A DNA stretch of 46,959 nucleotides, taken from the NCBI GenBank assembly GCA_024103495.1, contig JAGFIQ010000056.1, forward strand, positions 1-46,959, in the 5' to 3' direction. This document shows positions 1-46,959 of this stretch, piece after piece. The notes beneath the pieces are model-generated. The model was not told the origin of the DNA. It did no database searches and was given only the letters and a program-made list of their open reading frames with translations. This stretch comes from Aridibacter famidurans (GTDB taxonomy: Bacteria > Acidobacteriota > Blastocatellia > Pyrinomonadales > Pyrinomonadaceae). Both the position numbers and the translations under genes were made by a program. Numbering within the stretch: the first letter of the stretch is position 1; every line of letters starts with the position of its first letter.

Positions 1-911
1 AGATCTTCTGCCACCTCCCCCGCTTCCGCGCCGCCGTAGATGATCCCCTTGACCTTCATCTTCTCGATGAACTTCAGGACGGCCCGCATGACACGCGACC
101 TTTGCGCGAAGAAATCGATCGGCTTCTCGCCCCGAACGTATGGGATCATAGCCTCCATCTTAAGATCAGCGGCAGGTGACGGAAGCGAACTGTCCTTCGC
201 GTACGCCTCGACCGCGTTCGCGTACTGTTTGGCCGCCTCGAATACGTCCTTGATCTCCTTCACGCGGTCGTCCCTTCGTTTCACCGCCTGATCGAAGTTG
301 ATCGTTCGCGGCCCCGTGAAAGGATTAAAGCCTGCGAAAGTACTGATGGTCGGAAAGTTGATCACCAGGCTGTAGACAGGCACGTCGGCCATTTCGGCTT
401 GCGTCGAGCCGTTGAGATTGATGATCGCCGACTGGCCCGCGATCAGGCCACCGACAGGCAGCGAAAGCACGGTCGTGATCCCGTTCACCCTCGTCACGTT
501 CACGTGCGAACTGTGCGGGTTGATACCGAGGAAAGCCTTCGCATTCGGATTAATGTCGCCGACTTCGGATACATCCACCGTGCCCCTCGCCCCGTTGCCG
601 ATCTCGAGGAGTCCCATATTCGTGCCGGCGTCGATCATTCCCGGATAAACGCTCAGGCCTTTGCCGTCGATCTTCTGGGCACCTCCCGGGATCGAGACGT
701 TGGCCCCGACCGCTGCGATCTTCCCGTCGCGGATGAGGATCGTCCCGTTCGGGATCTCGGCGCCCGAAACGGTCACGATCTTCGCTCCGGTGATCGCGAA
801 CGTCCCCGGGCGGCCCGTAAGGTTCTGGTCCGCCGGCCCGTTCTGGGCAGCGGACGGACCCGCAAGAACGACGAATAGCAATGCTGCAAATGCGAAAAGT
901 GTTCTCTTCAT
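1..911 (-). CDS. Secreted amidohydrolase-like protein, 3' end beyond the window; metal-binding HxH motif absent
   Basis: About 303 residues are visible. The protein starts at the ATG at 911 with an N-terminal signal peptide (KR, then a hydrophobic stretch ending near ...SAAQN), so it is exported. The following beta-sandwich segment (ITGAKIVTVSG, IPNGTILIRDGKIAAVG) is the typical N-terminal composite domain of amidohydrolases. At about residues 89-100, where active enzymes have PG.ID.HxH, this protein reads YPGMIDAGTNMG, so the first two metal ligands are missing. It is the third gene of a minus-strand series (4122 to 1) with two related proteins. The family usually hydrolyses cyclic amides or dipeptides. 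Here a non-catalytic or altered role is inferred. The remainder of the gene, including any downstream ligands, lies outside the window. Confidence 0.85.
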   Translation of the reverse strand, partial: MKRTLFAFAALLFVVLAGPSAAQNGPADQNLTGRPGTFAITGAKIVTVSGAEIPNGTILIRDGKIAAVGANVSIPGGAQKIDGKGLSVYPGMIDAGTNMGLLEIGNGARGTVDVSEVGDINPNAKAFLGINPHSSHVNVTRVNGITTVLSLPVGGLIAGQSAIINLNGSTQAEMADVPVYSLVINFPTISTFAGFNPFTGPRTINFDQAVKRRDDRVKEIKDVFEAAKQYANAVEAYAKDSSLPSPAADLKMEAMIPYVRGEKPIDFFAQRSRVMRAVLKFIEKMKVKGIIYGGAEAGEVAED

Positions 912-1024
912 TTCAAACTTGAAACCTGGAATGTGGTATCCGCCCGCGTTCAGGGTCGCCTCCCCGCGCCACTCGGCACGCCGGGCAGGTACAAGCCCTG
1001 CCCCTACGATGACTTCTGAATTCT

Positions 1025-2428
1025 TCATCTCCGGTTCCCTCCCTTCGTCGGAACCGGTGTCGCTTCCGGTTTCTCTTCCTTGTCGTCTTCCTTAGCGTCC
1101 TTCTTTCCGCGCTTGCTCGGAGGCAGATTCGCCTCGATCTTCTCGAGCCGCTCTCTTTCGGCCTTCAGCTGATCCCTCTTGGCGAGGTCCAGTTTGCGAT
1201 CGAAGAACACCTCGCCGTCGATCATCGTCGTTTCGGCGTGCGAGTACGGGCTGAAAGGATGGCCGCTCCAGACGACTATGTCCGCGTCCTTGCCGACCTC
1301 GATCGAGCCGGTGCGTTTGTCCACTCCAAGCTGTTTCGCCGGATTGAGCGTCACCATCTTCAGGGCTTCCTCTTCAGGAACACCGCCGTATTTCATCGTT
1401 TTGGCCGCGTCGAGATTGAGCCTGCGGATTCGCTCTCCGGAGTCCGAGTTCAGCGAAACGACCACGCCGTTCTTCCAGAGTATGTACGCATTGTAGGGGA
1501 TCGTGTCGTACGCTTCGAGTTTGTAGCCCCAGTAGTCCACGAAGATCGAAACGCCCGTACCGCGCTGGGCGATCTCCGGTGCGATCTTGTAAGCCTCCAG
1601 CCCGTGCTGAAGCGTGGCCACCTTGAAACCGAACTCGTCAGCAATGAGCAGAAGGTTCAGGTGCTCGTCCGAACGATAACCGTGCGCGTGGACGAGCCTC
1701 TTGCCTTCGAGCACCTCGACAAGCGGTTCGAGCTCAAGATCGCGGCGAGGTTCGATTTTGGTCTTGCCGGCCTTGAAATCGTCCCATTTCTTTTTGTAGT
1801 CCTTCGCTCTCAGGAACGCGTCGCGGATCACCTCCATCGTGCCCATCCTCGTTGCGGGATAGCGGCGCGTCTGGCCGGGCAGTCCGCTGGAGTTGGCCCG
1901 CTTCACGTTTTCGCCCAACGCGAACTTGATCCCCGGAGGCGCTCCCGGAAAACGGAACTCGTCCACAGACCGCCCGTATTTGAACTTCACGACCGTGTTC
2001 AGGCCCCCGATCGGGTTGGCAGAACCGTGAAGCAGATTCGCCGCTGTCACGCCTCCGGCGAGAGCTCGGTAGATCGTGATGTCGGTCGTATCGAGCACGT
2101 CATCGGTCCTGACCATCGACGTCACCGCGTACGAGCCCTCGTTGATCGAATCGAGCATCGCGTGCGAGTGGCAGTCGATGATACCGGGCGTGACGAACTT
2201 TCCCGTCGCGTCGATCACCTTCGCGTTCGGCGCCCTCAGGTTCTTGCCGATCCTGGCGATCTTCCCGTTGGTGATCAGGATGTCCGTGTTCTCAAGCGTG
2301 CCCTTCGCGGCGGTCAAGACCGTCGCGTTTCGTATGAGAACGTCGGTCCCGTTCTGCGCAAACACGCCTGCGGCGAGCATCAGCGCGAGCGAGATTCCGG
2401 TAATTAACGATTTCCAGTTTCTTTTCAT
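1025..2428 (-). CDS. Secreted metal-dependent amidohydrolase (imidazolonepropionase/prolidase-like)
   Basis: 467 residues. A signal peptide covers about residues 1-25 (lysines/arginines, then a hydrophobic core ending FAQN), so the enzyme is periplasmic or secreted. Metal ligands of the amidohydrolase superfamily are visible: H87 and H89 in DCHSHA, H247/H249 in VHAHG, H275 in LQHG, and D329 in SLNSDSG. This protein is therefore the only canonical catalyst of the three neighbours. The typical C-terminal family motif TGSIEVGKDADIVVW is present. The last 40 residues are a charged, lysine/glutamate-rich and proline-rich tail (PSKRGKKDAKEDDKEE) that is probably disordered. The exact substrate cannot be deduced; related proteins act on dipeptides or cyclic amides. 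The gaps to the flanking genes are 113 bp downstream and 50 bp upstream, which fits one operon. Confidence 0.92.
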   Translation of the reverse strand: MKRNWKSLITGISLALMLAAGVFAQNGTDVLIRNATVLTAAKGTLENTDILITNGKIARIGKNLRAPNAKVIDATGKFVTPGIIDCHSHAMLDSINEGSYAVTSMVRTDDVLDTTDITIYRALAGGVTAANLLHGSANPIGGLNTVVKFKYGRSVDEFRFPGAPPGIKFALGENVKRANSSGLPGQTRRYPATRMGTMEVIRDAFLRAKDYKKKWDDFKAGKTKIEPRRDLELEPLVEVLEGKRLVHAHGYRSDEHLNLLLIADEFGFKVATLQHGLEAYKIAPEIAQRGTGVSIFVDYWGYKLEAYDTIPYNAYILWKNGVVVSLNSDSGERIRRLNLDAAKTMKYGGVPEEEALKMVTLNPAKQLGVDKRTGSIEVGKDADIVVWSGHPFSPYSHAETTMIDGEVFFDRKLDLAKRDQLKAERERLEKIEANLPPSKRGKKDAKEDDKEEKPEATPVPTKGGNRR

Positions 2429-2478
2429 TTCCTACCTCGATAAATTGCGAGCCCTTTGAAAGGTGTTATGCCGCACGG

Positions 2479-4122
2479 CTAGCGCGGAGTCCGGGTTCCC
2501 CTAAAAACGGCGGGGCCCTGCGGAGTATCGACCGTGCCTTCGACCTCGTTCCCGGTCACTCGGCCGTCGAACACGACATCGAGCGTCGTTCCTCCGACAT
2601 CGACCGTGACCGTGAAGCCGAAGCCGTTGGCGGTCACCCTGCCGTCGCGGAGCGGCGTCGACGGGAACAGCGGCGAAGAAAGCGATCCCGTGATCATCCC
2701 TCCCTGCTGGGTGACGACGAGCGTCGCCCCGATCGTCTGCCCCGGAGGCTCGATCGTAAGGTTCCACGTCCCTGCGACGTTCGCCGGCGCTCCAGACGTG
2801 TTTCCTGCTGTATTGCCCGCCGGACGCTCGGGTCTCTTCGGCTGTTCGAACTCCTTTCCGTCTACGAAGACGTGGGACACGGACGATTTCTCATCTAGAA
2901 TGTCGCCTTTTACCACGACAAGGTTCGCGATCTTACCGGCCTCGATCGAACCCGTCTGCTTGTCGACGCCGAAGATCTCCGCCGCCGAAAGCGTCATCGC
3001 GCGGACAGCGTCGGCTTCCGAAAGCCCGTTCGCGACCGCCTCCCGCGCGTTGGCGAAGAACTCGCGCATATTCTTCAGCTCGCCCGTGTGAAACGCGAAC
3101 TTCACACCCGCCTGCTTCAGACGCGCGGGATTCTTCGGAACCTCGGCGCGGAGCCGCAGTGTGTCGAGCGGTTCCGGCTCGGCTTCCTTGTGTTCGGAAA
3201 GCGTACGTTTCGGAAAATCAAGTGAAAGGAGTACCGGGACGTTCTGCTCCTTGAGGCGTGCAGCGAGTTTCCAGGACTCTTGGCCTCCGGAAATATATGC
3301 CTTCAGCCCGAACTCTTTCGCCAGATCCAGCGCGCGCACGATCTCACGTTCGGTGTTCGCAGTGAACACGACGGGCTGTTCGCCTTTCAAAAGAGGGATC
3401 AGCGCCTCGAGAGAAATGTCCCGGTCGGGCCGCTTTATACCCCTCGGATCTTTCTCGTACAAATCCAGGATCTTCGCGTGGCGCCTTGCGTCGAGGAACA
3501 TCTGCCTCAAGGCCGCGAACGTCCCCATCAGCGATGTCGGGAAATCTCCGCCCCGGAGCGTCCTGAATGACACGTGCTGGGCCCACGAAGGATTGACGAT
3601 CAGCTCCGCGGCGGTCTCGCCGGAGAGGTTGATCAGCGCCGACTGGCCGTTGAAGATGCCGTCGTCTTCGATCGTCAGCACCGTCGTGAAGCCGGCGTTC
3701 CTCTGGCTCGCGAACTGCGCATCACCCGCCTTCAGCTTTGAAGCTGCAGTCACTTCAGGCCGAAGCCCTTCGGGATACTTCGAGATCGATTCACTCTGCT
3801 GGTTCTGCGCGGAGGGCCCGCCTTGAGGCCTCGGCGGAGCCTGGGGAATCCCCAGGGACGACCTGGCATCGATCAGTCCCGGATAGACTGTCATTCCTTC
3901 TCCGTCCAGGACCTTCGCGTCGGCCGGCACTTTGACTCCGGCTCCCACCGATTCGATCAGCCCGTTGCGGATCACGACCGTTCCCTTCTCGATCACGGAA
4001 CCGGAAACCGTCACGATCTTCACGTTCGTGATGGCATACGACCCTACCTGCGCGGACACCGCCAAGGCGAACGTCAAAACGCACAGAACGGCGAGCATCG
4101 CTCGCGAGATTACTCTGTTCAT
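2479..4122 (-). CDS. Secreted amidohydrolase-like protein without HxH, with C-terminal beta-rich domain
   Basis: 547 residues. It has a signal peptide (residues 1-24, ending AVSAQ). The amidohydrolase core runs from about 28 to 430 and includes the family ending TGSIEAGKIANLVVVKGD. At residues 80-91 the usual PG.ID.HxH is YPGLIDARSSLG, so the first metal ligands are gone. At the position of the second histidine pair the protein reads VVFTANTEREI. One histidine (FAFHTGE) remains later. After a short Gly/Asn/Pro linker, residues of about 449-547 form a small beta-barrel-like domain (GTWNLTIEPPGQ..., repeated GxVTGN strands) similar to lipocalin-like domains of exported proteins. It is first in the minus-strand series. 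An inactive partner, or an enzyme with changed chemistry, are both possible. Confidence 0.88.
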   Translation of the reverse strand: MNRVISRAMLAVLCVLTFALAVSAQVGSYAITNVKIVTVSGSVIEKGTVVIRNGLIESVGAGVKVPADAKVLDGEGMTVYPGLIDARSSLGIPQAPPRPQGGPSAQNQQSESISKYPEGLRPEVTAASKLKAGDAQFASQRNAGFTTVLTIEDDGIFNGQSALINLSGETAAELIVNPSWAQHVSFRTLRGGDFPTSLMGTFAALRQMFLDARRHAKILDLYEKDPRGIKRPDRDISLEALIPLLKGEQPVVFTANTEREIVRALDLAKEFGLKAYISGGQESWKLAARLKEQNVPVLLSLDFPKRTLSEHKEAEPEPLDTLRLRAEVPKNPARLKQAGVKFAFHTGELKNMREFFANAREAVANGLSEADAVRAMTLSAAEIFGVDKQTGSIEAGKIANLVVVKGDILDEKSSVSHVFVDGKEFEQPKRPERPAGNTAGNTSGAPANVAGTWNLTIEPPGQTIGATLVVTQQGGMITGSLSSPLFPSTPLRDGRVTANGFGFTVTVDVGGTTLDVVFDGRVTGNEVEGTVDTPQGPAVFRGTRTPR

Positions 4123-4255
4123 ATCTTTTTCGCGGATAAGTCTGGGGTTTCGAACTGAAATTTCTACGAAGTATAGAGCAAAATGTTTCCCGATGGGAAG
4201 CCCGGGCGCGTCGCGGCAGGTTTACGGTCTTTCAGGTAAGGGCTAACATAGCGGT

Positions 4256-4675
4256 ATGGGAGCTACGGTGCTGTTCGACGGCGTCTGCAATTTCTGTAAT
4301 TCGTCGGTCAATTTCATCATCCGGAGGGACCGCGAAGGCTATTTCAGGTTCGCGCCTCTGCAGTCGGATATCGCCGCAGATCTGCTGGCCGACAAGAAGT
4401 TCGACCGAGAGAATGTGGATTCGATAGTCCTTATCGAGGACGACGAGGTGTTCGTCTATTCGACGGCCGCGCTCCTGATCGCGCGTAAGCTGGACGGGAA
4501 CTGGCCGCTTCTGTACGCGTTCATATACATTCCCGCCCCTATCCGGGATTTCTTTTACAGGCAGTTCGCGAAGCACCGGTACAAGCTGTTCGGCAAGAAG
4601 GACCAGTGCATGATCCCGACGCCGGCGATGAGGGCGCGCTTCCTCAGCGAGGAAAGGGAGATGAGTAATAAGTGA
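4256..4675 (+). CDS. Thiol-disulfide oxidoreductase-like protein, DCC (DUF393) family
   Basis: 139 residues. The N-terminus carries the family signature: VLFDGVCNFCNSSVNFI, with the DxxCxxC cysteines at C11 and C14. A thioredoxin-like continuation follows (RFAPLQSD, then DSIVLIEDDEVFVYSTAALLIARKL) and the typical ending with YRQFAKHRYKLFGKKDQC. The family is named after its DCC motif and is annotated as thiol-disulfide oxidoreductase, but physiological substrates are mostly unknown. No signal peptide is seen, so it is probably cytoplasmic or membrane-associated through the hydrophobic segment around residues 85-100. The gene is divergent from the amidohydrolases and is followed directly by a 7-bp tandem repeat array. 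Confidence 0.9.
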   Translation: MGATVLFDGVCNFCNSSVNFIIRRDREGYFRFAPLQSDIAADLLADKKFDRENVDSIVLIEDDEVFVYSTAALLIARKLDGNWPLLYAFIYIPAPIRDFFYRQFAKHRYKLFGKKDQCMIPTPAMRARFLSEEREMSNK

Positions 4676-4680
4676 TGAGG

Positions 4681-4736
4681 ACTGAGGACTGAGGACTGAG
4701 GACTGAGGACTGAGGACTGAGGACTGAGGACTGAGG
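4681..4736. repeat. Tandem array of 8 perfect 7-bp units (ACTGAGG)
   Basis: Eight consecutive exact copies of ACTGAGG, preceded by one imperfect unit (GATGAGG at 4674-4680) that overlaps the stop codon of the upstream gene. Similar degenerate words (ACTGAGTGCTGAGTACTGAGG at about 5136-5156, CCTGATCCCTGA at about 5209-5235) occur in the next intergenic spaces. It is non-coding as far as can be seen. Confidence 0.95.
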
Positions 4737-4848
4737 AAAAGTAATTCGATATCAAGACAGAATACAAGTTTTGGGCGCAGATGGTACGTGATTTCTGATC
4801 CCTGACACCTGCTTGCTGCTCACAGCTCACCGCTAACCGATTACTGAA

Positions 4849-5130
4849 ATGAAGGCAATCTGGAACGGAAAAACTATCGCCGAGAGCGACGACACGGTGG
4901 TCGTCGAGAACAATCACTATTTTCCCGCCGATTCGATTAAGGAGGAATACTTCAAGCCGAGCGACACGAACACGGTCTGCGGCTGGAAGGGTACGGCGAG
5001 CTACTACACCCTGGATGTCGATGGCGAGACAAATCCGGACGCGGCGTGGTACTACCCCAACCCGCTGCCGGAAGCCGAGAGCATTCGCGGCCGGATCGCG
5101 TTCTGGAAAGGGGTGGAAATACAGGAGTGA
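4849..5130 (+). CDS. DUF427 domain protein
   Basis: 93 residues. The sequence matches the DUF427 pattern well: MKAIWNGKTIAESDDTVVVENNHYFP at the start, the central CGWKGTASYY, and the closing YYPNPLPEAESIRGRIAFWKGVEI. The length is usual for the family. DUF427 proteins are small cytoplasmic beta-rich proteins of unknown biochemical role, common beside general metabolic genes. No signal peptide or membrane segment is seen. The gene lies between two stretches of degenerate repeat words and has no close operon partner; mutS2 begins 146 bp downstream. Confidence 0.9.
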   Translation: MKAIWNGKTIAESDDTVVVENNHYFPADSIKEEYFKPSDTNTVCGWKGTASYYTLDVDGETNPDAAWYYPNPLPEAESIRGRIAFWKGVEIQE

Positions 5131-5276
5131 TTAGTACTGAGTGCTGAGTACTGAGGAAGGATTTCTCGAAACAGGCAGAGGACGAAAGACGTTTGCACAG
5201 CAGATTCCTGATTCCTGATCCCTGATCCCTGACCTTCTTACCTGCTCACCGCTCACTGCTTACTGCTCACAGTCAA

Positions 5277-7646
5277 ATGTTTGACACCGAATCCCTACAA
5301 CTCGAGAAGCTTCTCGATCTAGTGGCAACCGGCGCGCAGACGCCTATGGGCCGCGGACGGATCCTGAACCTCGCTCCGCGCGAAAGCAGGCACGAACTCG
5401 ATCGCGAGCTCGATCTTCTTCGCGAGGCGATCGGACTGCGCTCCGACGACGTCCGGTGGCGGTTTTCCGGGATCAAGGACATATCCGATTTCCTGAAGCG
5501 CCTTCGCATCGAGGACACTCTTCTCGAGCCGATGCAGCTCCGTGACATCGCCGCGCTGATGAGACAGGCCGTCGAAGTGCGTTCCATTATCGGCGAACAC
5601 CAGGAAGAAGCTCCCGAGCTTTGGTCGGCCGCGCTTCAGATCAATCCGGGTCTTTCTTCCGTAGCCTCGGACATCACGAAGAAGATCCTGCCGAACGGCG
5701 AGATCGACGACGCGGCGTCGCCCGAACTTCAGAGGATCCGACGCGAGATCACCGCGAAGCGCGCCAGCCTCACCAGCACGCTCGAAAGCCTTATGCGGAG
5801 CCGCGAGGAAGCGGTCCAGGACGACATCGTAACGGTTCGCAACGACCGGTTCGTGATTCCCGTCAAGGCCGATTTCAAGGGCAAGATAAGCGGCGTCGCG
5901 CACGGTTCTTCTTCGTCCGGAGCCACGGTCTTCGTCGAGCCGCTCGAGGCGATCGAGGCGAATAACGAACTGCAGTCGCTGAAAGCGCGCGAAGAGCAGG
6001 AAATACTGCGCATCTTGTTCGAGCTCGCCGAAGCCCTCCGCGAGCGTTTGACGTTGATCCAACTTGCCGTTGAAGCCGTCGCCGAGCTCGACTCGCTCAA
6101 CGCCAAGGCCGATTTCGCGAAGCGTTTCGACGCGGTAGTGCCTTCAATCAGCGACGAGGGCGATCTGACCCTTAAGGACGCCCGCCACCCTCTTCTTGAG
6201 GAGAGCCTCCGCGATTCGGATCGCGAAGTCGTTCCTGTCTGCGTGTCTTTGTCCGGCGAGAACGCCGTGATGATCATCTCCGGCGCGAACGCGGGTGGAA
6301 AGACCGTCGTTCTGAAGACCGCCGGACTGCTTGCGATGATGGCGCTTTCGGGGCTTCCGGTCCCCGCTGATTCGGCGTCGGTTCCCTTCTATTCGTCGAT
6401 CGCGGCGGACATAGGCGACCGGCAGTCGATAGCCGCGAATCTTTCTACATTTTCTTCGCACATCTCCAACATCGCCGAGATGATCGAGAATGCCGAGTGG
6501 CCGGCGCTTGTTCTGCTCGACGAGGTCGGGACCGGCACCGATCCCGAGGAAGGATCGGCGCTCGGAGTCGCTATCGTCGATCATTTCAGAAGGCACGGCG
6601 CTCACGTGATCGCCTCGACACATTACAAGGGCCTGAAGATATACGCGGCGAACGACGAGGCGATAATCAACGCCTCGGTCGAGTTCGACGAAAAGACCCT
6701 GGAGCCTACATACAGGCTGCTGACGGGGATCGCGGGCGCTTCTTCGGGGCTCGAGATGGCGAGGCGCTTCGGGATCCGCGACGAGATCGTCGAACGGGCT
6801 CGCGAGAGCCTTAAAGAGGCGTCGCGCGAAGCGGAAAGCTATCTCCACAAGCTTCAGGTGGAGACAAAGCAGGCGGAAGACCTTCGAAAGGCGCTCGAGG
6901 AAGAGCGCGAGGCGGTCGCCGAAAGATACGCGGGCCTCGACGTCGAGTTCCACCAGAAGGAACAGCAGAGGCGCAAGGAGTTCGACCAGAAGGTTTCCGA
7001 GGTCGTGCGCGATTTCGAGAAGCGCTCGAAGGAATTCCTGAAGTCGATCAAGGAAAAGCAGACGAAGAAGAAGGCGGAGAAGGAGATCGCCGCACGGTCT
7101 TCGGAACTGAAACGAAAGGCCGCGGCGGTTTCGGGTCGCGAGCCTTCATCGGGAACGGAGAGTCCGGAAGTCGAGGAGATCGAGAAGCCGATCGAGGAAG
7201 GCTCGAGCGTGCTTCTGAAGCGGTTCGGCACGGTCGGAAAGGTCGAGAAGATCATAGGCGACGAAGCGGAAGTTTCGGTCGGGTCGATGCGTATGCGCCA
7301 GGAACTCGCGGACCTTCAGGCGGTGGCGGCTGAAAAGTCATTCAAGGCGCCGCGCGACAAAGGAGCAGGGGCGGCAGTGGACGAAACCGCATCGAGAGAG
7401 GTCGCCCGCGAGCTTAACCTGATCGGGAGAACGACGCTCGACGCCGAAGTGGACGTCGACCGGTTCCTCGACGAATCGTACATGGCTCGTCTGGACAAGG
7501 TGAGGATCATCCACGGCTTCGGAACGGGAGCGTTGAAGAATGCTGTCCACCAGATCCTGAAGGGCCATCCGCACGTGGAAAGCTTCGGCTTCGCGCCTCA
7601 GAACGAGGGCGGCAACGGCGCAACGGTGGTGGAGCTTAGGAAGTAG
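5277..7646 (+). CDS. mutS2: Endonuclease MutS2
   Basis: 789 residues, the usual MutS2 length. After the MutS core and clamp regions, the ATPase shows Walker A GANAGGKT (336-343), the STFSSHISN motif (about 390-398) and Walker B LVLLDEVGTGTDPEE (411-425). A long charged coiled coil follows (about 500-630). The C-terminal Smr nuclease domain (about 715-789) contains VRIIHGFGTGALKNAV. The mismatch-recognition N-terminal domain of MutS is absent, as is normal for MutS2. Family members suppress homologous recombination or act on collided ribosomes; which applies here is unknown. The Smr start reads LNLIGRTTLDAE, whereas LDLRG is more usual. No clear Shine-Dalgarno sequence precedes the ATG. Confidence 0.97.
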   Translation: MFDTESLQLEKLLDLVATGAQTPMGRGRILNLAPRESRHELDRELDLLREAIGLRSDDVRWRFSGIKDISDFLKRLRIEDTLLEPMQLRDIAALMRQAVEVRSIIGEHQEEAPELWSAALQINPGLSSVASDITKKILPNGEIDDAASPELQRIRREITAKRASLTSTLESLMRSREEAVQDDIVTVRNDRFVIPVKADFKGKISGVAHGSSSSGATVFVEPLEAIEANNELQSLKAREEQEILRILFELAEALRERLTLIQLAVEAVAELDSLNAKADFAKRFDAVVPSISDEGDLTLKDARHPLLEESLRDSDREVVPVCVSLSGENAVMIISGANAGGKTVVLKTAGLLAMMALSGLPVPADSASVPFYSSIAADIGDRQSIAANLSTFSSHISNIAEMIENAEWPALVLLDEVGTGTDPEEGSALGVAIVDHFRRHGAHVIASTHYKGLKIYAANDEAIINASVEFDEKTLEPTYRLLTGIAGASSGLEMARRFGIRDEIVERARESLKEASREAESYLHKLQVETKQAEDLRKALEEEREAVAERYAGLDVEFHQKEQQRRKEFDQKVSEVVRDFEKRSKEFLKSIKEKQTKKKAEKEIAARSSELKRKAAAVSGREPSSGTESPEVEEIEKPIEEGSSVLLKRFGTVGKVEKIIGDEAEVSVGSMRMRQELADLQAVAAEKSFKAPRDKGAGAAVDETASREVARELNLIGRTTLDAEVDVDRFLDESYMARLDKVRIIHGFGTGALKNAVHQILKGHPHVESFGFAPQNEGGNGATVVELRK

Positions 7647-8117
7647 ATTCTCTGTAGGGGCGGGGCTTGTCCCCGCCCGAGGTACGATAGGCTTCAGCCT
7701 GTCGCTGTCCGACGAGCTTCAGCTTGTCGGGGTGTGAACCGCCGAGGCGCTGAGGCACAGAGAACTTTAGGCGCGTGGCGAACGCGTCAGAGTTCAAGCT
7801 TCGGCTTGCGTGGTACGATAGGCTTCAGCCTGTCGAAGATCAACCGCGGAATCGCTGAGGCGCAGAGAATTTTGGGCGCGTGGCGAACGCGTCAGAGTTC
7901 AAGCTTCATCTTGGCCCTTTTCGCGAAGGATTCAGCCACGGATTTCACGGATTGCACGGATAACAGAAGGCACAAGGTCTGGATCGTGCCGAAGAAGGCG
8001 GATTAGAATCTTCGCGCCTCTGCGGTGAGAGTTGGCCACGAATTTCACGAATTTCACGAAACGAAATTGGCCACGCTGTTCGTTGAGAATTAGCCGCGGA
8101 TTTCACGGAATGTTCGG
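7647..8117. repeat. Gene-free repeat region: GC hairpin, tandem 105-bp units and degenerate 'CACGGATTTCACGGATT' words
   Basis: Directly after mutS2 there is a GC-rich hairpin (GGGCGGGG at 7658-7665 with CCCCGCCC at 7671-7678). A unit then repeats with a 105-bp offset: the 33-nt stretches at 7770-7802 and 7875-7907 are identical. Small palindromes such as AGGCTTCAGCCT occur at about 7690 and 7817. From 7930 the region carries several copies of a word close to CACGGATTTCACGGATT, a family that recurs at 41 and 43.5 kb. It also contains a copy of the 3' end of the next gene (see 7979-8049). Confidence 0.85.
7979..8049 (+). repeat. 71-bp direct repeat, left copy (duplicated 3' end of the downstream gene)
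   Basis: This stretch matches 8786-8856 at 70 of 71 positions. In the right copy the first 28 bp are the last codons (WIVPKKAD and stop) of the exported protein gene at 8118-8813. The left copy therefore looks like the tail of a lost tandem paralogue, or a duplication scar. The right copy lies partly inside that gene. Confidence 0.9.
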
Positions 8118-8813
8118 ATGAGGAAAACAATTACAGCGCTGATACTTGGCCTATTGCTCGTGGCGAACCCAATACTGGCGCAGGAGAAAACCGAGGCGTT
8201 CCTGGTAGATGAGTTTGGGCCGATTGCCTGTGGCGACGGCATGGCGAGGATCGATTTGTTCTTCACCTACATCCAGAATAATGAAGAATCCACCGGGCTC
8301 GTGATCATTCGTTCTCCAAAGGACAATTTCAGGTATCCGCTTAGTATCGAGTCATTGCTCTATGGAGAGATCGAGTTTCACAAGGATGACGACAAGCTGG
8401 ACATCGATTTGTCCGACCTGAAAGTCATTCGGATTGAGGACGCGGAACGCACTGAAACTTCGTACTGGATCGTCCCAAAAGGCGCTTCCCTGCCCGAAGA
8501 AGCGTCGGACACTCCCCATTTCTCGCTTGAACTTCCCGACGGCACAAAACCGTTCAAATTTTTAACCAACGACTATAGTGGTCCCTGCAACTGGGGAGGA
8601 ACGAACATTCATTTTCAGGAGATGCTCAACGCAAACCCGCTTGCGACAGGAAATCTCGTGATCGCGGACGAGAATCAGAAGGCATTTCAAGAGAAGAAAG
8701 GAGAGTTATTGTCGGCTTTGTCGGGGATCGACCCCGCCCGGCTGAGGTTCTTCTTCGTTAAGAGCAAAATCCCCTACGTCGAATACTGGATCGTGCCGAA
8801 GAAGGCGGATTAG
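8118..8813 (+). CDS. Exported protein of unknown function
   Basis: 231 residues. It has a signal peptide (MRKTITALILGLLLVANPILAQ, cleavage near residue 22), so it is exported. No known domain was recognised. The mature part starts KTEAFLVDEFGPIACGD and is rich in acidic residues. The phrase YWIVPK occurs twice, at about residue 115 and at the C-terminus (EYWIVPKKAD). This could mean two related halves: a segment on each side contains a DLxxxR or PARLRFFFVKS-like stretch before it. Two cysteines (in PIACGD and GPCNWGG) could form a disulfide. The gene stands alone between repeat-filled spaces, and its 3' end is duplicated 807 bp upstream. Confidence 0.75.
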   Translation: MRKTITALILGLLLVANPILAQEKTEAFLVDEFGPIACGDGMARIDLFFTYIQNNEESTGLVIIRSPKDNFRYPLSIESLLYGEIEFHKDDDKLDIDLSDLKVIRIEDAERTETSYWIVPKGASLPEEASDTPHFSLELPDGTKPFKFLTNDYSGPCNWGGTNIHFQEMLNANPLATGNLVIADENQKAFQEKKGELLSALSGIDPARLRFFFVKSKIPYVEYWIVPKKAD

Positions 8814-8856
8814 AATCTCCGCGCCTCTGCGGTGAGAGTTGGCCACGAATTTCACG
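8786..8856 (+). repeat. 71-bp direct repeat, right copy
   Basis: It is identical to 7979-8049 except for one base. It covers the last codons and stop of the exported protein gene and runs 43 bp into the following intergenic space. The rest of that space (to 9071) contains CATTGGTCAATGATCAATG-type words similar to those at 41270-41350. Confidence 0.9.
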
Positions 8857-9071
8857 GATTACACGAAAAGACATTGGTCATTGGCCAATGATCAGTGACC
8901 AATGTCTGGGCCGGTCACTACCGTTCCCGGTACTGATTTCATTGCACAAGGCTCATTGGTCAATGATCAATGGGCATTGATCGATGCTCTTCGATTTACG
9001 ATTCACGCCCCTCCGATTTACAATCCTTCCTTCACCTTTTACTTTTTACTTTCCACTTTTGACTTGAAAGC

Positions 9072-10928
9072 GTGCGCATCCCCGACTATTTCATCGACGA
9101 CCTCAAGACCCGCGCGGACATAGTCGGCATAATCGGCACCCACGTACAGCTCAAGAAGAAAGGCTCCAGCTGGATGGCCTGCTGCCCGTTCCATCAGGAA
9201 AAGACCCCCTCATTTTCGGTAAATCCTTCAAAAGGCTTCTACCATTGCTTCGGCTGCGAGAAGTCCGGGACCGTCTATAACTTCCTTATGGAGATAGAGG
9301 GCCTTTCGTTTCCCGAAGCCGTCCGGAAGGTCGCCGAGATCTCCGGCGTGCCGCTCCCGGAACTGATCGACGACGGCAATTTCGCGAAGCAAAAAGAGAA
9401 ACGCGACGCCGAGAAGAAACTCGCCGCGAAGGTCGTCGAGCTGAACAGGATCGCGATGGAGCTCTGGGAGGAGAATCTCCGTGCCGACAATCCGCAGTCG
9501 AATGCCGCACGCGAGTATCTCGCTTCGAGAGAGATCGACGAGGAGACGATCCGCCGGTTCCACATAGGTTTCGCCGAGGACAGCTGGGACCGCCTGCTTA
9601 ACTTACTGAAAGAAAAGGGGTTCGAGGAGAAGCTGATCCGCGAGAGCGGGCTTGTTTCGATCAACGAAGAGAAGAACCGTATCTACGACCGGTTCCGGGG
9701 CAGGATCATCTTCCCTGTCCTCGACCTGAACGGCGATCCGATCGCGTTCGGGGCACGAATTCTGGGAAAGGGCGAGCCGAAATACCTCAACTCCCCCGAG
9801 ACCCCCGCGTACGTGAAAGGCGACCACCTTTACGGCCTTTTCCAGAACCGCGACGAGATACGGCGTTTGAAATACGCGATCCTTGTTGAGGGCTACCTGG
9901 ACCTTATCGCTCTATACCGTTTCGGAGTGAAAAACTGCGTCGCGAGCCTCGGAACGGCGTTTACTTCACACCAGGCAAAACTTCTCGGCAGGTTTGCACG
10001 TAAGGTTGCGGTTAACTATGATGGAGACAGCGCGGGAATAAAGGCGGCGAGACGGGCGATAGAGACGCTTTTGGCTGCGGATTTCGAGATAAAAGTATTG
10101 GTTCTGCCGGGCGGGAACGACCCGGACGATTTTATCCGCTCCGAAGGCTTTGAAGCATATAAAGATCAGCATAAGAACCACGCCTTACCCTACCTACAAT
10201 TTGTTTTAGAGAACAGCGTACGGGAACGTAACCTTGCTTCCGCCAGGCAAAAAGCCGAGGCGATAGAGGATGTTGTGCCCGTGCTTGTTGCTGTTCGGAA
10301 TCCGATACAGAAGCGCGAATCGTTCGATCAGGCGATGAATTTTTTGCGCGTGGATGACGCGCTCTTAAAGAACGATCTTTGGAAAACGGTAAAGGCCGGA
10401 AGCGGATTCGAGGCCGAGACGGTCCGGAGGCAGGTCGTCCGTTCGGTCCAGGCGAAAGTAACGGTTGCGGAACAGCGATTCCTCGAACTCGTGGTACACG
10501 ACGAGGAGCTTAGAAAGCAGGTGCTGCCGCATCTCGAACCTACGGACCACGAAGAACTGGCGACGGCGCCGATCTTCGAGGCCCTGATCGAGCTGGACAA
10601 GACGGGACGCGAAGTTTCGATCGAATCGATACTTGAGCTTATCGGCGATCATCCGGTCTCTGGAGATCTGGTCCCTTTGATCTGGATGGCCGAGCCCGCA
10701 AGAGCGGAAGGCGAATGGATCGAAGAGGTCCTCGCGGAAGCCGAGAACTGCATCGCTTCGCTCAGAACGATGGCGATCGACGCGAGGATCCTTGAGATCA
10801 GCCACGAACTGGCGACGGCGGAACAAAGATCGAGGCAGGACGAGATCAACCGGCTTGTCGAGGAGCAGATCGAGCTCGCGCGTATGAAGAGAAAGCTGCA
10901 GGATCAGCTTTCGGACAGCGGCGGCTGA
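9072..10928 (+). CDS. dnaG: DNA primase DnaG
   Basis: 618 residues, GTG start. The CHC2 zinc finger is complete (C38, H41, C59, C62 in CPFHQEKTPSF...YHCFGC). The primase core follows (RFHIGFAEDSWDRLL, YDRFRGRIIFPVLDLNG). The TOPRIM catalytic residues are E273 in LVEGYLDLIAL and the DGDSAG acidic motif at 317-322. The C-terminal third (about 430-618) is the poorly conserved helicase-binding region and here is helical and acidic. The enzyme makes RNA primers for replication. rpoD follows 82 bp downstream in the same direction, the classical dnaG-rpoD arrangement of the macromolecular synthesis operon without rpsU. Confidence 0.97.
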   Translation: MRIPDYFIDDLKTRADIVGIIGTHVQLKKKGSSWMACCPFHQEKTPSFSVNPSKGFYHCFGCEKSGTVYNFLMEIEGLSFPEAVRKVAEISGVPLPELIDDGNFAKQKEKRDAEKKLAAKVVELNRIAMELWEENLRADNPQSNAAREYLASREIDEETIRRFHIGFAEDSWDRLLNLLKEKGFEEKLIRESGLVSINEEKNRIYDRFRGRIIFPVLDLNGDPIAFGARILGKGEPKYLNSPETPAYVKGDHLYGLFQNRDEIRRLKYAILVEGYLDLIALYRFGVKNCVASLGTAFTSHQAKLLGRFARKVAVNYDGDSAGIKAARRAIETLLAADFEIKVLVLPGGNDPDDFIRSEGFEAYKDQHKNHALPYLQFVLENSVRERNLASARQKAEAIEDVVPVLVAVRNPIQKRESFDQAMNFLRVDDALLKNDLWKTVKAGSGFEAETVRRQVVRSVQAKVTVAEQRFLELVVHDEELRKQVLPHLEPTDHEELATAPIFEALIELDKTGREVSIESILELIGDHPVSGDLVPLIWMAEPARAEGEWIEEVLAEAENCIASLRTMAIDARILEISHELATAEQRSRQDEINRLVEEQIELARMKRKLQDQLSDSGG

Positions 10929-11010
10929 AACCCCATAGGGCGATCGGGCGTGAAAGATATAATAACCAACGTTTTCGGGTGCAAGGCAATCGAATTCGAT
11001 TTTTAAGAAT

Positions 11011-12744
<1,734 letters not shown>

Positions 12745-12765
12745 ATTGCTATTTGCTAAATGTCG

Positions 12766-12799
12766 AAAGCCCGGGTCCGCAAAGACCCGGGCTTTTTTT
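12766..12799 (+). terminator. Intrinsic terminator of the dnaG-rpoD unit
   Basis: A perfect 12-bp GC-rich stem (AAAGCCCGGGTC at 12766-12777 with GACCCGGGCTTT at 12784-12795, loop CGCAAA) is followed by a run of T. It lies 21 bp after the rpoD stop and 4 bp before the end of the convergent small lipoprotein gene. The reverse direction has only a weak T tract. Confidence 0.93.
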
Positions 12800-12802
12800 G
12801 TT

Positions 12803-13003
12803 TCAGACGGTTGAGACCGTCGAACCGCACTGCGTGACTATATTTCCGTTACGGTCGGCAGACACCGTCGTTTGAGTTCCGTTCGGGCTTGTTACAACCG
12901 CTATTCTTCCTACTCCAATATGCTGCTCGCAAAGCCTGGAAGGGCCCGAGCAAGCAAGTATCAACATTGAAGTGAGGAAGACAGATACCATCTGTCTTTT
13001 CAT
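12803..13003 (-). CDS. Small lipoprotein of unknown function
   Basis: 66 residues. The N-terminus MKRQMVSVFLTSMLILACSGPS has a lipobox (LILAC), predicting a lipid-anchored mature protein of about 48 residues. The start is supported by an AGGAGTG Shine-Dalgarno sequence 8 nt upstream. The mature part contains two more cysteines (LCEQ, TQCGS) and a NGTQTTVSADRNGNIVTQ stretch that may form beta strands. It lies 19 bp after an exported protein gene on the same strand, so the two are probably co-transcribed. No homologue was recognised. Confidence 0.65.
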   Translation of the reverse strand: MKRQMVSVFLTSMLILACSGPSRLCEQHIGVGRIAVVTSPNGTQTTVSADRNGNIVTQCGSTVSTV

Positions 13004-13022
13004 TGTTGATCACTCCTGAATT

Positions 13023-13940
13023 TTATCTGACTGTTTGTGAGAGTTTGGTTACGAGTTCCTGTACCGCCGCGTCGTCCAGAAGAAGGTCCGCCGGTGTGCT
13101 GAACACGTATCCGTTGACGCCGTAAGGCTTATGACCGACGTGGGTCGGATACGGCGAGCCCGCCGCTTCGGAAGCCGCCGCCTCGATCGCACCCATTTTC
13201 GCCTGAATGTCCGCGCGGTTTCCGGCGAGCAAATCGTCGGTGGCGACCGCGTAGGCGACGAGCAGCGCCTGCATCGGGGTCATCTCGCACTTGGAGCCGC
13301 TGAAGAAATCGGGGTCCGCGTCAATGAGAACAGCGCAGACGGACTCGATCTCAAGCGCGATCGCATTCCGGATCATGCTCCTGACGATCTTGTTCTCTGC
13401 GTTCTCGCCGCGAAGAAGCTCGATCTGAGAAGACAATCCGTCACGCGTCATCTGCCCCTTGCCGCTTGCGCGAAGAGACACGGATTCGCGTCCTCGCCGG
13501 AAACTCTCCGGCAGATCCGGGTGGTTGAAGCCTCCCATCGCCGCCACGGCGCTTTGCTTCTGCTCGTCCGTAAGATCGCGAAGCTTGTTCACCGCGATCG
13601 CGGTCATCAGCTCGGCGAGTTTGTCCTTCGAAACGGACTTTCCGGTGCCGTGGGCAAGGCCCTCCGCTTCCGAAAGCTGCTCCAGGTTCCAGTCGCTTAT
13701 CAGAACGCCCGACCTGTACGAGATGAAGCCGGCGAGGTTTTCAGCTCCGACGGCGAGTTGTTGCTGGTTTCCGCCTTCAGGAAGTGCAAGTTCGTTGATC
13801 GCGTTACGAACCTGTTGTTTGAATCCGTTGTCGCTCGCCGCCGTACGGGCCGGGCCCGCATTTGCGATCACTATCACGGCCGCGACAAGTGAGGACAGAA
13901 GGGCAATCGAAAGAAGGATCCCCTTTCTTTTCTCTAACAT
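13023..13940 (-). CDS. Exported or membrane-anchored protein of unknown function
   Basis: 305 residues. The N-terminus (MLEKRKGILLSIALLSSLVAAVIVIANAG) is a signal peptide or a single membrane anchor. The remainder is soluble, mostly helical and alanine/leucine-rich (NAINELALPEGGNQQQ, KDKLAELMTAIAVNKLRDLTDEQKQ), with two cysteines (ESVCAVLIDAD and SKCEMTP). A good Shine-Dalgarno sequence (AGGAG, 9 nt spacing) supports the start. The C-terminus contains PTHVGHKPYGVNGYVFSTPADLLLDDA. No known domain was recognised. It is followed at 19 bp by a small lipoprotein, which suggests an envelope pair. Confidence 0.72.
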   Translation of the reverse strand: MLEKRKGILLSIALLSSLVAAVIVIANAGPARTAASDNGFKQQVRNAINELALPEGGNQQQLAVGAENLAGFISYRSGVLISDWNLEQLSEAEGLAHGTGKSVSKDKLAELMTAIAVNKLRDLTDEQKQSAVAAMGGFNHPDLPESFRRGRESVSLRASGKGQMTRDGLSSQIELLRGENAENKIVRSMIRNAIALEIESVCAVLIDADPDFFSGSKCEMTPMQALLVAYAVATDDLLAGNRADIQAKMGAIEAAASEAAGSPYPTHVGHKPYGVNGYVFSTPADLLLDDAAVQELVTKLSQTVR

Positions 13941-14746
13941 TTGGTTTTTCTCCTAAGTGAGGTTTCCAATTGACGTGGGAGTCAAGAGGTGTTTCTACGG
14001 TAGTGGAAAAAGGCGAATGCTGTCAAGAGTTTGTGGGTATACAGTGTTGTTAGAAAATAAAATTTCCGCCTTAGGCGACAGAGGATAGACTCGTGCGGTC
14101 AGCGCCCCGAGCGATAGCGAGGGGGGCAGCGAACGGAAGTGAGCGGAGGCGGAAACGCGACCGTTAGGGAGCGTGCCGATCACCTACGCGGAATTCAGCG
14201 CAGTAGCGAGGGGCAAAAGAGCGCCAGCTGCAGAGCACGCAGAGAATTTTCTCGTAACTTTTCTTCTATGTCTGCAATGTTTCGCCTTTGGCAAGAAACT
14301 CCGGAATCCTGGAGAGATCCAACGCGTCCCGTAGGGACAGACGTATATTAGCCCCGGGCAAGCCGAAGGCGCAGCCCGGGGTAACGTCGCCAAAGACGTC
14401 CAGAGCCGCGTAGCGGCGGCACGATCGGTACTCAGAGCAGTAGCGAGGGCTACCATCGGAAGTTCAAGGTTCAGAGGAAATCCGGAAGGTGCCGGTACGA
14501 ATCACGCAATCGCTTCGCGATGCGCGAATGATGCGACGAATACCGTGGGCTGCGCCCTTCGGGCTTGCCCACGGCTAAAGGCAGGTCGTCGCTGCGCGAC
14601 TCTTCGATGGTCACGACCCTTTCGCAATGGTCAATGGCACGCCGCCTGACGGTCGCGTTTCCGCCGGGAACATGCCGACCGCGCAGAACCTGACGATATC
14701 CTCTGTCGCAAAATGCCCGTATTTGCTATTCTTCTAGTTTACTTCT
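13941..14746. repeat. Gene-free region with palindromic (REP-like) element bounded by 17-bp inverted repeats
   Basis: No gene was found in about 800 bp. The stretch GGCGGAAACGCGACCGT at 14148-14164 occurs in perfect inverted orientation at 14649-14665. Between them are two related hairpins in opposite orientation: CCCCGGGC...GCCCGGGG at 14352-14381 and CCGTGGGC...GCCCACGG at 14543-14574. Their loops match each other as inverted copies (AGCCGAAGGCGCA versus its reverse complement with small changes). This resembles pairs of REP palindromes (BIME) or a non-autonomous mobile element. No transposase or RAYT gene is present in the window. Confidence 0.8.
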
Positions 14747-16636
14747 ATGAGCCTGAGCCTTACAGAGAAGTTGAAGAAGAGACTTGAGACCGAAGAAGGT
14801 TACGTTACCCGTCGGCACGGAGCAGGTCTGCGCATCGCGCTCTGTTATCCGAACACCTACGAGATAGGGATGGCGAACCTCGGGCTCCACACGATGTACG
14901 AGCTCTTCAACCGGATCCCTGACGTGGTCTGCGAGCGGGTTTTTCTGCCGGACAATAAGGAGATCGCGGAACACGAGAGGACGAACACTCCTCTCCTCTC
15001 GCTCGAGACACAATCGCTTGTCCGCGACTTCGACGTCGTCGCGTTCTCTATCTCTTTTGAAACCGACTACCTGAACATGGCGCGGATGCTGAAGCTATCC
15101 GGCATTCCTGTCCGTTCGGAGGACCGCAATCATTTCCATCCGCTGGTGATAATGGGAGGTGCGGCTTCTTTCCTGAATCCCGAACCGATCGCCGACTTCA
15201 CGGACGTGATCGCAGTCGGTGAAGGCGAGATCCTCGGTTACCAACTTGTCGACGCGATATTTGAGCACGAAACAAAGGAAGAGATCCTTCTGAGCCTCGC
15301 GATGATCGGCCGCGGTTTCTACGTCCCTTCGCTCTACGACGTGTTCTATAACCCGGACGGGACGGTCTCCGATTACGTGCCGCGCGAAGAAGGCGTCCCC
15401 CGCAGGGTCGGACGCGCGCTGGCTTCGGTCAATCCGAAGGAAGGCACACTGCGCAGGGCCTTGAAACGGGGTGAAAAGGAACTCGCGGATTTCCTGGTCA
15501 ACCAGGATGTATTCTGCCCTTCGACATCCGTCTGGGCTCCGGATGCGGAAATGGGCGACAGGCTTCTGGTCGAGATCTCGCGGGGCTGCTCCCAGGGCTG
15601 CAGGTTCTGCTGGGCGGGATACAACTACTATCCGCCGCGTGTCGTGCCGGCAAAGGACATTTTGGCAAAGGCCGCCGAATGGAGATCGAAGACGGACAAG
15701 ATCGGCCTGGTCTCCACCGCAGTCTGCGACCATCCGGAGATCTCGACGATCCTTTCAGAACTCCGGAAAATGGACTACAGGATCTCCGTCTCGTCGCTTC
15801 GGCTTGACCAGATCTCGGAAGAATTGCTCGACGCGCTTGTAGAATCGAAGGACCAGCAGATCGCCGTCGCTCCGGAGACGGGATCGGACCGCCTGCGCCG
15901 GGTCATCAACAAGAACCTGACCAACGACGAGATCGTGGACATCTGCGGAGCCGTCTTCGACCGGGGGATGCTCACGATCAAGCTCTACCTGATGGTCGGG
16001 CTTCCGACCGAGACTCAGGAAGACCTCGAAGAGATGGTGTTCCTTGTAGAAAGGATCAAGGACCGAATGCTCGAGGCGGGAAAGGACTTCGGGTTCGCGG
16101 GCAAGATCATACCTTCGCTCAACGGCTTTGTGCCAAAGCCGAACACGCCTCTCCAATGGGACGCGATCTGCGACGAGCGCGAATTGAAGAAACGAATCAA
16201 ATGGGCGTGCAAGAACCTCTCGCGGATCCCGAACGTCGATGTCAGGTTTATGTCTTCGAGGATCGCCCACGAACAGGCGCTTTTCTCCTCGGGTGACCGT
16301 ACTGTCTCGCGTGTCATCGAGGCGGCCGCCTCGAACGGCGGCAACATCCGTGAAGCACTGCGGACTACCGGAGTCGATGCTTCCTTCCACACCAGCCGCG
16401 ATCGTTCCTATGAAGAGTTCCTTCCCTGGTCGATCGTCGATTCGGGGCTTTCGTTCGACTTCCTCAAGAAAGAGCACGAAAAGGCCCACGAGAGCCTTTC
16501 AAGTCTTCCCTGCCCCGCTGTCGAGAAATGTACCGTTTGCGGCGTGTGTCCCACCACCTGGCTCGCCGACGCCCCCGAAGGCCTCGTGCAGATCCAGCCG
16601 GCGCGCGTTCGCGCTCAGATCTCAGCCGTATCCTGA
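14747..16636 (+). CDS. Radical SAM protein with N-terminal B12-binding-like domain (TIGR03960 type)
   Basis: 629 residues. The N-terminal 200 residues (RIALCYPNTYEIGMANLGLHTMYELFN, VVAFSISFETDYLNMARMLKLSGIPV, VIMGGAASFLNPEPIADF) look like a cobalamin-binding Rossmann domain as in BchE-type proteins. The radical SAM cluster motif CSQGCRFC begins at about residue 281 (ISRGCSQGCRFCWAGY). Radical SAM strands follow (VAPETGSDRLRRVINK, IKLYLMVGLPTETQEDLEEM). The C-terminus has a cysteine group (CPAVEKCTVCGVCP) that could hold a further metal centre. In many genomes this family is adjacent or fused to a DUF2344 protein; none is seen here. The substrate is unknown. Confidence 0.88.
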   Translation: MSLSLTEKLKKRLETEEGYVTRRHGAGLRIALCYPNTYEIGMANLGLHTMYELFNRIPDVVCERVFLPDNKEIAEHERTNTPLLSLETQSLVRDFDVVAFSISFETDYLNMARMLKLSGIPVRSEDRNHFHPLVIMGGAASFLNPEPIADFTDVIAVGEGEILGYQLVDAIFEHETKEEILLSLAMIGRGFYVPSLYDVFYNPDGTVSDYVPREEGVPRRVGRALASVNPKEGTLRRALKRGEKELADFLVNQDVFCPSTSVWAPDAEMGDRLLVEISRGCSQGCRFCWAGYNYYPPRVVPAKDILAKAAEWRSKTDKIGLVSTAVCDHPEISTILSELRKMDYRISVSSLRLDQISEELLDALVESKDQQIAVAPETGSDRLRRVINKNLTNDEIVDICGAVFDRGMLTIKLYLMVGLPTETQEDLEEMVFLVERIKDRMLEAGKDFGFAGKIIPSLNGFVPKPNTPLQWDAICDERELKKRIKWACKNLSRIPNVDVRFMSSRIAHEQALFSSGDRTVSRVIEAAASNGGNIREALRTTGVDASFHTSRDRSYEEFLPWSIVDSGLSFDFLKKEHEKAHESLSSLPCPAVEKCTVCGVCPTTWLADAPEGLVQIQPARVRAQISAVS

Positions 16637-16644
16637 ACAAAGAA

Positions 16645-16688
16645 AGATCCGGTCCCGACCCCTGAAAAGGCGATCGGCAACCGGATCT
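16645..16688 (-). terminator. Possible terminator between convergent genes
   Basis: A 9-bp stem (AGATCCGGT at 16645-16653 with ACCGGATCT at 16680-16688) lies between the radical SAM gene and the convergent aroB unit. On the minus strand it is followed by TTCTTTGTT, so it best fits termination of the aroB-DUF4845-like transcript. The large loop lowers confidence. Confidence 0.45.
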
Positions 16689-16710
16689 GCGTGTTTCGGC
16701 CGGGGCCGTT

Positions 16711-17127
16711 CTACTCGGTTGTCAGGAACCCGTTCGGTGCCGCAGTGTGATCGAATTCGTAATTGTAAGTATAGATACCGAAGGGCAGTACCGGGACTTC
16801 CTGCACGAACGTAACCCTTGCGACGATCGTCTTGTTCTGCTCCCGAACGTCCAGCTGAAAATCGACCGGGATGTTGTGGTTCTCGGCGGAAGCGACGATC
16901 TTGCGCTTGACGACCTCGGTGGTTTTTCCGTGGCTTGCGGGAAGAGCGATCGCCTGGACGACGGACGTGCTCATTTCCTGTTTGAACGCTTCCGCGTTGT
17001 AGGCGACAGGTATGAACTGATAACCCGCATTTGCGAGAAGGATCAGAACCACGGCGACGATGAGGAGTTTCACCCCTGCACTTCCGCGTTCGGATTCGCG
17101 GCCGCGAAGTTCTATTTTCTTCTTCAT
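16711..17127 (-). CDS. DUF4845-like single-pass membrane protein
   Basis: 138 residues. A short basic cytoplasmic start (MKKKIELRGRESERGSAG) is followed by one membrane helix (about residues 18-36, VKLLIVAVVLILLANAGY) and an extracytoplasmic domain of about 100 residues with mixed helix and strands (FIPVAYNAEAFKQEMSTSVVQA, VARVTFVQEVPVLPF). The order of features (GS near the helix, then a P-V-Y-type turn and a long helix) resembles DUF4845 membrane proteins and also the N-terminus of pseudopilins. No known function. It follows aroB by 27 bp on the same strand and is probably the second gene of that operon. Confidence 0.72.
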   Translation of the reverse strand: MKKKIELRGRESERGSAGVKLLIVAVVLILLANAGYQFIPVAYNAEAFKQEMSTSVVQAIALPASHGKTTEVVKRKIVASAENHNIPVDFQLDVREQNKTIVARVTFVQEVPVLPFGIYTYNYEFDHTAAPNGFLTTE

Positions 17128-17154
17128 TCTGGATACTCCTTTTCGATGAACCCT

Positions 17155-18297
17155 TCAGCCGTTCGACCGACGGGAGATCGCGTGTTCTAAAGACTCTCTG
17201 ATCACGTTGGGAGGTATTTCCGATGCGGAAACGATCACGGGTCTTCCGATGTCCTCGAGCAAGATCCACTGCACCGAGCTTTCACTTGCCTTTTTGTCGC
17301 GTTCAATCGCACCGAGAACATCGGTAATGGAAATGCTGCTCGCATCGGGCAGGACGCCGACGCCGCGAACAACATCGTTTAACAAGTCTATACTATCGGA
17401 AGGGCAGATTTCAAGCCTTTTGGAGATTTCTGAAGCGGCAATTATTCCGTATCCGACCGCCTCTCCGTGGTTGAAATACGAGTAATCGGTGACCTTCTCA
17501 AGCGCGTGCGCGGTCGTGTGCCCGAAGTTGAGGACCTTTCTGGAGCGGGAGTCGGACCTTTCGGCCGATTCGAGCGCGTCCTGTTCGACGATCGAGGCCT
17601 TGAAGGAGACCTGCCGGAACACGAGTTCTGCAAGTCTCTCCGCTCGCCCGGCATCAGCGTTCTCGTTCAGAAATGCGCGAATATCCTCGAGCAATTCTCC
17701 TCCGGAAACAGCGGCCTGTTTCACTGCCTCGTACAGCCCTGCCCGGAAATCGCGCGGATCGAGTGTTTCCAGCGTCGATACATCCGTAAGGACTCCGGAA
17801 GGCTGGTGAAACGTACCGGTCAGGTTCTTGCCGAAACTCGTGTTGACGCCCGTCTTTCCTCCGATCGACGCGTCGATCATCGCAAGAAGGGTCGTGGGAA
17901 TGTTGAAAAATCTCACCCCCCGCAGATAGATCGAAGCGGCGAATCCCGCTAGATCGCCGACGACCCCGCCTCCCAGCGCTACGATGCAGTCGTTTCTGGT
18001 CAACCGCGCGCCGCTGAAAAACTCGAGTGCCTTTTCGGCGTTTGAGAGGCTTTTGAATTCCTCGCCGTCCGGAACCAGAAATACTTCGGTGCGAAAACCA
18101 GAATCTTCCAGCGAGTCCGCGACCGTCTCGCCATAGAGCCCGAAAACCGTATCGTTCGAAACGATCGCGATCCTCGTGCGCCCGCCCAGTGCGCTTTGCA
18201 GCCACGAACCGGTTTCCGGAAGCAGACCGCTGCCGATCTCGACAACGTATTCCGAGGATCTCTCCTTGGTTCTGATCTTCAATGTCCGGGTGTTCAT
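17155..18297 (-). CDS. aroB: 3-dehydroquinate synthase
   Basis: 380 residues. Family motifs are present in order: PDGEEFKS, the NAD-binding IVALGGGVVGDLAGFAA, IPTTLLAMIDASIGGKTGVN, the zinc-ligand region LYEAVKQA, LNFGHTTAHALE and FNHGEAVGYG. The enzyme converts DAHP to 3-dehydroquinate, step two of the shikimate pathway, in the cytoplasm. The ATG lacks a Shine-Dalgarno sequence. It overlaps, as ATGA, the stop of a possible 18-codon leader ORF starting at 18351. Upstream are a sigma-70 promoter and several hairpins (18314-18457), so attenuation-type control is possible. A DUF4845-like gene follows. Confidence 0.96.
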   Translation of the reverse strand: MNTRTLKIRTKERSSEYVVEIGSGLLPETGSWLQSALGGRTRIAIVSNDTVFGLYGETVADSLEDSGFRTEVFLVPDGEEFKSLSNAEKALEFFSGARLTRNDCIVALGGGVVGDLAGFAASIYLRGVRFFNIPTTLLAMIDASIGGKTGVNTSFGKNLTGTFHQPSGVLTDVSTLETLDPRDFRAGLYEAVKQAAVSGGELLEDIRAFLNENADAGRAERLAELVFRQVSFKASIVEQDALESAERSDSRSRKVLNFGHTTAHALEKVTDYSYFNHGEAVGYGIIAASEISKRLEICPSDSIDLLNDVVRGVGVLPDASSISITDVLGAIERDKKASESSVQWILLEDIGRPVIVSASEIPPNVIRESLEHAISRRSNG

Positions 18298-18313
18298 CGG
18301 CGAAAAATCAGAA

Positions 18314-18457
18314 GAGCCGGCGGACTACCAGTGCCGGCCGGCTCATTCATCTTCGAAAAATTTAGCAGGTGAAGCAACGTGGGAGCGTACCGCACCTGCT
18401 GAATTGCGACAGCCGTCCTCACCCCGGCTGCCGCGAGAGACGCGGGAGGACCCGCGT
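18314..18457 (-). promoter_or_regulatory. Structured 5' leader of aroB (four hairpins)
   Basis: Reading the minus strand from the promoter: ACGCGGG/CCCGCGT hairpin with a 4-nt loop (18440-18457), then CAGCCG/CGGCTG (18410-18430). Next is AGCAGGTG/CACCTGCT (18364-18400), followed by AAATTTTTCG. Last is GAGCCGGC/GCCGGCTC (18314-18344), followed by TTCTGATTTTTC just before the aroB start. The last two look like intrinsic terminators placed inside the leader. No known riboswitch consensus was recognised. It could equally be a small RNA gene ending at the third hairpin. Confidence 0.55.
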
Positions 18458-18469
18458 CCCGAGGCCTCA

Positions 18470-18498
18470 AATATACATTTGGCGGTCGATATCGGCAA
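18470..18498 (-). promoter_or_regulatory. Sigma-70 promoter for aroB leader
   Basis: TTGCCG (18493-18498), a 17-nt spacer and TATATT (18470-18475) on the minus strand. It is located after the stop of the ABM gene and about 175 bp before aroB. Confidence 0.65.
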
Positions 18499-18524
18499 GC
18501 GTTTCGCTGCAAAGGTCAAACTGC

Positions 18525-18830
18525 TCACCGAAGCCGGTCCGATTCGACCGAAAGCACGATTTCCGGAAATCTTTCTTCAACGCACTTCGCCATCACTTCC
18601 GCCGCGCCTTTCAATTCATCTCCGGAGAACGCATTCTGCCGGGCCTCTGCGGACGGCCATTGCGCATATGCGTACCAAATGCCGTCGTCCCCCTTATGAA
18701 GCAGGGAGCCGCACGAGCCGGAGTTCGCGAGGTGATACTCGGTCACTTCCGTCCAGGCCTCGACGAACTTCGTTTCGAACCCCTCACGGAGCTTCCATCG
18801 ATAGAGCACTGTGAAGCGCCCGGCATTCAT
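18525..18830 (-). CDS. Antibiotic biosynthesis monooxygenase (ABM) domain protein
   Basis: 101 residues forming one dimeric alpha-beta barrel domain: FTVLYRWKLREGFETKFVEAWTEVTEY, then SLLHKGDDGIWYAYAQWPSAEARQNAF. These are the usual features of small ABM or DUF1330-like proteins, whose roles range from oxygenation to no known catalysis. It is cytoplasmic, with no signal peptide. The start codon overlaps the stop of glmM (ATGA, 4 bp), so it is translationally coupled to glmM. An ABM protein behind glmM is not a standard combination and no functional link can be derived from sequence. Confidence 0.82.
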   Translation of the reverse strand: MNAGRFTVLYRWKLREGFETKFVEAWTEVTEYHLANSGSCGSLLHKGDDGIWYAYAQWPSAEARQNAFSGDELKGAAEVMAKCVEERFPEIVLSVESDRLR

Positions 18831-20182
18831 TCGCCTTCCTCTTCTCCGATCTCGGCTCTGATCGTCGCAGCAAGCCTCTCCGCGAGGTCCTCGATCTCGT
18901 TCTGATCGCGGCCTTCGATCATCACGCGGGCAAGGTTCTCCGTTCCGCTGTAGCGGAGCAGGAGCCGTCCGGATCCGTCCAGTTCGGACTCGATCTCTTC
19001 GGCGGCATCTTTCACCGTCTCGATCTCTTCGAACGGCACTTTCTCACGCACTCTCACATTTACCAAAACTTGCGGATACGAAACGAACCCTTCCGTGAGC
19101 CTGGAAAGAGGCAGGCCCGTTTCGGTCATCGCTTCCAGAACAAACAGCGCCGTCTGCATACCGTCGCCGACCAGCGATCGCGTGGGAAATATGATGTGAC
19201 CTGACTGCTCCCCTCCGAGCGAGGCCCCGGACCGCTCCAGTTCATCGAGCACGTACTTGTCGCCGACATCGGTACGGACAAGCTCGATCCCTATCTCATC
19301 GAGCGCAAGTTCAAGTCCGATGTTGCTCATCACGGTCGCTACGACCTTCTCGTCGACCAGGATCTCCCGTTCCCGGAGATAGTTCGCCATTATCCAAAGG
19401 ACTGCGTCTCCGTCAACGACGTCTCCTTCCTCATCGATAAAAAGAGCACGGTCCGCATCGCCGTCGAACGCGATCCCTATGTCCGCTCCCGACTCAAGAA
19501 CTGCGAGCCGAAGGTGTTCCAGATGGAGCGAGCCGCAATCGCGGTTTATGTTCCGTCCGTCCGGTTCCGCGTTTATCGTGTCGAAATCGCCGCCAAACTT
19601 CCGGAAAAGGAGCGGGGCTAGGAACGAAGCGGCTCCGTTCGCGCAGTCGGCGATCACCATCAGGCCCTCCAGATCGAGGAGCGCAAAGTCGGTCCCGAAA
19701 TGTTGCAGGTACTTTGACTGAAGCGCGGACGCGCCGGAGTCGTCGAGCGCCACCTCGGCCTCCGGAACCTTGATCTTCGCATCGACCTTGGCCTCGATGA
19801 ACCTCTCCGAGTCGCCGTCCAGCTTCCGGCCGTTGGGTAGAAAGACCTTTATACCGTTGTCTTCAAACGGATTGTGCGAAGCGCTGATCACGATCCCCGC
19901 GTTAAACCTGCCGTGCGCCGCCAGGAACGCTATTCCCGGCGTAGTTATCACTCCCGCGGAAACGGCTTCCCCGCTCGCAGCCGCGATCCCCTCGTGGATC
20001 GCCTGCTCGATCTCCGCGCCCGATTCTCGCGTGTCGCGGCCGGTCACGAACCTTGTCCCTTCTCCGTCGGATCCGCGAAGCCGTTCGGTCAGCGCGTAGC
20101 CGATCATCCTTACCGTTTCGCGGTCCAGGGGAAACGCACCTGCCCTCGACCTTATTCCGTCTGTTCCAAAAAGCTTGCTCAT
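18827..20182 (-). CDS. glmM: Phosphoglucosamine mutase
   Basis: 451 residues when started at the ATG at 20182 (MSKLFGTDGIRSRAG), which matches the family N-terminus. A longer frame reaching 20335 is possible, but the additional 51 residues do not resemble the family. The catalytic serine is S102 in VISASHNPFEDNG. The metal-binding loop is DGDADRAL, the sugar-binding loop GGEQSGH, and the phosphate-binding loop RYSGTENLARVMIEG. The enzyme interconverts glucosamine-6-phosphate and glucosamine-1-phosphate for peptidoglycan and LPS precursor synthesis. The SASHNP loop and EQSGH favour GlmM over phosphomannomutase. It is coupled to the ABM gene by a 4-bp overlap. Confidence 0.94.
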   Translation of the reverse strand: MSKLFGTDGIRSRAGAFPLDRETVRMIGYALTERLRGSDGEGTRFVTGRDTRESGAEIEQAIHEGIAAASGEAVSAGVITTPGIAFLAAHGRFNAGIVISASHNPFEDNGIKVFLPNGRKLDGDSERFIEAKVDAKIKVPEAEVALDDSGASALQSKYLQHFGTDFALLDLEGLMVIADCANGAASFLAPLLFRKFGGDFDTINAEPDGRNINRDCGSLHLEHLRLAVLESGADIGIAFDGDADRALFIDEEGDVVDGDAVLWIMANYLREREILVDEKVVATVMSNIGLELALDEIGIELVRTDVGDKYVLDELERSGASLGGEQSGHIIFPTRSLVGDGMQTALFVLEAMTETGLPLSRLTEGFVSYPQVLVNVRVREKVPFEEIETVKDAAEEIESELDGSGRLLLRYSGTENLARVMIEGRDQNEIEDLAERLAATIRAEIGEEEGE

Positions 20183-20468
20183 TTGCTGGGATTTGCCGGT
20201 ATGCGGGATTCGACGGGCATTTCTGCCCGGGGGCAAAGCGCTGTGGCTGAAAGTGCCGTCGTCACTGTAGTTATAGCTAATGTTCGCCTTGACCTCAAAC
20301 CGAAAATAGCCATAATGGATACTTGTGGGTTGCATAACCTATTCGAATGCCATCCAGCAACCCGTCAAATCGAGAACGAATCAGTTCTTCAGACCAATAC
20401 GAACGAGCCCGGGACAGGCCTCAAACTAAGTCCCCTCCGAATTACAAGCTCTCCGAACAGGAAAAACT

Positions 20469-21731
20469 ATGAATTTCAGATCCGCCGCCGTGCTTTTTTT
20501 CTGCGCCGTTCTATCCACTTCTTTATTCGGACAGCCCGGCAACTCGGACACGGGAACGAACCGGCCGAGAGTGATCGTCACCGACAACACCCCGGAAGCG
20601 AGCCCGACTCCCAAACCGCGCAAAGTTTTGGTGGTCTCTGATGGTGCGGAAACCGCGGAAACGGAGGACGGTGTCTCCTCCGAGGATCGAACCGAAGCGG
20701 TTAGCGGATCGAGAACTCTGAGTTTCGGCGAGATCAGGTCCAGGATCGAAGAAGCGAAGCGCCAGATGAGGGTCAAGCCGCTACGGACGGCGATGACCCC
20801 GGACTCCCAGGCCGTCGATGTCGTACGTCTCGCGTTTCTTGACTGGGACTCGAACAAGCTTGATTACGTGGTGGTGACCAAAGAGGATTTCCTTTCAAAG
20901 GACAGGCAGTCGATCCACAAAACTGAACGCGGAAAAACGGTCAGGATTCAAACCATACGCGGCAATGGGGTCAACACACCGGTGATCATCTACAACATGA
21001 ACAACGAGCCGCAGCAACCCCTGATCGTGCAGTATCCCAGGGAGACCGGCGGCAAGTTCATCGAGATGGCGTATTACGTTTCGACCCATCCCGGGATCGT
21101 GACGCCTGAAACAGTGAACGCCGGAAGGATCTACGTCCGGAACGTGCTGAACTCGGCGCGCGAGAAGCTGCGGGAGAAGGGATACAACATTCAACCGCGG
21201 GTCGTCGACATGGCAGAGCGGCTGGCCCTTGTCGAGCACGTCGACCACTGGAGGTTCCGCAATGAGCTCCATCCGAATATCTACAACGACGTCTACATGC
21301 TTTACGCACTGAACGAAGGCCAGACTTACCGCTACGCGGTTTCAAGCGCGGGCGCCGGCGGAATGGTCCAGATGATCCCGTGGACGTACCGGATGATACG
21401 GTCGCGTTATGCGAATGTGGGCCTCATGCCCGATTTCGTCGAAGGGATGCGGAATCACCTGAACGCTTCGCAGGCGATGCTTCTTTATATGCAGATGACC
21501 TGGGACGACCTGGCCTCGAACAGCACGGTCCAGGCGGCAATGGCTGAGGGCATTGCGACGCAGGAGCAGCTAATGGCGGCGGGATACAACTCGAATCCGG
21601 CAAGACTGCCGGGCTACATCAAGCGCGGAGGCGCGGGCTGGACGAACCTGATCCCCAGGGAAACCAGGATCTATCTTGAGATCTATGACTCGGTCACGCG
21701 GCACGTGCCTTTGAAGCCGAGAGCCAAGTAA
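20469..21731 (+). CDS. Secreted lytic transglycosylase-like protein
   Basis: 420 residues. A signal peptide (1-21, ending LFGQ) is followed by a low-complexity region of about 25-80 (PTPKPR, acidic). The central part has no recognised domain. The C-terminal part fits a goose-lysozyme-like SLT fold: E283 stands nine residues before the serine of YAVSSAGAGGMVQMIP, exactly the spacing of ESxF..AVSxaGAxGLMQ in transglycosylases. It is followed by AAGYNSNPARLPGYI, which corresponds to the AYNAGP motif. A role in peptidoglycan cleavage in the periplasm is inferred. The gene is divergent from glmM and ends at a terminator stem shared with the convergent CYTH-like gene. Confidence 0.78.
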   Translation: MNFRSAAVLFFCAVLSTSLFGQPGNSDTGTNRPRVIVTDNTPEASPTPKPRKVLVVSDGAETAETEDGVSSEDRTEAVSGSRTLSFGEIRSRIEEAKRQMRVKPLRTAMTPDSQAVDVVRLAFLDWDSNKLDYVVVTKEDFLSKDRQSIHKTERGKTVRIQTIRGNGVNTPVIIYNMNNEPQQPLIVQYPRETGGKFIEMAYYVSTHPGIVTPETVNAGRIYVRNVLNSAREKLREKGYNIQPRVVDMAERLALVEHVDHWRFRNELHPNIYNDVYMLYALNEGQTYRYAVSSAGAGGMVQMIPWTYRMIRSRYANVGLMPDFVEGMRNHLNASQAMLLYMQMTWDDLASNSTVQAAMAEGIATQEQLMAAGYNSNPARLPGYIKRGGAGWTNLIPRETRIYLEIYDSVTRHVPLKPRAK

Positions 21732-21755
21732 CCTCATAGCGCATTCAAGCGAAAC

Positions 21756-21785
21756 AAGGGCGGGAGCTTACAGGCTCTCGCCCTT
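21756..21785. terminator. Shared terminator stem between convergent genes
   Basis: A 12-bp stem (AAGGGCGGGAGC at 21756-21767 with GCTCTCGCCCTT at 21774-21785, one G-U pair) is followed by TGCTTTT on the plus strand and TGTTTCG on the minus strand. The stop codon of the minus-strand CYTH-like gene lies in the loop. Confidence 0.75.
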
Positions 21786-22292
21786 TGCTTTTGCGAATAC
21801 GGACCTGACCGCGGAGAAGTCCAGGTCCACCAGGCTGCTTCCTTCGAATGTGGGATCGTCGGTCACTTCGAGAAGGCAAAAGGAAGGCGGCTCGAACGCT
21901 TCGGCATCGGCCAAAGCCGCGAACCGTACAGCGGCGAGATTCAGGCCCCACAGATCCCCCAGGAACACATCGATCTCGAGAACAGCTCCTTCGTGTCTGA
22001 ACTCGTACCTGTTCTTTCTGATCTCCCGGCCGCGCAAAGGCCGCATCGCGTCGTATTCAGTGCGGTCAAGGTGCAGGCGATTGACTGAGGTCACTCCGGG
22101 TCCCGTCGATTCCCTCTGCTCGAAAAACCATCGCCTGTCGTCGTTTAATGGCCTTCTGACGCTTCGAAGCCGCAGCCGCGTGCCCGGCACGTAATTCTCG
22201 AAGATCTGCAGATGATCGTCCGAAGGCTGGAGCGGTTCGGGAAGTGCCTCGATCACGAAGCGTCGTTTTATCACTTTCTCGGCGTTCAGCAT
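21768..22292 (-). CDS. CYTH-like domain protein
   Basis: 174 residues from the ATG at 22292 (MLNAEKVIKRRFVIEALPEPL). Upstream ATG codons in frame would overlap the divergent lipoprotein gene and are less likely. The first strand EKVIKRRFVIE resembles the EIERKFLV signature of CYTH (triphosphate tunnel) proteins. Alternating charged strands follow (TRLRLRSVRR, NRLHLDRTEYD, YEFRHEGAVLEIDVFLGDLWGLNLAAVRF). The ending DDPTFEGSSLVD also fits. CYTH proteins hydrolyse or bind triphosphates or polyphosphate. The first motif deviates (KVIKRRFVI), so activity is uncertain. Confidence 0.72.
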   Translation of the reverse strand: MLNAEKVIKRRFVIEALPEPLQPSDDHLQIFENYVPGTRLRLRSVRRPLNDDRRWFFEQRESTGPGVTSVNRLHLDRTEYDAMRPLRGREIRKNRYEFRHEGAVLEIDVFLGDLWGLNLAAVRFAALADAEAFEPPSFCLLEVTDDPTFEGSSLVDLDFSAVRSVFAKAKGESL

Positions 22293-22369
22293 ATCCTCGT
22301 GTTGCTTGTTTTTGCGCGGGCAATCCTTATACTTTTTATCTTTCGGATACAGAGCAGGAGAATAGTCAA

Positions 22370-22903
22370 ATGTTAACAAAGACCTTCTTGATAATCATTT
22401 CCGCCGTGCTTTTCCTGAATTTCTCGGGCTGTGGTTCGGAAGAACCACCCGATGCAGTGAACACGGCGGACAACGGATCGAATTCGGCGCCGTCGCCGGC
22501 CGCAGCGAACGACGATCCGCTGGGCGGTATCGAGAAGACTCCCACGCCTGCGGAGAAAGTGGAAGCTGTCACGCTGAAGCCGGTTGTGGCGGCTTACTGT
22601 GACGCGATGCGCAAGAGGGACGAGGCAGGGTTGAGGAAGGTCTATTCGGCAGCTACGATCCGAAGCTTTGAGGCGAGCATGCGTGAAGAAGGCGTCTCCT
22701 CCCTTGCGGAGTATCTTTCGACCGAGCCGGTCGGGGAAAAGTGCGATGTCGTCAACGAACGCATCCAGGGCAATCTTGGCGAAGCGCTCGTGACTACGGA
22801 AACCTATCCGAACGGGATAATGATCAAGTTCGTGAAGGAAGGCGGGGAATGGAAGATGACGAACCAAAGCTCCGACTTCGATGCGGTGAGGAGAGACTCG
22901 TGA
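22370..22903 (+). CDS. Lipoprotein with NTF2-like (DUF4878-like) domain
   Basis: 177 residues from the ATG at 22370, which has AGGAG 9 nt upstream. The N-terminus MLTKTFLIIISAVLFLNFSGCGSEE is a lipoprotein signal with lipobox FSGC, so the protein is anchored to the membrane. A Pro/Ser/Ala-rich linker runs to about residue 70. The C-terminal domain (KPVVAAYCDAMRKRDEAGLRKVYS, then GEALVTTETYPNGIMIKFVKEGGEWKM) has the alpha-beta order of NTF2/SnoaL-like domains of the DUF4878 kind. Function unknown. A 9-bp tandem repeat array starts five bases after the stop codon. Confidence 0.78.
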   Translation: MLTKTFLIIISAVLFLNFSGCGSEEPPDAVNTADNGSNSAPSPAAANDDPLGGIEKTPTPAEKVEAVTLKPVVAAYCDAMRKRDEAGLRKVYSAATIRSFEASMREEGVSSLAEYLSTEPVGEKCDVVNERIQGNLGEALVTTETYPNGIMIKFVKEGGEWKMTNQSSDFDAVRRDS

Positions 22904-22908
22904 GTCAT

Positions 22909-23070
22909 TCGGGTCTGGCGGGTCTGTTGAGTCTATCGGGTCTGTCGAGTCTGTCGAGTCTGGCGAGTCTGGCGAGTCTGGCGAGTCTGTTGAGTCTGGC
23001 GAGTCTGGCGAGTCTGGCGAGTCTATCGGGTCTGTTTAGTCGATCAGGTCTGTCGGGTACGTAGAGCCTG
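22909..23070. repeat. Imperfect 9-bp tandem array (about 18 units, consensus GCGAGTCTG)
   Basis: About 18 consecutive 9-bp units vary mainly at the first and fourth bases (GCG/TCG/TTG, then AGT or GGT, then CTG or CTA). It lies immediately after the lipoprotein gene. One frame of the plus strand stays open and would read as a Ser-Leu-Ala repeat, but it has no start or context of its own. Confidence 0.92.
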
Positions 23071-23205
23071 TCGAGTTCTTTGCCGCGGAGCGGCAACGGA
23101 ATCTAGCCCCGGAGGGGCGCCGCAGCTGTCTTCTGGCTTTATGCGAGCGGCTTGCGTGCTTCGCACTTCACATTCGGCATTCGGATCGGGCAGATCTAAA
23201 TGGAA
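23071..23205. repeat. Short palindromic repeats downstream of the 9-bp array
   Basis: The stretch contains TTGCCGCGGAGCGGCAA (about 23081-23097) and GCCCCGGAGGGGC (about 23106-23118). Both are small hairpins of the REP-like type also seen at 14 kb. No gene is seen up to the terminator at 23206. Confidence 0.6.
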
Positions 23206-23236
23206 AAGGGCGACCGGATCAGGTCCGGTCGCCCTT
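23206..23236 (-). terminator. Strong stem-loop, terminator of the acyl-CoA dehydrogenase gene
   Basis: A perfect 13-bp stem (AAGGGCGACCGGA at 23206-23218 with TCCGGTCGCCCTT at 23224-23236, 5-nt loop) continues into TTCC on the minus strand. It lies 117 bp after the acyl-CoA dehydrogenase stop. The plus strand lacks a T tract. Confidence 0.7.
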
Positions 23237-23353
23237 ACAGAGCCCCTGGCATTAGCTCGAATCTGAGTAACGACGCTATTCTTCGCTTCTCTCATTGCAC
23301 GCGGGACGCGTGCATTCCGCCTCATCTCGCATCACTCAGTACTCATCACTCTC

Positions 23354-24565
23354 TCAAGCTCCCTTCACCTTGTATGCCGGCAGAGAGACCCGCGCAGTCG
23401 GTTCCTTCTTGAGCCCGAGCGCCCAGTCCGCCTGCATCAGCGTGTGTATGTCGCGAGTGCCTTCGTAGATGACCGCCGCCTTGCAGTTCCTGAGGTACCG
23501 CTCGACAGGATAGTCGTTCGTATATCCGTTCGCGCCGTGAACCTCGATCGCCATCGAAGCCGCCTTCTCGCTCCGCACGGTCGCCTGCCATTTAGCGAGG
23601 CTGGCGGCCTTCGTCGAAGGAAGCCCTTCGTTCTTAAGCCATCCCGCCTTCAGCCAAAGAAGCCGGCACATCTCGTAATCAGCTTCCATCTCGGCGATCT
23701 TCTGCTTCACGAGCTGGAAGTTCGCGATCGTCTGGCCCTGGACCTCGCGTGTATTCGCATATGCGATCGAAGCGTCGCGGGACGCGCGGATCACGCCCGT
23801 CGCTCCGGAAGCGACCGTGTACCGGCCGTTCTCGAGCGAAAACATCGCGATCTTGAATCCCTCGCCTTCCTTGCCAACCATGTTCTCGGCAGGCACCCGC
23901 ACGTCCTGAAGGCTGAAATATCCCGTGTCGCCCGCGCGGATTCCCATCTTGCCGTGGAGCGTACCCGACGAAAACCCTTCCATCGAACGCTCGACGATGA
24001 AGCAGCTTAGGCCCGAATGATCGCGGACCTTCATCTTCTCTTCGTCGGTCCAGCAGAAGAAAAGGAAATGGTCCGCCGTATTGCCCAGCGAGATCCACAT
24101 CTTCTCGCCATTTAGGATCCAGTCGCCACCGTCCCTGCGCGCCGTCGAACGCATTCCTATGACGTCGGACCCGGCGTTCGGTTCGGTCAGGCCAAAGGTC
24201 GCGAGCTTCTCGCCCCTCGCCTGAGGAGCCAGGTACTTCTGTTTCTGCTCCTCGCTTCCCCAGGTCAAAAGGGTCAGCGAGTTCAGGCCTACGTGGACGC
24301 TCATCACGACCCGAAGGAACGTATCGCAAGCTTCGAGTTCCTCGCAGACCAGACCGAGCGAGATGTAATCAAACCCCGCTCCGCCGTATTCTTCGGGTAT
24401 GCAGACTCCCAACAGCCCGAGTTCACCCATCTTTCCGAAGATCGAGCGCTCGAAATGCTGCTTCTCATCCCACTCTTTGATATACGGTTCCACCTCGCCC
24501 TTCACGAACTCCCGCACGGTGTTCTGCAGCGCGACGTGGTCTTCAGTAAGTTCAAGTTCGATCAC
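23354..24565 (-). CDS. Acyl-CoA dehydrogenase
   Basis: 403 residues from the GTG at 24565, chosen because a GAGGA motif lies 10 nt upstream and the family N-terminus (ELELTEDHVALQNTVREFV) begins there. The open frame extends further without family similarity. FAD-binding and substrate motifs are present: FGLTEPNAGSDVIGMRSTA, WISLGNTADHFLFF, KMGIRAGDTGYFSLQDVRVPAENMVG. The catalytic glutamate is E368 in IYEGTRDIHTLMQADWALG. The flavoenzyme oxidises acyl-CoA thioesters to enoyl-CoA. Chain-length preference cannot be read with certainty. It stands alone and is divergent from moeA. Confidence 0.93.
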   Translation of the reverse strand: MIELELTEDHVALQNTVREFVKGEVEPYIKEWDEKQHFERSIFGKMGELGLLGVCIPEEYGGAGFDYISLGLVCEELEACDTFLRVVMSVHVGLNSLTLLTWGSEEQKQKYLAPQARGEKLATFGLTEPNAGSDVIGMRSTARRDGGDWILNGEKMWISLGNTADHFLFFCWTDEEKMKVRDHSGLSCFIVERSMEGFSSGTLHGKMGIRAGDTGYFSLQDVRVPAENMVGKEGEGFKIAMFSLENGRYTVASGATGVIRASRDASIAYANTREVQGQTIANFQLVKQKIAEMEADYEMCRLLWLKAGWLKNEGLPSTKAASLAKWQATVRSEKAASMAIEVHGANGYTNDYPVERYLRNCKAAVIYEGTRDIHTLMQADWALGLKKEPTARVSLPAYKVKGA

Positions 24566-24699
24566 TTGTAATCTGTCCTCTCTGTATTTGAAGTATGTTA
24601 AATTGTTTGAGTATTGCCCGTTAAGTCTATCACTTTGATCCTGTTTGCGCGATTGACGCCGGGCGCGCGGACGCCCCGAATACGCCGGCAAACCGCCAG

Positions 24700-25890
24700 A
24701 TGATCACAATCGAAGAAGCCAAGGATATCGTCCGCTCTGAGATCGGAAAGCTGGAGACGGAAGAAGTGCGCCTGGGCGACTGTGTCGGCCGTGTACTTGC
24801 GGAGGACGTGCGGGCGGACCTCGACCTTCCTCCGTTCGACCGATCGCAAATGGACGGCTACGCGGTGATCTCGACCGATACCTCAGGAGCGCCTGTGACG
24901 CTGGATCTGATCGGCGAATCCGCGGCGGGAAAAGGCTGGGACGGCGTGCTCGCAAGCGGCCAGACGGTCAAGACGATGACCGGCGCGAGAGTCCCGGAAG
25001 GCGCGGACGCGGTTCAGCAGATCGAACTTGCCGAGGCGAACGGATCTTCGGTCACGATCCTTGAGAGCGCCAAAGCCGGCAAGAACATCGTGAAGTTGGG
25101 CGCTGAGATAAAGCAGGGCGAAACCGTGATCTCGGCGGGCGAGAGGATCTCGCGTGCGATGGTCGCGAGCCTCGCCGCGTTCGGCTATTCGAGCGTGAGA
25201 GCCGCGAGAAAGCCCAGGCTGGCGATCCTTTCGACGGGGTCCGAGATCGTCGATGTTTCCGAAACGCCCGGACCGGACCAGATCAGGAACTCGAACTCCG
25301 CTATGCTCGCCGCTTTCTCCGAAGGTCTCGCTGACACGGTGATCCTACCGATCGCACCCGACGATCCGGATGGCCTCAGTGCAGCGATCACGGAGGGGAT
25401 CGAGGTGAGCGACTGCCTTGTCATATCCGGCGGGGTCTCAGTAGGAGATTACGATTTTACAAAACCGGTGCTTAAAGAGCTGGGCGCTCGGATCCACTTT
25501 GAAAAACTTGCGCTCAAGCCCGGCAAGCCCACTGTGTTCTCTACCCTGGATGACAAGTACGTTTTCGGGCTGCCGGGCAATCCGGTCTCGATCGCGGTTA
25601 CGTTCCTTGTGTTCGTGAGAAAAGCCCTCTTGCTGATGCAGAATGCGCTCGATACCGATCTCCCGGGGGGATCCGCGGTCGTGACACACGATATTAAAGG
25701 AGCAAAGGGAAGGGACGGCCTGCTGCCGGTGAAAACCGGATTCAATGAAGAGGCCAAGATGGTGATTGAATCTCTCAAGTTCTCGGGGTCTTCAAACTTC
25801 GTAACTTTCGCCCGTGCGGACGCGATCGCTTTTGTGCCGGCCGACATTGGGCTTAGGAAGGGCGATAATTCTGACATTTTCTTTTTCTAA
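24700..25890 (+). CDS. moeA: Molybdopterin molybdenumtransferase
   Basis: 396 residues. The N-terminal motif VRADLDLPPFDRSQMDGYAV and the following TMTGARVPEGADAVQQIE are typical of MoeA. The central MoCF-binding domain has PRLAILSTGSEIVD, QIRNSNSAML, VISGGVSVGDYDF and the GLPGNPVS motif. A C-terminal domain IV follows. The enzyme inserts molybdate into adenylylated molybdopterin. The stop codon overlaps the start of a methyltransferase gene (TAATG), and moaC follows, so this is a small molybdenum-cofactor operon. Confidence 0.95.
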   Translation: MITIEEAKDIVRSEIGKLETEEVRLGDCVGRVLAEDVRADLDLPPFDRSQMDGYAVISTDTSGAPVTLDLIGESAAGKGWDGVLASGQTVKTMTGARVPEGADAVQQIELAEANGSSVTILESAKAGKNIVKLGAEIKQGETVISAGERISRAMVASLAAFGYSSVRAARKPRLAILSTGSEIVDVSETPGPDQIRNSNSAMLAAFSEGLADTVILPIAPDDPDGLSAAITEGIEVSDCLVISGGVSVGDYDFTKPVLKELGARIHFEKLALKPGKPTVFSTLDDKYVFGLPGNPVSIAVTFLVFVRKALLLMQNALDTDLPGGSAVVTHDIKGAKGRDGLLPVKTGFNEEAKMVIESLKFSGSSNFVTFARADAIAFVPADIGLRKGDNSDIFFF

Positions 25891-26636
25891 TGGATACGGC
25901 TAAAGAAAGCAGGGCGCAGCCCATGGGACATGTCGCGATCCACGACGCAGTCCTGTCGATTCTCGACAGAATGGAGCGGTGCCGACTCCTCGACGTGCCC
26001 TGTGGGGAAGGAGCCCTTGCGGAGAGGTTGGCTGCGAATGGGTTCACGGTTGTATGCGCCGATCTGTTTCCCGGTATCTTTAAGGCAGAAGGCCTCACCG
26101 TGACCAAGGCTGATCTGGGCGAGACGATCCCTTTCGAGACTGGTTCCTTTGGAGCCGTGGTGTGCCTCGAGGGCCTCGAACACATCGAGAATCCTTCAAA
26201 CGCAATTAGCGAGTTTGCGAGAGTGCTCGCTGCTGATGGCCGTTTGATCATTTCTGTTCCCAACATTCTTAACATAGAGGAAAGGCTGAAGTGGCTGCTC
26301 TTCGGTTATACGTCACATTTCAAACCGGTATCGCATGCAGTCTTGGAGGCTGTCCGCGAAGAGTACGGAAACATGGACGCGATTGCCCTCCATATCAACC
26401 CGATTGGCTATTCAGAAGTACGATATCTTCTTGAAAAAAACGGTCTCGAGCTGATAGGTGTCCATATTGACAAGAGAAAGAGGGATTGGCCGTATCTACC
26501 GCTTGTTTGGCTGATCAGATTGATATCCCGACTCACGCCGGCTCGCAAGAGGCGTGATAGGTGGGCTGCCGAACTAAGCTCAGATCCGGTCCTGCGAGGC
26601 GGCAACACGGTGATATTCGAAGCGGTCAAGCAGTGA
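25890..26636 (+). CDS. Class I SAM-dependent methyltransferase in the molybdenum-cofactor operon
   Basis: 248 residues. Motif I is LLDVPCGEGALAERL (a variant with PCGEG in place of GCGxG), followed by the acidic VVCADLFPG. Motif IV-like FGAVVCLEGLEHIENPSNAISEFARVL and the post-motif LIISVPN are typical of methyltransferase type 11/12 families. The C-terminal part (YLPLVWLIRLISRLTPARKRRD) is hydrophobic and then basic, and could associate with membranes. The substrate is unknown. It overlaps moeA by one base and is followed by moaC. A methyltransferase is not a normal part of cofactor synthesis, so its link to molybdenum metabolism is only positional. Confidence 0.88.
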   Translation: MDTAKESRAQPMGHVAIHDAVLSILDRMERCRLLDVPCGEGALAERLAANGFTVVCADLFPGIFKAEGLTVTKADLGETIPFETGSFGAVVCLEGLEHIENPSNAISEFARVLAADGRLIISVPNILNIEERLKWLLFGYTSHFKPVSHAVLEAVREEYGNMDAIALHINPIGYSEVRYLLEKNGLELIGVHIDKRKRDWPYLPLVWLIRLISRLTPARKRRDRWAAELSSDPVLRGGNTVIFEAVKQ

Positions 26637-26671
26637 TCGGACGCGTAGCCTGCGGCGCGCATGGGATCAAA

Positions 26672-27148
26672 ATGAGCGAATTTTCACATTACGATAGAGA
26701 CGGAAGAATCAAGATGGTGGACATTTCGGACAAGTCCGAATCCAAGCGCAGAGCATTGGCGACCGCTTTTGTCACACTCAGTTCCGATACAATTGCAGGG
26801 ATCCGAAAAAAGATGAATCCCAAGGGTGATCCGTTAGAGATTGCCAGGATCGCGGGAATAATGGCTGGCAAGAAGACTTCGGAGCTGATTCCCTTGTGCC
26901 ACGATCTCTCGCTGACGAAACTCGACGTCACAGCGGAACTTCAGGATGACGGCGTTTCACTGACGGCGGTCGCGGTCACGACCGACCGGACGGGCGTCGA
27001 GATGGAAGCGCTGACCGCAGTCTCGGTGGCGGCTTTGACCATTTACGATATGTGCAAGGCCGTTCAGAAGGACATTGAGATCACCGGCATACGGCTGATC
27101 GAGAAGACGGGCGGGAAGAAGGACTATGCCGCAGCGTCCCCGGAATAA
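26672..27148 (+). CDS. moaC: Cyclic pyranopterin monophosphate synthase accessory protein
   Basis: 158 residues from the ATG at 26672, matching the family start (MSEFSHYDRDGRIKMVDISDK). A GTG at 26633 overlapping the methyltransferase stop is an alternative. Conserved blocks are present: KGDPLEIARIAGIMAGKKTSELIPLCHDLSL, VEMEALTAVSVAALTIYDMCKAVQKD and IRLIEKTGGKKD. With MoaA the protein makes the pyranopterin precursor of the molybdenum cofactor. moaA itself is not in the window. It is the third gene of the moeA operon. Confidence 0.95.
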   Translation: MSEFSHYDRDGRIKMVDISDKSESKRRALATAFVTLSSDTIAGIRKKMNPKGDPLEIARIAGIMAGKKTSELIPLCHDLSLTKLDVTAELQDDGVSLTAVAVTTDRTGVEMEALTAVSVAALTIYDMCKAVQKDIEITGIRLIEKTGGKKDYAAASPE

Positions 27149-27194
27149 ACGGCCTCGGACGCGTGCGCATCAGAAAGGCCGAAAGCCAAAACCT

Positions 27195-27223
27195 TTAGCA
27201 GGCCACGAACTTTCGTGTAGAAT
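27195..27223 (+). promoter_or_regulatory. Candidate promoter of the M50-like gene
   Basis: TTAGCA (27195-27200), a 17-nt spacer and TAGAAT (27218-27223), with a G-rich ribosome binding site (GGGAG) further down before the ATG at 27278. Confidence 0.45.
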
Positions 27224-27277
27224 GGGTCGTATCCCGTTGAGTCAATTATTATCCGGCAAAGGGAGTCGAGAGCAATT

Positions 27278-28075
27278 ATGAATTTCAAACTCGCCGAAGA
27301 CGTCAAACCGCAGGTCAAGCTTCTGATCCTGGCGACGATTATCAGTGTCGTGATCTGGCTCGCCTCGTTCTATTTCCCGATCCTCGGGTACATCGTTTAC
27401 CCGCTTCAGCTGTTCGCAACCTTCGTCCACGAGGGCAGCCACGTGCTCGCCACGGTGATGACAGGCGGATCGGTGCAGAGCCTGACTGTCTCGCCGGACA
27501 CGAGCGGTGTTGTGTGGTCGCTCACACAAGACGGGAACTGGGTCCAGAGGCTGATCATCTCCAGCGCGGGTTATCTTGGCACGACCGCTTTCGGCGTCGC
27601 GCTTCTCGCGTGGTTCCGGTATGACTTCTCATCCAGAAGAGCGCTATATTTCGCCTCGGGTTTTGTCGGCCTAATGACGGTGCTTTTCGGGCTCCTGGCT
27701 CCGGTCTGGAACATCTTCAACTCGAAGGTCGGGATCGCGAGCGTCGCTTTCACGGTGCTTTCGGGAGCAGCGTTGTCGGCAGGCCTGTTCGCGATCGCGC
27801 GGTATGCGCAGATCAAGTGGGCCAATTTCGCGCTCGCGTTCCTGGCGGTACAGTGCCTTTTGAATGCGATCTTCTCGCTGAAGACGCTGTTCATCATTTC
27901 GGCGACGTCCAACTCGCATTCCGACGCGATGAACATGGCCGAGGCGAGCGGGATCCCCGCGGTCGCCTGGGTCCTGATTTGGATCGTGGGCTCGGTGCTG
28001 ATGATCTCCATCGGACTCCGGCTCTACGCGGTTTCAGCAAAGGCAAAGCAGAGCGAACTGCCGTTTGAAGACTGA
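27278..28075 (+). CDS. M50B-like integral membrane metalloprotease
   Basis: 265 residues. At least five hydrophobic helices are visible (about 13-31, 34-52, 88-110, 122-150, 160-180, 225-250). The zinc motif is H51-E52-G-S-H55 in FATFVHEGSHVLATVMTGG, at the end of the second helix, as in M50B-like peptidases. NSKVGIASVAFTVLSG and the later region do not show a clear third metal ligand (the usual LDG or NxxPxxPLDG), so proteolytic activity is probable but not certain. The stop overlaps the start of a small gene (TGATG). A role in regulated intramembrane proteolysis would be inference only. Confidence 0.82.
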   Translation: MNFKLAEDVKPQVKLLILATIISVVIWLASFYFPILGYIVYPLQLFATFVHEGSHVLATVMTGGSVQSLTVSPDTSGVVWSLTQDGNWVQRLIISSAGYLGTTAFGVALLAWFRYDFSSRRALYFASGFVGLMTVLFGLLAPVWNIFNSKVGIASVAFTVLSGAALSAGLFAIARYAQIKWANFALAFLAVQCLLNAIFSLKTLFIISATSNSHSDAMNMAEASGIPAVAWVLIWIVGSVLMISIGLRLYAVSAKAKQSELPFED

Positions 28076-28410
28076 TGGCATTCGCAAACTTCATCGACTG
28101 GAGGCCGGACGGAACGCCGTTCGGCCTTTATTATTCGTCGGGGCAGGTCTCCGGGCCGAAAATGCTCGGGGAATTGATCGTCGGATCGAAACTTCTTTAT
28201 CGCTCCAAGACGGACTGGCGGGAGGCCGTCGTCTCACGAAGGACGGCCTCGAAGGCGATGCTGACGGTCTGCTCGCCGAAAGGATACACTTACCGTCTAA
28301 GCCGCTCGCTTTGGTCCGAGATCGTGCTGAGCGGGAACATACCCGTCCTCAGGTCTGTAGAGAGTGAGGATTGGCGGGAGAATCTGGCGACTTATGACCA
28401 AAGATGGTGA
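28075..28410 (+). CDS. Small protein of unknown function, coupled to the M50-like gene
   Basis: 111 residues. The start overlaps the stop of the M50-like gene, indicating translational coupling. The sequence is soluble, basic and aromatic-rich (FIDWRPDGTPFGLYYSSGQVSG, GYTYRLSRSLWSEIVLSG). No signal peptide, cysteine or known domain is seen. The gene ends 18 bp before the end of the convergent PqqD-domain gene. It may be a partner or regulator of the membrane protein, but nothing in the sequence shows this. Confidence 0.65.
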   Translation: MAFANFIDWRPDGTPFGLYYSSGQVSGPKMLGELIVGSKLLYRSKTDWREAVVSRRTASKAMLTVCSPKGYTYRLSRSLWSEIVLSGNIPVLRSVESEDWRENLATYDQRW

Positions 28411-28428
28411 ATCCCTCGAGCGCCAACG

Positions 28429-28956
28429 CTATACCACGCAATCTCCGTCCGTATTGCCGTTGTTTCTCCATACGCAACGGCAGATCGGATTCGCACATGG
28501 AACTGCCTCAACGCATTCTTGCCCCATCATTCCAGTCATCGTACACATGCATCCATTCGAGACAGGTATGCAGGCTGACTGAGCCGCCACGGCAGATGGC
28601 GCGGTTATCGCCGTGACGATCGGAAGAGCCGCCATCGATGTCAGCCCAACCTTCTTTATTATCTCTCGTCTGGTCAAGCCGTCAAAGATACCCGAGTTAG
28701 TTGATTCCTTAAGAAGGCTTTCTCCCGAAAGCTGCTCCAGAGCAAGCTCGACAAAGGCTGTAGTCACATCGTTTCCAAACTCCGCCGAAGCCAGCGAAAC
28801 GATGTCCGCGACAGAGTTCGCGCCGTTACAATGCTTCCAGACAAACGAGCTTGTCTTGTTAAGACACATTGCCCGATTCGAGAGCAGATCGTAGACAAAC
28901 GTCTCATCCCCGATCACCTGAACCACGAGGTCGTTCTTTCTATGAATTGGAAACAT
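28429..28956 (-). CDS. PqqD/RRE-like domain with internal Tat signal and 8-Cys C-terminal tail (paralogue A)
   Basis: 175 residues in three parts. Residues 1-90 form a PqqD-like winged helix (DLVVQVIGDETFVYDLLSNRAMCLNKTSSFVW...). Residues 95-125 are an internal Tat-type signal (TRREIIKK, hydrophobic GLTSMAALPIVTAITA, AVAA cleavage site). The mature tail of about 50 residues has eight cysteines (129, 136, 138, 148, 154, 159, 161, 173) and ends with ICRCVW and GDCVV. PqqD domains bind leader peptides of ribosomally made, modified peptides; here leader-binding domain and possible core peptide are one chain. The gene has its own promoter and belongs to the set DUF1223, methyltransferase and paralogue B upstream. 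Export of the tail is inferred. Confidence 0.82.
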   Translation of the reverse strand: MFPIHRKNDLVVQVIGDETFVYDLLSNRAMCLNKTSSFVWKHCNGANSVADIVSLASAEFGNDVTTAFVELALEQLSGESLLKESTNSGIFDGLTRREIIKKVGLTSMAALPIVTAITAPSAVAAQSACIPVSNGCMCTMTGMMGQECVEAVPCANPICRCVWRNNGNTDGDCVV

Positions 28957-28984
28957 AGGATCGTAAAGCGGGAGGGTTTGAATA

Positions 28985-29013
28985 CTTATATCGCCTTGCT
29001 AAAATCAAGTCAA
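28985..29013 (-). promoter_or_regulatory. Sigma-70 promoter of paralogue A
   Basis: TTGACT (29008-29013), a 17-nt spacer and TATAAG (28985-28990) on the minus strand, about 30 bp before the ATG. It lies in the space after the methyltransferase gene. Confidence 0.75.
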
Positions 29014-29066
29014 TCCGGCAGAAGGCAATAGTTCAAGTAACACATTAGGTTCTGGACTGGAGCAGT

Positions 29067-30218
29067 TCAGCCGCGGCAGTATCTCTCGACAAGCATATAG
29101 ACCCTCTCCACCGCTTTCTCAGCAGAAGAGAAAGCGTCCGGGAATCGTGCCAATACCTCATCCGCGATATCCCCGCTCAGGTTTTCGCCGTCCATCCTTG
29201 AGAGAATGAACGCGTCGATCTCTCCCTGGCGACCCAGCGCCGGTTCGAAGAATTCCGATCTCCTCAATGCGCTCTTGGGATCCGGAATGATCGAGGCGAT
29301 CAGCGACTGAGCAAACTCCGCCTTTACTTCTCCGGCGTTTCCGGTGACCTTCGTCTGCCAGCTCCACAAGTATCCGCCATCCTCGTATACCGCGTTGATC
29401 CTTGCACTGATCACATCCCCCGCCGATACGTCCACAGGGTCTTCGAGAGGAAAGAACGGCGAGGCATATGTGGAGGCCTTTACCAAAATGCCGTTTGAGA
29501 CCGAATAGCCTCCGGGAAGGCGGCTTTCGAACCAGGCCCGGTAGCCGTGAGCCGTTCCGGCTTCCTCGACATTCCATTCAAGATCGCGAGCGAATGAAGT
29601 GTCCGAGTTCACTCGGTGGTCGAGCTGGGCGAACTTCGCCGGCCGGGTGAGGAGGCGTTCGTCATCGCTTCGCGAACTGAACCAGCGGTTCTTCACGATG
29701 CGTTCGGCGGCAGGAAGACTGAAGCCCCCGTATTCACGCAGAAAAACCGAAACGTTCTTCTCATAGATCTCCTCGGATTCCGATACTGCGAAGAATATGG
29801 TTTCCGATTCCGGGAGCATTGCGGCATCTTCCGTGAGAAGCCGTTCGCGGGCATCGATTATTGACTCAAGACCCGACTCGTGAAGCGGAAGACCGCCGTG
29901 GATGTCGCTCACGAGAAGATTCGCCCGTTCCGGCAGCTCGATCTCCGAAGAGAGTTTCTGGATCACGACCAGCCGGTCACCGAAGCCCTGCCCCCTGGCA
30001 GTCTCTTCAACAAGCCTAATCAACGGATTGACCTCAACCGCATAGACTTTCTTTGCGCCAAGATGGCAGGCCATCACGGAGAACACCCCGGTACCGGCCC
30101 CCAGGTCTAGAACGATCGTGTCGGGGCCGACCGTATTGCGCAGCGCGCCGGAATATGCATCTAGCCGAGCCTTGTCGGTGAGCATCCCGCAGTAACTGAC
30201 GAAGTCATAGAGGTGCAT
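29067..30218 (-). CDS. PRMT-fold methyltransferase with C-terminal RRE/PqqD-like winged helix
   Basis: 383 residues. The start YDFVSYCGMLTDKARLDAYSGAL and motif I VLDLGAGTGVFSVMA (36-50) with acidic E62 (AVEVN) match protein arginine methyltransferases. At the double-E loop it reads SDIHGGLPLHESGLESIIDARERLL, so the first glutamate is an aspartate and the second is kept. A beta-barrel-like part follows. Residues of about 318-383 (EIDAFILSRMDGENLSGDI, ARFPDAFSSAEKAVERVYMLVERY) resemble the second half of PqqD-type domains. It may methylate a partner bound by this domain, such as the neighbouring Cys-rich proteins. It lies 21 bp after the DUF1223 gene, probably in one operon. Confidence 0.8.
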   Translation of the reverse strand: MHLYDFVSYCGMLTDKARLDAYSGALRNTVGPDTIVLDLGAGTGVFSVMACHLGAKKVYAVEVNPLIRLVEETARGQGFGDRLVVIQKLSSEIELPERANLLVSDIHGGLPLHESGLESIIDARERLLTEDAAMLPESETIFFAVSESEEIYEKNVSVFLREYGGFSLPAAERIVKNRWFSSRSDDERLLTRPAKFAQLDHRVNSDTSFARDLEWNVEEAGTAHGYRAWFESRLPGGYSVSNGILVKASTYASPFFPLEDPVDVSAGDVISARINAVYEDGGYLWSWQTKVTGNAGEVKAEFAQSLIASIIPDPKSALRRSEFFEPALGRQGEIDAFILSRMDGENLSGDIADEVLARFPDAFSSAEKAVERVYMLVERYCRG

Positions 30219-30239
30219 CGAAGAGATAACAACCGGGGG

Positions 30240-31040
30240 TCATTGAGAGACGGATAGGGATTGAGAGGCTGCAGCAACGATCTTTCTGGTGTGGTTCTCT
30301 TGCACAAACACGACTGCCTTCAATTTCTCCCGGTTCCAGTCCGCGCCTATGTTCAGGGCAGCTTCCATTTCGAACTCAATCTGCCCGGGCTCGATCCTGC
30401 CGATCCCATTCAGTGACCGCACCACCGCCACATGGCCAAGCGTCTTACCGGCGTTTTCGCCTCCCCTAACGCTAGAAGTAAGCCCGTCTTCGGCATAGGC
30501 CAGGTAGACCGTAGCGTAATCGGTGTCGGGAAGCGCGCGGACACGGATCTCGATCTTGCTGCCCGCGACACTCAATTCAACCTGTCCCTTATCCCGCTTA
30601 AGCGATCTCTTTATCGCACTTTCGGCTTTATCGAGCTTCGAGCCTATGAACTCGATATCGCCGTCGACGACCCTCTGAGGTGTGTAAATGTTGCCAGTGC
30701 GGAACTTGCGATCATAGACCTGTTGTCGCTGTGTGAACAGCGGTGACGCGAAAGGATCTTTCCAGCCGGGAACGTCCCTGTAATCTACGTGAAATGCCAG
30801 AGTGATGATTTCCGCACCCGAGTACGGTTGTTCCTTTTGAAGATAGGCAAGATTCTGTTCCGCAGGCGGGCAGCTGGCACAGCTCTCGGAAGTGAATAAT
30901 TCGACGAGAACAGGGCGAACTGTCTTCGACCCGGAGCCCTCCGGAACGCTCGCAGGAACATGTGAATCATCAGCCGCGGCGCTCTGCAAGGATACCGCGG
31001 AAAATACTGCGAGAATGAGCGAGAAAAGCAGACCTTTCAC
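30240..31040 (-). CDS. DUF1223 secreted thioredoxin-fold protein
   Basis: 266 residues. A signal peptide (1-22, ending SAAAD) directs it to the periplasm. The DUF1223 signature VLVELFTSESCASCPPAEQNL carries a CxxC pair (C54, C57). The sequence continues with typical ITLAFHVDYRDVPGWKDPFASPLFTQRQQVYDRKF and TPQRVVDGDIEFIGS. The C-terminal half is beta-rich (VELSVAGSKIEIRVRAL). The biochemical role of the family is unknown. The fold and CxxC suggest thiol-disulfide exchange. Its place between two genes for secreted 8-Cys tails makes a role in their oxidation plausible (inference). Confidence 0.9.
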   Translation of the reverse strand: MKGLLFSLILAVFSAVSLQSAAADDSHVPASVPEGSGSKTVRPVLVELFTSESCASCPPAEQNLAYLQKEQPYSGAEIITLAFHVDYRDVPGWKDPFASPLFTQRQQVYDRKFRTGNIYTPQRVVDGDIEFIGSKLDKAESAIKRSLKRDKGQVELSVAGSKIEIRVRALPDTDYATVYLAYAEDGLTSSVRGGENAGKTLGHVAVVRSLNGIGRIEPGQIEFEMEAALNIGADWNREKLKAVVFVQENHTRKIVAAASQSLSVSQ

Positions 31041-31115
31041 ACAGGCATTATATAGAAACCTTATCGACTTGTTCCAAACCGGTTGGATACCGGGACAATG
31101 CGATTACATGTGGCG

Positions 31116-31661
31116 TCACGGAACGCAATTGCCGAGAAAACTGATTCCGGAGTTACCGATCCAGACGCAGCGGCAGGCGGCGTTGTCGCACTGGGCCCAC
31201 GAAAAGGGAGTGCACTGCTGCCCCTGCCGGCCATTCGACGCTTGGTTACACGTACAGCCGAAGTTCTCCGGCACACAAGTCGACTGCGCGGCCACAGCCG
31301 GAGGCGCGATGATCGATGACACGATCGGAATGGCGACCATCGTCGCGATGCCGATCCTTCTGACCGCTTCCCGCCGGCTCATTGACCCGAGAAACCGCTC
31401 GCTTTCAACGGATTCGAGCAGGCCGACTTCTGCAAGATCCTCGAGCGCAAGTAGTACAGCCTCGGCAGGCACCGGTTCGAGGAAACGCTTGGAAAGGGAT
31501 TCGGCCAGATCTTCTACCGATCTTGTTCCGTCGCAGAGATTCCAGACGGCTGCCGCGGTTTCATTCAAACTGATCGCACGGTGGGAGTTCAGGTCGTACA
31601 CAAGCAATTCGCGGTCGACCTCCTGAACGACCAGGTCATTCTGTCTGTGGACTGGATACAT
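31116..31661 (-). CDS. PqqD/RRE-like domain with internal Tat signal and 8-Cys C-terminal tail (paralogue B)
   Basis: 181 residues from the ATG at 31661, set by alignment to paralogue A; the open frame extends to 31700. The PqqD-like part is residues 1-92 (NDLVVQEVDRELLVYDLNSHRAISLNETAAAVW). SRREAVRRIGI (95-105) with a hydrophobic stretch and AVAAQS (122-127) forms an internal Tat signal. The tail of about 55 residues has eight cysteines (129, 136, 138, 150, 158, 163, 165, 179). The first three positions and the ACRCVW...NCV ending match paralogue A. GGAGG lies 14 nt upstream. It is probably the first gene of the minus-strand unit, 75 bp before DUF1223. Confidence 0.83.
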   Translation of the reverse strand: MYPVHRQNDLVVQEVDRELLVYDLNSHRAISLNETAAAVWNLCDGTRSVEDLAESLSKRFLEPVPAEAVLLALEDLAEVGLLESVESERFLGSMSRREAVRRIGIATMVAIPIVSSIIAPPAVAAQSTCVPENFGCTCNQASNGRQGQQCTPFSWAQCDNAACRCVWIGNSGISFLGNCVP

Positions 31662-31703
31662 TTTTAAAGGGGATCTTCCTCCGGAAGGTCGGTATTCCAC
31701 AAG

Positions 31704-31732
31704 ATATTGTACTTTGGCGGGCCGATTGTCAA
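31704..31732 (-). promoter_or_regulatory. Candidate sigma-70 promoter of paralogue B
   Basis: A perfect -35 TTGACA (31727-31732) on the minus strand. The -10 could be TACAAT (31706-31711, spacer 15) or CAATAT (31704-31709, spacer 17). It lies about 45 bp before the ATG. Confidence 0.6.
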
Positions 31733-31831
31733 ATATGTAGCCGCATTCGCCGGGCTTTAACGTTGCCGAACCCGGAATCGCCCGCCCGCTCCGGGTCGAC
31801 CGTTTTCGGAACCTCTGTACGATACGCGAAC

Positions 31832-31860
31832 TTCGCCGCTGGCTCCCCGTTTGATAGAAT
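31832..31860 (+). promoter_or_regulatory. Candidate promoter of uvrA
   Basis: An extended -10 (TGATAGAAT, hexamer TAGAAT at 31855-31860) with a weak -35 TTCGCC (31832-31837, spacer 17). Transcription would start near 31867, only about 12 nt before the chosen uvrA ATG, giving a short leader without a Shine-Dalgarno sequence. Confidence 0.45.
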
Positions 31861-31878
31861 TTTGTTTTGGCTTTTCGT

Positions 31879-34710
31879 ATGGATTCTTCACCTATGCAGG
31901 CTGCGAGAACGAAAGAAGACGCGATCGAGGTGCGCGGCGCTCAGGTACATAACCTGAAGAACATCTCCGTTTCGATCCCGAACAACAAGCTGACCGTCGT
32001 TACCGGCGTGTCCGGCTCCGGGAAGTCCTCGCTCGCATTCGACACGATCTATGCCGAAGGCCAGCGCCGGTACGTTGAGTCGCTTTCCGCATACGCCAGG
32101 CAGTTCCTGGAAAGGATCGACAAACCTCTGGTCGACGAGATCACCGGCATTTCGCCCGCGATCGCGATCCGCCAGAAGAACTCCACGCGGAATCCCCGCT
32201 CGACGGTCGCCACGCAGACCGAGATCTACGATTACCTGCGCCTGCTGTTTGCCCGCATCGGCAGGACCTTCTGCTACAAATGCGGCGAAGAAGTGACCAG
32301 AGACACCCCGGAATCGTCGGCCGACGAGGTTCTCGAAAAGCTCCCGGAAGGCGCCCGCTTTCAGGTGCTGTTCCCCGTCTCCGTCTTTTTCAATCCGAAC
32401 GCGACAAAACAAAACCGGACCGCGGTGCTGATGACGATGCTCGGGCACGGATTCTCCAGGATCTGGCGCGACGGCGAGGTGATCGATCTCAAGAAGCCCG
32501 AAGATTACGAACACGACGAACTTGAAGACACGCTCGTGCTCGTCGACAGGCTCAAGGTCTCGAAGGACATCCGGCAGAGGCTCGTCGATTCGCTCGAGAC
32601 CTGCTTCCGCGAAAGCCATTCTGCGATCGTGATCAATGCCGATTCGGGTTCGAAGGGCGGACCGCAGGAACTTCGCTTTTCGGAAGCATTTATCTGCCGC
32701 ACCGACGGAACCGAATACGCGGAGCCCGAACCGCGCCTGTTCAGTTTCAACTCGCCGTTCGGCGCGTGTCCCACGTGCCAGGGATTCGGCAATACGACCG
32801 GCATCGACTACGACCTGGTCGTCCCCGATCCCGACCTCTCGCTGAATGACGACGCGATCGAGCCTTTCTCGACTCCGAAGCACCGGTGGGCTTTCGACGA
32901 GCTTATGGAATTCGCCGAGGAGGAAGGCATCCCGGTCGACGTGCCGTTCGGCGAGCTCTCCGACGAGCAAAGGCGGGCGATTTTCAAGGGAAAGGGATCG
33001 TGGCGCGGAGTGAACGGTTTCTTTGCCTGGAAGGAGAAAAAGAAGTACAAGCTCCACGTCCGCGTATTCCTCGCGAAATACAGGGGTTACACGCGCTGCC
33101 CGGATTGCGACGGCGGGCGTTTGAGGGTCGAATCTAGCTCGGTGAAGATCGGCGGGAAGAGCCTGCCGGAGGTCGTGGCGATGCCGCTCGACGACGCGAA
33201 GGCGTTTTTCGATTCGCTGGAATTGACGGATGAAGAGTCGAAGATCGGCGACAAGCTTCTCGACGAGATCCGCCGAAGGCTGGGGTTCATGCTCGACGTG
33301 GGGCTTGAGTACCTGACGCTTGACCGGCTTGCCTCTACGCTTTCGGGCGGCGAAGCGCAGAGGATCCAGCTCGCGACGAACCTGGGTTCCCTGCTCGTCG
33401 GAACGCTTTACGTCCTGGACGAGCCGAGCATAGGCCTGCATCCGAGGGACAATCTGCGTTTGATCCGGATCCTCGAGAACCTTCGCGATATCGGGAACAC
33501 GGTCCTCGTCGTCGAGCACGACGAAGAGATGATGCGCGCGGCAGACCACGTTCTCGACATAGGGCTGTATGCGGGCGAGCTGGGCGGGAACGTCGTTTAC
33601 GAAGGCGATTTTCTGGGCCTTGTCCAGGATCCCGTATCTTTAACAGCCAAGTACCTTCGCGGAGAGTCCGAGATCCGCGTGCCGCCCGTCCGCCTGGATC
33701 CCGGCAGTAAGAAGATCGCGGTCAAAGGCGCACGCGAGCACAACCTGAAGAACATCGACGTCGAGGTCCCTCTCGGGCTGTTCGTCGCCGTCACCGGCGT
33801 TTCGGGATCGGGAAAATCCACTCTCGTCCACGACGTACTTTACTCGGGATTGAAGAAGCTCAAGGGCGAGAACAAAGGAGAGGTCGGCCGGTTCCGGGAG
33901 ATCCTGGGTTCGAAGCTGATCGACGACGTGATACTCGTCGACCAGTCGCCGATCGGGCGAACGCCGCGCTCGAACCCGATCACCTACATCAAAGCGTTCG
34001 ACCCGATCCGGGACGTATTCGCGTCCACAAACCTTTCACAGAAAAAGGGTTACACCGCGTCGCACTTCTCGTTCAACGTACCCGGCGGAAGGTGCGAACA
34101 CTGCCAGGGCAGCGGAACGGTGAAGATCGAGATGCAGTTCCTTGCGGATGTCGAGCTGACCTGCGAGGACTGCCGGGGAACGCGTTACGATCCGGACATA
34201 CTCGAGGTGAAGTACAAGGGCAAGAACATCAACGACGTGCTGAACCTGACCGTCCGCGAGGCGATCTTCTTCTTCAAAGGTATCAGGAAACTTACGAACC
34301 GCCTGAAGACGCTAGAAGCTGTGGGGCTGGGATACCTTCGACTGGGGCAATCGGCGACAACGCTCTCGGGCGGCGAGGCTCAGAGGGTCAAGCTGGCGGC
34401 GCATCTGGCTTCGAACTCGCGCTCGAACACTCTGTTCATCTTCGACGAGCCTACGACGGGTCTCCATTTCGAGGACATTTCGAAGCTTCTGACGGCATTT
34501 CGAGCGCTGATCGACAACGGAGGATCTGTGCTTGTGATAGAGCACAATCTTGACGTGATCAAAACGGCTGACTGGGTGATCGACCTCGGCCCGGAAGGCG
34601 GCCACGGCGGTGGAATTATCGTCGCGGAAGGGACGCCGGAAGAGATCGCGGCGACCGAGGGATCGTACACGGGCGAGTATCTGAAACGGTATCTGGGAAT
34701 TGGGGATTGA
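31879..34710 (+). CDS. uvrA: Excinuclease ABC subunit A
   Basis: 943 residues from the ATG at 31879; an ATG at 31894 is also possible. Two ABC-type ATPase modules are complete: Walker [12 protein letters not shown] and [11 protein letters not shown], and signature [12 protein letters not shown] and [12 protein letters not shown]. Walker B is [15 protein letters not shown] in the first module and [15 protein letters not shown] in the second. Zinc-finger cysteines are seen in [37 protein letters not shown] and [11 protein letters not shown]. The protein recognises DNA lesions for nucleotide excision repair. No uvrB or uvrC is in the window. The 3' end is followed by palindromic repeats. Confidence 0.97.
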
Positions 34711-34737
34711 GAATTAAGAATTGACGATTGAGAATTT

Positions 34738-35031
34738 GTTGCGGCTTTGCCGCCGTGATGTGCGGTATGCCTCCGGCTTACCGGGGGCAGGCGAATTATC
34801 TATTGCGCGGAGGCTCAGCCTCCGCGCAATAAACAAAAAAGGGCGCCTTTCCGGAAAGGCAAGCCTTTCCGCACATCACGGCGGCACAGCCGCAACACAG
34901 CATCAGAGCTACACCCCCGGAAAGGCAAGCCTTTCCGCACATCACGGCGGCACAGCCGCAACACAGCATCAGAGCTACACCCCCGGAAAGGCAAGCCTTT
35001 CCGCACATCACTGCGGCAGAGCCGCTTTTCA
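34738..35031. repeat. 66-bp tandem array of palindromes with an inverted half-unit
   Basis: Three units with an exact 66-bp spacing (AAGCCTTTCC begins at 34861, 34927 and 34993) are made of the palindromes GGAAAGGCAAGCCTTTCC and GCGGCACAGCCGC. At 34738-34765 the same sequence occurs in inverted orientation (GTTGCGGCTTTGCCGCCGTG). GCGCGGAGGCTCAGCCTCCGCGC (about 34804-34826) is a further hairpin. Together they could fold into a long cruciform or hairpin between uvrA and the convergent bioA. No gene is seen in 34711-35042. Confidence 0.88.
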
Positions 35032-35042
35032 ATCTTCAATTA

Positions 35043-36344
35043 TCAGCTCTCAATCTTCCGAAGGACCTCCTCAATCTCCGTCAGCACCCAGTCGATCTCC
35101 TTCTCCCCGATCACGAACGGCGGCATAAAGATCATCACGTTCCCAAGAGGCCTCAGCACGATCCCGCGAGAGAGGAATTCCCGGTACAACTCCTGGCCGA
35201 TGTTCGCCAGGTAGCCGCTGTCGGCGACCTTCATCTCGAACGCCAGCACCGCGCCGATGATCCTCACTTCCTCGACCGAATTGAAGGCCGAAAGCGTCCG
35301 CTCAAACTCCCGGAACTTTCCGTTTATGAACGAGATGCGGTCGATCGTGGAATTCTTTTCGAACAGTTCCAGGTTTGCGATGGCGACCGCGCAGGCGAGG
35401 GGGTTAGCGCAGTACGAATGGCCGTGGAAGAATGTCTTCAAACGGTCGTCGTCGTAGAAAGCCTCGTAAATCTCTTCGGTCGCGGCGGTCACTCCGAACG
35501 GCAGGTATCCCGCGGTCAGCGCCTTCGAAAGGCAAATGATGTCGGGCGAGATTCCCGCGTGCTCGCAGGCGAACATCTTCCCTGTTCGCCCGAATCCCGT
35601 CAGAACCTCGTCGGCGATCAGGAGCACGCTGTGTTCGTCGCAAAGTTCGCGGACGCGCTTCAGGTATTCGGGAGTCCATACGATCATCCCGCCCGCGCCT
35701 TGCAGCATAGGCTCGACTATCACCGCCGCGATCTCGCCCTCGCGTTTCTTTAGAAGTTCTTCCAGGCTCTCGGCGCACGAGAGGTCGCATCGCTTCTCGC
35801 ATCGTTCGCAGCGAAGCGAATACGGCGCTTCGGCACGCAGAACCTTGAACAGGAGTTCCTTGAACGGATCGGTAAAAGCCGAAGCGTCGCTTGCGGACAT
35901 CGCTCCTACCGTGTCGCCGTGGTAAGCGTGCTCGAGCGCGATGAACGTCGTACGCTCTTCGCCCCGGTTTCGCCAGAACTGGTACGCCATCTTCAGCGCG
36001 ACTTCGACAGATGTGGAGCCGTTGTCGGAGTAGAAAACGCGCGTAAGGCCTTCGGGAAGGACGTCGACAAGCATCTCGGCGAGTTTCACGGCGGGCTCGT
36101 GGGTGAATCCGGCGAAGATCACGTGCTCGAGCTCGGCGGCCTGCCTCGCGAGCGCCTCGTTGATGTAAGGGTTCGAATGCCCGTGGGTGTTCACCCACCA
36201 GGAGGAGACGCCGTCGAGGAGCTTCCGACCGTATTCGGTGAAGAGCCAGACGCCTTCGGCTTTCACGATCGGGATCGGCGGCGGGGCGGTCTTTTCCTGG
36301 GTGTACGGATGCCAGAGGTGTTTACGGTCTCTTTCGTTGAGCAT
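35043..36344 (-). CDS. bioA: Adenosylmethionine-8-amino-7-oxononanoate aminotransferase
   Basis: 433 residues, a typical BioA. The start LWHPYTQ and GVSSWWVNTHGHSNP are diagnostic. PLP and substrate motifs include YSDNGSTSVEVALKMA, ALEHAYHGDTVGAMSAS, LLIADEVLTGFGRTGKMFACEH and the Schiff-base lysine in ICLSKALTAGYLP, then FFHGHSYCANPLACA. The enzyme transfers the amino group of SAM to KAPA, giving DAPA. A short cysteine cluster (LRCERCEKRCDLSC, in the middle of the chain) is an insert that could bind a metal or form disulfides. It is the last gene of the bioF-bioD-DUF2695-bioA series. Confidence 0.96.
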   Translation of the reverse strand: MLNERDRKHLWHPYTQEKTAPPPIPIVKAEGVWLFTEYGRKLLDGVSSWWVNTHGHSNPYINEALARQAAELEHVIFAGFTHEPAVKLAEMLVDVLPEGLTRVFYSDNGSTSVEVALKMAYQFWRNRGEERTTFIALEHAYHGDTVGAMSASDASAFTDPFKELLFKVLRAEAPYSLRCERCEKRCDLSCAESLEELLKKREGEIAAVIVEPMLQGAGGMIVWTPEYLKRVRELCDEHSVLLIADEVLTGFGRTGKMFACEHAGISPDIICLSKALTAGYLPFGVTAATEEIYEAFYDDDRLKTFFHGHSYCANPLACAVAIANLELFEKNSTIDRISFINGKFREFERTLSAFNSVEEVRIIGAVLAFEMKVADSGYLANIGQELYREFLSRGIVLRPLGNVMIFMPPFVIGEKEIDWVLTEIEEVLRKIES

Positions 36345-36440
36345 AGAAGGGGGAAAACAGGATGGACAGGGTTTTTAAGATACGTTTGTTGCAGGCCTGC
36401 GGGCTTCGATTGCAGCGCAAAGCGCTACTCTAAACGGATC

Positions 36441-36764
36441 CTATCTATCCTGTATATCTTGTTCGTCCGCAAACCTGGAGAACCAAGGCACGGATATCTC
36501 CGACACGATCTTGCAGTCGCAGTATCCCCCGTTGTTGCTCAGCCAGCCGGAGACCTTTCCGAAGTCCATCATGTTCTGCATCACGTACTGCATCGTGAAC
36601 CGGTTCGTGTGGTTGCAGGGCTGCGATTCGAGCTTCATCTCGAGATAATCGAACAATCCTTCGATCTGGTCCTTTCTCGCCGGAAGGTTCGCCAGGAACC
36701 GCTCGATCTCCTCTCCGTTCATCTGAGCGAGCATCTCTATCTCGCGTTTCTTGATTATCGGCAT
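36441..36764 (-). CDS. DUF2695 family small protein within the biotin operon
   Basis: 107 residues. The C-terminal two thirds match DUF2695: PCNHTNRFTMQYVMQNM, then GKVSGWLSNNGGYCDCKIVSEI, including the GGYCDC motif. The N-terminal part is helical and charged. Cysteines in PCNH and YCDC may bind a metal (inference). Family function is unknown. It lies between bioD (15 bp downstream of its stop) and bioA (96 bp before its start) on the same strand, so it is probably co-transcribed with the biotin genes. Confidence 0.82.
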   Translation of the reverse strand: MPIIKKREIEMLAQMNGEEIERFLANLPARKDQIEGLFDYLEMKLESQPCNHTNRFTMQYVMQNMMDFGKVSGWLSNNGGYCDCKIVSEISVPWFSRFADEQDIQDR

Positions 36765-36779
36765 AGCCTCTAGATTACC

Positions 36780-37418
36780 CTATATGTCCCGTATGTTCCG
36801 CTCCGCCCACCGCACGACGATGTCCGGCGAGAGCCTTTCGAACCTGGGGATCTCCGCAATCACGCGCACCTTTCCGTATCCTTCGACCGCCTTCCGATTT
36901 TCCTCGTTCGGCTCGCCGTTCATAAGCACGCCCGCGACATCGATACCCCGGAGCCGCAATGCCTCAAGTGTGAGAAGCGAATGATTGATGGTGCCCAGCC
37001 CGGACCTCGCGACGACGATCGCCGGCAGGTTCAGATTGCGGATCAGGTCGATCATCATCTCTCGCTCGTTCAATGGCACGAGCACTCCTCCGGCGCCCTC
37101 GACTATCATCAATTTGTCGCGAGGAGCCCGCGACGCGGTCGCGAGGACCTCTTCGATCGAGATCCGCGTCCCGGCAAGCCTCGCGGAAAGATGCGGCGAA
37201 AGCGGCCTCTCGAGGCGGATTCCCTCAAAGAAGATCTCATCGCCCGGGCTGTGAGCGAGCGACTTCACCATCCGCGTGTCGTCGTCTTCCTCGATCCCGG
37301 TCTGGACGGGCTTCCAGTAACAGACGTCTTCGGTCACACGGAGCGCCGCCACGAGGCACGCACTTGCGATCGTCTTTCCGACCCCCGTGTCGGTGCCCGT
37401 GACGAAGTAGCCTTTCAT
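36780..37418 (-). CDS. bioD: Dethiobiotin synthetase
   Basis: 212 residues. P-loop FVTGTDTGVGKTIASACL at the N-terminus, CYWKPVQTG (substrate-binding lysine), the ERPLSPHLSAR motif and LMIVEGAGGVLVPLNE are the classical BioD motifs. VARSGLGTINHSLLTLEALR gives the nucleotide-binding loop. The enzyme closes the ureido ring of DAPA with CO2 and ATP. The start overlaps the end of bioF (ATGA, 4 bp), a sign of tight coupling. Confidence 0.96.
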   Translation of the reverse strand: MKGYFVTGTDTGVGKTIASACLVAALRVTEDVCYWKPVQTGIEEDDDTRMVKSLAHSPGDEIFFEGIRLERPLSPHLSARLAGTRISIEEVLATASRAPRDKLMIVEGAGGVLVPLNEREMMIDLIRNLNLPAIVVARSGLGTINHSLLTLEALRLRGIDVAGVLMNGEPNEENRKAVEGYGKVRVIAEIPRFERLSPDIVVRWAERNIRDI

Positions 37419-38563
37419 ACGAAGAACCCCGTATCGATCCGCCTGGTAATCGCGTCTTTGAGAAGAACGACAAGCCTTTCGAGATCCGCTTCAGAAACGC
37501 CTACGTTCAAAGAGATCCTCAGCCTCGCCGTTCCCTCCGGCACGGTCGGAGGCCGGATCGCGCGTATGTCGAATCCCGCTTCCTGAAGCTCGGAAGCTAC
37601 GGCGGTCGCGTCGTCGCTTCGGCCGATGACGACCGGGACTATCTGCGTCGGCCTTTCGGGAACGACGAATCCCGCTTCCTCGAGCATAAGCGAGAATTTT
37701 CCGCACAATTCGAGAAGTCTGTTCCTACGGTCTTCTTCGAGCTCGATGATGCCGATGCTTTTCGCGAGTGCGTACGCGAGCGCGGGCGGAGGAGCGGTCG
37801 AGAAGATGAACGAACGGCATCGCTGGAGTAGAAACTCGATCGCCCAATCCGGTCCTGCAACGAAAGCACCCGAGACGCCCAGCGCCTTTCCCGCGGTGTT
37901 CACTGAAAGGAAAACGTCATCTGCGATCCCCGCTTCCTCGATCAGCCCGCTCCCCTTCTTGCCGTAGATCCCGACGGCGTGCGCCTCGTCGACGATCAGG
38001 TTCGTTCCGGTCTCGCTGCAGATCGCGGCATACTCGACAAGCGGAGCAATGTCGCCGTTCATCGAGAAAAGCGATTCGGTGACGAGGAACTTCTCGCCCC
38101 TGACATTGGCGGACCCGATCTTCGTTCGCAGATCTTCGGCGTTCGCGTGATCGAAGATCACTTTCCCGGCCTTCGATAGCCTGATCCCGTCGATGATGCT
38201 CGCGTGGTTAAGCTCGTCCGAGAAAACGACGTCTCCCTCTTCGAGTAACGTCTGGAAGATCCCAAGGTTCGCCTGGTAACCCGTTGCGAAATAGAGGCTT
38301 CGCTGTGTTCCCTTGAACTTCGCGAACTCGGATTCGACGCGCTCGAACACGTCGCGATGGCCGCGAAGAAGGCGCGAGGCAGTCGATCCGGCGCCGTATT
38401 CTCGTACGCCCTCGATCAACGCCTCCTTAAGCCTTGGGTCATCCGTGAGGCAAAGGTAGTCGTTCGAGGAGAGATCGCCCCCCTGCGGCTCAGCGAGGAC
38501 GCGCGTCTCGCCGGCGGCCTCGATAAACCCGAGCCTGTTCCTTATTCGCTCTATTAGGTCCAT
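37415..38563 (-). CDS. bioF: 8-amino-7-oxononanoate synthase
   Basis: 382 residues. Motifs of the alpha-oxoamine synthase family are present: SNDYLCLTDDPRL, GAGSTASRLLRGHRDVFERVE, LNHASIIDGIRLS, LIVDEAHAVGIYGKKGSGL and the PLP lysine in SVNTAGKALGVSGAFVAG. The end RLRISLNVGVSEADLERLV is typical. The enzyme joins pimeloyl-CoA/ACP with alanine to KAPA. In the family the same fold also serves 2-amino-3-ketobutyrate ligase, but the bioD and bioA neighbours decide for BioF. It is the first gene of the operon. Confidence 0.95.
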   Translation of the reverse strand: MDLIERIRNRLGFIEAAGETRVLAEPQGGDLSSNDYLCLTDDPRLKEALIEGVREYGAGSTASRLLRGHRDVFERVESEFAKFKGTQRSLYFATGYQANLGIFQTLLEEGDVVFSDELNHASIIDGIRLSKAGKVIFDHANAEDLRTKIGSANVRGEKFLVTESLFSMNGDIAPLVEYAAICSETGTNLIVDEAHAVGIYGKKGSGLIEEAGIADDVFLSVNTAGKALGVSGAFVAGPDWAIEFLLQRCRSFIFSTAPPPALAYALAKSIGIIELEEDRRNRLLELCGKFSLMLEEAGFVVPERPTQIVPVVIGRSDDATAVASELQEAGFDIRAIRPPTVPEGTARLRISLNVGVSEADLERLVVLLKDAITRRIDTGFFV

Positions 38564-38570
38564 AAAAGCT

Positions 38571-38780
38571 TAACCGCAGAGAGCGCAGAGGGATTTAACG
38601 CGAAGGTCGCTACGGACGCAAAGAATATAAAAGTCTCCCGCTTGATTCGTCGATCGGAATTCCGGTTAAACCACGCACCGATAACAGTTGGCTAAGTCCA
38701 AAAAATCCTTTGCGTCCTTCGCGACCTTTGCGTTGAGTCTTCTCCAAAAACTCTGCGCTCTCTGCGCCCTCTGCGGTTAT
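38571..38780. repeat. Inverted 'CGCAGAGAGCGCAGAG' repeat
   Basis: The stretch at about 38571-38622 (AACCGCAGAGAGCGCAGAGG..., GGACGCAAAG) occurs in inverted orientation at about 38708-38780 (CTTTGCGTCCTTCGCGACC, CTCTGCGGTTA), with some divergence. The right arm reaches the end of the MFS gene. No other signal was seen between bioF and the MFS gene. Confidence 0.75.
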
Positions 38781-40051
38781 TTTCTTCCTCCCATCGATTC
38801 CGAGTCGGCTATCTCTTTCAGTTTCACCCCTTCCCTGCCGTCGTACGTCCAGAAGTTCGGAAGGAACACCGCCAAAGCGACCGCACCGATCACCGCCAGT
38901 ATCCCGCCCGACACGATCGCGAACTGCACGCCGTAGAAGCTCGCTACGATTCCCGCCTTCGCGTTTCCGAGCATAGGCCCGGTCAGGTAGCTGATCATCT
39001 CGATCCCCGCCAAACGGCCGCGATATCGCATAGGGATCGTCTGATTCCAGATCGTCGCGCGGAAAATACCGCTGATCATATCAAAGAACCAGGCGAGCGC
39101 GAGAAATCCCAGCGAGACCCAAAGGCTCTCGGCGAGGCCGAAGAAGATGATCATCACGCCCCAGAGCCCCGCCGCCACGAGCACCATCATCCCGTGCCGG
39201 TTTATCTTCTTCGTCCATCCGGAAGTGAGGCTCGCGACCAAAGGCCCCAGGCCCATCGCCGAATAGAAAAGCCCGACCGAGCTTTCACCGAACTGCGTGG
39301 CAAGCGCCGGGAACAGCGCCATAGGCATCGCGAAGAACATCGCGTTGATGTCGACGATGTAGGTCCCAAGCAGTTCCTGCCGTCCGATCGCGTACCTGAA
39401 TCCCTTGATTATCGAGGCTATTCCGGGATGATCGGGATCTTCGACACCGGGAGTTTTCGAGATCATCCAGACCGCGACGAGCGAAGCGGCGAAGGTCACA
39501 AAATCTATGGCGTAAGCGATCTTCGCGCCGAACTGGACGATGATAAGGCCCGCGATCGCGGGGCTGATGATGAAGCCTATGCTGAAGCGGATCGAGTTCA
39601 ATGCCGAGACGGCAGACATAAGCTCCGAAGGCATTATCTGCTGGATCATCGCCTCGTACGAAGGCCTCTGGAGACCTGCGAGCCCAGCGTGGAGCGCGAC
39701 TCCGACATACAGAACCCAAAGCTGGGGTTCTGGCAGGAACGCGTTGGCGAGGAGGATCGCTGTCACGAACGTCTGGCCGATCTCCGTCCCGCGAAGCATC
39801 ATCCTTCGGTCGACGGCGTCGGCGAGCGCGCCGCCTATGAACGACAGGATGATCATCGGGACGAACTCCGCCGCGTACAGCATTCCGACGTGGAAGTTCG
39901 ACCCTGTCAGCTGGTACATCTGCACCGGGATGACGACGAACGTCATCATCGACCCGAAAAAAGAAATCAGCTGCCCGAAGAAGAGCAGCCGATAGTCTCT
40001 CGAGATCCTCAGCGGTGTTATGTCCACCGTAAGGTGCCGAAGCAGGCTCAT
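38777..40051 (-). CDS. MFS transporter, EntS/enterobactin-exporter-like
   Basis: 424 residues with about twelve hydrophobic helices. The start FRNYDYRLLFFGQLISFFGSMMTFVVIPVQMYQLTG-type pattern (here ISRDYRLLFFGQLISFFG), GALADAVDRRMMLRGTEIGQ and the loop RGRLAGIEMI are typical of the MFS_3/EntS group. This group includes the enterobactin exporter and multidrug efflux proteins. The substrate cannot be told from sequence. It is an inner membrane protein. The dienelactone hydrolase gene precedes it by 8 bp on the same strand, so the two are probably co-transcribed. Confidence 0.88.
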   Translation of the reverse strand: MSLLRHLTVDITPLRISRDYRLLFFGQLISFFGSMMTFVVIPVQMYQLTGSNFHVGMLYAAEFVPMIILSFIGGALADAVDRRMMLRGTEIGQTFVTAILLANAFLPEPQLWVLYVGVALHAGLAGLQRPSYEAMIQQIMPSELMSAVSALNSIRFSIGFIISPAIAGLIIVQFGAKIAYAIDFVTFAASLVAVWMISKTPGVEDPDHPGIASIIKGFRYAIGRQELLGTYIVDINAMFFAMPMALFPALATQFGESSVGLFYSAMGLGPLVASLTSGWTKKINRHGMMVLVAAGLWGVMIIFFGLAESLWVSLGFLALAWFFDMISGIFRATIWNQTIPMRYRGRLAGIEMISYLTGPMLGNAKAGIVASFYGVQFAIVSGGILAVIGAVALAVFLPNFWTYDGREGVKLKEIADSESMGGRK

Positions 40052-40059
40052 TCCCGTAT

Positions 40060-40926
40060 CTACTTGCCTTTCAGGTGTTTATTCCAGAACTCGACGGTCC
40101 GCGACCAGGCGAGCTTGGCCGCCTCTTCGTTGTAGCGCGCCTCGCTGGTGTCGTTGTGGAAAGCGTGTCCGACGCCTTCGTACATGTACGACTCGTAGTC
40201 CACCTTCGCTTCTTTCAACGCCTTCTCGTAAGCCTCGATGCCCGCGTTGATCCTCTGATCGTTCTCCGCGTAGTGCAGCATCAGCTTGCCCTTGATCTTC
40301 GGCACGTCCTCGACGGCCGCCTGGCTGCCGTAGAACGCGACCGCCGCTTTCATATCGGGCGAGTTGACCGCGAGCTGGTTCGCCATCGATCCGCCCCAGC
40401 AGAAGCCCACGCAGCCTATCTTTCCGCTGCATCCCTCGACGGATTTGAGATATTCCACGCCGTCTACGAAATTCTCGATCGTCTTCCGGCGGTCGAGCTG
40501 GCCGAACATACCGCGCGCCTTATCCTGGTCCTCCGGAGTTCCTCCGAGAGGAGAAAGCGCATCGGGAGCGAGCGCGATGAATCCCGCTTTTGCGGCCCGG
40601 CGCGTGACGTCCTCGATATGCGCGTTGAGGCCGCGGTTCTCGTGGATCACAAGCACTCCGGGGAGTTTTCCTTCTTGCTTTGCGGGCCGCGCAAGATACG
40701 CTTTCATCTTGCCTGTAGCCGCGTCGTATTCGACACGCGATGTCTTCAGGTCCTTGTCGTCAGGATCGACGATCTTGGCGCTGGCCATGTTGTTCTCGAG
40801 AACCGGCAGGATCAGCGCGGCCGCCGCCATTCCTCCGGCCATCTTCGCGAGCCGGTTCACGAACTTCCTGCGCGGCATCGTGCCGTGAATATATTCGTCG
40901 TACAGATCTATGTATTTCTGGTCCAT
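40060..40926 (-). CDS. Tat-exported dienelactone hydrolase family protein
   Basis: 288 residues. The N-terminus carries a Tat motif (PRRKFVNRLAKMAGGMAAAALILPV, residues 18-42), so export in folded form is likely. The alpha/beta hydrolase domain has the triad of dienelactone hydrolases: C176 in VGFCWGGS, D223 in YAENDQRI and H254 in GVGHAFHND. VIHENRGLNAHIEDVTRRAA is typical. Family members hydrolyse lactones or esters such as dienelactone. The substrate is unknown here. The gene is 8 bp upstream of the MFS gene. Repeats fill the space before it. Confidence 0.92.
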   Translation of the reverse strand: MDQKYIDLYDEYIHGTMPRRKFVNRLAKMAGGMAAAALILPVLENNMASAKIVDPDDKDLKTSRVEYDAATGKMKAYLARPAKQEGKLPGVLVIHENRGLNAHIEDVTRRAAKAGFIALAPDALSPLGGTPEDQDKARGMFGQLDRRKTIENFVDGVEYLKSVEGCSGKIGCVGFCWGGSMANQLAVNSPDMKAAVAFYGSQAAVEDVPKIKGKLMLHYAENDQRINAGIEAYEKALKEAKVDYESYMYEGVGHAFHNDTSEARYNEEAAKLAWSRTVEFWNKHLKGK

Positions 40927-41448
40927 ATCGCTCCTTGGTCTGGGTGTGTCTGACGATTGTACAGGAGATCGGCGGCGGAATGCACGAGATCGGAACTTGG
41001 ACCGCGAGCTACGGGCGATCGGAACCCGGAGCGCAAGCGACGGGCTTAGAAAAATCAGCCACGAATTACACGAATTGCACGAAGAAAGTGATTTAGCCGC
41101 GGATTACACGGATTTCACGGATTAAGTGAGAACCCGGAGCGCAAGCGACGGGCATAGATAAATCAGCCACGAATTGCACGAAGGAGAAGAATTAGCCACG
41201 GATTACACGGATTTCACGGATTAAGTGAGAACCCGGAGCGCAAGCGACGGGCGATACATTGACCAATGCGCATTGACCATTGAACGATGAATCAGTGTCC
41301 GGAGCGGTAGAGACTGGGCCGACTCATTGGTCATTGAGCATCGGCCATCGTTCAATTGAAGAGTTCCGTAGGAACTACAGGTCTGTAGCATCGGCACTAC
41401 GAAAGAAACGGGAGTCGCGCAGCGACGGAAGAGTCTCCGCTTCTTGAA
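40927..41448. repeat. Gene-free region with ~100-bp tandem repeats of 'CACGGATTTCACGGATT' type
   Basis: The 53-nt stretches at 41101-41153 and 41200-41252 are identical, 99 bp apart. A third partial copy ending at 41045 shares the AACCCGGAGCGCAAGCGACGGGC part. The words ATTAGCCACGGATTACACGG also occur at 8 kb and 43.6 kb. From 41260 to 41360 CATTGACCAATGCGCATTGACC-like words resemble those at 8870-8990. No gene was found. Confidence 0.88.
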
Positions 41449-42465
41449 TCAATAGATCGTGAAGTTATAGTGGACTGCCTTGTTCACGGTATATGCTCTG
41501 CCATTCCTACTTGCCGGTTCGAACCGCATCAGTTTCGCCGCCCTGATCGCGTTTTCCGTTAGCCCAAGGGGCAATGCTTCAAAAACTGAAACCGCGCCCA
41601 CCGTTCCGTCCGCGAGAAAGCTAACCCGCAACACCACCCTTCCGCTTAGATCGTAATGACGGGCGAGGTCCGTGTACCCGGGTCTGGCCTTGGATAGGAT
41701 CCTGAGCGGAGAATCATTCAGGCTGGAGTCCTCCCTCGGTGGACCCGATCCGACACCTGATCCTGAACCGGAGCCCGAGCCGCTCCCGGTTCCTTGGCCC
41801 GATCCCGCAGTTGTCGGTGAGGAACCGGGGATTCTTTGAACCCGAAACATAGGCTCATCCTTCGTTTGATCCGATTTCGATTCGTCAAGGAAGGAATTTA
41901 CGAGATTCGAGAGTTTATGCGGCGACTCGAGGATCTCGTCCTTCACGAAATCCAGACGAATCGAGCTGAAGAATTGTTCGACCTCCGAATTGTCAAGTAA
42001 TTCATCGGTGCCCGGTCGAACCCGGTGCTTGCTGACGGCATGGAAGATGAACACGCGTTCCCGGACCTGGAATACAAGTGCTTCGTGCTTGAGACTGCCA
42101 ATTTCCCGAAAAGTCAGCCGTTTGCCGGGGACACCGTCGATCGTTACATCTGAGTGTTCGGCAGCGTTGAATCGCGCGAACCTGAGAAGTTCCATTAGCG
42201 GGGAGTTCTTCAGTTTGTCGTAAGCAAAAGCGTAGTACCAGGCTGTAGCGGTCTCGGCAGAGAAATTCCAGTACTTCAGATCTTCTTCGTCGAAGGACCA
42301 GATCTTAAAAGACGAATCCGGGATCTGCGCGGTAAATCCGTCGTGGCTAATCTCCTTCCACTTAGGTTCATCGAGTGTTCCGCGAACTGGGCGATGGGGA
42401 GCCGCCTGAAGAGAAATCACTGCCTGAAATACGAGCAACACTAGCAAGACAACGGATCGTTTCAT
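41449..42465 (-). CDS. Exported protein with TonB C-terminal-like domain
   Basis: 338 residues from the ATG at 42465, which has GGAAGG nearby. The open frame continues upstream without signal. A signal peptide (MKRSVVLLVLLVFQAVISLQAAP) is followed by an N-terminal domain of about 200 residues (FTAQIPDSSFKIWSFDE..., IDGVPGKRLTFREIG) with no known match. A Gly/Ser linker (GSGQGTGSGSGSGSG) leads to a TonB C-terminal fold (ARPGYTDLARHYDLSGRVVLRVSFLADGTVGAVSV, NAIRAAKLMRFEPASRNGRAYTV). It has a cleavable-type signal and no obvious proline-rich periplasm-spanning region, so it is unlikely to be the energising TonB itself. Confidence 0.82.
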   Translation of the reverse strand: MKRSVVLLVLLVFQAVISLQAAPHRPVRGTLDEPKWKEISHDGFTAQIPDSSFKIWSFDEEDLKYWNFSAETATAWYYAFAYDKLKNSPLMELLRFARFNAAEHSDVTIDGVPGKRLTFREIGSLKHEALVFQVRERVFIFHAVSKHRVRPGTDELLDNSEVEQFFSSIRLDFVKDEILESPHKLSNLVNSFLDESKSDQTKDEPMFRVQRIPGSSPTTAGSGQGTGSGSGSGSGSGVGSGPPREDSSLNDSPLRILSKARPGYTDLARHYDLSGRVVLRVSFLADGTVGAVSVFEALPLGLTENAIRAAKLMRFEPASRNGRAYTVNKAVHYNFTIY

Positions 42466-42667
42466 AATAAGCCTTCCAGATTCGAGATCGGCCGCCATTC
42501 GCTGGGGCAAGGGTTTAATTTGCGACGAGTACCAATCTATCCCAACTACTGGAGTTCTCAAAGGAGTTTGAGTATAAGAACGGTCTTGTCGAATCGTGGG
42601 GCCATTCTCAATTCTCAAGATCTAAAGCCAAATCCCCATTGTTCTTCCAATCCAACCATCGTCAGAA

Positions 42668-42673
42668 TATAAT
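42668..42673 (+). promoter_or_regulatory. Candidate -10 box (TATAAT) close to the start of the exported protein gene
   Basis: A perfect TATAAT whose transcript start would fall near 42680, a few bases before the GTG at 42686. The -35 region is weak (TTCCAA). It suggests a very short or leaderless transcript. Confidence 0.4.
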
Positions 42674-42685
42674 CAGTTCACTCTC

Positions 42686-43525
42686 GTGCTGAGTCACTAC
42701 CTCAAATATCTCCGAAATTCGATCAGCCTACCAATCGGCGTGATAGTGATTACCTTTGCGGCTTTCGCTACTTCAACTGTTCCTTCGCCGGGCAGGGCTT
42801 ACGATGGGTTTGAGATACCGTCAACTTCTGCAGATCCCTGCTCTGGACTCACCTACTCGAAATTCGAACAAGCGGATCCTCAGCCTTTGAAGATCAGCAG
42901 ACTCACGGGGATGATCGACTTGAAGCCTGCTGAGGATCTGGTTCTCGATCCGGTAAAGGTCTGTCTCGCAGTCTTTAACGAAGACTCCAGCAAGCTCACA
43001 GCAACGACCACGCCAAATGAGAAGGGCACGTTCGGCATCGACGGGCTGGAGAACGGGCGCTACCGGATTATCATCCGCGTGGGCCCGGAACGGAGTTGTG
43101 CTAAAAGCATCCTGGTGGAGATCGAAAGTTCCCTTGATGACACGAACGGCTTATCGGTCTCCTCTAAAGATCTCTTCAGATCGAACTGCTTTGATTCAGT
43201 TACGGAGAGAGCCCTGGAAGCGTTGAGATTCGGCGAGCGCGATTGGGACCATCCTTTCGGCATATTGCCCGACGGAAGTGCCTATCGGCCGAAAAGTTGC
43301 TCACGCGTAGATAAGCGAATCATGTATCAAGTCTATTTGGATCACTATGATTCGAGAAGAGCAGAGAACCTCGAGCGCGCGATTCAGACGGCGAAGCTTT
43401 ACATATCCCTCTGCAGTACTGACAAAGAAAGTTCCGAGATCATCGAATATTTCAAGGACGCGATACCGAAGATCGAAAGGCGTATTCAGGACCTTGATTG
43501 TCCGATCGATGAATACGTGAGATGA
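42686..43525 (+). CDS. Exported protein of unknown function with a carboxypeptidase-regulatory-like beta domain
   Basis: 279 residues, GTG start. A hydrophobic stretch (LPIGVIVITFAAFATSTV, about residues 16-33) ending near SPGRA is a signal peptide or anchor. The central part (KISRLTGMIDLKPAEDLVLDPVKVCLAVF, then GTFGIDGLENGRYRIIIRVGP) resembles beta-sandwich domains of the carboxypeptidase-regulatory type. The C-terminal half is helical (RRAENLERAIQTAKLYISLC). It contains several cysteines. The gene is divergent from the TonB-domain gene. Function unknown. Confidence 0.7.
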   Translation: MLSHYLKYLRNSISLPIGVIVITFAAFATSTVPSPGRAYDGFEIPSTSADPCSGLTYSKFEQADPQPLKISRLTGMIDLKPAEDLVLDPVKVCLAVFNEDSSKLTATTTPNEKGTFGIDGLENGRYRIIIRVGPERSCAKSILVEIESSLDDTNGLSVSSKDLFRSNCFDSVTERALEALRFGERDWDHPFGILPDGSAYRPKSCSRVDKRIMYQVYLDHYDSRRAENLERAIQTAKLYISLCSTDKESSEIIEYFKDAIPKIERRIQDLDCPIDEYVR

Positions 43526-43798
43526 ATCATCCGTAATCTGCACGAGTGAATCAGCCAGAGATTTCACGGATCAGGGAGTTAGCCACGAATTTCACGAAGA
43601 GTACATTTAGCCGCGGATTGCACGGATTTCACGGATTGGAAATTTCGCCGAGGACTGCACGGTTCGACTGCGTGGCATTTCAATCCGCATTTCTAGCATT
43701 AGCCAAGTTCGTGAAATTCGTGCAATTCGTGGCTAACTCCCTGATCCGCGAAATCCGCGGCTAAATCTCTTTATTCGTGAAATTCGTGTAATTCGTGG
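43526..43798. repeat. Inverted 'GATTTCACGGATT' repeats between convergent genes
   Basis: A perfect 24-nt inverted repeat (43568-43591 and 43724-43747) and further related words (TTAGCCGCGGATTGCACGG, AATTCGTGGCTAA) fill the space. The arms could pair into a long imperfect hairpin at the end of both convergent genes. No gene was seen. Confidence 0.85.
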
Positions 43799-44617
43799 CT
43801 AAGATCTCTCCGCGACGATCCCTATCATCGGAGGCGAAAAAAAGAACGTCCCGGGATTCTCCTTCGCCGCCGCCCATTCCGATTCGAACTGCTCCCTCTG
43901 CTCTTCCGTCCAGATACCGTTCTCGACCAGCGCGGGCACCGAGAGCTCGTTGAACAGCTCGACCCACCGCCAGGTGTTCTCGCCTGGACGCGCGATCCGT
44001 ACGATCGGCTCGAGCGACACGATCCCGAACCCGATCTCCGAAAGCATCGAAGGCAGTTCGCCGCCTATATTGTAGCTTCCGTAGTGCTCGTTGACGGTTT
44101 TCAGGTACGCAGGAAAGATCGAGTTCAGCACGTCCGAACCCGGGAAGATCTTCGAAGCCAGGTAGTTCAGGTAATCCATCACGATCAGCTTTCCGCCCGG
44201 CTTCAGGATCCGGTGCGCCTCCCGGGCCGCGGTTTCCGGATCCCGCAGAAAGCAGTACAGCCAGCGCGAGAAGACGAAGTCGAAAGTTCCGGGTTCAAGG
44301 TCCAAAGCGGTGACGTCGCCTCTTGAAACCGAGACATTCTTCAATCCCAGTGAATCGATCCTAGAACCGACGAGCGATACGAACCGCTGAGAAGCATCAA
44401 CCGCTGCCACTCGCCCCTCGGGTCCGACAAGCCGGGCCAGTTCGAGCGTCGCGAAGCCGGGGCCGCATCCGAGATCGGCGACCGAATCTCCGTACGAGAT
44501 CCCAGCCGTTCTCCACAGTCCGCCCGTCACATCCGACCAAACGTCGTGCTGGAAAGCAAGCCTCGCGATCTCCATATCGGACGACCCGAGCACGTATTCC
44601 TTCGATCCGTTCTCCAT
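43799..44617 (-). CDS. Class I SAM-dependent methyltransferase downstream of bioB
   Basis: 272 residues from the ATG at 44617, directly behind the bioB stop (3 bp). Motif I is VADLGCGPGFATLELARLVG, followed by VAAVDASQRF, FDFVFSRWLYCFLRDPETAAREAHRILKPGGKLIVMDY, a typical type 11/UbiE-like core. The end (FEVEWAAAKEN-like region and FFFSPPMIGIVAERS) has no specific motif. The substrate is unknown. BioC (malonyl-ACP methyltransferase) would suit the position, but the C-terminal part does not look like BioC and is closer to generic methyltransferases. Confidence 0.88.
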   Translation of the reverse strand: MENGSKEYVLGSSDMEIARLAFQHDVWSDVTGGLWRTAGISYGDSVADLGCGPGFATLELARLVGPEGRVAAVDASQRFVSLVGSRIDSLGLKNVSVSRGDVTALDLEPGTFDFVFSRWLYCFLRDPETAAREAHRILKPGGKLIVMDYLNYLASKIFPGSDVLNSIFPAYLKTVNEHYGSYNIGGELPSMLSEIGFGIVSLEPIVRIARPGENTWRWVELFNELSVPALVENGIWTEEQREQFESEWAAAKENPGTFFFSPPMIGIVAERS

Positions 44618-44619
44618 CT

Positions 44620-45585
44620 CTATTTTCCCGCAGCACTGGAAAAAAGCCTCATCCTCAGCTTGCCGAGCAGCTCGCGGTCGCGGTCGGCCTCGGGATTCGG
44701 AGTGGTGAGCAGTTTCTCGCCCATGAATATCGAGTTCGCGCCGGCAATGAAGCACAGCGCCTGGCCTTCGTCGGAAAGATCGAGACGGCCAGCGCTGAGG
44801 CGGACCATAGAACGCGGCATAAGTATCCTCGCGGCAGCGATCATCCTGACAAAGTCGAACAGATCCAGATCTTCTTTGTCCTGAAGCGGCGTGCCCTTCA
44901 CCTTCACGAGCTGGTTGATCGGGACGCTTTCCGGATGCGGGTCCTGGTTCGAAAGCTGCTGCAGCAGGCGGAAACGGTCTGCGGGCGACTCGCCCATCCC
45001 AATGATCCCGCCGCTGCAGACGGTCACACCGGCTTTCCGCACATTCTCGAGAGTCTTAAGGCGCTCGTCGTAGGTGCGCGTCGTGATGATGTCTCCGTAG
45101 AATTCTGGCGACGTGTCGAGGTTGTGGTTGTAGGCGGTAAGTCCTGCTTCGGCAAGCTTTTGCGCCTGGTCTTCGCGTAGCATGCCGAGCGTGCAGCAGG
45201 CCTCGAGGCCGAGTTCGCGAACGCCTTTGACCATCTCGATCACCTGATCGAACTGCTCGCCGTCGGGGACGTCGCGCCAGGCGGCCCCCATGCAGAACCT
45301 CGTCGCGCCGGAAGCCTTCGCGTTCCTCGCCGATTCAAGCGTCTTTCCGACATCGAGAAGGCGCTCGCGCTCTACCTCGGTCTTGTAATGCGCCGATTGA
45401 GGACAGTACGCGCAGTCTTCGGGGCATCCGCCGGTCTTGATGCTGAGAAGCTGGCAGCCCTGTATCTCATCCGCTTTGTGGAACTCACGATGGACGGTCT
45501 GAGCCCGGAAAATGAGCTCCGGAAACGGAAGGTCGTGTATGGACGCGATCTCTTCGATCGTCCAGTCGTGTCGTATACTCGCCAT
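44620..45585 (-). CDS. bioB: Biotin synthase
   Basis: 321 residues. The radical SAM cluster motif is C54, C58, C61 in [16 protein letters not shown]. Further conserved blocks are [53 protein letters not shown], and the arginine of [18 protein letters not shown]. The auxiliary [2Fe-2S] ligands are the cysteines in these conserved stretches. The enzyme inserts sulfur into dethiobiotin. It lies in a minus-strand run with the cca gene (39 bp upstream) and a methyltransferase (downstream), away from bioFDA. Confidence 0.97.
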
Positions 45586-45624
45586 AATTCAGATTTCCGA
45601 GATTAGCACATAGGGCGTACGCCT

Positions 45625-46959
45625 TCACCCCACGATCTTCTTCGCCTCGGCGACCGCTTCTTCGAGCGTAGTGACGTCTCCGTCCAGCTGTTTCTCGAAA
45701 ACGGCGTCGATGATCTCTCCGAACTCGGGCGAAGGAGTGAGGCCCATCTCGATCAGGTGCCGGCCTTTGAGGATCGGCTCGGGCCCCTTTTCCTCTACTT
45801 CCAGCTCGCGGGCCCGTTCGATGAACCATTCCTGCGCTGCAGAATCGAACCACTTCTCTTCAGGCACCCAGGGCGCATTGCGGCCGAGAGAATCGGCCTT
45901 CGCGACCCGGTAGAGCAGATCGGGCTCGACCTTTCGTGCGAGACGGCGGAACGCGCCGTCGCCGACCTGATCGCGGACCTTGTAGAACTCGCCCGGCTTC
46001 AGGTGATAGCGGACGAGCTGGACGACCTGCTCGCGTACGTCGTAGCCGTCAAGTGTGTGTATGTTCAGGCGGTCGAGAAGCGAAAGCGTCGGCTCGACCC
46101 CGGCCTCGTCGTGCCCGCGCGATCGTATGCGGCCGTCGCTTTCGGCGGTCGTCGGAGGCTTTCCTAGGTCGTGACAAAGTGCTCCGAGCATCACGGCGAC
46201 CTTCTTCGGGTACGAGAGGTCGTCGATCAACTTTGCGGCCTCGTCTACAACGAGGATCGTGTGGACATCGACATCGCCCTCGGGATGCCATTCGGGCTCC
46301 TGAGGCACGCCTACGAGCGCCTTGAGCTCCGGAAACAGCCGATCGACGACCCTAAGCTCGTACATAAGCTTCAGCCCTTCGCCGGGCCTTTCTGCTTTCA
46401 GGAGAAGCTTCTCGATCTCGCCCCAGATTCGCTCTTCGGGAAGGTCCGAGAGGTCGATCGATCTGCAAAGTTCCTTTGTTTCGGATTCGATCTCGTATCC
46501 GAAGCGTGCCGCGAATTGAACCGCACGGAGAACGCGCAGGGAGTCTTCGACGAAGGTTTCGGGATCGACGGCGCGGAGGACCCGGCGTTCAATGTCTTCC
46601 CTTCCGTGAAAGGGGTCCTCGATCTCGCCGGAGAGCGGATCTTCGAGGATGGCGTTGACGGTGAAATCGCGGCGGCGGCAGGCTTCTTTGAACGACATCG
46701 AAGGATCGCCTTCGACGGTGAACCCGCGATGGCCGCGCGAGGTCTTTCGTTCGCGGCGGGGAATGGAGACGTCGAGATCGCGGCCGAGCTTGAAGACGGT
46801 GAAGACGGCCCCGACGGTGTTGACGGAGCCGAACTCCCCTAGGATCTTCTCCAGCTTGTCTGCTTCGAGACCGTAGACATCGAGGTCCCGGTCTTTGACC
46901 TTGACGCCGCGGATGCGGTCGCGGACGCCTCCGCCGACGAGCATCGGCCGCTCACCCGC
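45625..46959 (-). CDS. cca: CCA tRNA nucleotidyltransferase/poly(A) polymerase family protein, 5' end beyond the window
   Basis: About 445 residues are visible; the frame is open to the window edge and reads RPMLVGGGVRDRIRG there, so the start lies outside. The nucleotidyltransferase motif GGVRD with DRDLDVYG gives the acidic residues. RRRDFTVNAILEDP and the binding motifs EDSLRVLRAVQFAARFG follow. An HD domain follows (DVDVHTILVVDEA, ALCHDLGKPPTT, RGHDEAG), typical of the bacterial class II enzymes that also have phosphohydrolase activity. It adds or repairs the CCA end of tRNAs. It is the first visible gene of the run cca-bioB-methyltransferase. Confidence 0.94.
   Translation of the reverse strand, partial: AGERPMLVGGGVRDRIRGVKVKDRDLDVYGLEADKLEKILGEFGSVNTVGAVFTVFKLGRDLDVSIPRRERKTSRGHRGFTVEGDPSMSFKEACRRRDFTVNAILEDPLSGEIEDPFHGREDIERRVLRAVDPETFVEDSLRVLRAVQFAARFGYEIESETKELCRSIDLSDLPEERIWGEIEKLLLKAERPGEGLKLMYELRVVDRLFPELKALVGVPQEPEWHPEGDVDVHTILVVDEAAKLIDDLSYPKKVAVMLGALCHDLGKPPTTAESDGRIRSRGHDEAGVEPTLSLLDRLNIHTLDGYDVREQVVQLVRYHLKPGEFYKVRDQVGDGAFRRLARKVEPDLLYRVAKADSLGRNAPWVPEEKWFDSAAQEWFIERARELEVEEKGPEPILKGRHLIEMGLTPSPEFGEIIDAVFEKQLDGDVTTLEEAVAEAKKIVG

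What the first reader, a model, noticed from the sequence alone, without database searches (positions are those of the whole stretch)
28429..31661. Possible new peptide system: two PqqD(RRE)-Tat-8Cys fusion proteins around a DUF1223 protein and a PRMT-like methyltransferase
Seen: the paralogues at 28429-28956 and 31116-31661 share an N-terminal PqqD-like domain. Both have an internal twin-arginine motif at exactly residues 95-97, an AVAAQS cleavage-like site at 122-127, and a 50-55-residue tail with eight cysteines at largely matching positions. Known: PqqD-type domains (RRE) bind leader peptides of ribosomally made, modified peptides, normally as separate proteins or fused to enzymes. Inference: here the recognition domain is fused in cis to an export signal and a Cys-rich product. 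The two genes between them could supply modification and oxidative folding. Tat transport would mean the tail folds, or binds a cofactor, before export. No radical SAM or YcaO partner is nearby, which sets this apart from common RiPP loci.
Basis: partly seen in the sequence, partly recalled or inferred. Interest (0 to 1): 0.85.

Follow-up and report, generated by a model that had tools for sequence, protein, structure and literature searches.

The report
Peptide precursors with built-in docking domain
Many bacteria of the phylum Acidobacteriota carry genes, at least 40 in one genome, that join a domain of the kind that recruits peptide-modifying enzymes to a predicted Tat export signal and a variable tail whose cysteines almost always come in even numbers, so they are likely precursors of secreted, disulfide-bonded peptides that a co-occurring kinase would modify.

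Summary
An RRE/PqqD-type domain, a near-invariant twin-arginine signal with an AxA-type site, and a hypervariable Cys-rich tail form one chain. 97 of 162 class genomes match; two genomes have 38 and 44 matches, of which 34 and 40 were checked in full. From the twin arginine on, 185 of 189 Cys-containing chains have an even number of Cys, and 93 of 93 in a further set: what full disulfide pairing would leave. [quoted passage not shown] The consistent partner is not DUF1223 or the methyltransferase but an HprK-related kinase that co-occurs with the family (91 both, 6 and 6 single, 59 neither), often beside an NTP_transf_5 enzyme: a pair known to phosphorylate and glycosylate lasso peptides (PMC9266682), here without lasso cyclase or B2 protease. 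Best reading: a new RiPP-like class whose recognition element is part of the precursor. Modification, docking, export and cleavage are inferred. The PRMT-like methyltransferase is a plausible local tailoring enzyme; DUF1223 is probably a resident neighbour.

The parts
31116..31661 (-). Gene B: RRE-Tat-Cys precursor, 181 aa
   Evidence: ORF; PqqD 47.1 bits; family profile hit
31413..31661 (-). Gene B residues 1-83: RRE/PqqD-like domain
   Evidence: AlphaFold order E10-15 E18-23 E28-32 H34-42 H49-60 H66-78, block pLDDT 93-97 over residues 1-80; best PDB matches are lasso RREs
31371..31379 (-). Gene B residues 95-97, S-R-R twin-arginine motif
31287..31370 (-). Gene B residues 98-125: hydrophobic stretch and AxA-type cleavage region
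   Evidence: a [AVSTIL]xA site lies 20-42 residues after RR in 191 of 191 family proteins tested
31119..31286 (-). Gene B residues 126-181: predicted core with 8 Cys
28429..28956 (-). Gene A: RRE-Tat-Cys precursor, 175 aa
   Evidence: ORF; PqqD 31.9 bits
28708..28956 (-). Gene A residues 1-83: RRE/PqqD-like domain
   Evidence: fold inferred from gene B's model
28666..28674 (-). Gene A residues 95-97, T-R-R twin-arginine motif
28582..28665 (-). Gene A residues 98-125: hydrophobic stretch and AxA-type cleavage region
28432..28581 (-). Gene A residues 126-175: predicted core with 8 Cys
29067..30218 (-). PRMT-like SAM methyltransferase, candidate tailoring enzyme of this locus
   Evidence: best PDB matches PRMT2/PRMT6, E from 3.7e-28; homologues 36-37% identical in lasso-type clusters
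30240..31040 (-). DUF1223 thioredoxin-fold protein; possible thiol-disulfide helper, more likely a resident neighbour
   Evidence: PF06764 182.6 bits; thioredoxin fold per PMC3091736 passages; keeps its place without the family in G005
28075..28410 (+). Uncharacterised protein of about 110 aa; relatives within 3 kb at 7 of 120 family loci; syntenic, role unknown

Best explanation
The two genes are likely precursors of secreted, disulfide-rich modified peptides in which an RRE/PqqD-type domain (predicted to dock enzymes), a predicted Tat export signal and the Cys-rich would-be product are one chain. Proposed steps: (1) in the cytoplasm the RRE domain would dock tailoring enzymes onto its own tail. 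The general enzymes would be an HprK-related kinase, acting on a Ser/Thr close to the first Cys, and an NTP_transf_5 enzyme that would extend the phosphate. Local additions would be the PRMT-like methyltransferase here and 2-oxoglutarate oxygenases next to other subfamilies. (2) The twin-arginine motif would hand the modified, perhaps folded chain to Tat, leaving the RRE domain on the cytoplasmic side. (3) Signal peptidase would cut at the AxA-type site, and the Cys of the released core would pair completely into disulfides, perhaps with help from a thioredoxin-fold protein such as DUF1223. Shown here: the architecture, the RRE fold (by prediction), Cys parity, hypervariability, and kinase co-occurrence and linkage. 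Inferred: docking in cis, the modifications, Tat transport, cleavage and product function.
For: Family matches in 97 of 162 class genomes (a few can be stand-alone PqqD hits) and 489 proteins at E<=1e-12 in the protein database. RR in 195 of 196 aligned rows that reach it and 93 of 93 held-out; the context S/T-R-R-E-x-x-R/K resembles SRRxFLK (PMC7317946, passages); a [AVSTIL]xA site in 191 of 191; TatC in the genome. Even Cys in 185 of 189, 136 of 140 after redundancy reduction, 93 of 93 held-out; leader Cys as a control are odd in 59 of 191. RRE fold, closest to lasso B1 proteins with bound leader. Kinase profile: 91 both, 6 family only, 6 kinase only, 59 neither in 162 genomes, p = 5e-30; by genus 30/2/0/21, counted by hand. 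One detected kinase gene in each of the genomes with 38, 44 and 14 family matches. Kinase or NTP_transf_5 within 3 kb at 38 of 52 loci outside those three genomes. 27 of 31 kinases at family loci match a loose pattern of the H / P-loop / acidic catalytic motif. Known precedent: PadeK, PsmK/PsmN (PMC9266682, passages), and RRE protein BsfB1 accelerating kinase BsfK (PMC10368454, passages). Ser/Thr within 3 residues before the first Cys in 156 of 186, against 737 of 1458 (51%) before later Cys.
Against: No biochemistry; no product mass. 0 of 68 loci in the three expanded genomes have a kinase or NTP_transf_5 gene within 3 kb (all hits fall in the other 52), so the link there rests on co-occurrence alone; 14 of the other 52 loci have neither. 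A WecA-like gene (named by eye) lies within two genes at 7 loci and further sugar-type genes precede the cassette at loci I read, so the kinase could act on a surface polysaccharide system. Tat signals are normally at the N-terminus; here a folded domain precedes it. The tail of the model has block pLDDT 40-55. Two of 191 tails have no Cys. The co-occurrence is partly linkage, and genomes are not independent. The methyltransferase acidic loop differs from canonical PRMTs and is not kept in the lasso-type homologues.
Confidence: 0.62

Rival explanations
1. Exported disulfide-rich peptides without enzymatic modification: the RRE-like domain would be a cytoplasmic holding or chaperone domain for the signal or the reduced tail, and the kinase and nucleotidyltransferase would serve a neighbouring polysaccharide or regulatory system.
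For: Cys parity alone needs only disulfides. Sugar-type genes lie near the cassette. The 68 loci of the expanded genomes have no kinase or NTP_transf_5 within 3 kb.
Against: Kinase and family co-occur even where unlinked, e.g. G001, G005, G032, where the stretches fetched around the kinase hold no family gene. The same enzyme pair modifies lasso peptides (PMC9266682, passages). Three further enzyme types (PRMT-like methyltransferase and two 2OG-oxygenase-like families) are locally linked.
Confidence: 0.2
2. Membrane-anchored sensor or regulator: the hydrophobic stretch is an uncleaved anchor, the Cys tail is a periplasmic or surface domain, and the winged-helix RRE-like domain is the cytoplasmic output, controlled by the HprK-related kinase.
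For: The RRE fold is a winged helix, and regulators appear lower in the fold list. Polysaccharide-type gene context.
Against: Near-invariant RR and an AxA-type site are not needed by an anchor. Hypervariable tails and 34-40 checked paralogues per genome fit products rather than sensors. The top fold matches are peptide-binding RREs.
Confidence: 0.1
3. One reading: DUF1223 and the methyltransferase as the dedicated machinery of this class.
For: Tight same-strand order in the window. DUF1223 within 3 kb at 6 and the methyltransferase or a relative at 5 of 120 loci.
Against: No genome-level co-occurrence. All six DUF1223 loci lie beside UvrA, which points to one ancestral locus, and G005 keeps DUF1223 there without the family. 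The tail of the G001 gene fragment beside the methyltransferase has no Arg, against a conserved Arg target.
Confidence: 0.08

Closest known systems
NHLP and Nif11 (N11P) long-leader RiPP precursor families (Haft et al. 2010, PMC2887384, passages)
   Same: Long conserved leader homologous to a protein of another function, hypervariable core, large paralogous families, modification genes often unlinked.
   Different: The leader is an RRE/PqqD-type domain, the cut is a predicted AxA-type site after a twin-arginine signal instead of Gly-Gly, and the Cys are even in number as for disulfides rather than for azole or lanthionine chemistry.
Phosphorylated/glycosylated lasso peptides: paeninodin, pseudomycoidin, bsf (PMC9266682, PMC10368454, passages)
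   Same: RRE plus HprK-like kinase plus nucleotidyltransferase; the window methyltransferase has relatives in lasso-type clusters.
   Different: RRE is fused to the substrate; no lasso cyclase or B2 protease found in the fetched stretch of any of 120 family loci; core is Cys-rich and predicted to leave by Tat.
RRE domains as catalogued by RRE-Finder and its 2025 update (PMC7470986, PMC12710340, search listing and passages)
   [quoted passage not shown] PqqD-like.
   Different: There RREs are stand-alone or fused to enzymes or other domains; the passages I saw do not describe RREs fused to the precursor.
Knottins / inhibitor-cystine-knot peptides (recalled)
   Same: 89 of 191 tails match a C..C..CC..C..C spacing, shuffled mean 22, maximum 33 of 200 shuffles.
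   Different: Fold not predicted with confidence; many tails have other spacings and up to 34 Cys.

Membership tests
[quoted passage not shown]
   AlphaFold model of gene B; lasso RREs first
RRE domain | binds a leader or core peptide | not testable with these tools
   needs binding assay
RiPP precursor | conserved leader region with variable core | tested here: met
   leader identity 0.43/0.46 against tail 0.36/0.34 (0.28/0.26 once shared Cys are set aside) in G001/G032; the contrast is moderate
RiPP precursor | associated modifying enzymes of a type known from RiPPs | tested here: met
   HprK-related kinase and NTP_transf_5
RiPP precursor | core is post-translationally modified and released | not testable with these tools
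   needs mass spectrometry
NHLP/Nif11 precursors | leader homologous to nitrile hydratase alpha or Nif11 | tested here: not met
   only PqqD is above cut-off in Pfam for the three proteins of this genome
Lasso peptides | lasso cyclase and B2 protease in the cluster | tested here: not met
   none found in the fetched stretches (3.2-47 kb, median 10.5 kb) of 120 family loci
Tat substrate | twin arginines, hydrophobic region, AxA-type site | tested here: met
Tat substrate | signal at the N-terminus | tested here: not met
   RR at residues 96-97; median position 104 in 46 database members
Tat substrate | TatC-dependent export | not testable with these tools
   TatC gene present
PQQ biosynthesis PqqD (TIGR03859) | score over curated cut-off | tested here: not met
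   18.8 and 27.8 bits against 46
HPr-rel-A system (TIGR04352/TIGR04353) | scores over curated cut-offs | tested here: not met
   14 against 35 for gene B; 51.1 against 200 for the L083 kinase
Protein arginine methyltransferase | PRMT fold with double-Glu loop | tested here: inconclusive
   sequence match to PRMT2/6; loop reads SDIHG..HES, first Glu replaced by Asp (the canonical loop is recalled)

The most novel reading that the evidence does not exclude
A new RiPP-like class that turns the usual logic round: the recognition element is part of the precursor, not of the enzyme. One kinase (with its nucleotidyltransferase) would serve a library of some 40 hypervariable, disulfide-knotted cores per genome, which are then exported by Tat from an internal signal: a bacterial counterpart, in architecture, of animal venom-peptide libraries.
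Probability: 0.5. Interest if true: 0.92.

Novelty: new variant of a known kind. Interest (0 to 1): 0.8.

Why it matters
If true, it adds a RiPP-like class whose precursors carry their own recognition domain, gives a genome-mining handle (RRE + internal twin-arginine + even-Cys tail) that searches for short precursor ORFs could miss because the genes are annotated as PqqD family or hypothetical proteins, and offers a natural library of disulfide-rich peptides from Acidobacteriota, seen here mainly in MAGs (20 of the 21 named loci). It makes two open questions testable: whether an RRE can act in cis, and whether Tat accepts a signal behind a folded domain.

Tried and rejected
Tried without use: the genome-contig scan with one protein found nothing; the aligned-group scan gave 21 named loci. 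PF14907 alone is too widespread (57 of 60 genomes) for a profile test. The protein of about 411 aa beside three loci (L041, L116, L118) has no Pfam or PDB sequence match, but its model matches 2OG-Fe(II) oxygenases; its profile does not match the precursor family. Promoter and terminator scan: near the shuffled expectation.

Rejected: stand-alone PQQ PqqD; lasso precursor; chance architecture; metal-binding clusters as sole reason for the Cys, because counts of 6, 10, 14, 18, 22 and 34 are not multiples of four (inference); Arg in the tail as a conserved methylation target.

Rows dropped: of 201 distinct family proteins 10 were dropped before the parity and signal counts because they are fragments, split frames or stand-alone PqqD hits, or failed my filter for RR plus hydrophobic stretch; 2 of the remaining 191 have no Cys. 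The 4 odd ones are L085, L094, L154 and P0022. Before the neighbour count 13 loci that repeat others were dropped. Weak hits in the genome surveys can be stand-alone PqqD: 32 of 297 phylum genomes is an over-count, as several hits have E above 1e-18 and partial coverage; the own-genome count of 4 includes one stand-alone protein (C115). One search scored at most 21 candidates a genome, so its copy counts for G001 and G032 are capped; 38 and 44 come and include partial matches. The held-out set is the listed, best-scoring part of 489 and leans to 6- and 8-Cys tails. The kinase profile (A5) was built from kinases beside the family, which favours finding linked ones. Polysaccharide, UvrA, moaC and WecA-like names of neighbours are my reading of sequences; M50B rests for the window.

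A fifth methyltransferase homologue at 36% identity (G039, L113) lies at a contig end and shows no lasso-type gene on the 9.3 kb held. In L111 the B2 model is over its cut-off (79.9 against 33), but the cyclase (371 against 525) and PqqD (46 against 80) models are not; L110 has the same three genes, L112 and L114 show only the cyclase-, kinase- and NTP_transf_5-type genes.

Prior art: ten paper searches in an open-licence library listed no description that I recognised of a PqqD/RRE domain fused to a precursor; subscription papers were not searched. I saw passages only of PMC9266682, PMC7470986, PMC12710340, PMC10368454, PMC2887384, PMC7317946 and PMC3091736, and the outline with abstract of PMC12455567 (not used as evidence).
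Full report
What is there. The two genes are on the minus strand, 28429-28956 and 31116-31661, with a methyltransferase and a DUF1223 gene between them on the same strand, gaps 75, 21 and 110 bases. Both proteins have a PqqD domain over the Pfam cut-off, [TS]RR at 95-97, AVAAQS at 122-127 and 8 tail Cys.

It is a family. The first protein search gave 47 proteins including the query itself; a profile search gave 489 at E<=1e-12, 120 of them listed. Of 60 related genomes (own included) 35 have a match, with 38 matches in G001 (same genus), 44 in G032 and 14 in G005, scattered and in tandem. In the loci I fetched, 34, 40 and 9 of these have the twin arginine, the hydrophobic stretch and at least 4 Cys behind it. 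In the whole class 97 of 162 genomes match. The 21 named loci are mostly Pyrinomonadaceae and other Acidobacteria MAGs (five from the MAG of G001), with one each from Gemmatimonadetes, Deltaproteobacteria and the planctomycete Aquisphaera insulae, the last with a short tail of one Cys. In the phylum sample 12 of the 32 matching genomes are outside the class, five of them with E<=1e-38.

Cys parity. Counting from the twin arginine to the end, 185 of 189 Cys-containing proteins have an even number (4 odd: two with one Cys, one with 3, one with 9). After redundancy reduction it is 136 of 140 (on cut tails, some odd cases there being cutting artefacts). In 93 database proteins not used before, 93 of 93. 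As a control, leader Cys are odd in 59 of 191. This is what complete disulfide pairing would leave. 89 of 191 tails fit a knottin-like spacing against a shuffled mean of 22.

The partner. At 120 distinct family loci I looked for recurring neighbours. An HprK-related kinase lies within 3 kb at 28 and NTP_transf_5 at 30, both at 20; 38 of the 52 loci outside the three expanded genomes have one or both, several in the order kinase, precursor, nucleotidyltransferase (e.g. L082, L175, L176, L184). None of the 68 loci in the expanded genomes has either. Yet at genome level the kinase follows the family: 33 both, 2 family only, 1 kinase only, 24 neither in 60 genomes; 91, 6, 6, 59 in 162; by genus 30, 2, 0, 21 (counted by hand). 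Genomes with 38, 44 and 14 matches have one detected kinase gene each, with NTP_transf_5 next to it in G032 and G005 but no family gene in the stretch fetched. As controls, the window's methyltransferase and DUF1223 show no such relation (p = 0.27 and 0.12). 27 of 31 kinases at family loci match a loose H / P-loop / acidic pattern, close to the motif reported for lasso kinases (PMC10368454, passages). The family kinases and four of lasso-type loci align by profile with probability 97.8%.

Why this suggests modification. In lasso clusters the PadeK and PsmK kinases phosphorylate the precursor, and PsmN is needed for added hexoses (PMC9266682, passages); BsfK does so on Ser3 of the core, and the RRE protein BsfB1 accelerates it (PMC10368454, passages). 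Here the same three components occur, with the RRE fused to the substrate and no lasso cyclase or protease found at any family locus. A Ser/Thr lies within three residues before the first Cys in 156 of 186 tails, against 737 of 1458 (51%) before later Cys: a candidate site, unproven; it also overlaps the cleavage region.

The window locus. Eleven tails of its type, the window's two included, have eight Cys each. The loci I hold for them share parts of one gene order (UvrA, DUF1223, small protein, M50B peptidase, moaC). The enzymes there differ: PRMT-like methyltransferase plus DUF1223 in the window, G002 and G001; kinase in L083; kinases, DUF1223 and an oxygenase-like protein in L116; kinase and a distantly related methyltransferase in L188. 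In G001 the family gene beside the methyltransferase is only an 82-residue open frame that begins at the twin arginine, so it may be broken; left as found. The methyltransferase is closest to PRMT2/6 among solved proteins by sequence, but its acidic loop differs, and homologues 36-37% identical in G020, G021, G045 and G057 lie in lasso-type clusters (a fifth, in G039, shows none on the stretch held). DUF1223 is a thioredoxin-fold family (PMC3091736, passages) and might help folding, but G005 keeps it at the locus without family gene or methyltransferase.

Other additions. In G001 one subfamily has a 2OG-Fe(II) oxygenase gene 0-41 bases away at four loci, six genes. A second protein without Pfam match lies beside the family at three loci; its model (pLDDT 92) matches 2OG oxygenases including prolyl hydroxylases.

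Own genome. On contig C125 this genome has the cassette NTP_transf_5, kinase, third precursor, kinase, and about 46 kb away a lasso-type cluster. TatC is present.

Verdict. New variant of a known kind: long-leader RiPP-like precursors with the recognition element as leader, predicted Tat export and disulfide-rich cores. Not shown: modification, docking in cis, transport, cleavage, activity.

Noticed in passing
L190 (G000:C125), about 4844-11975: Own genome has a lasso-type cluster (RRE, B2, cyclase, HprK-like kinase, ABC transporter, NTP_transf_5 by profile) on the same contig as the third precursor.
   Followed up: partly
L116:3372-4604, also L041 and L118: Uncharacterised protein of about 411 aa with 78 database matches, no Pfam match, invariant H-x-D and H-x-R, predicted 2OG-Fe(II) oxygenase fold, beside family genes in three genomes.
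   Followed up: partly
window 28075-28410: Uncharacterised protein of about 110 aa on the plus strand, facing the operon; relatives within 3 kb at 7 of 120 family loci and also at the G005 locus without the family.
   Followed up: no
L110:1022-2584: A radical SAM-type gene next to a short gene that looks PqqD-like by eye, a few kb from the lasso-type genes in G021.
   Followed up: no
window 34851-35025: Tandem repeat of 66 bases, 2.7 copies at 98%, just downstream of UvrA.
   Followed up: no
window 22902-23035: Imperfect 27-base / 9-base tandem repeat array inside an ORF that reads as a Leu-Ser-rich stretch.
   Followed up: no
L061:5011-5577 and P0033: Family members whose tails have no Cys but are rich in Pro, or in Pro, Thr and Met: the core type can change completely.
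   Followed up: no
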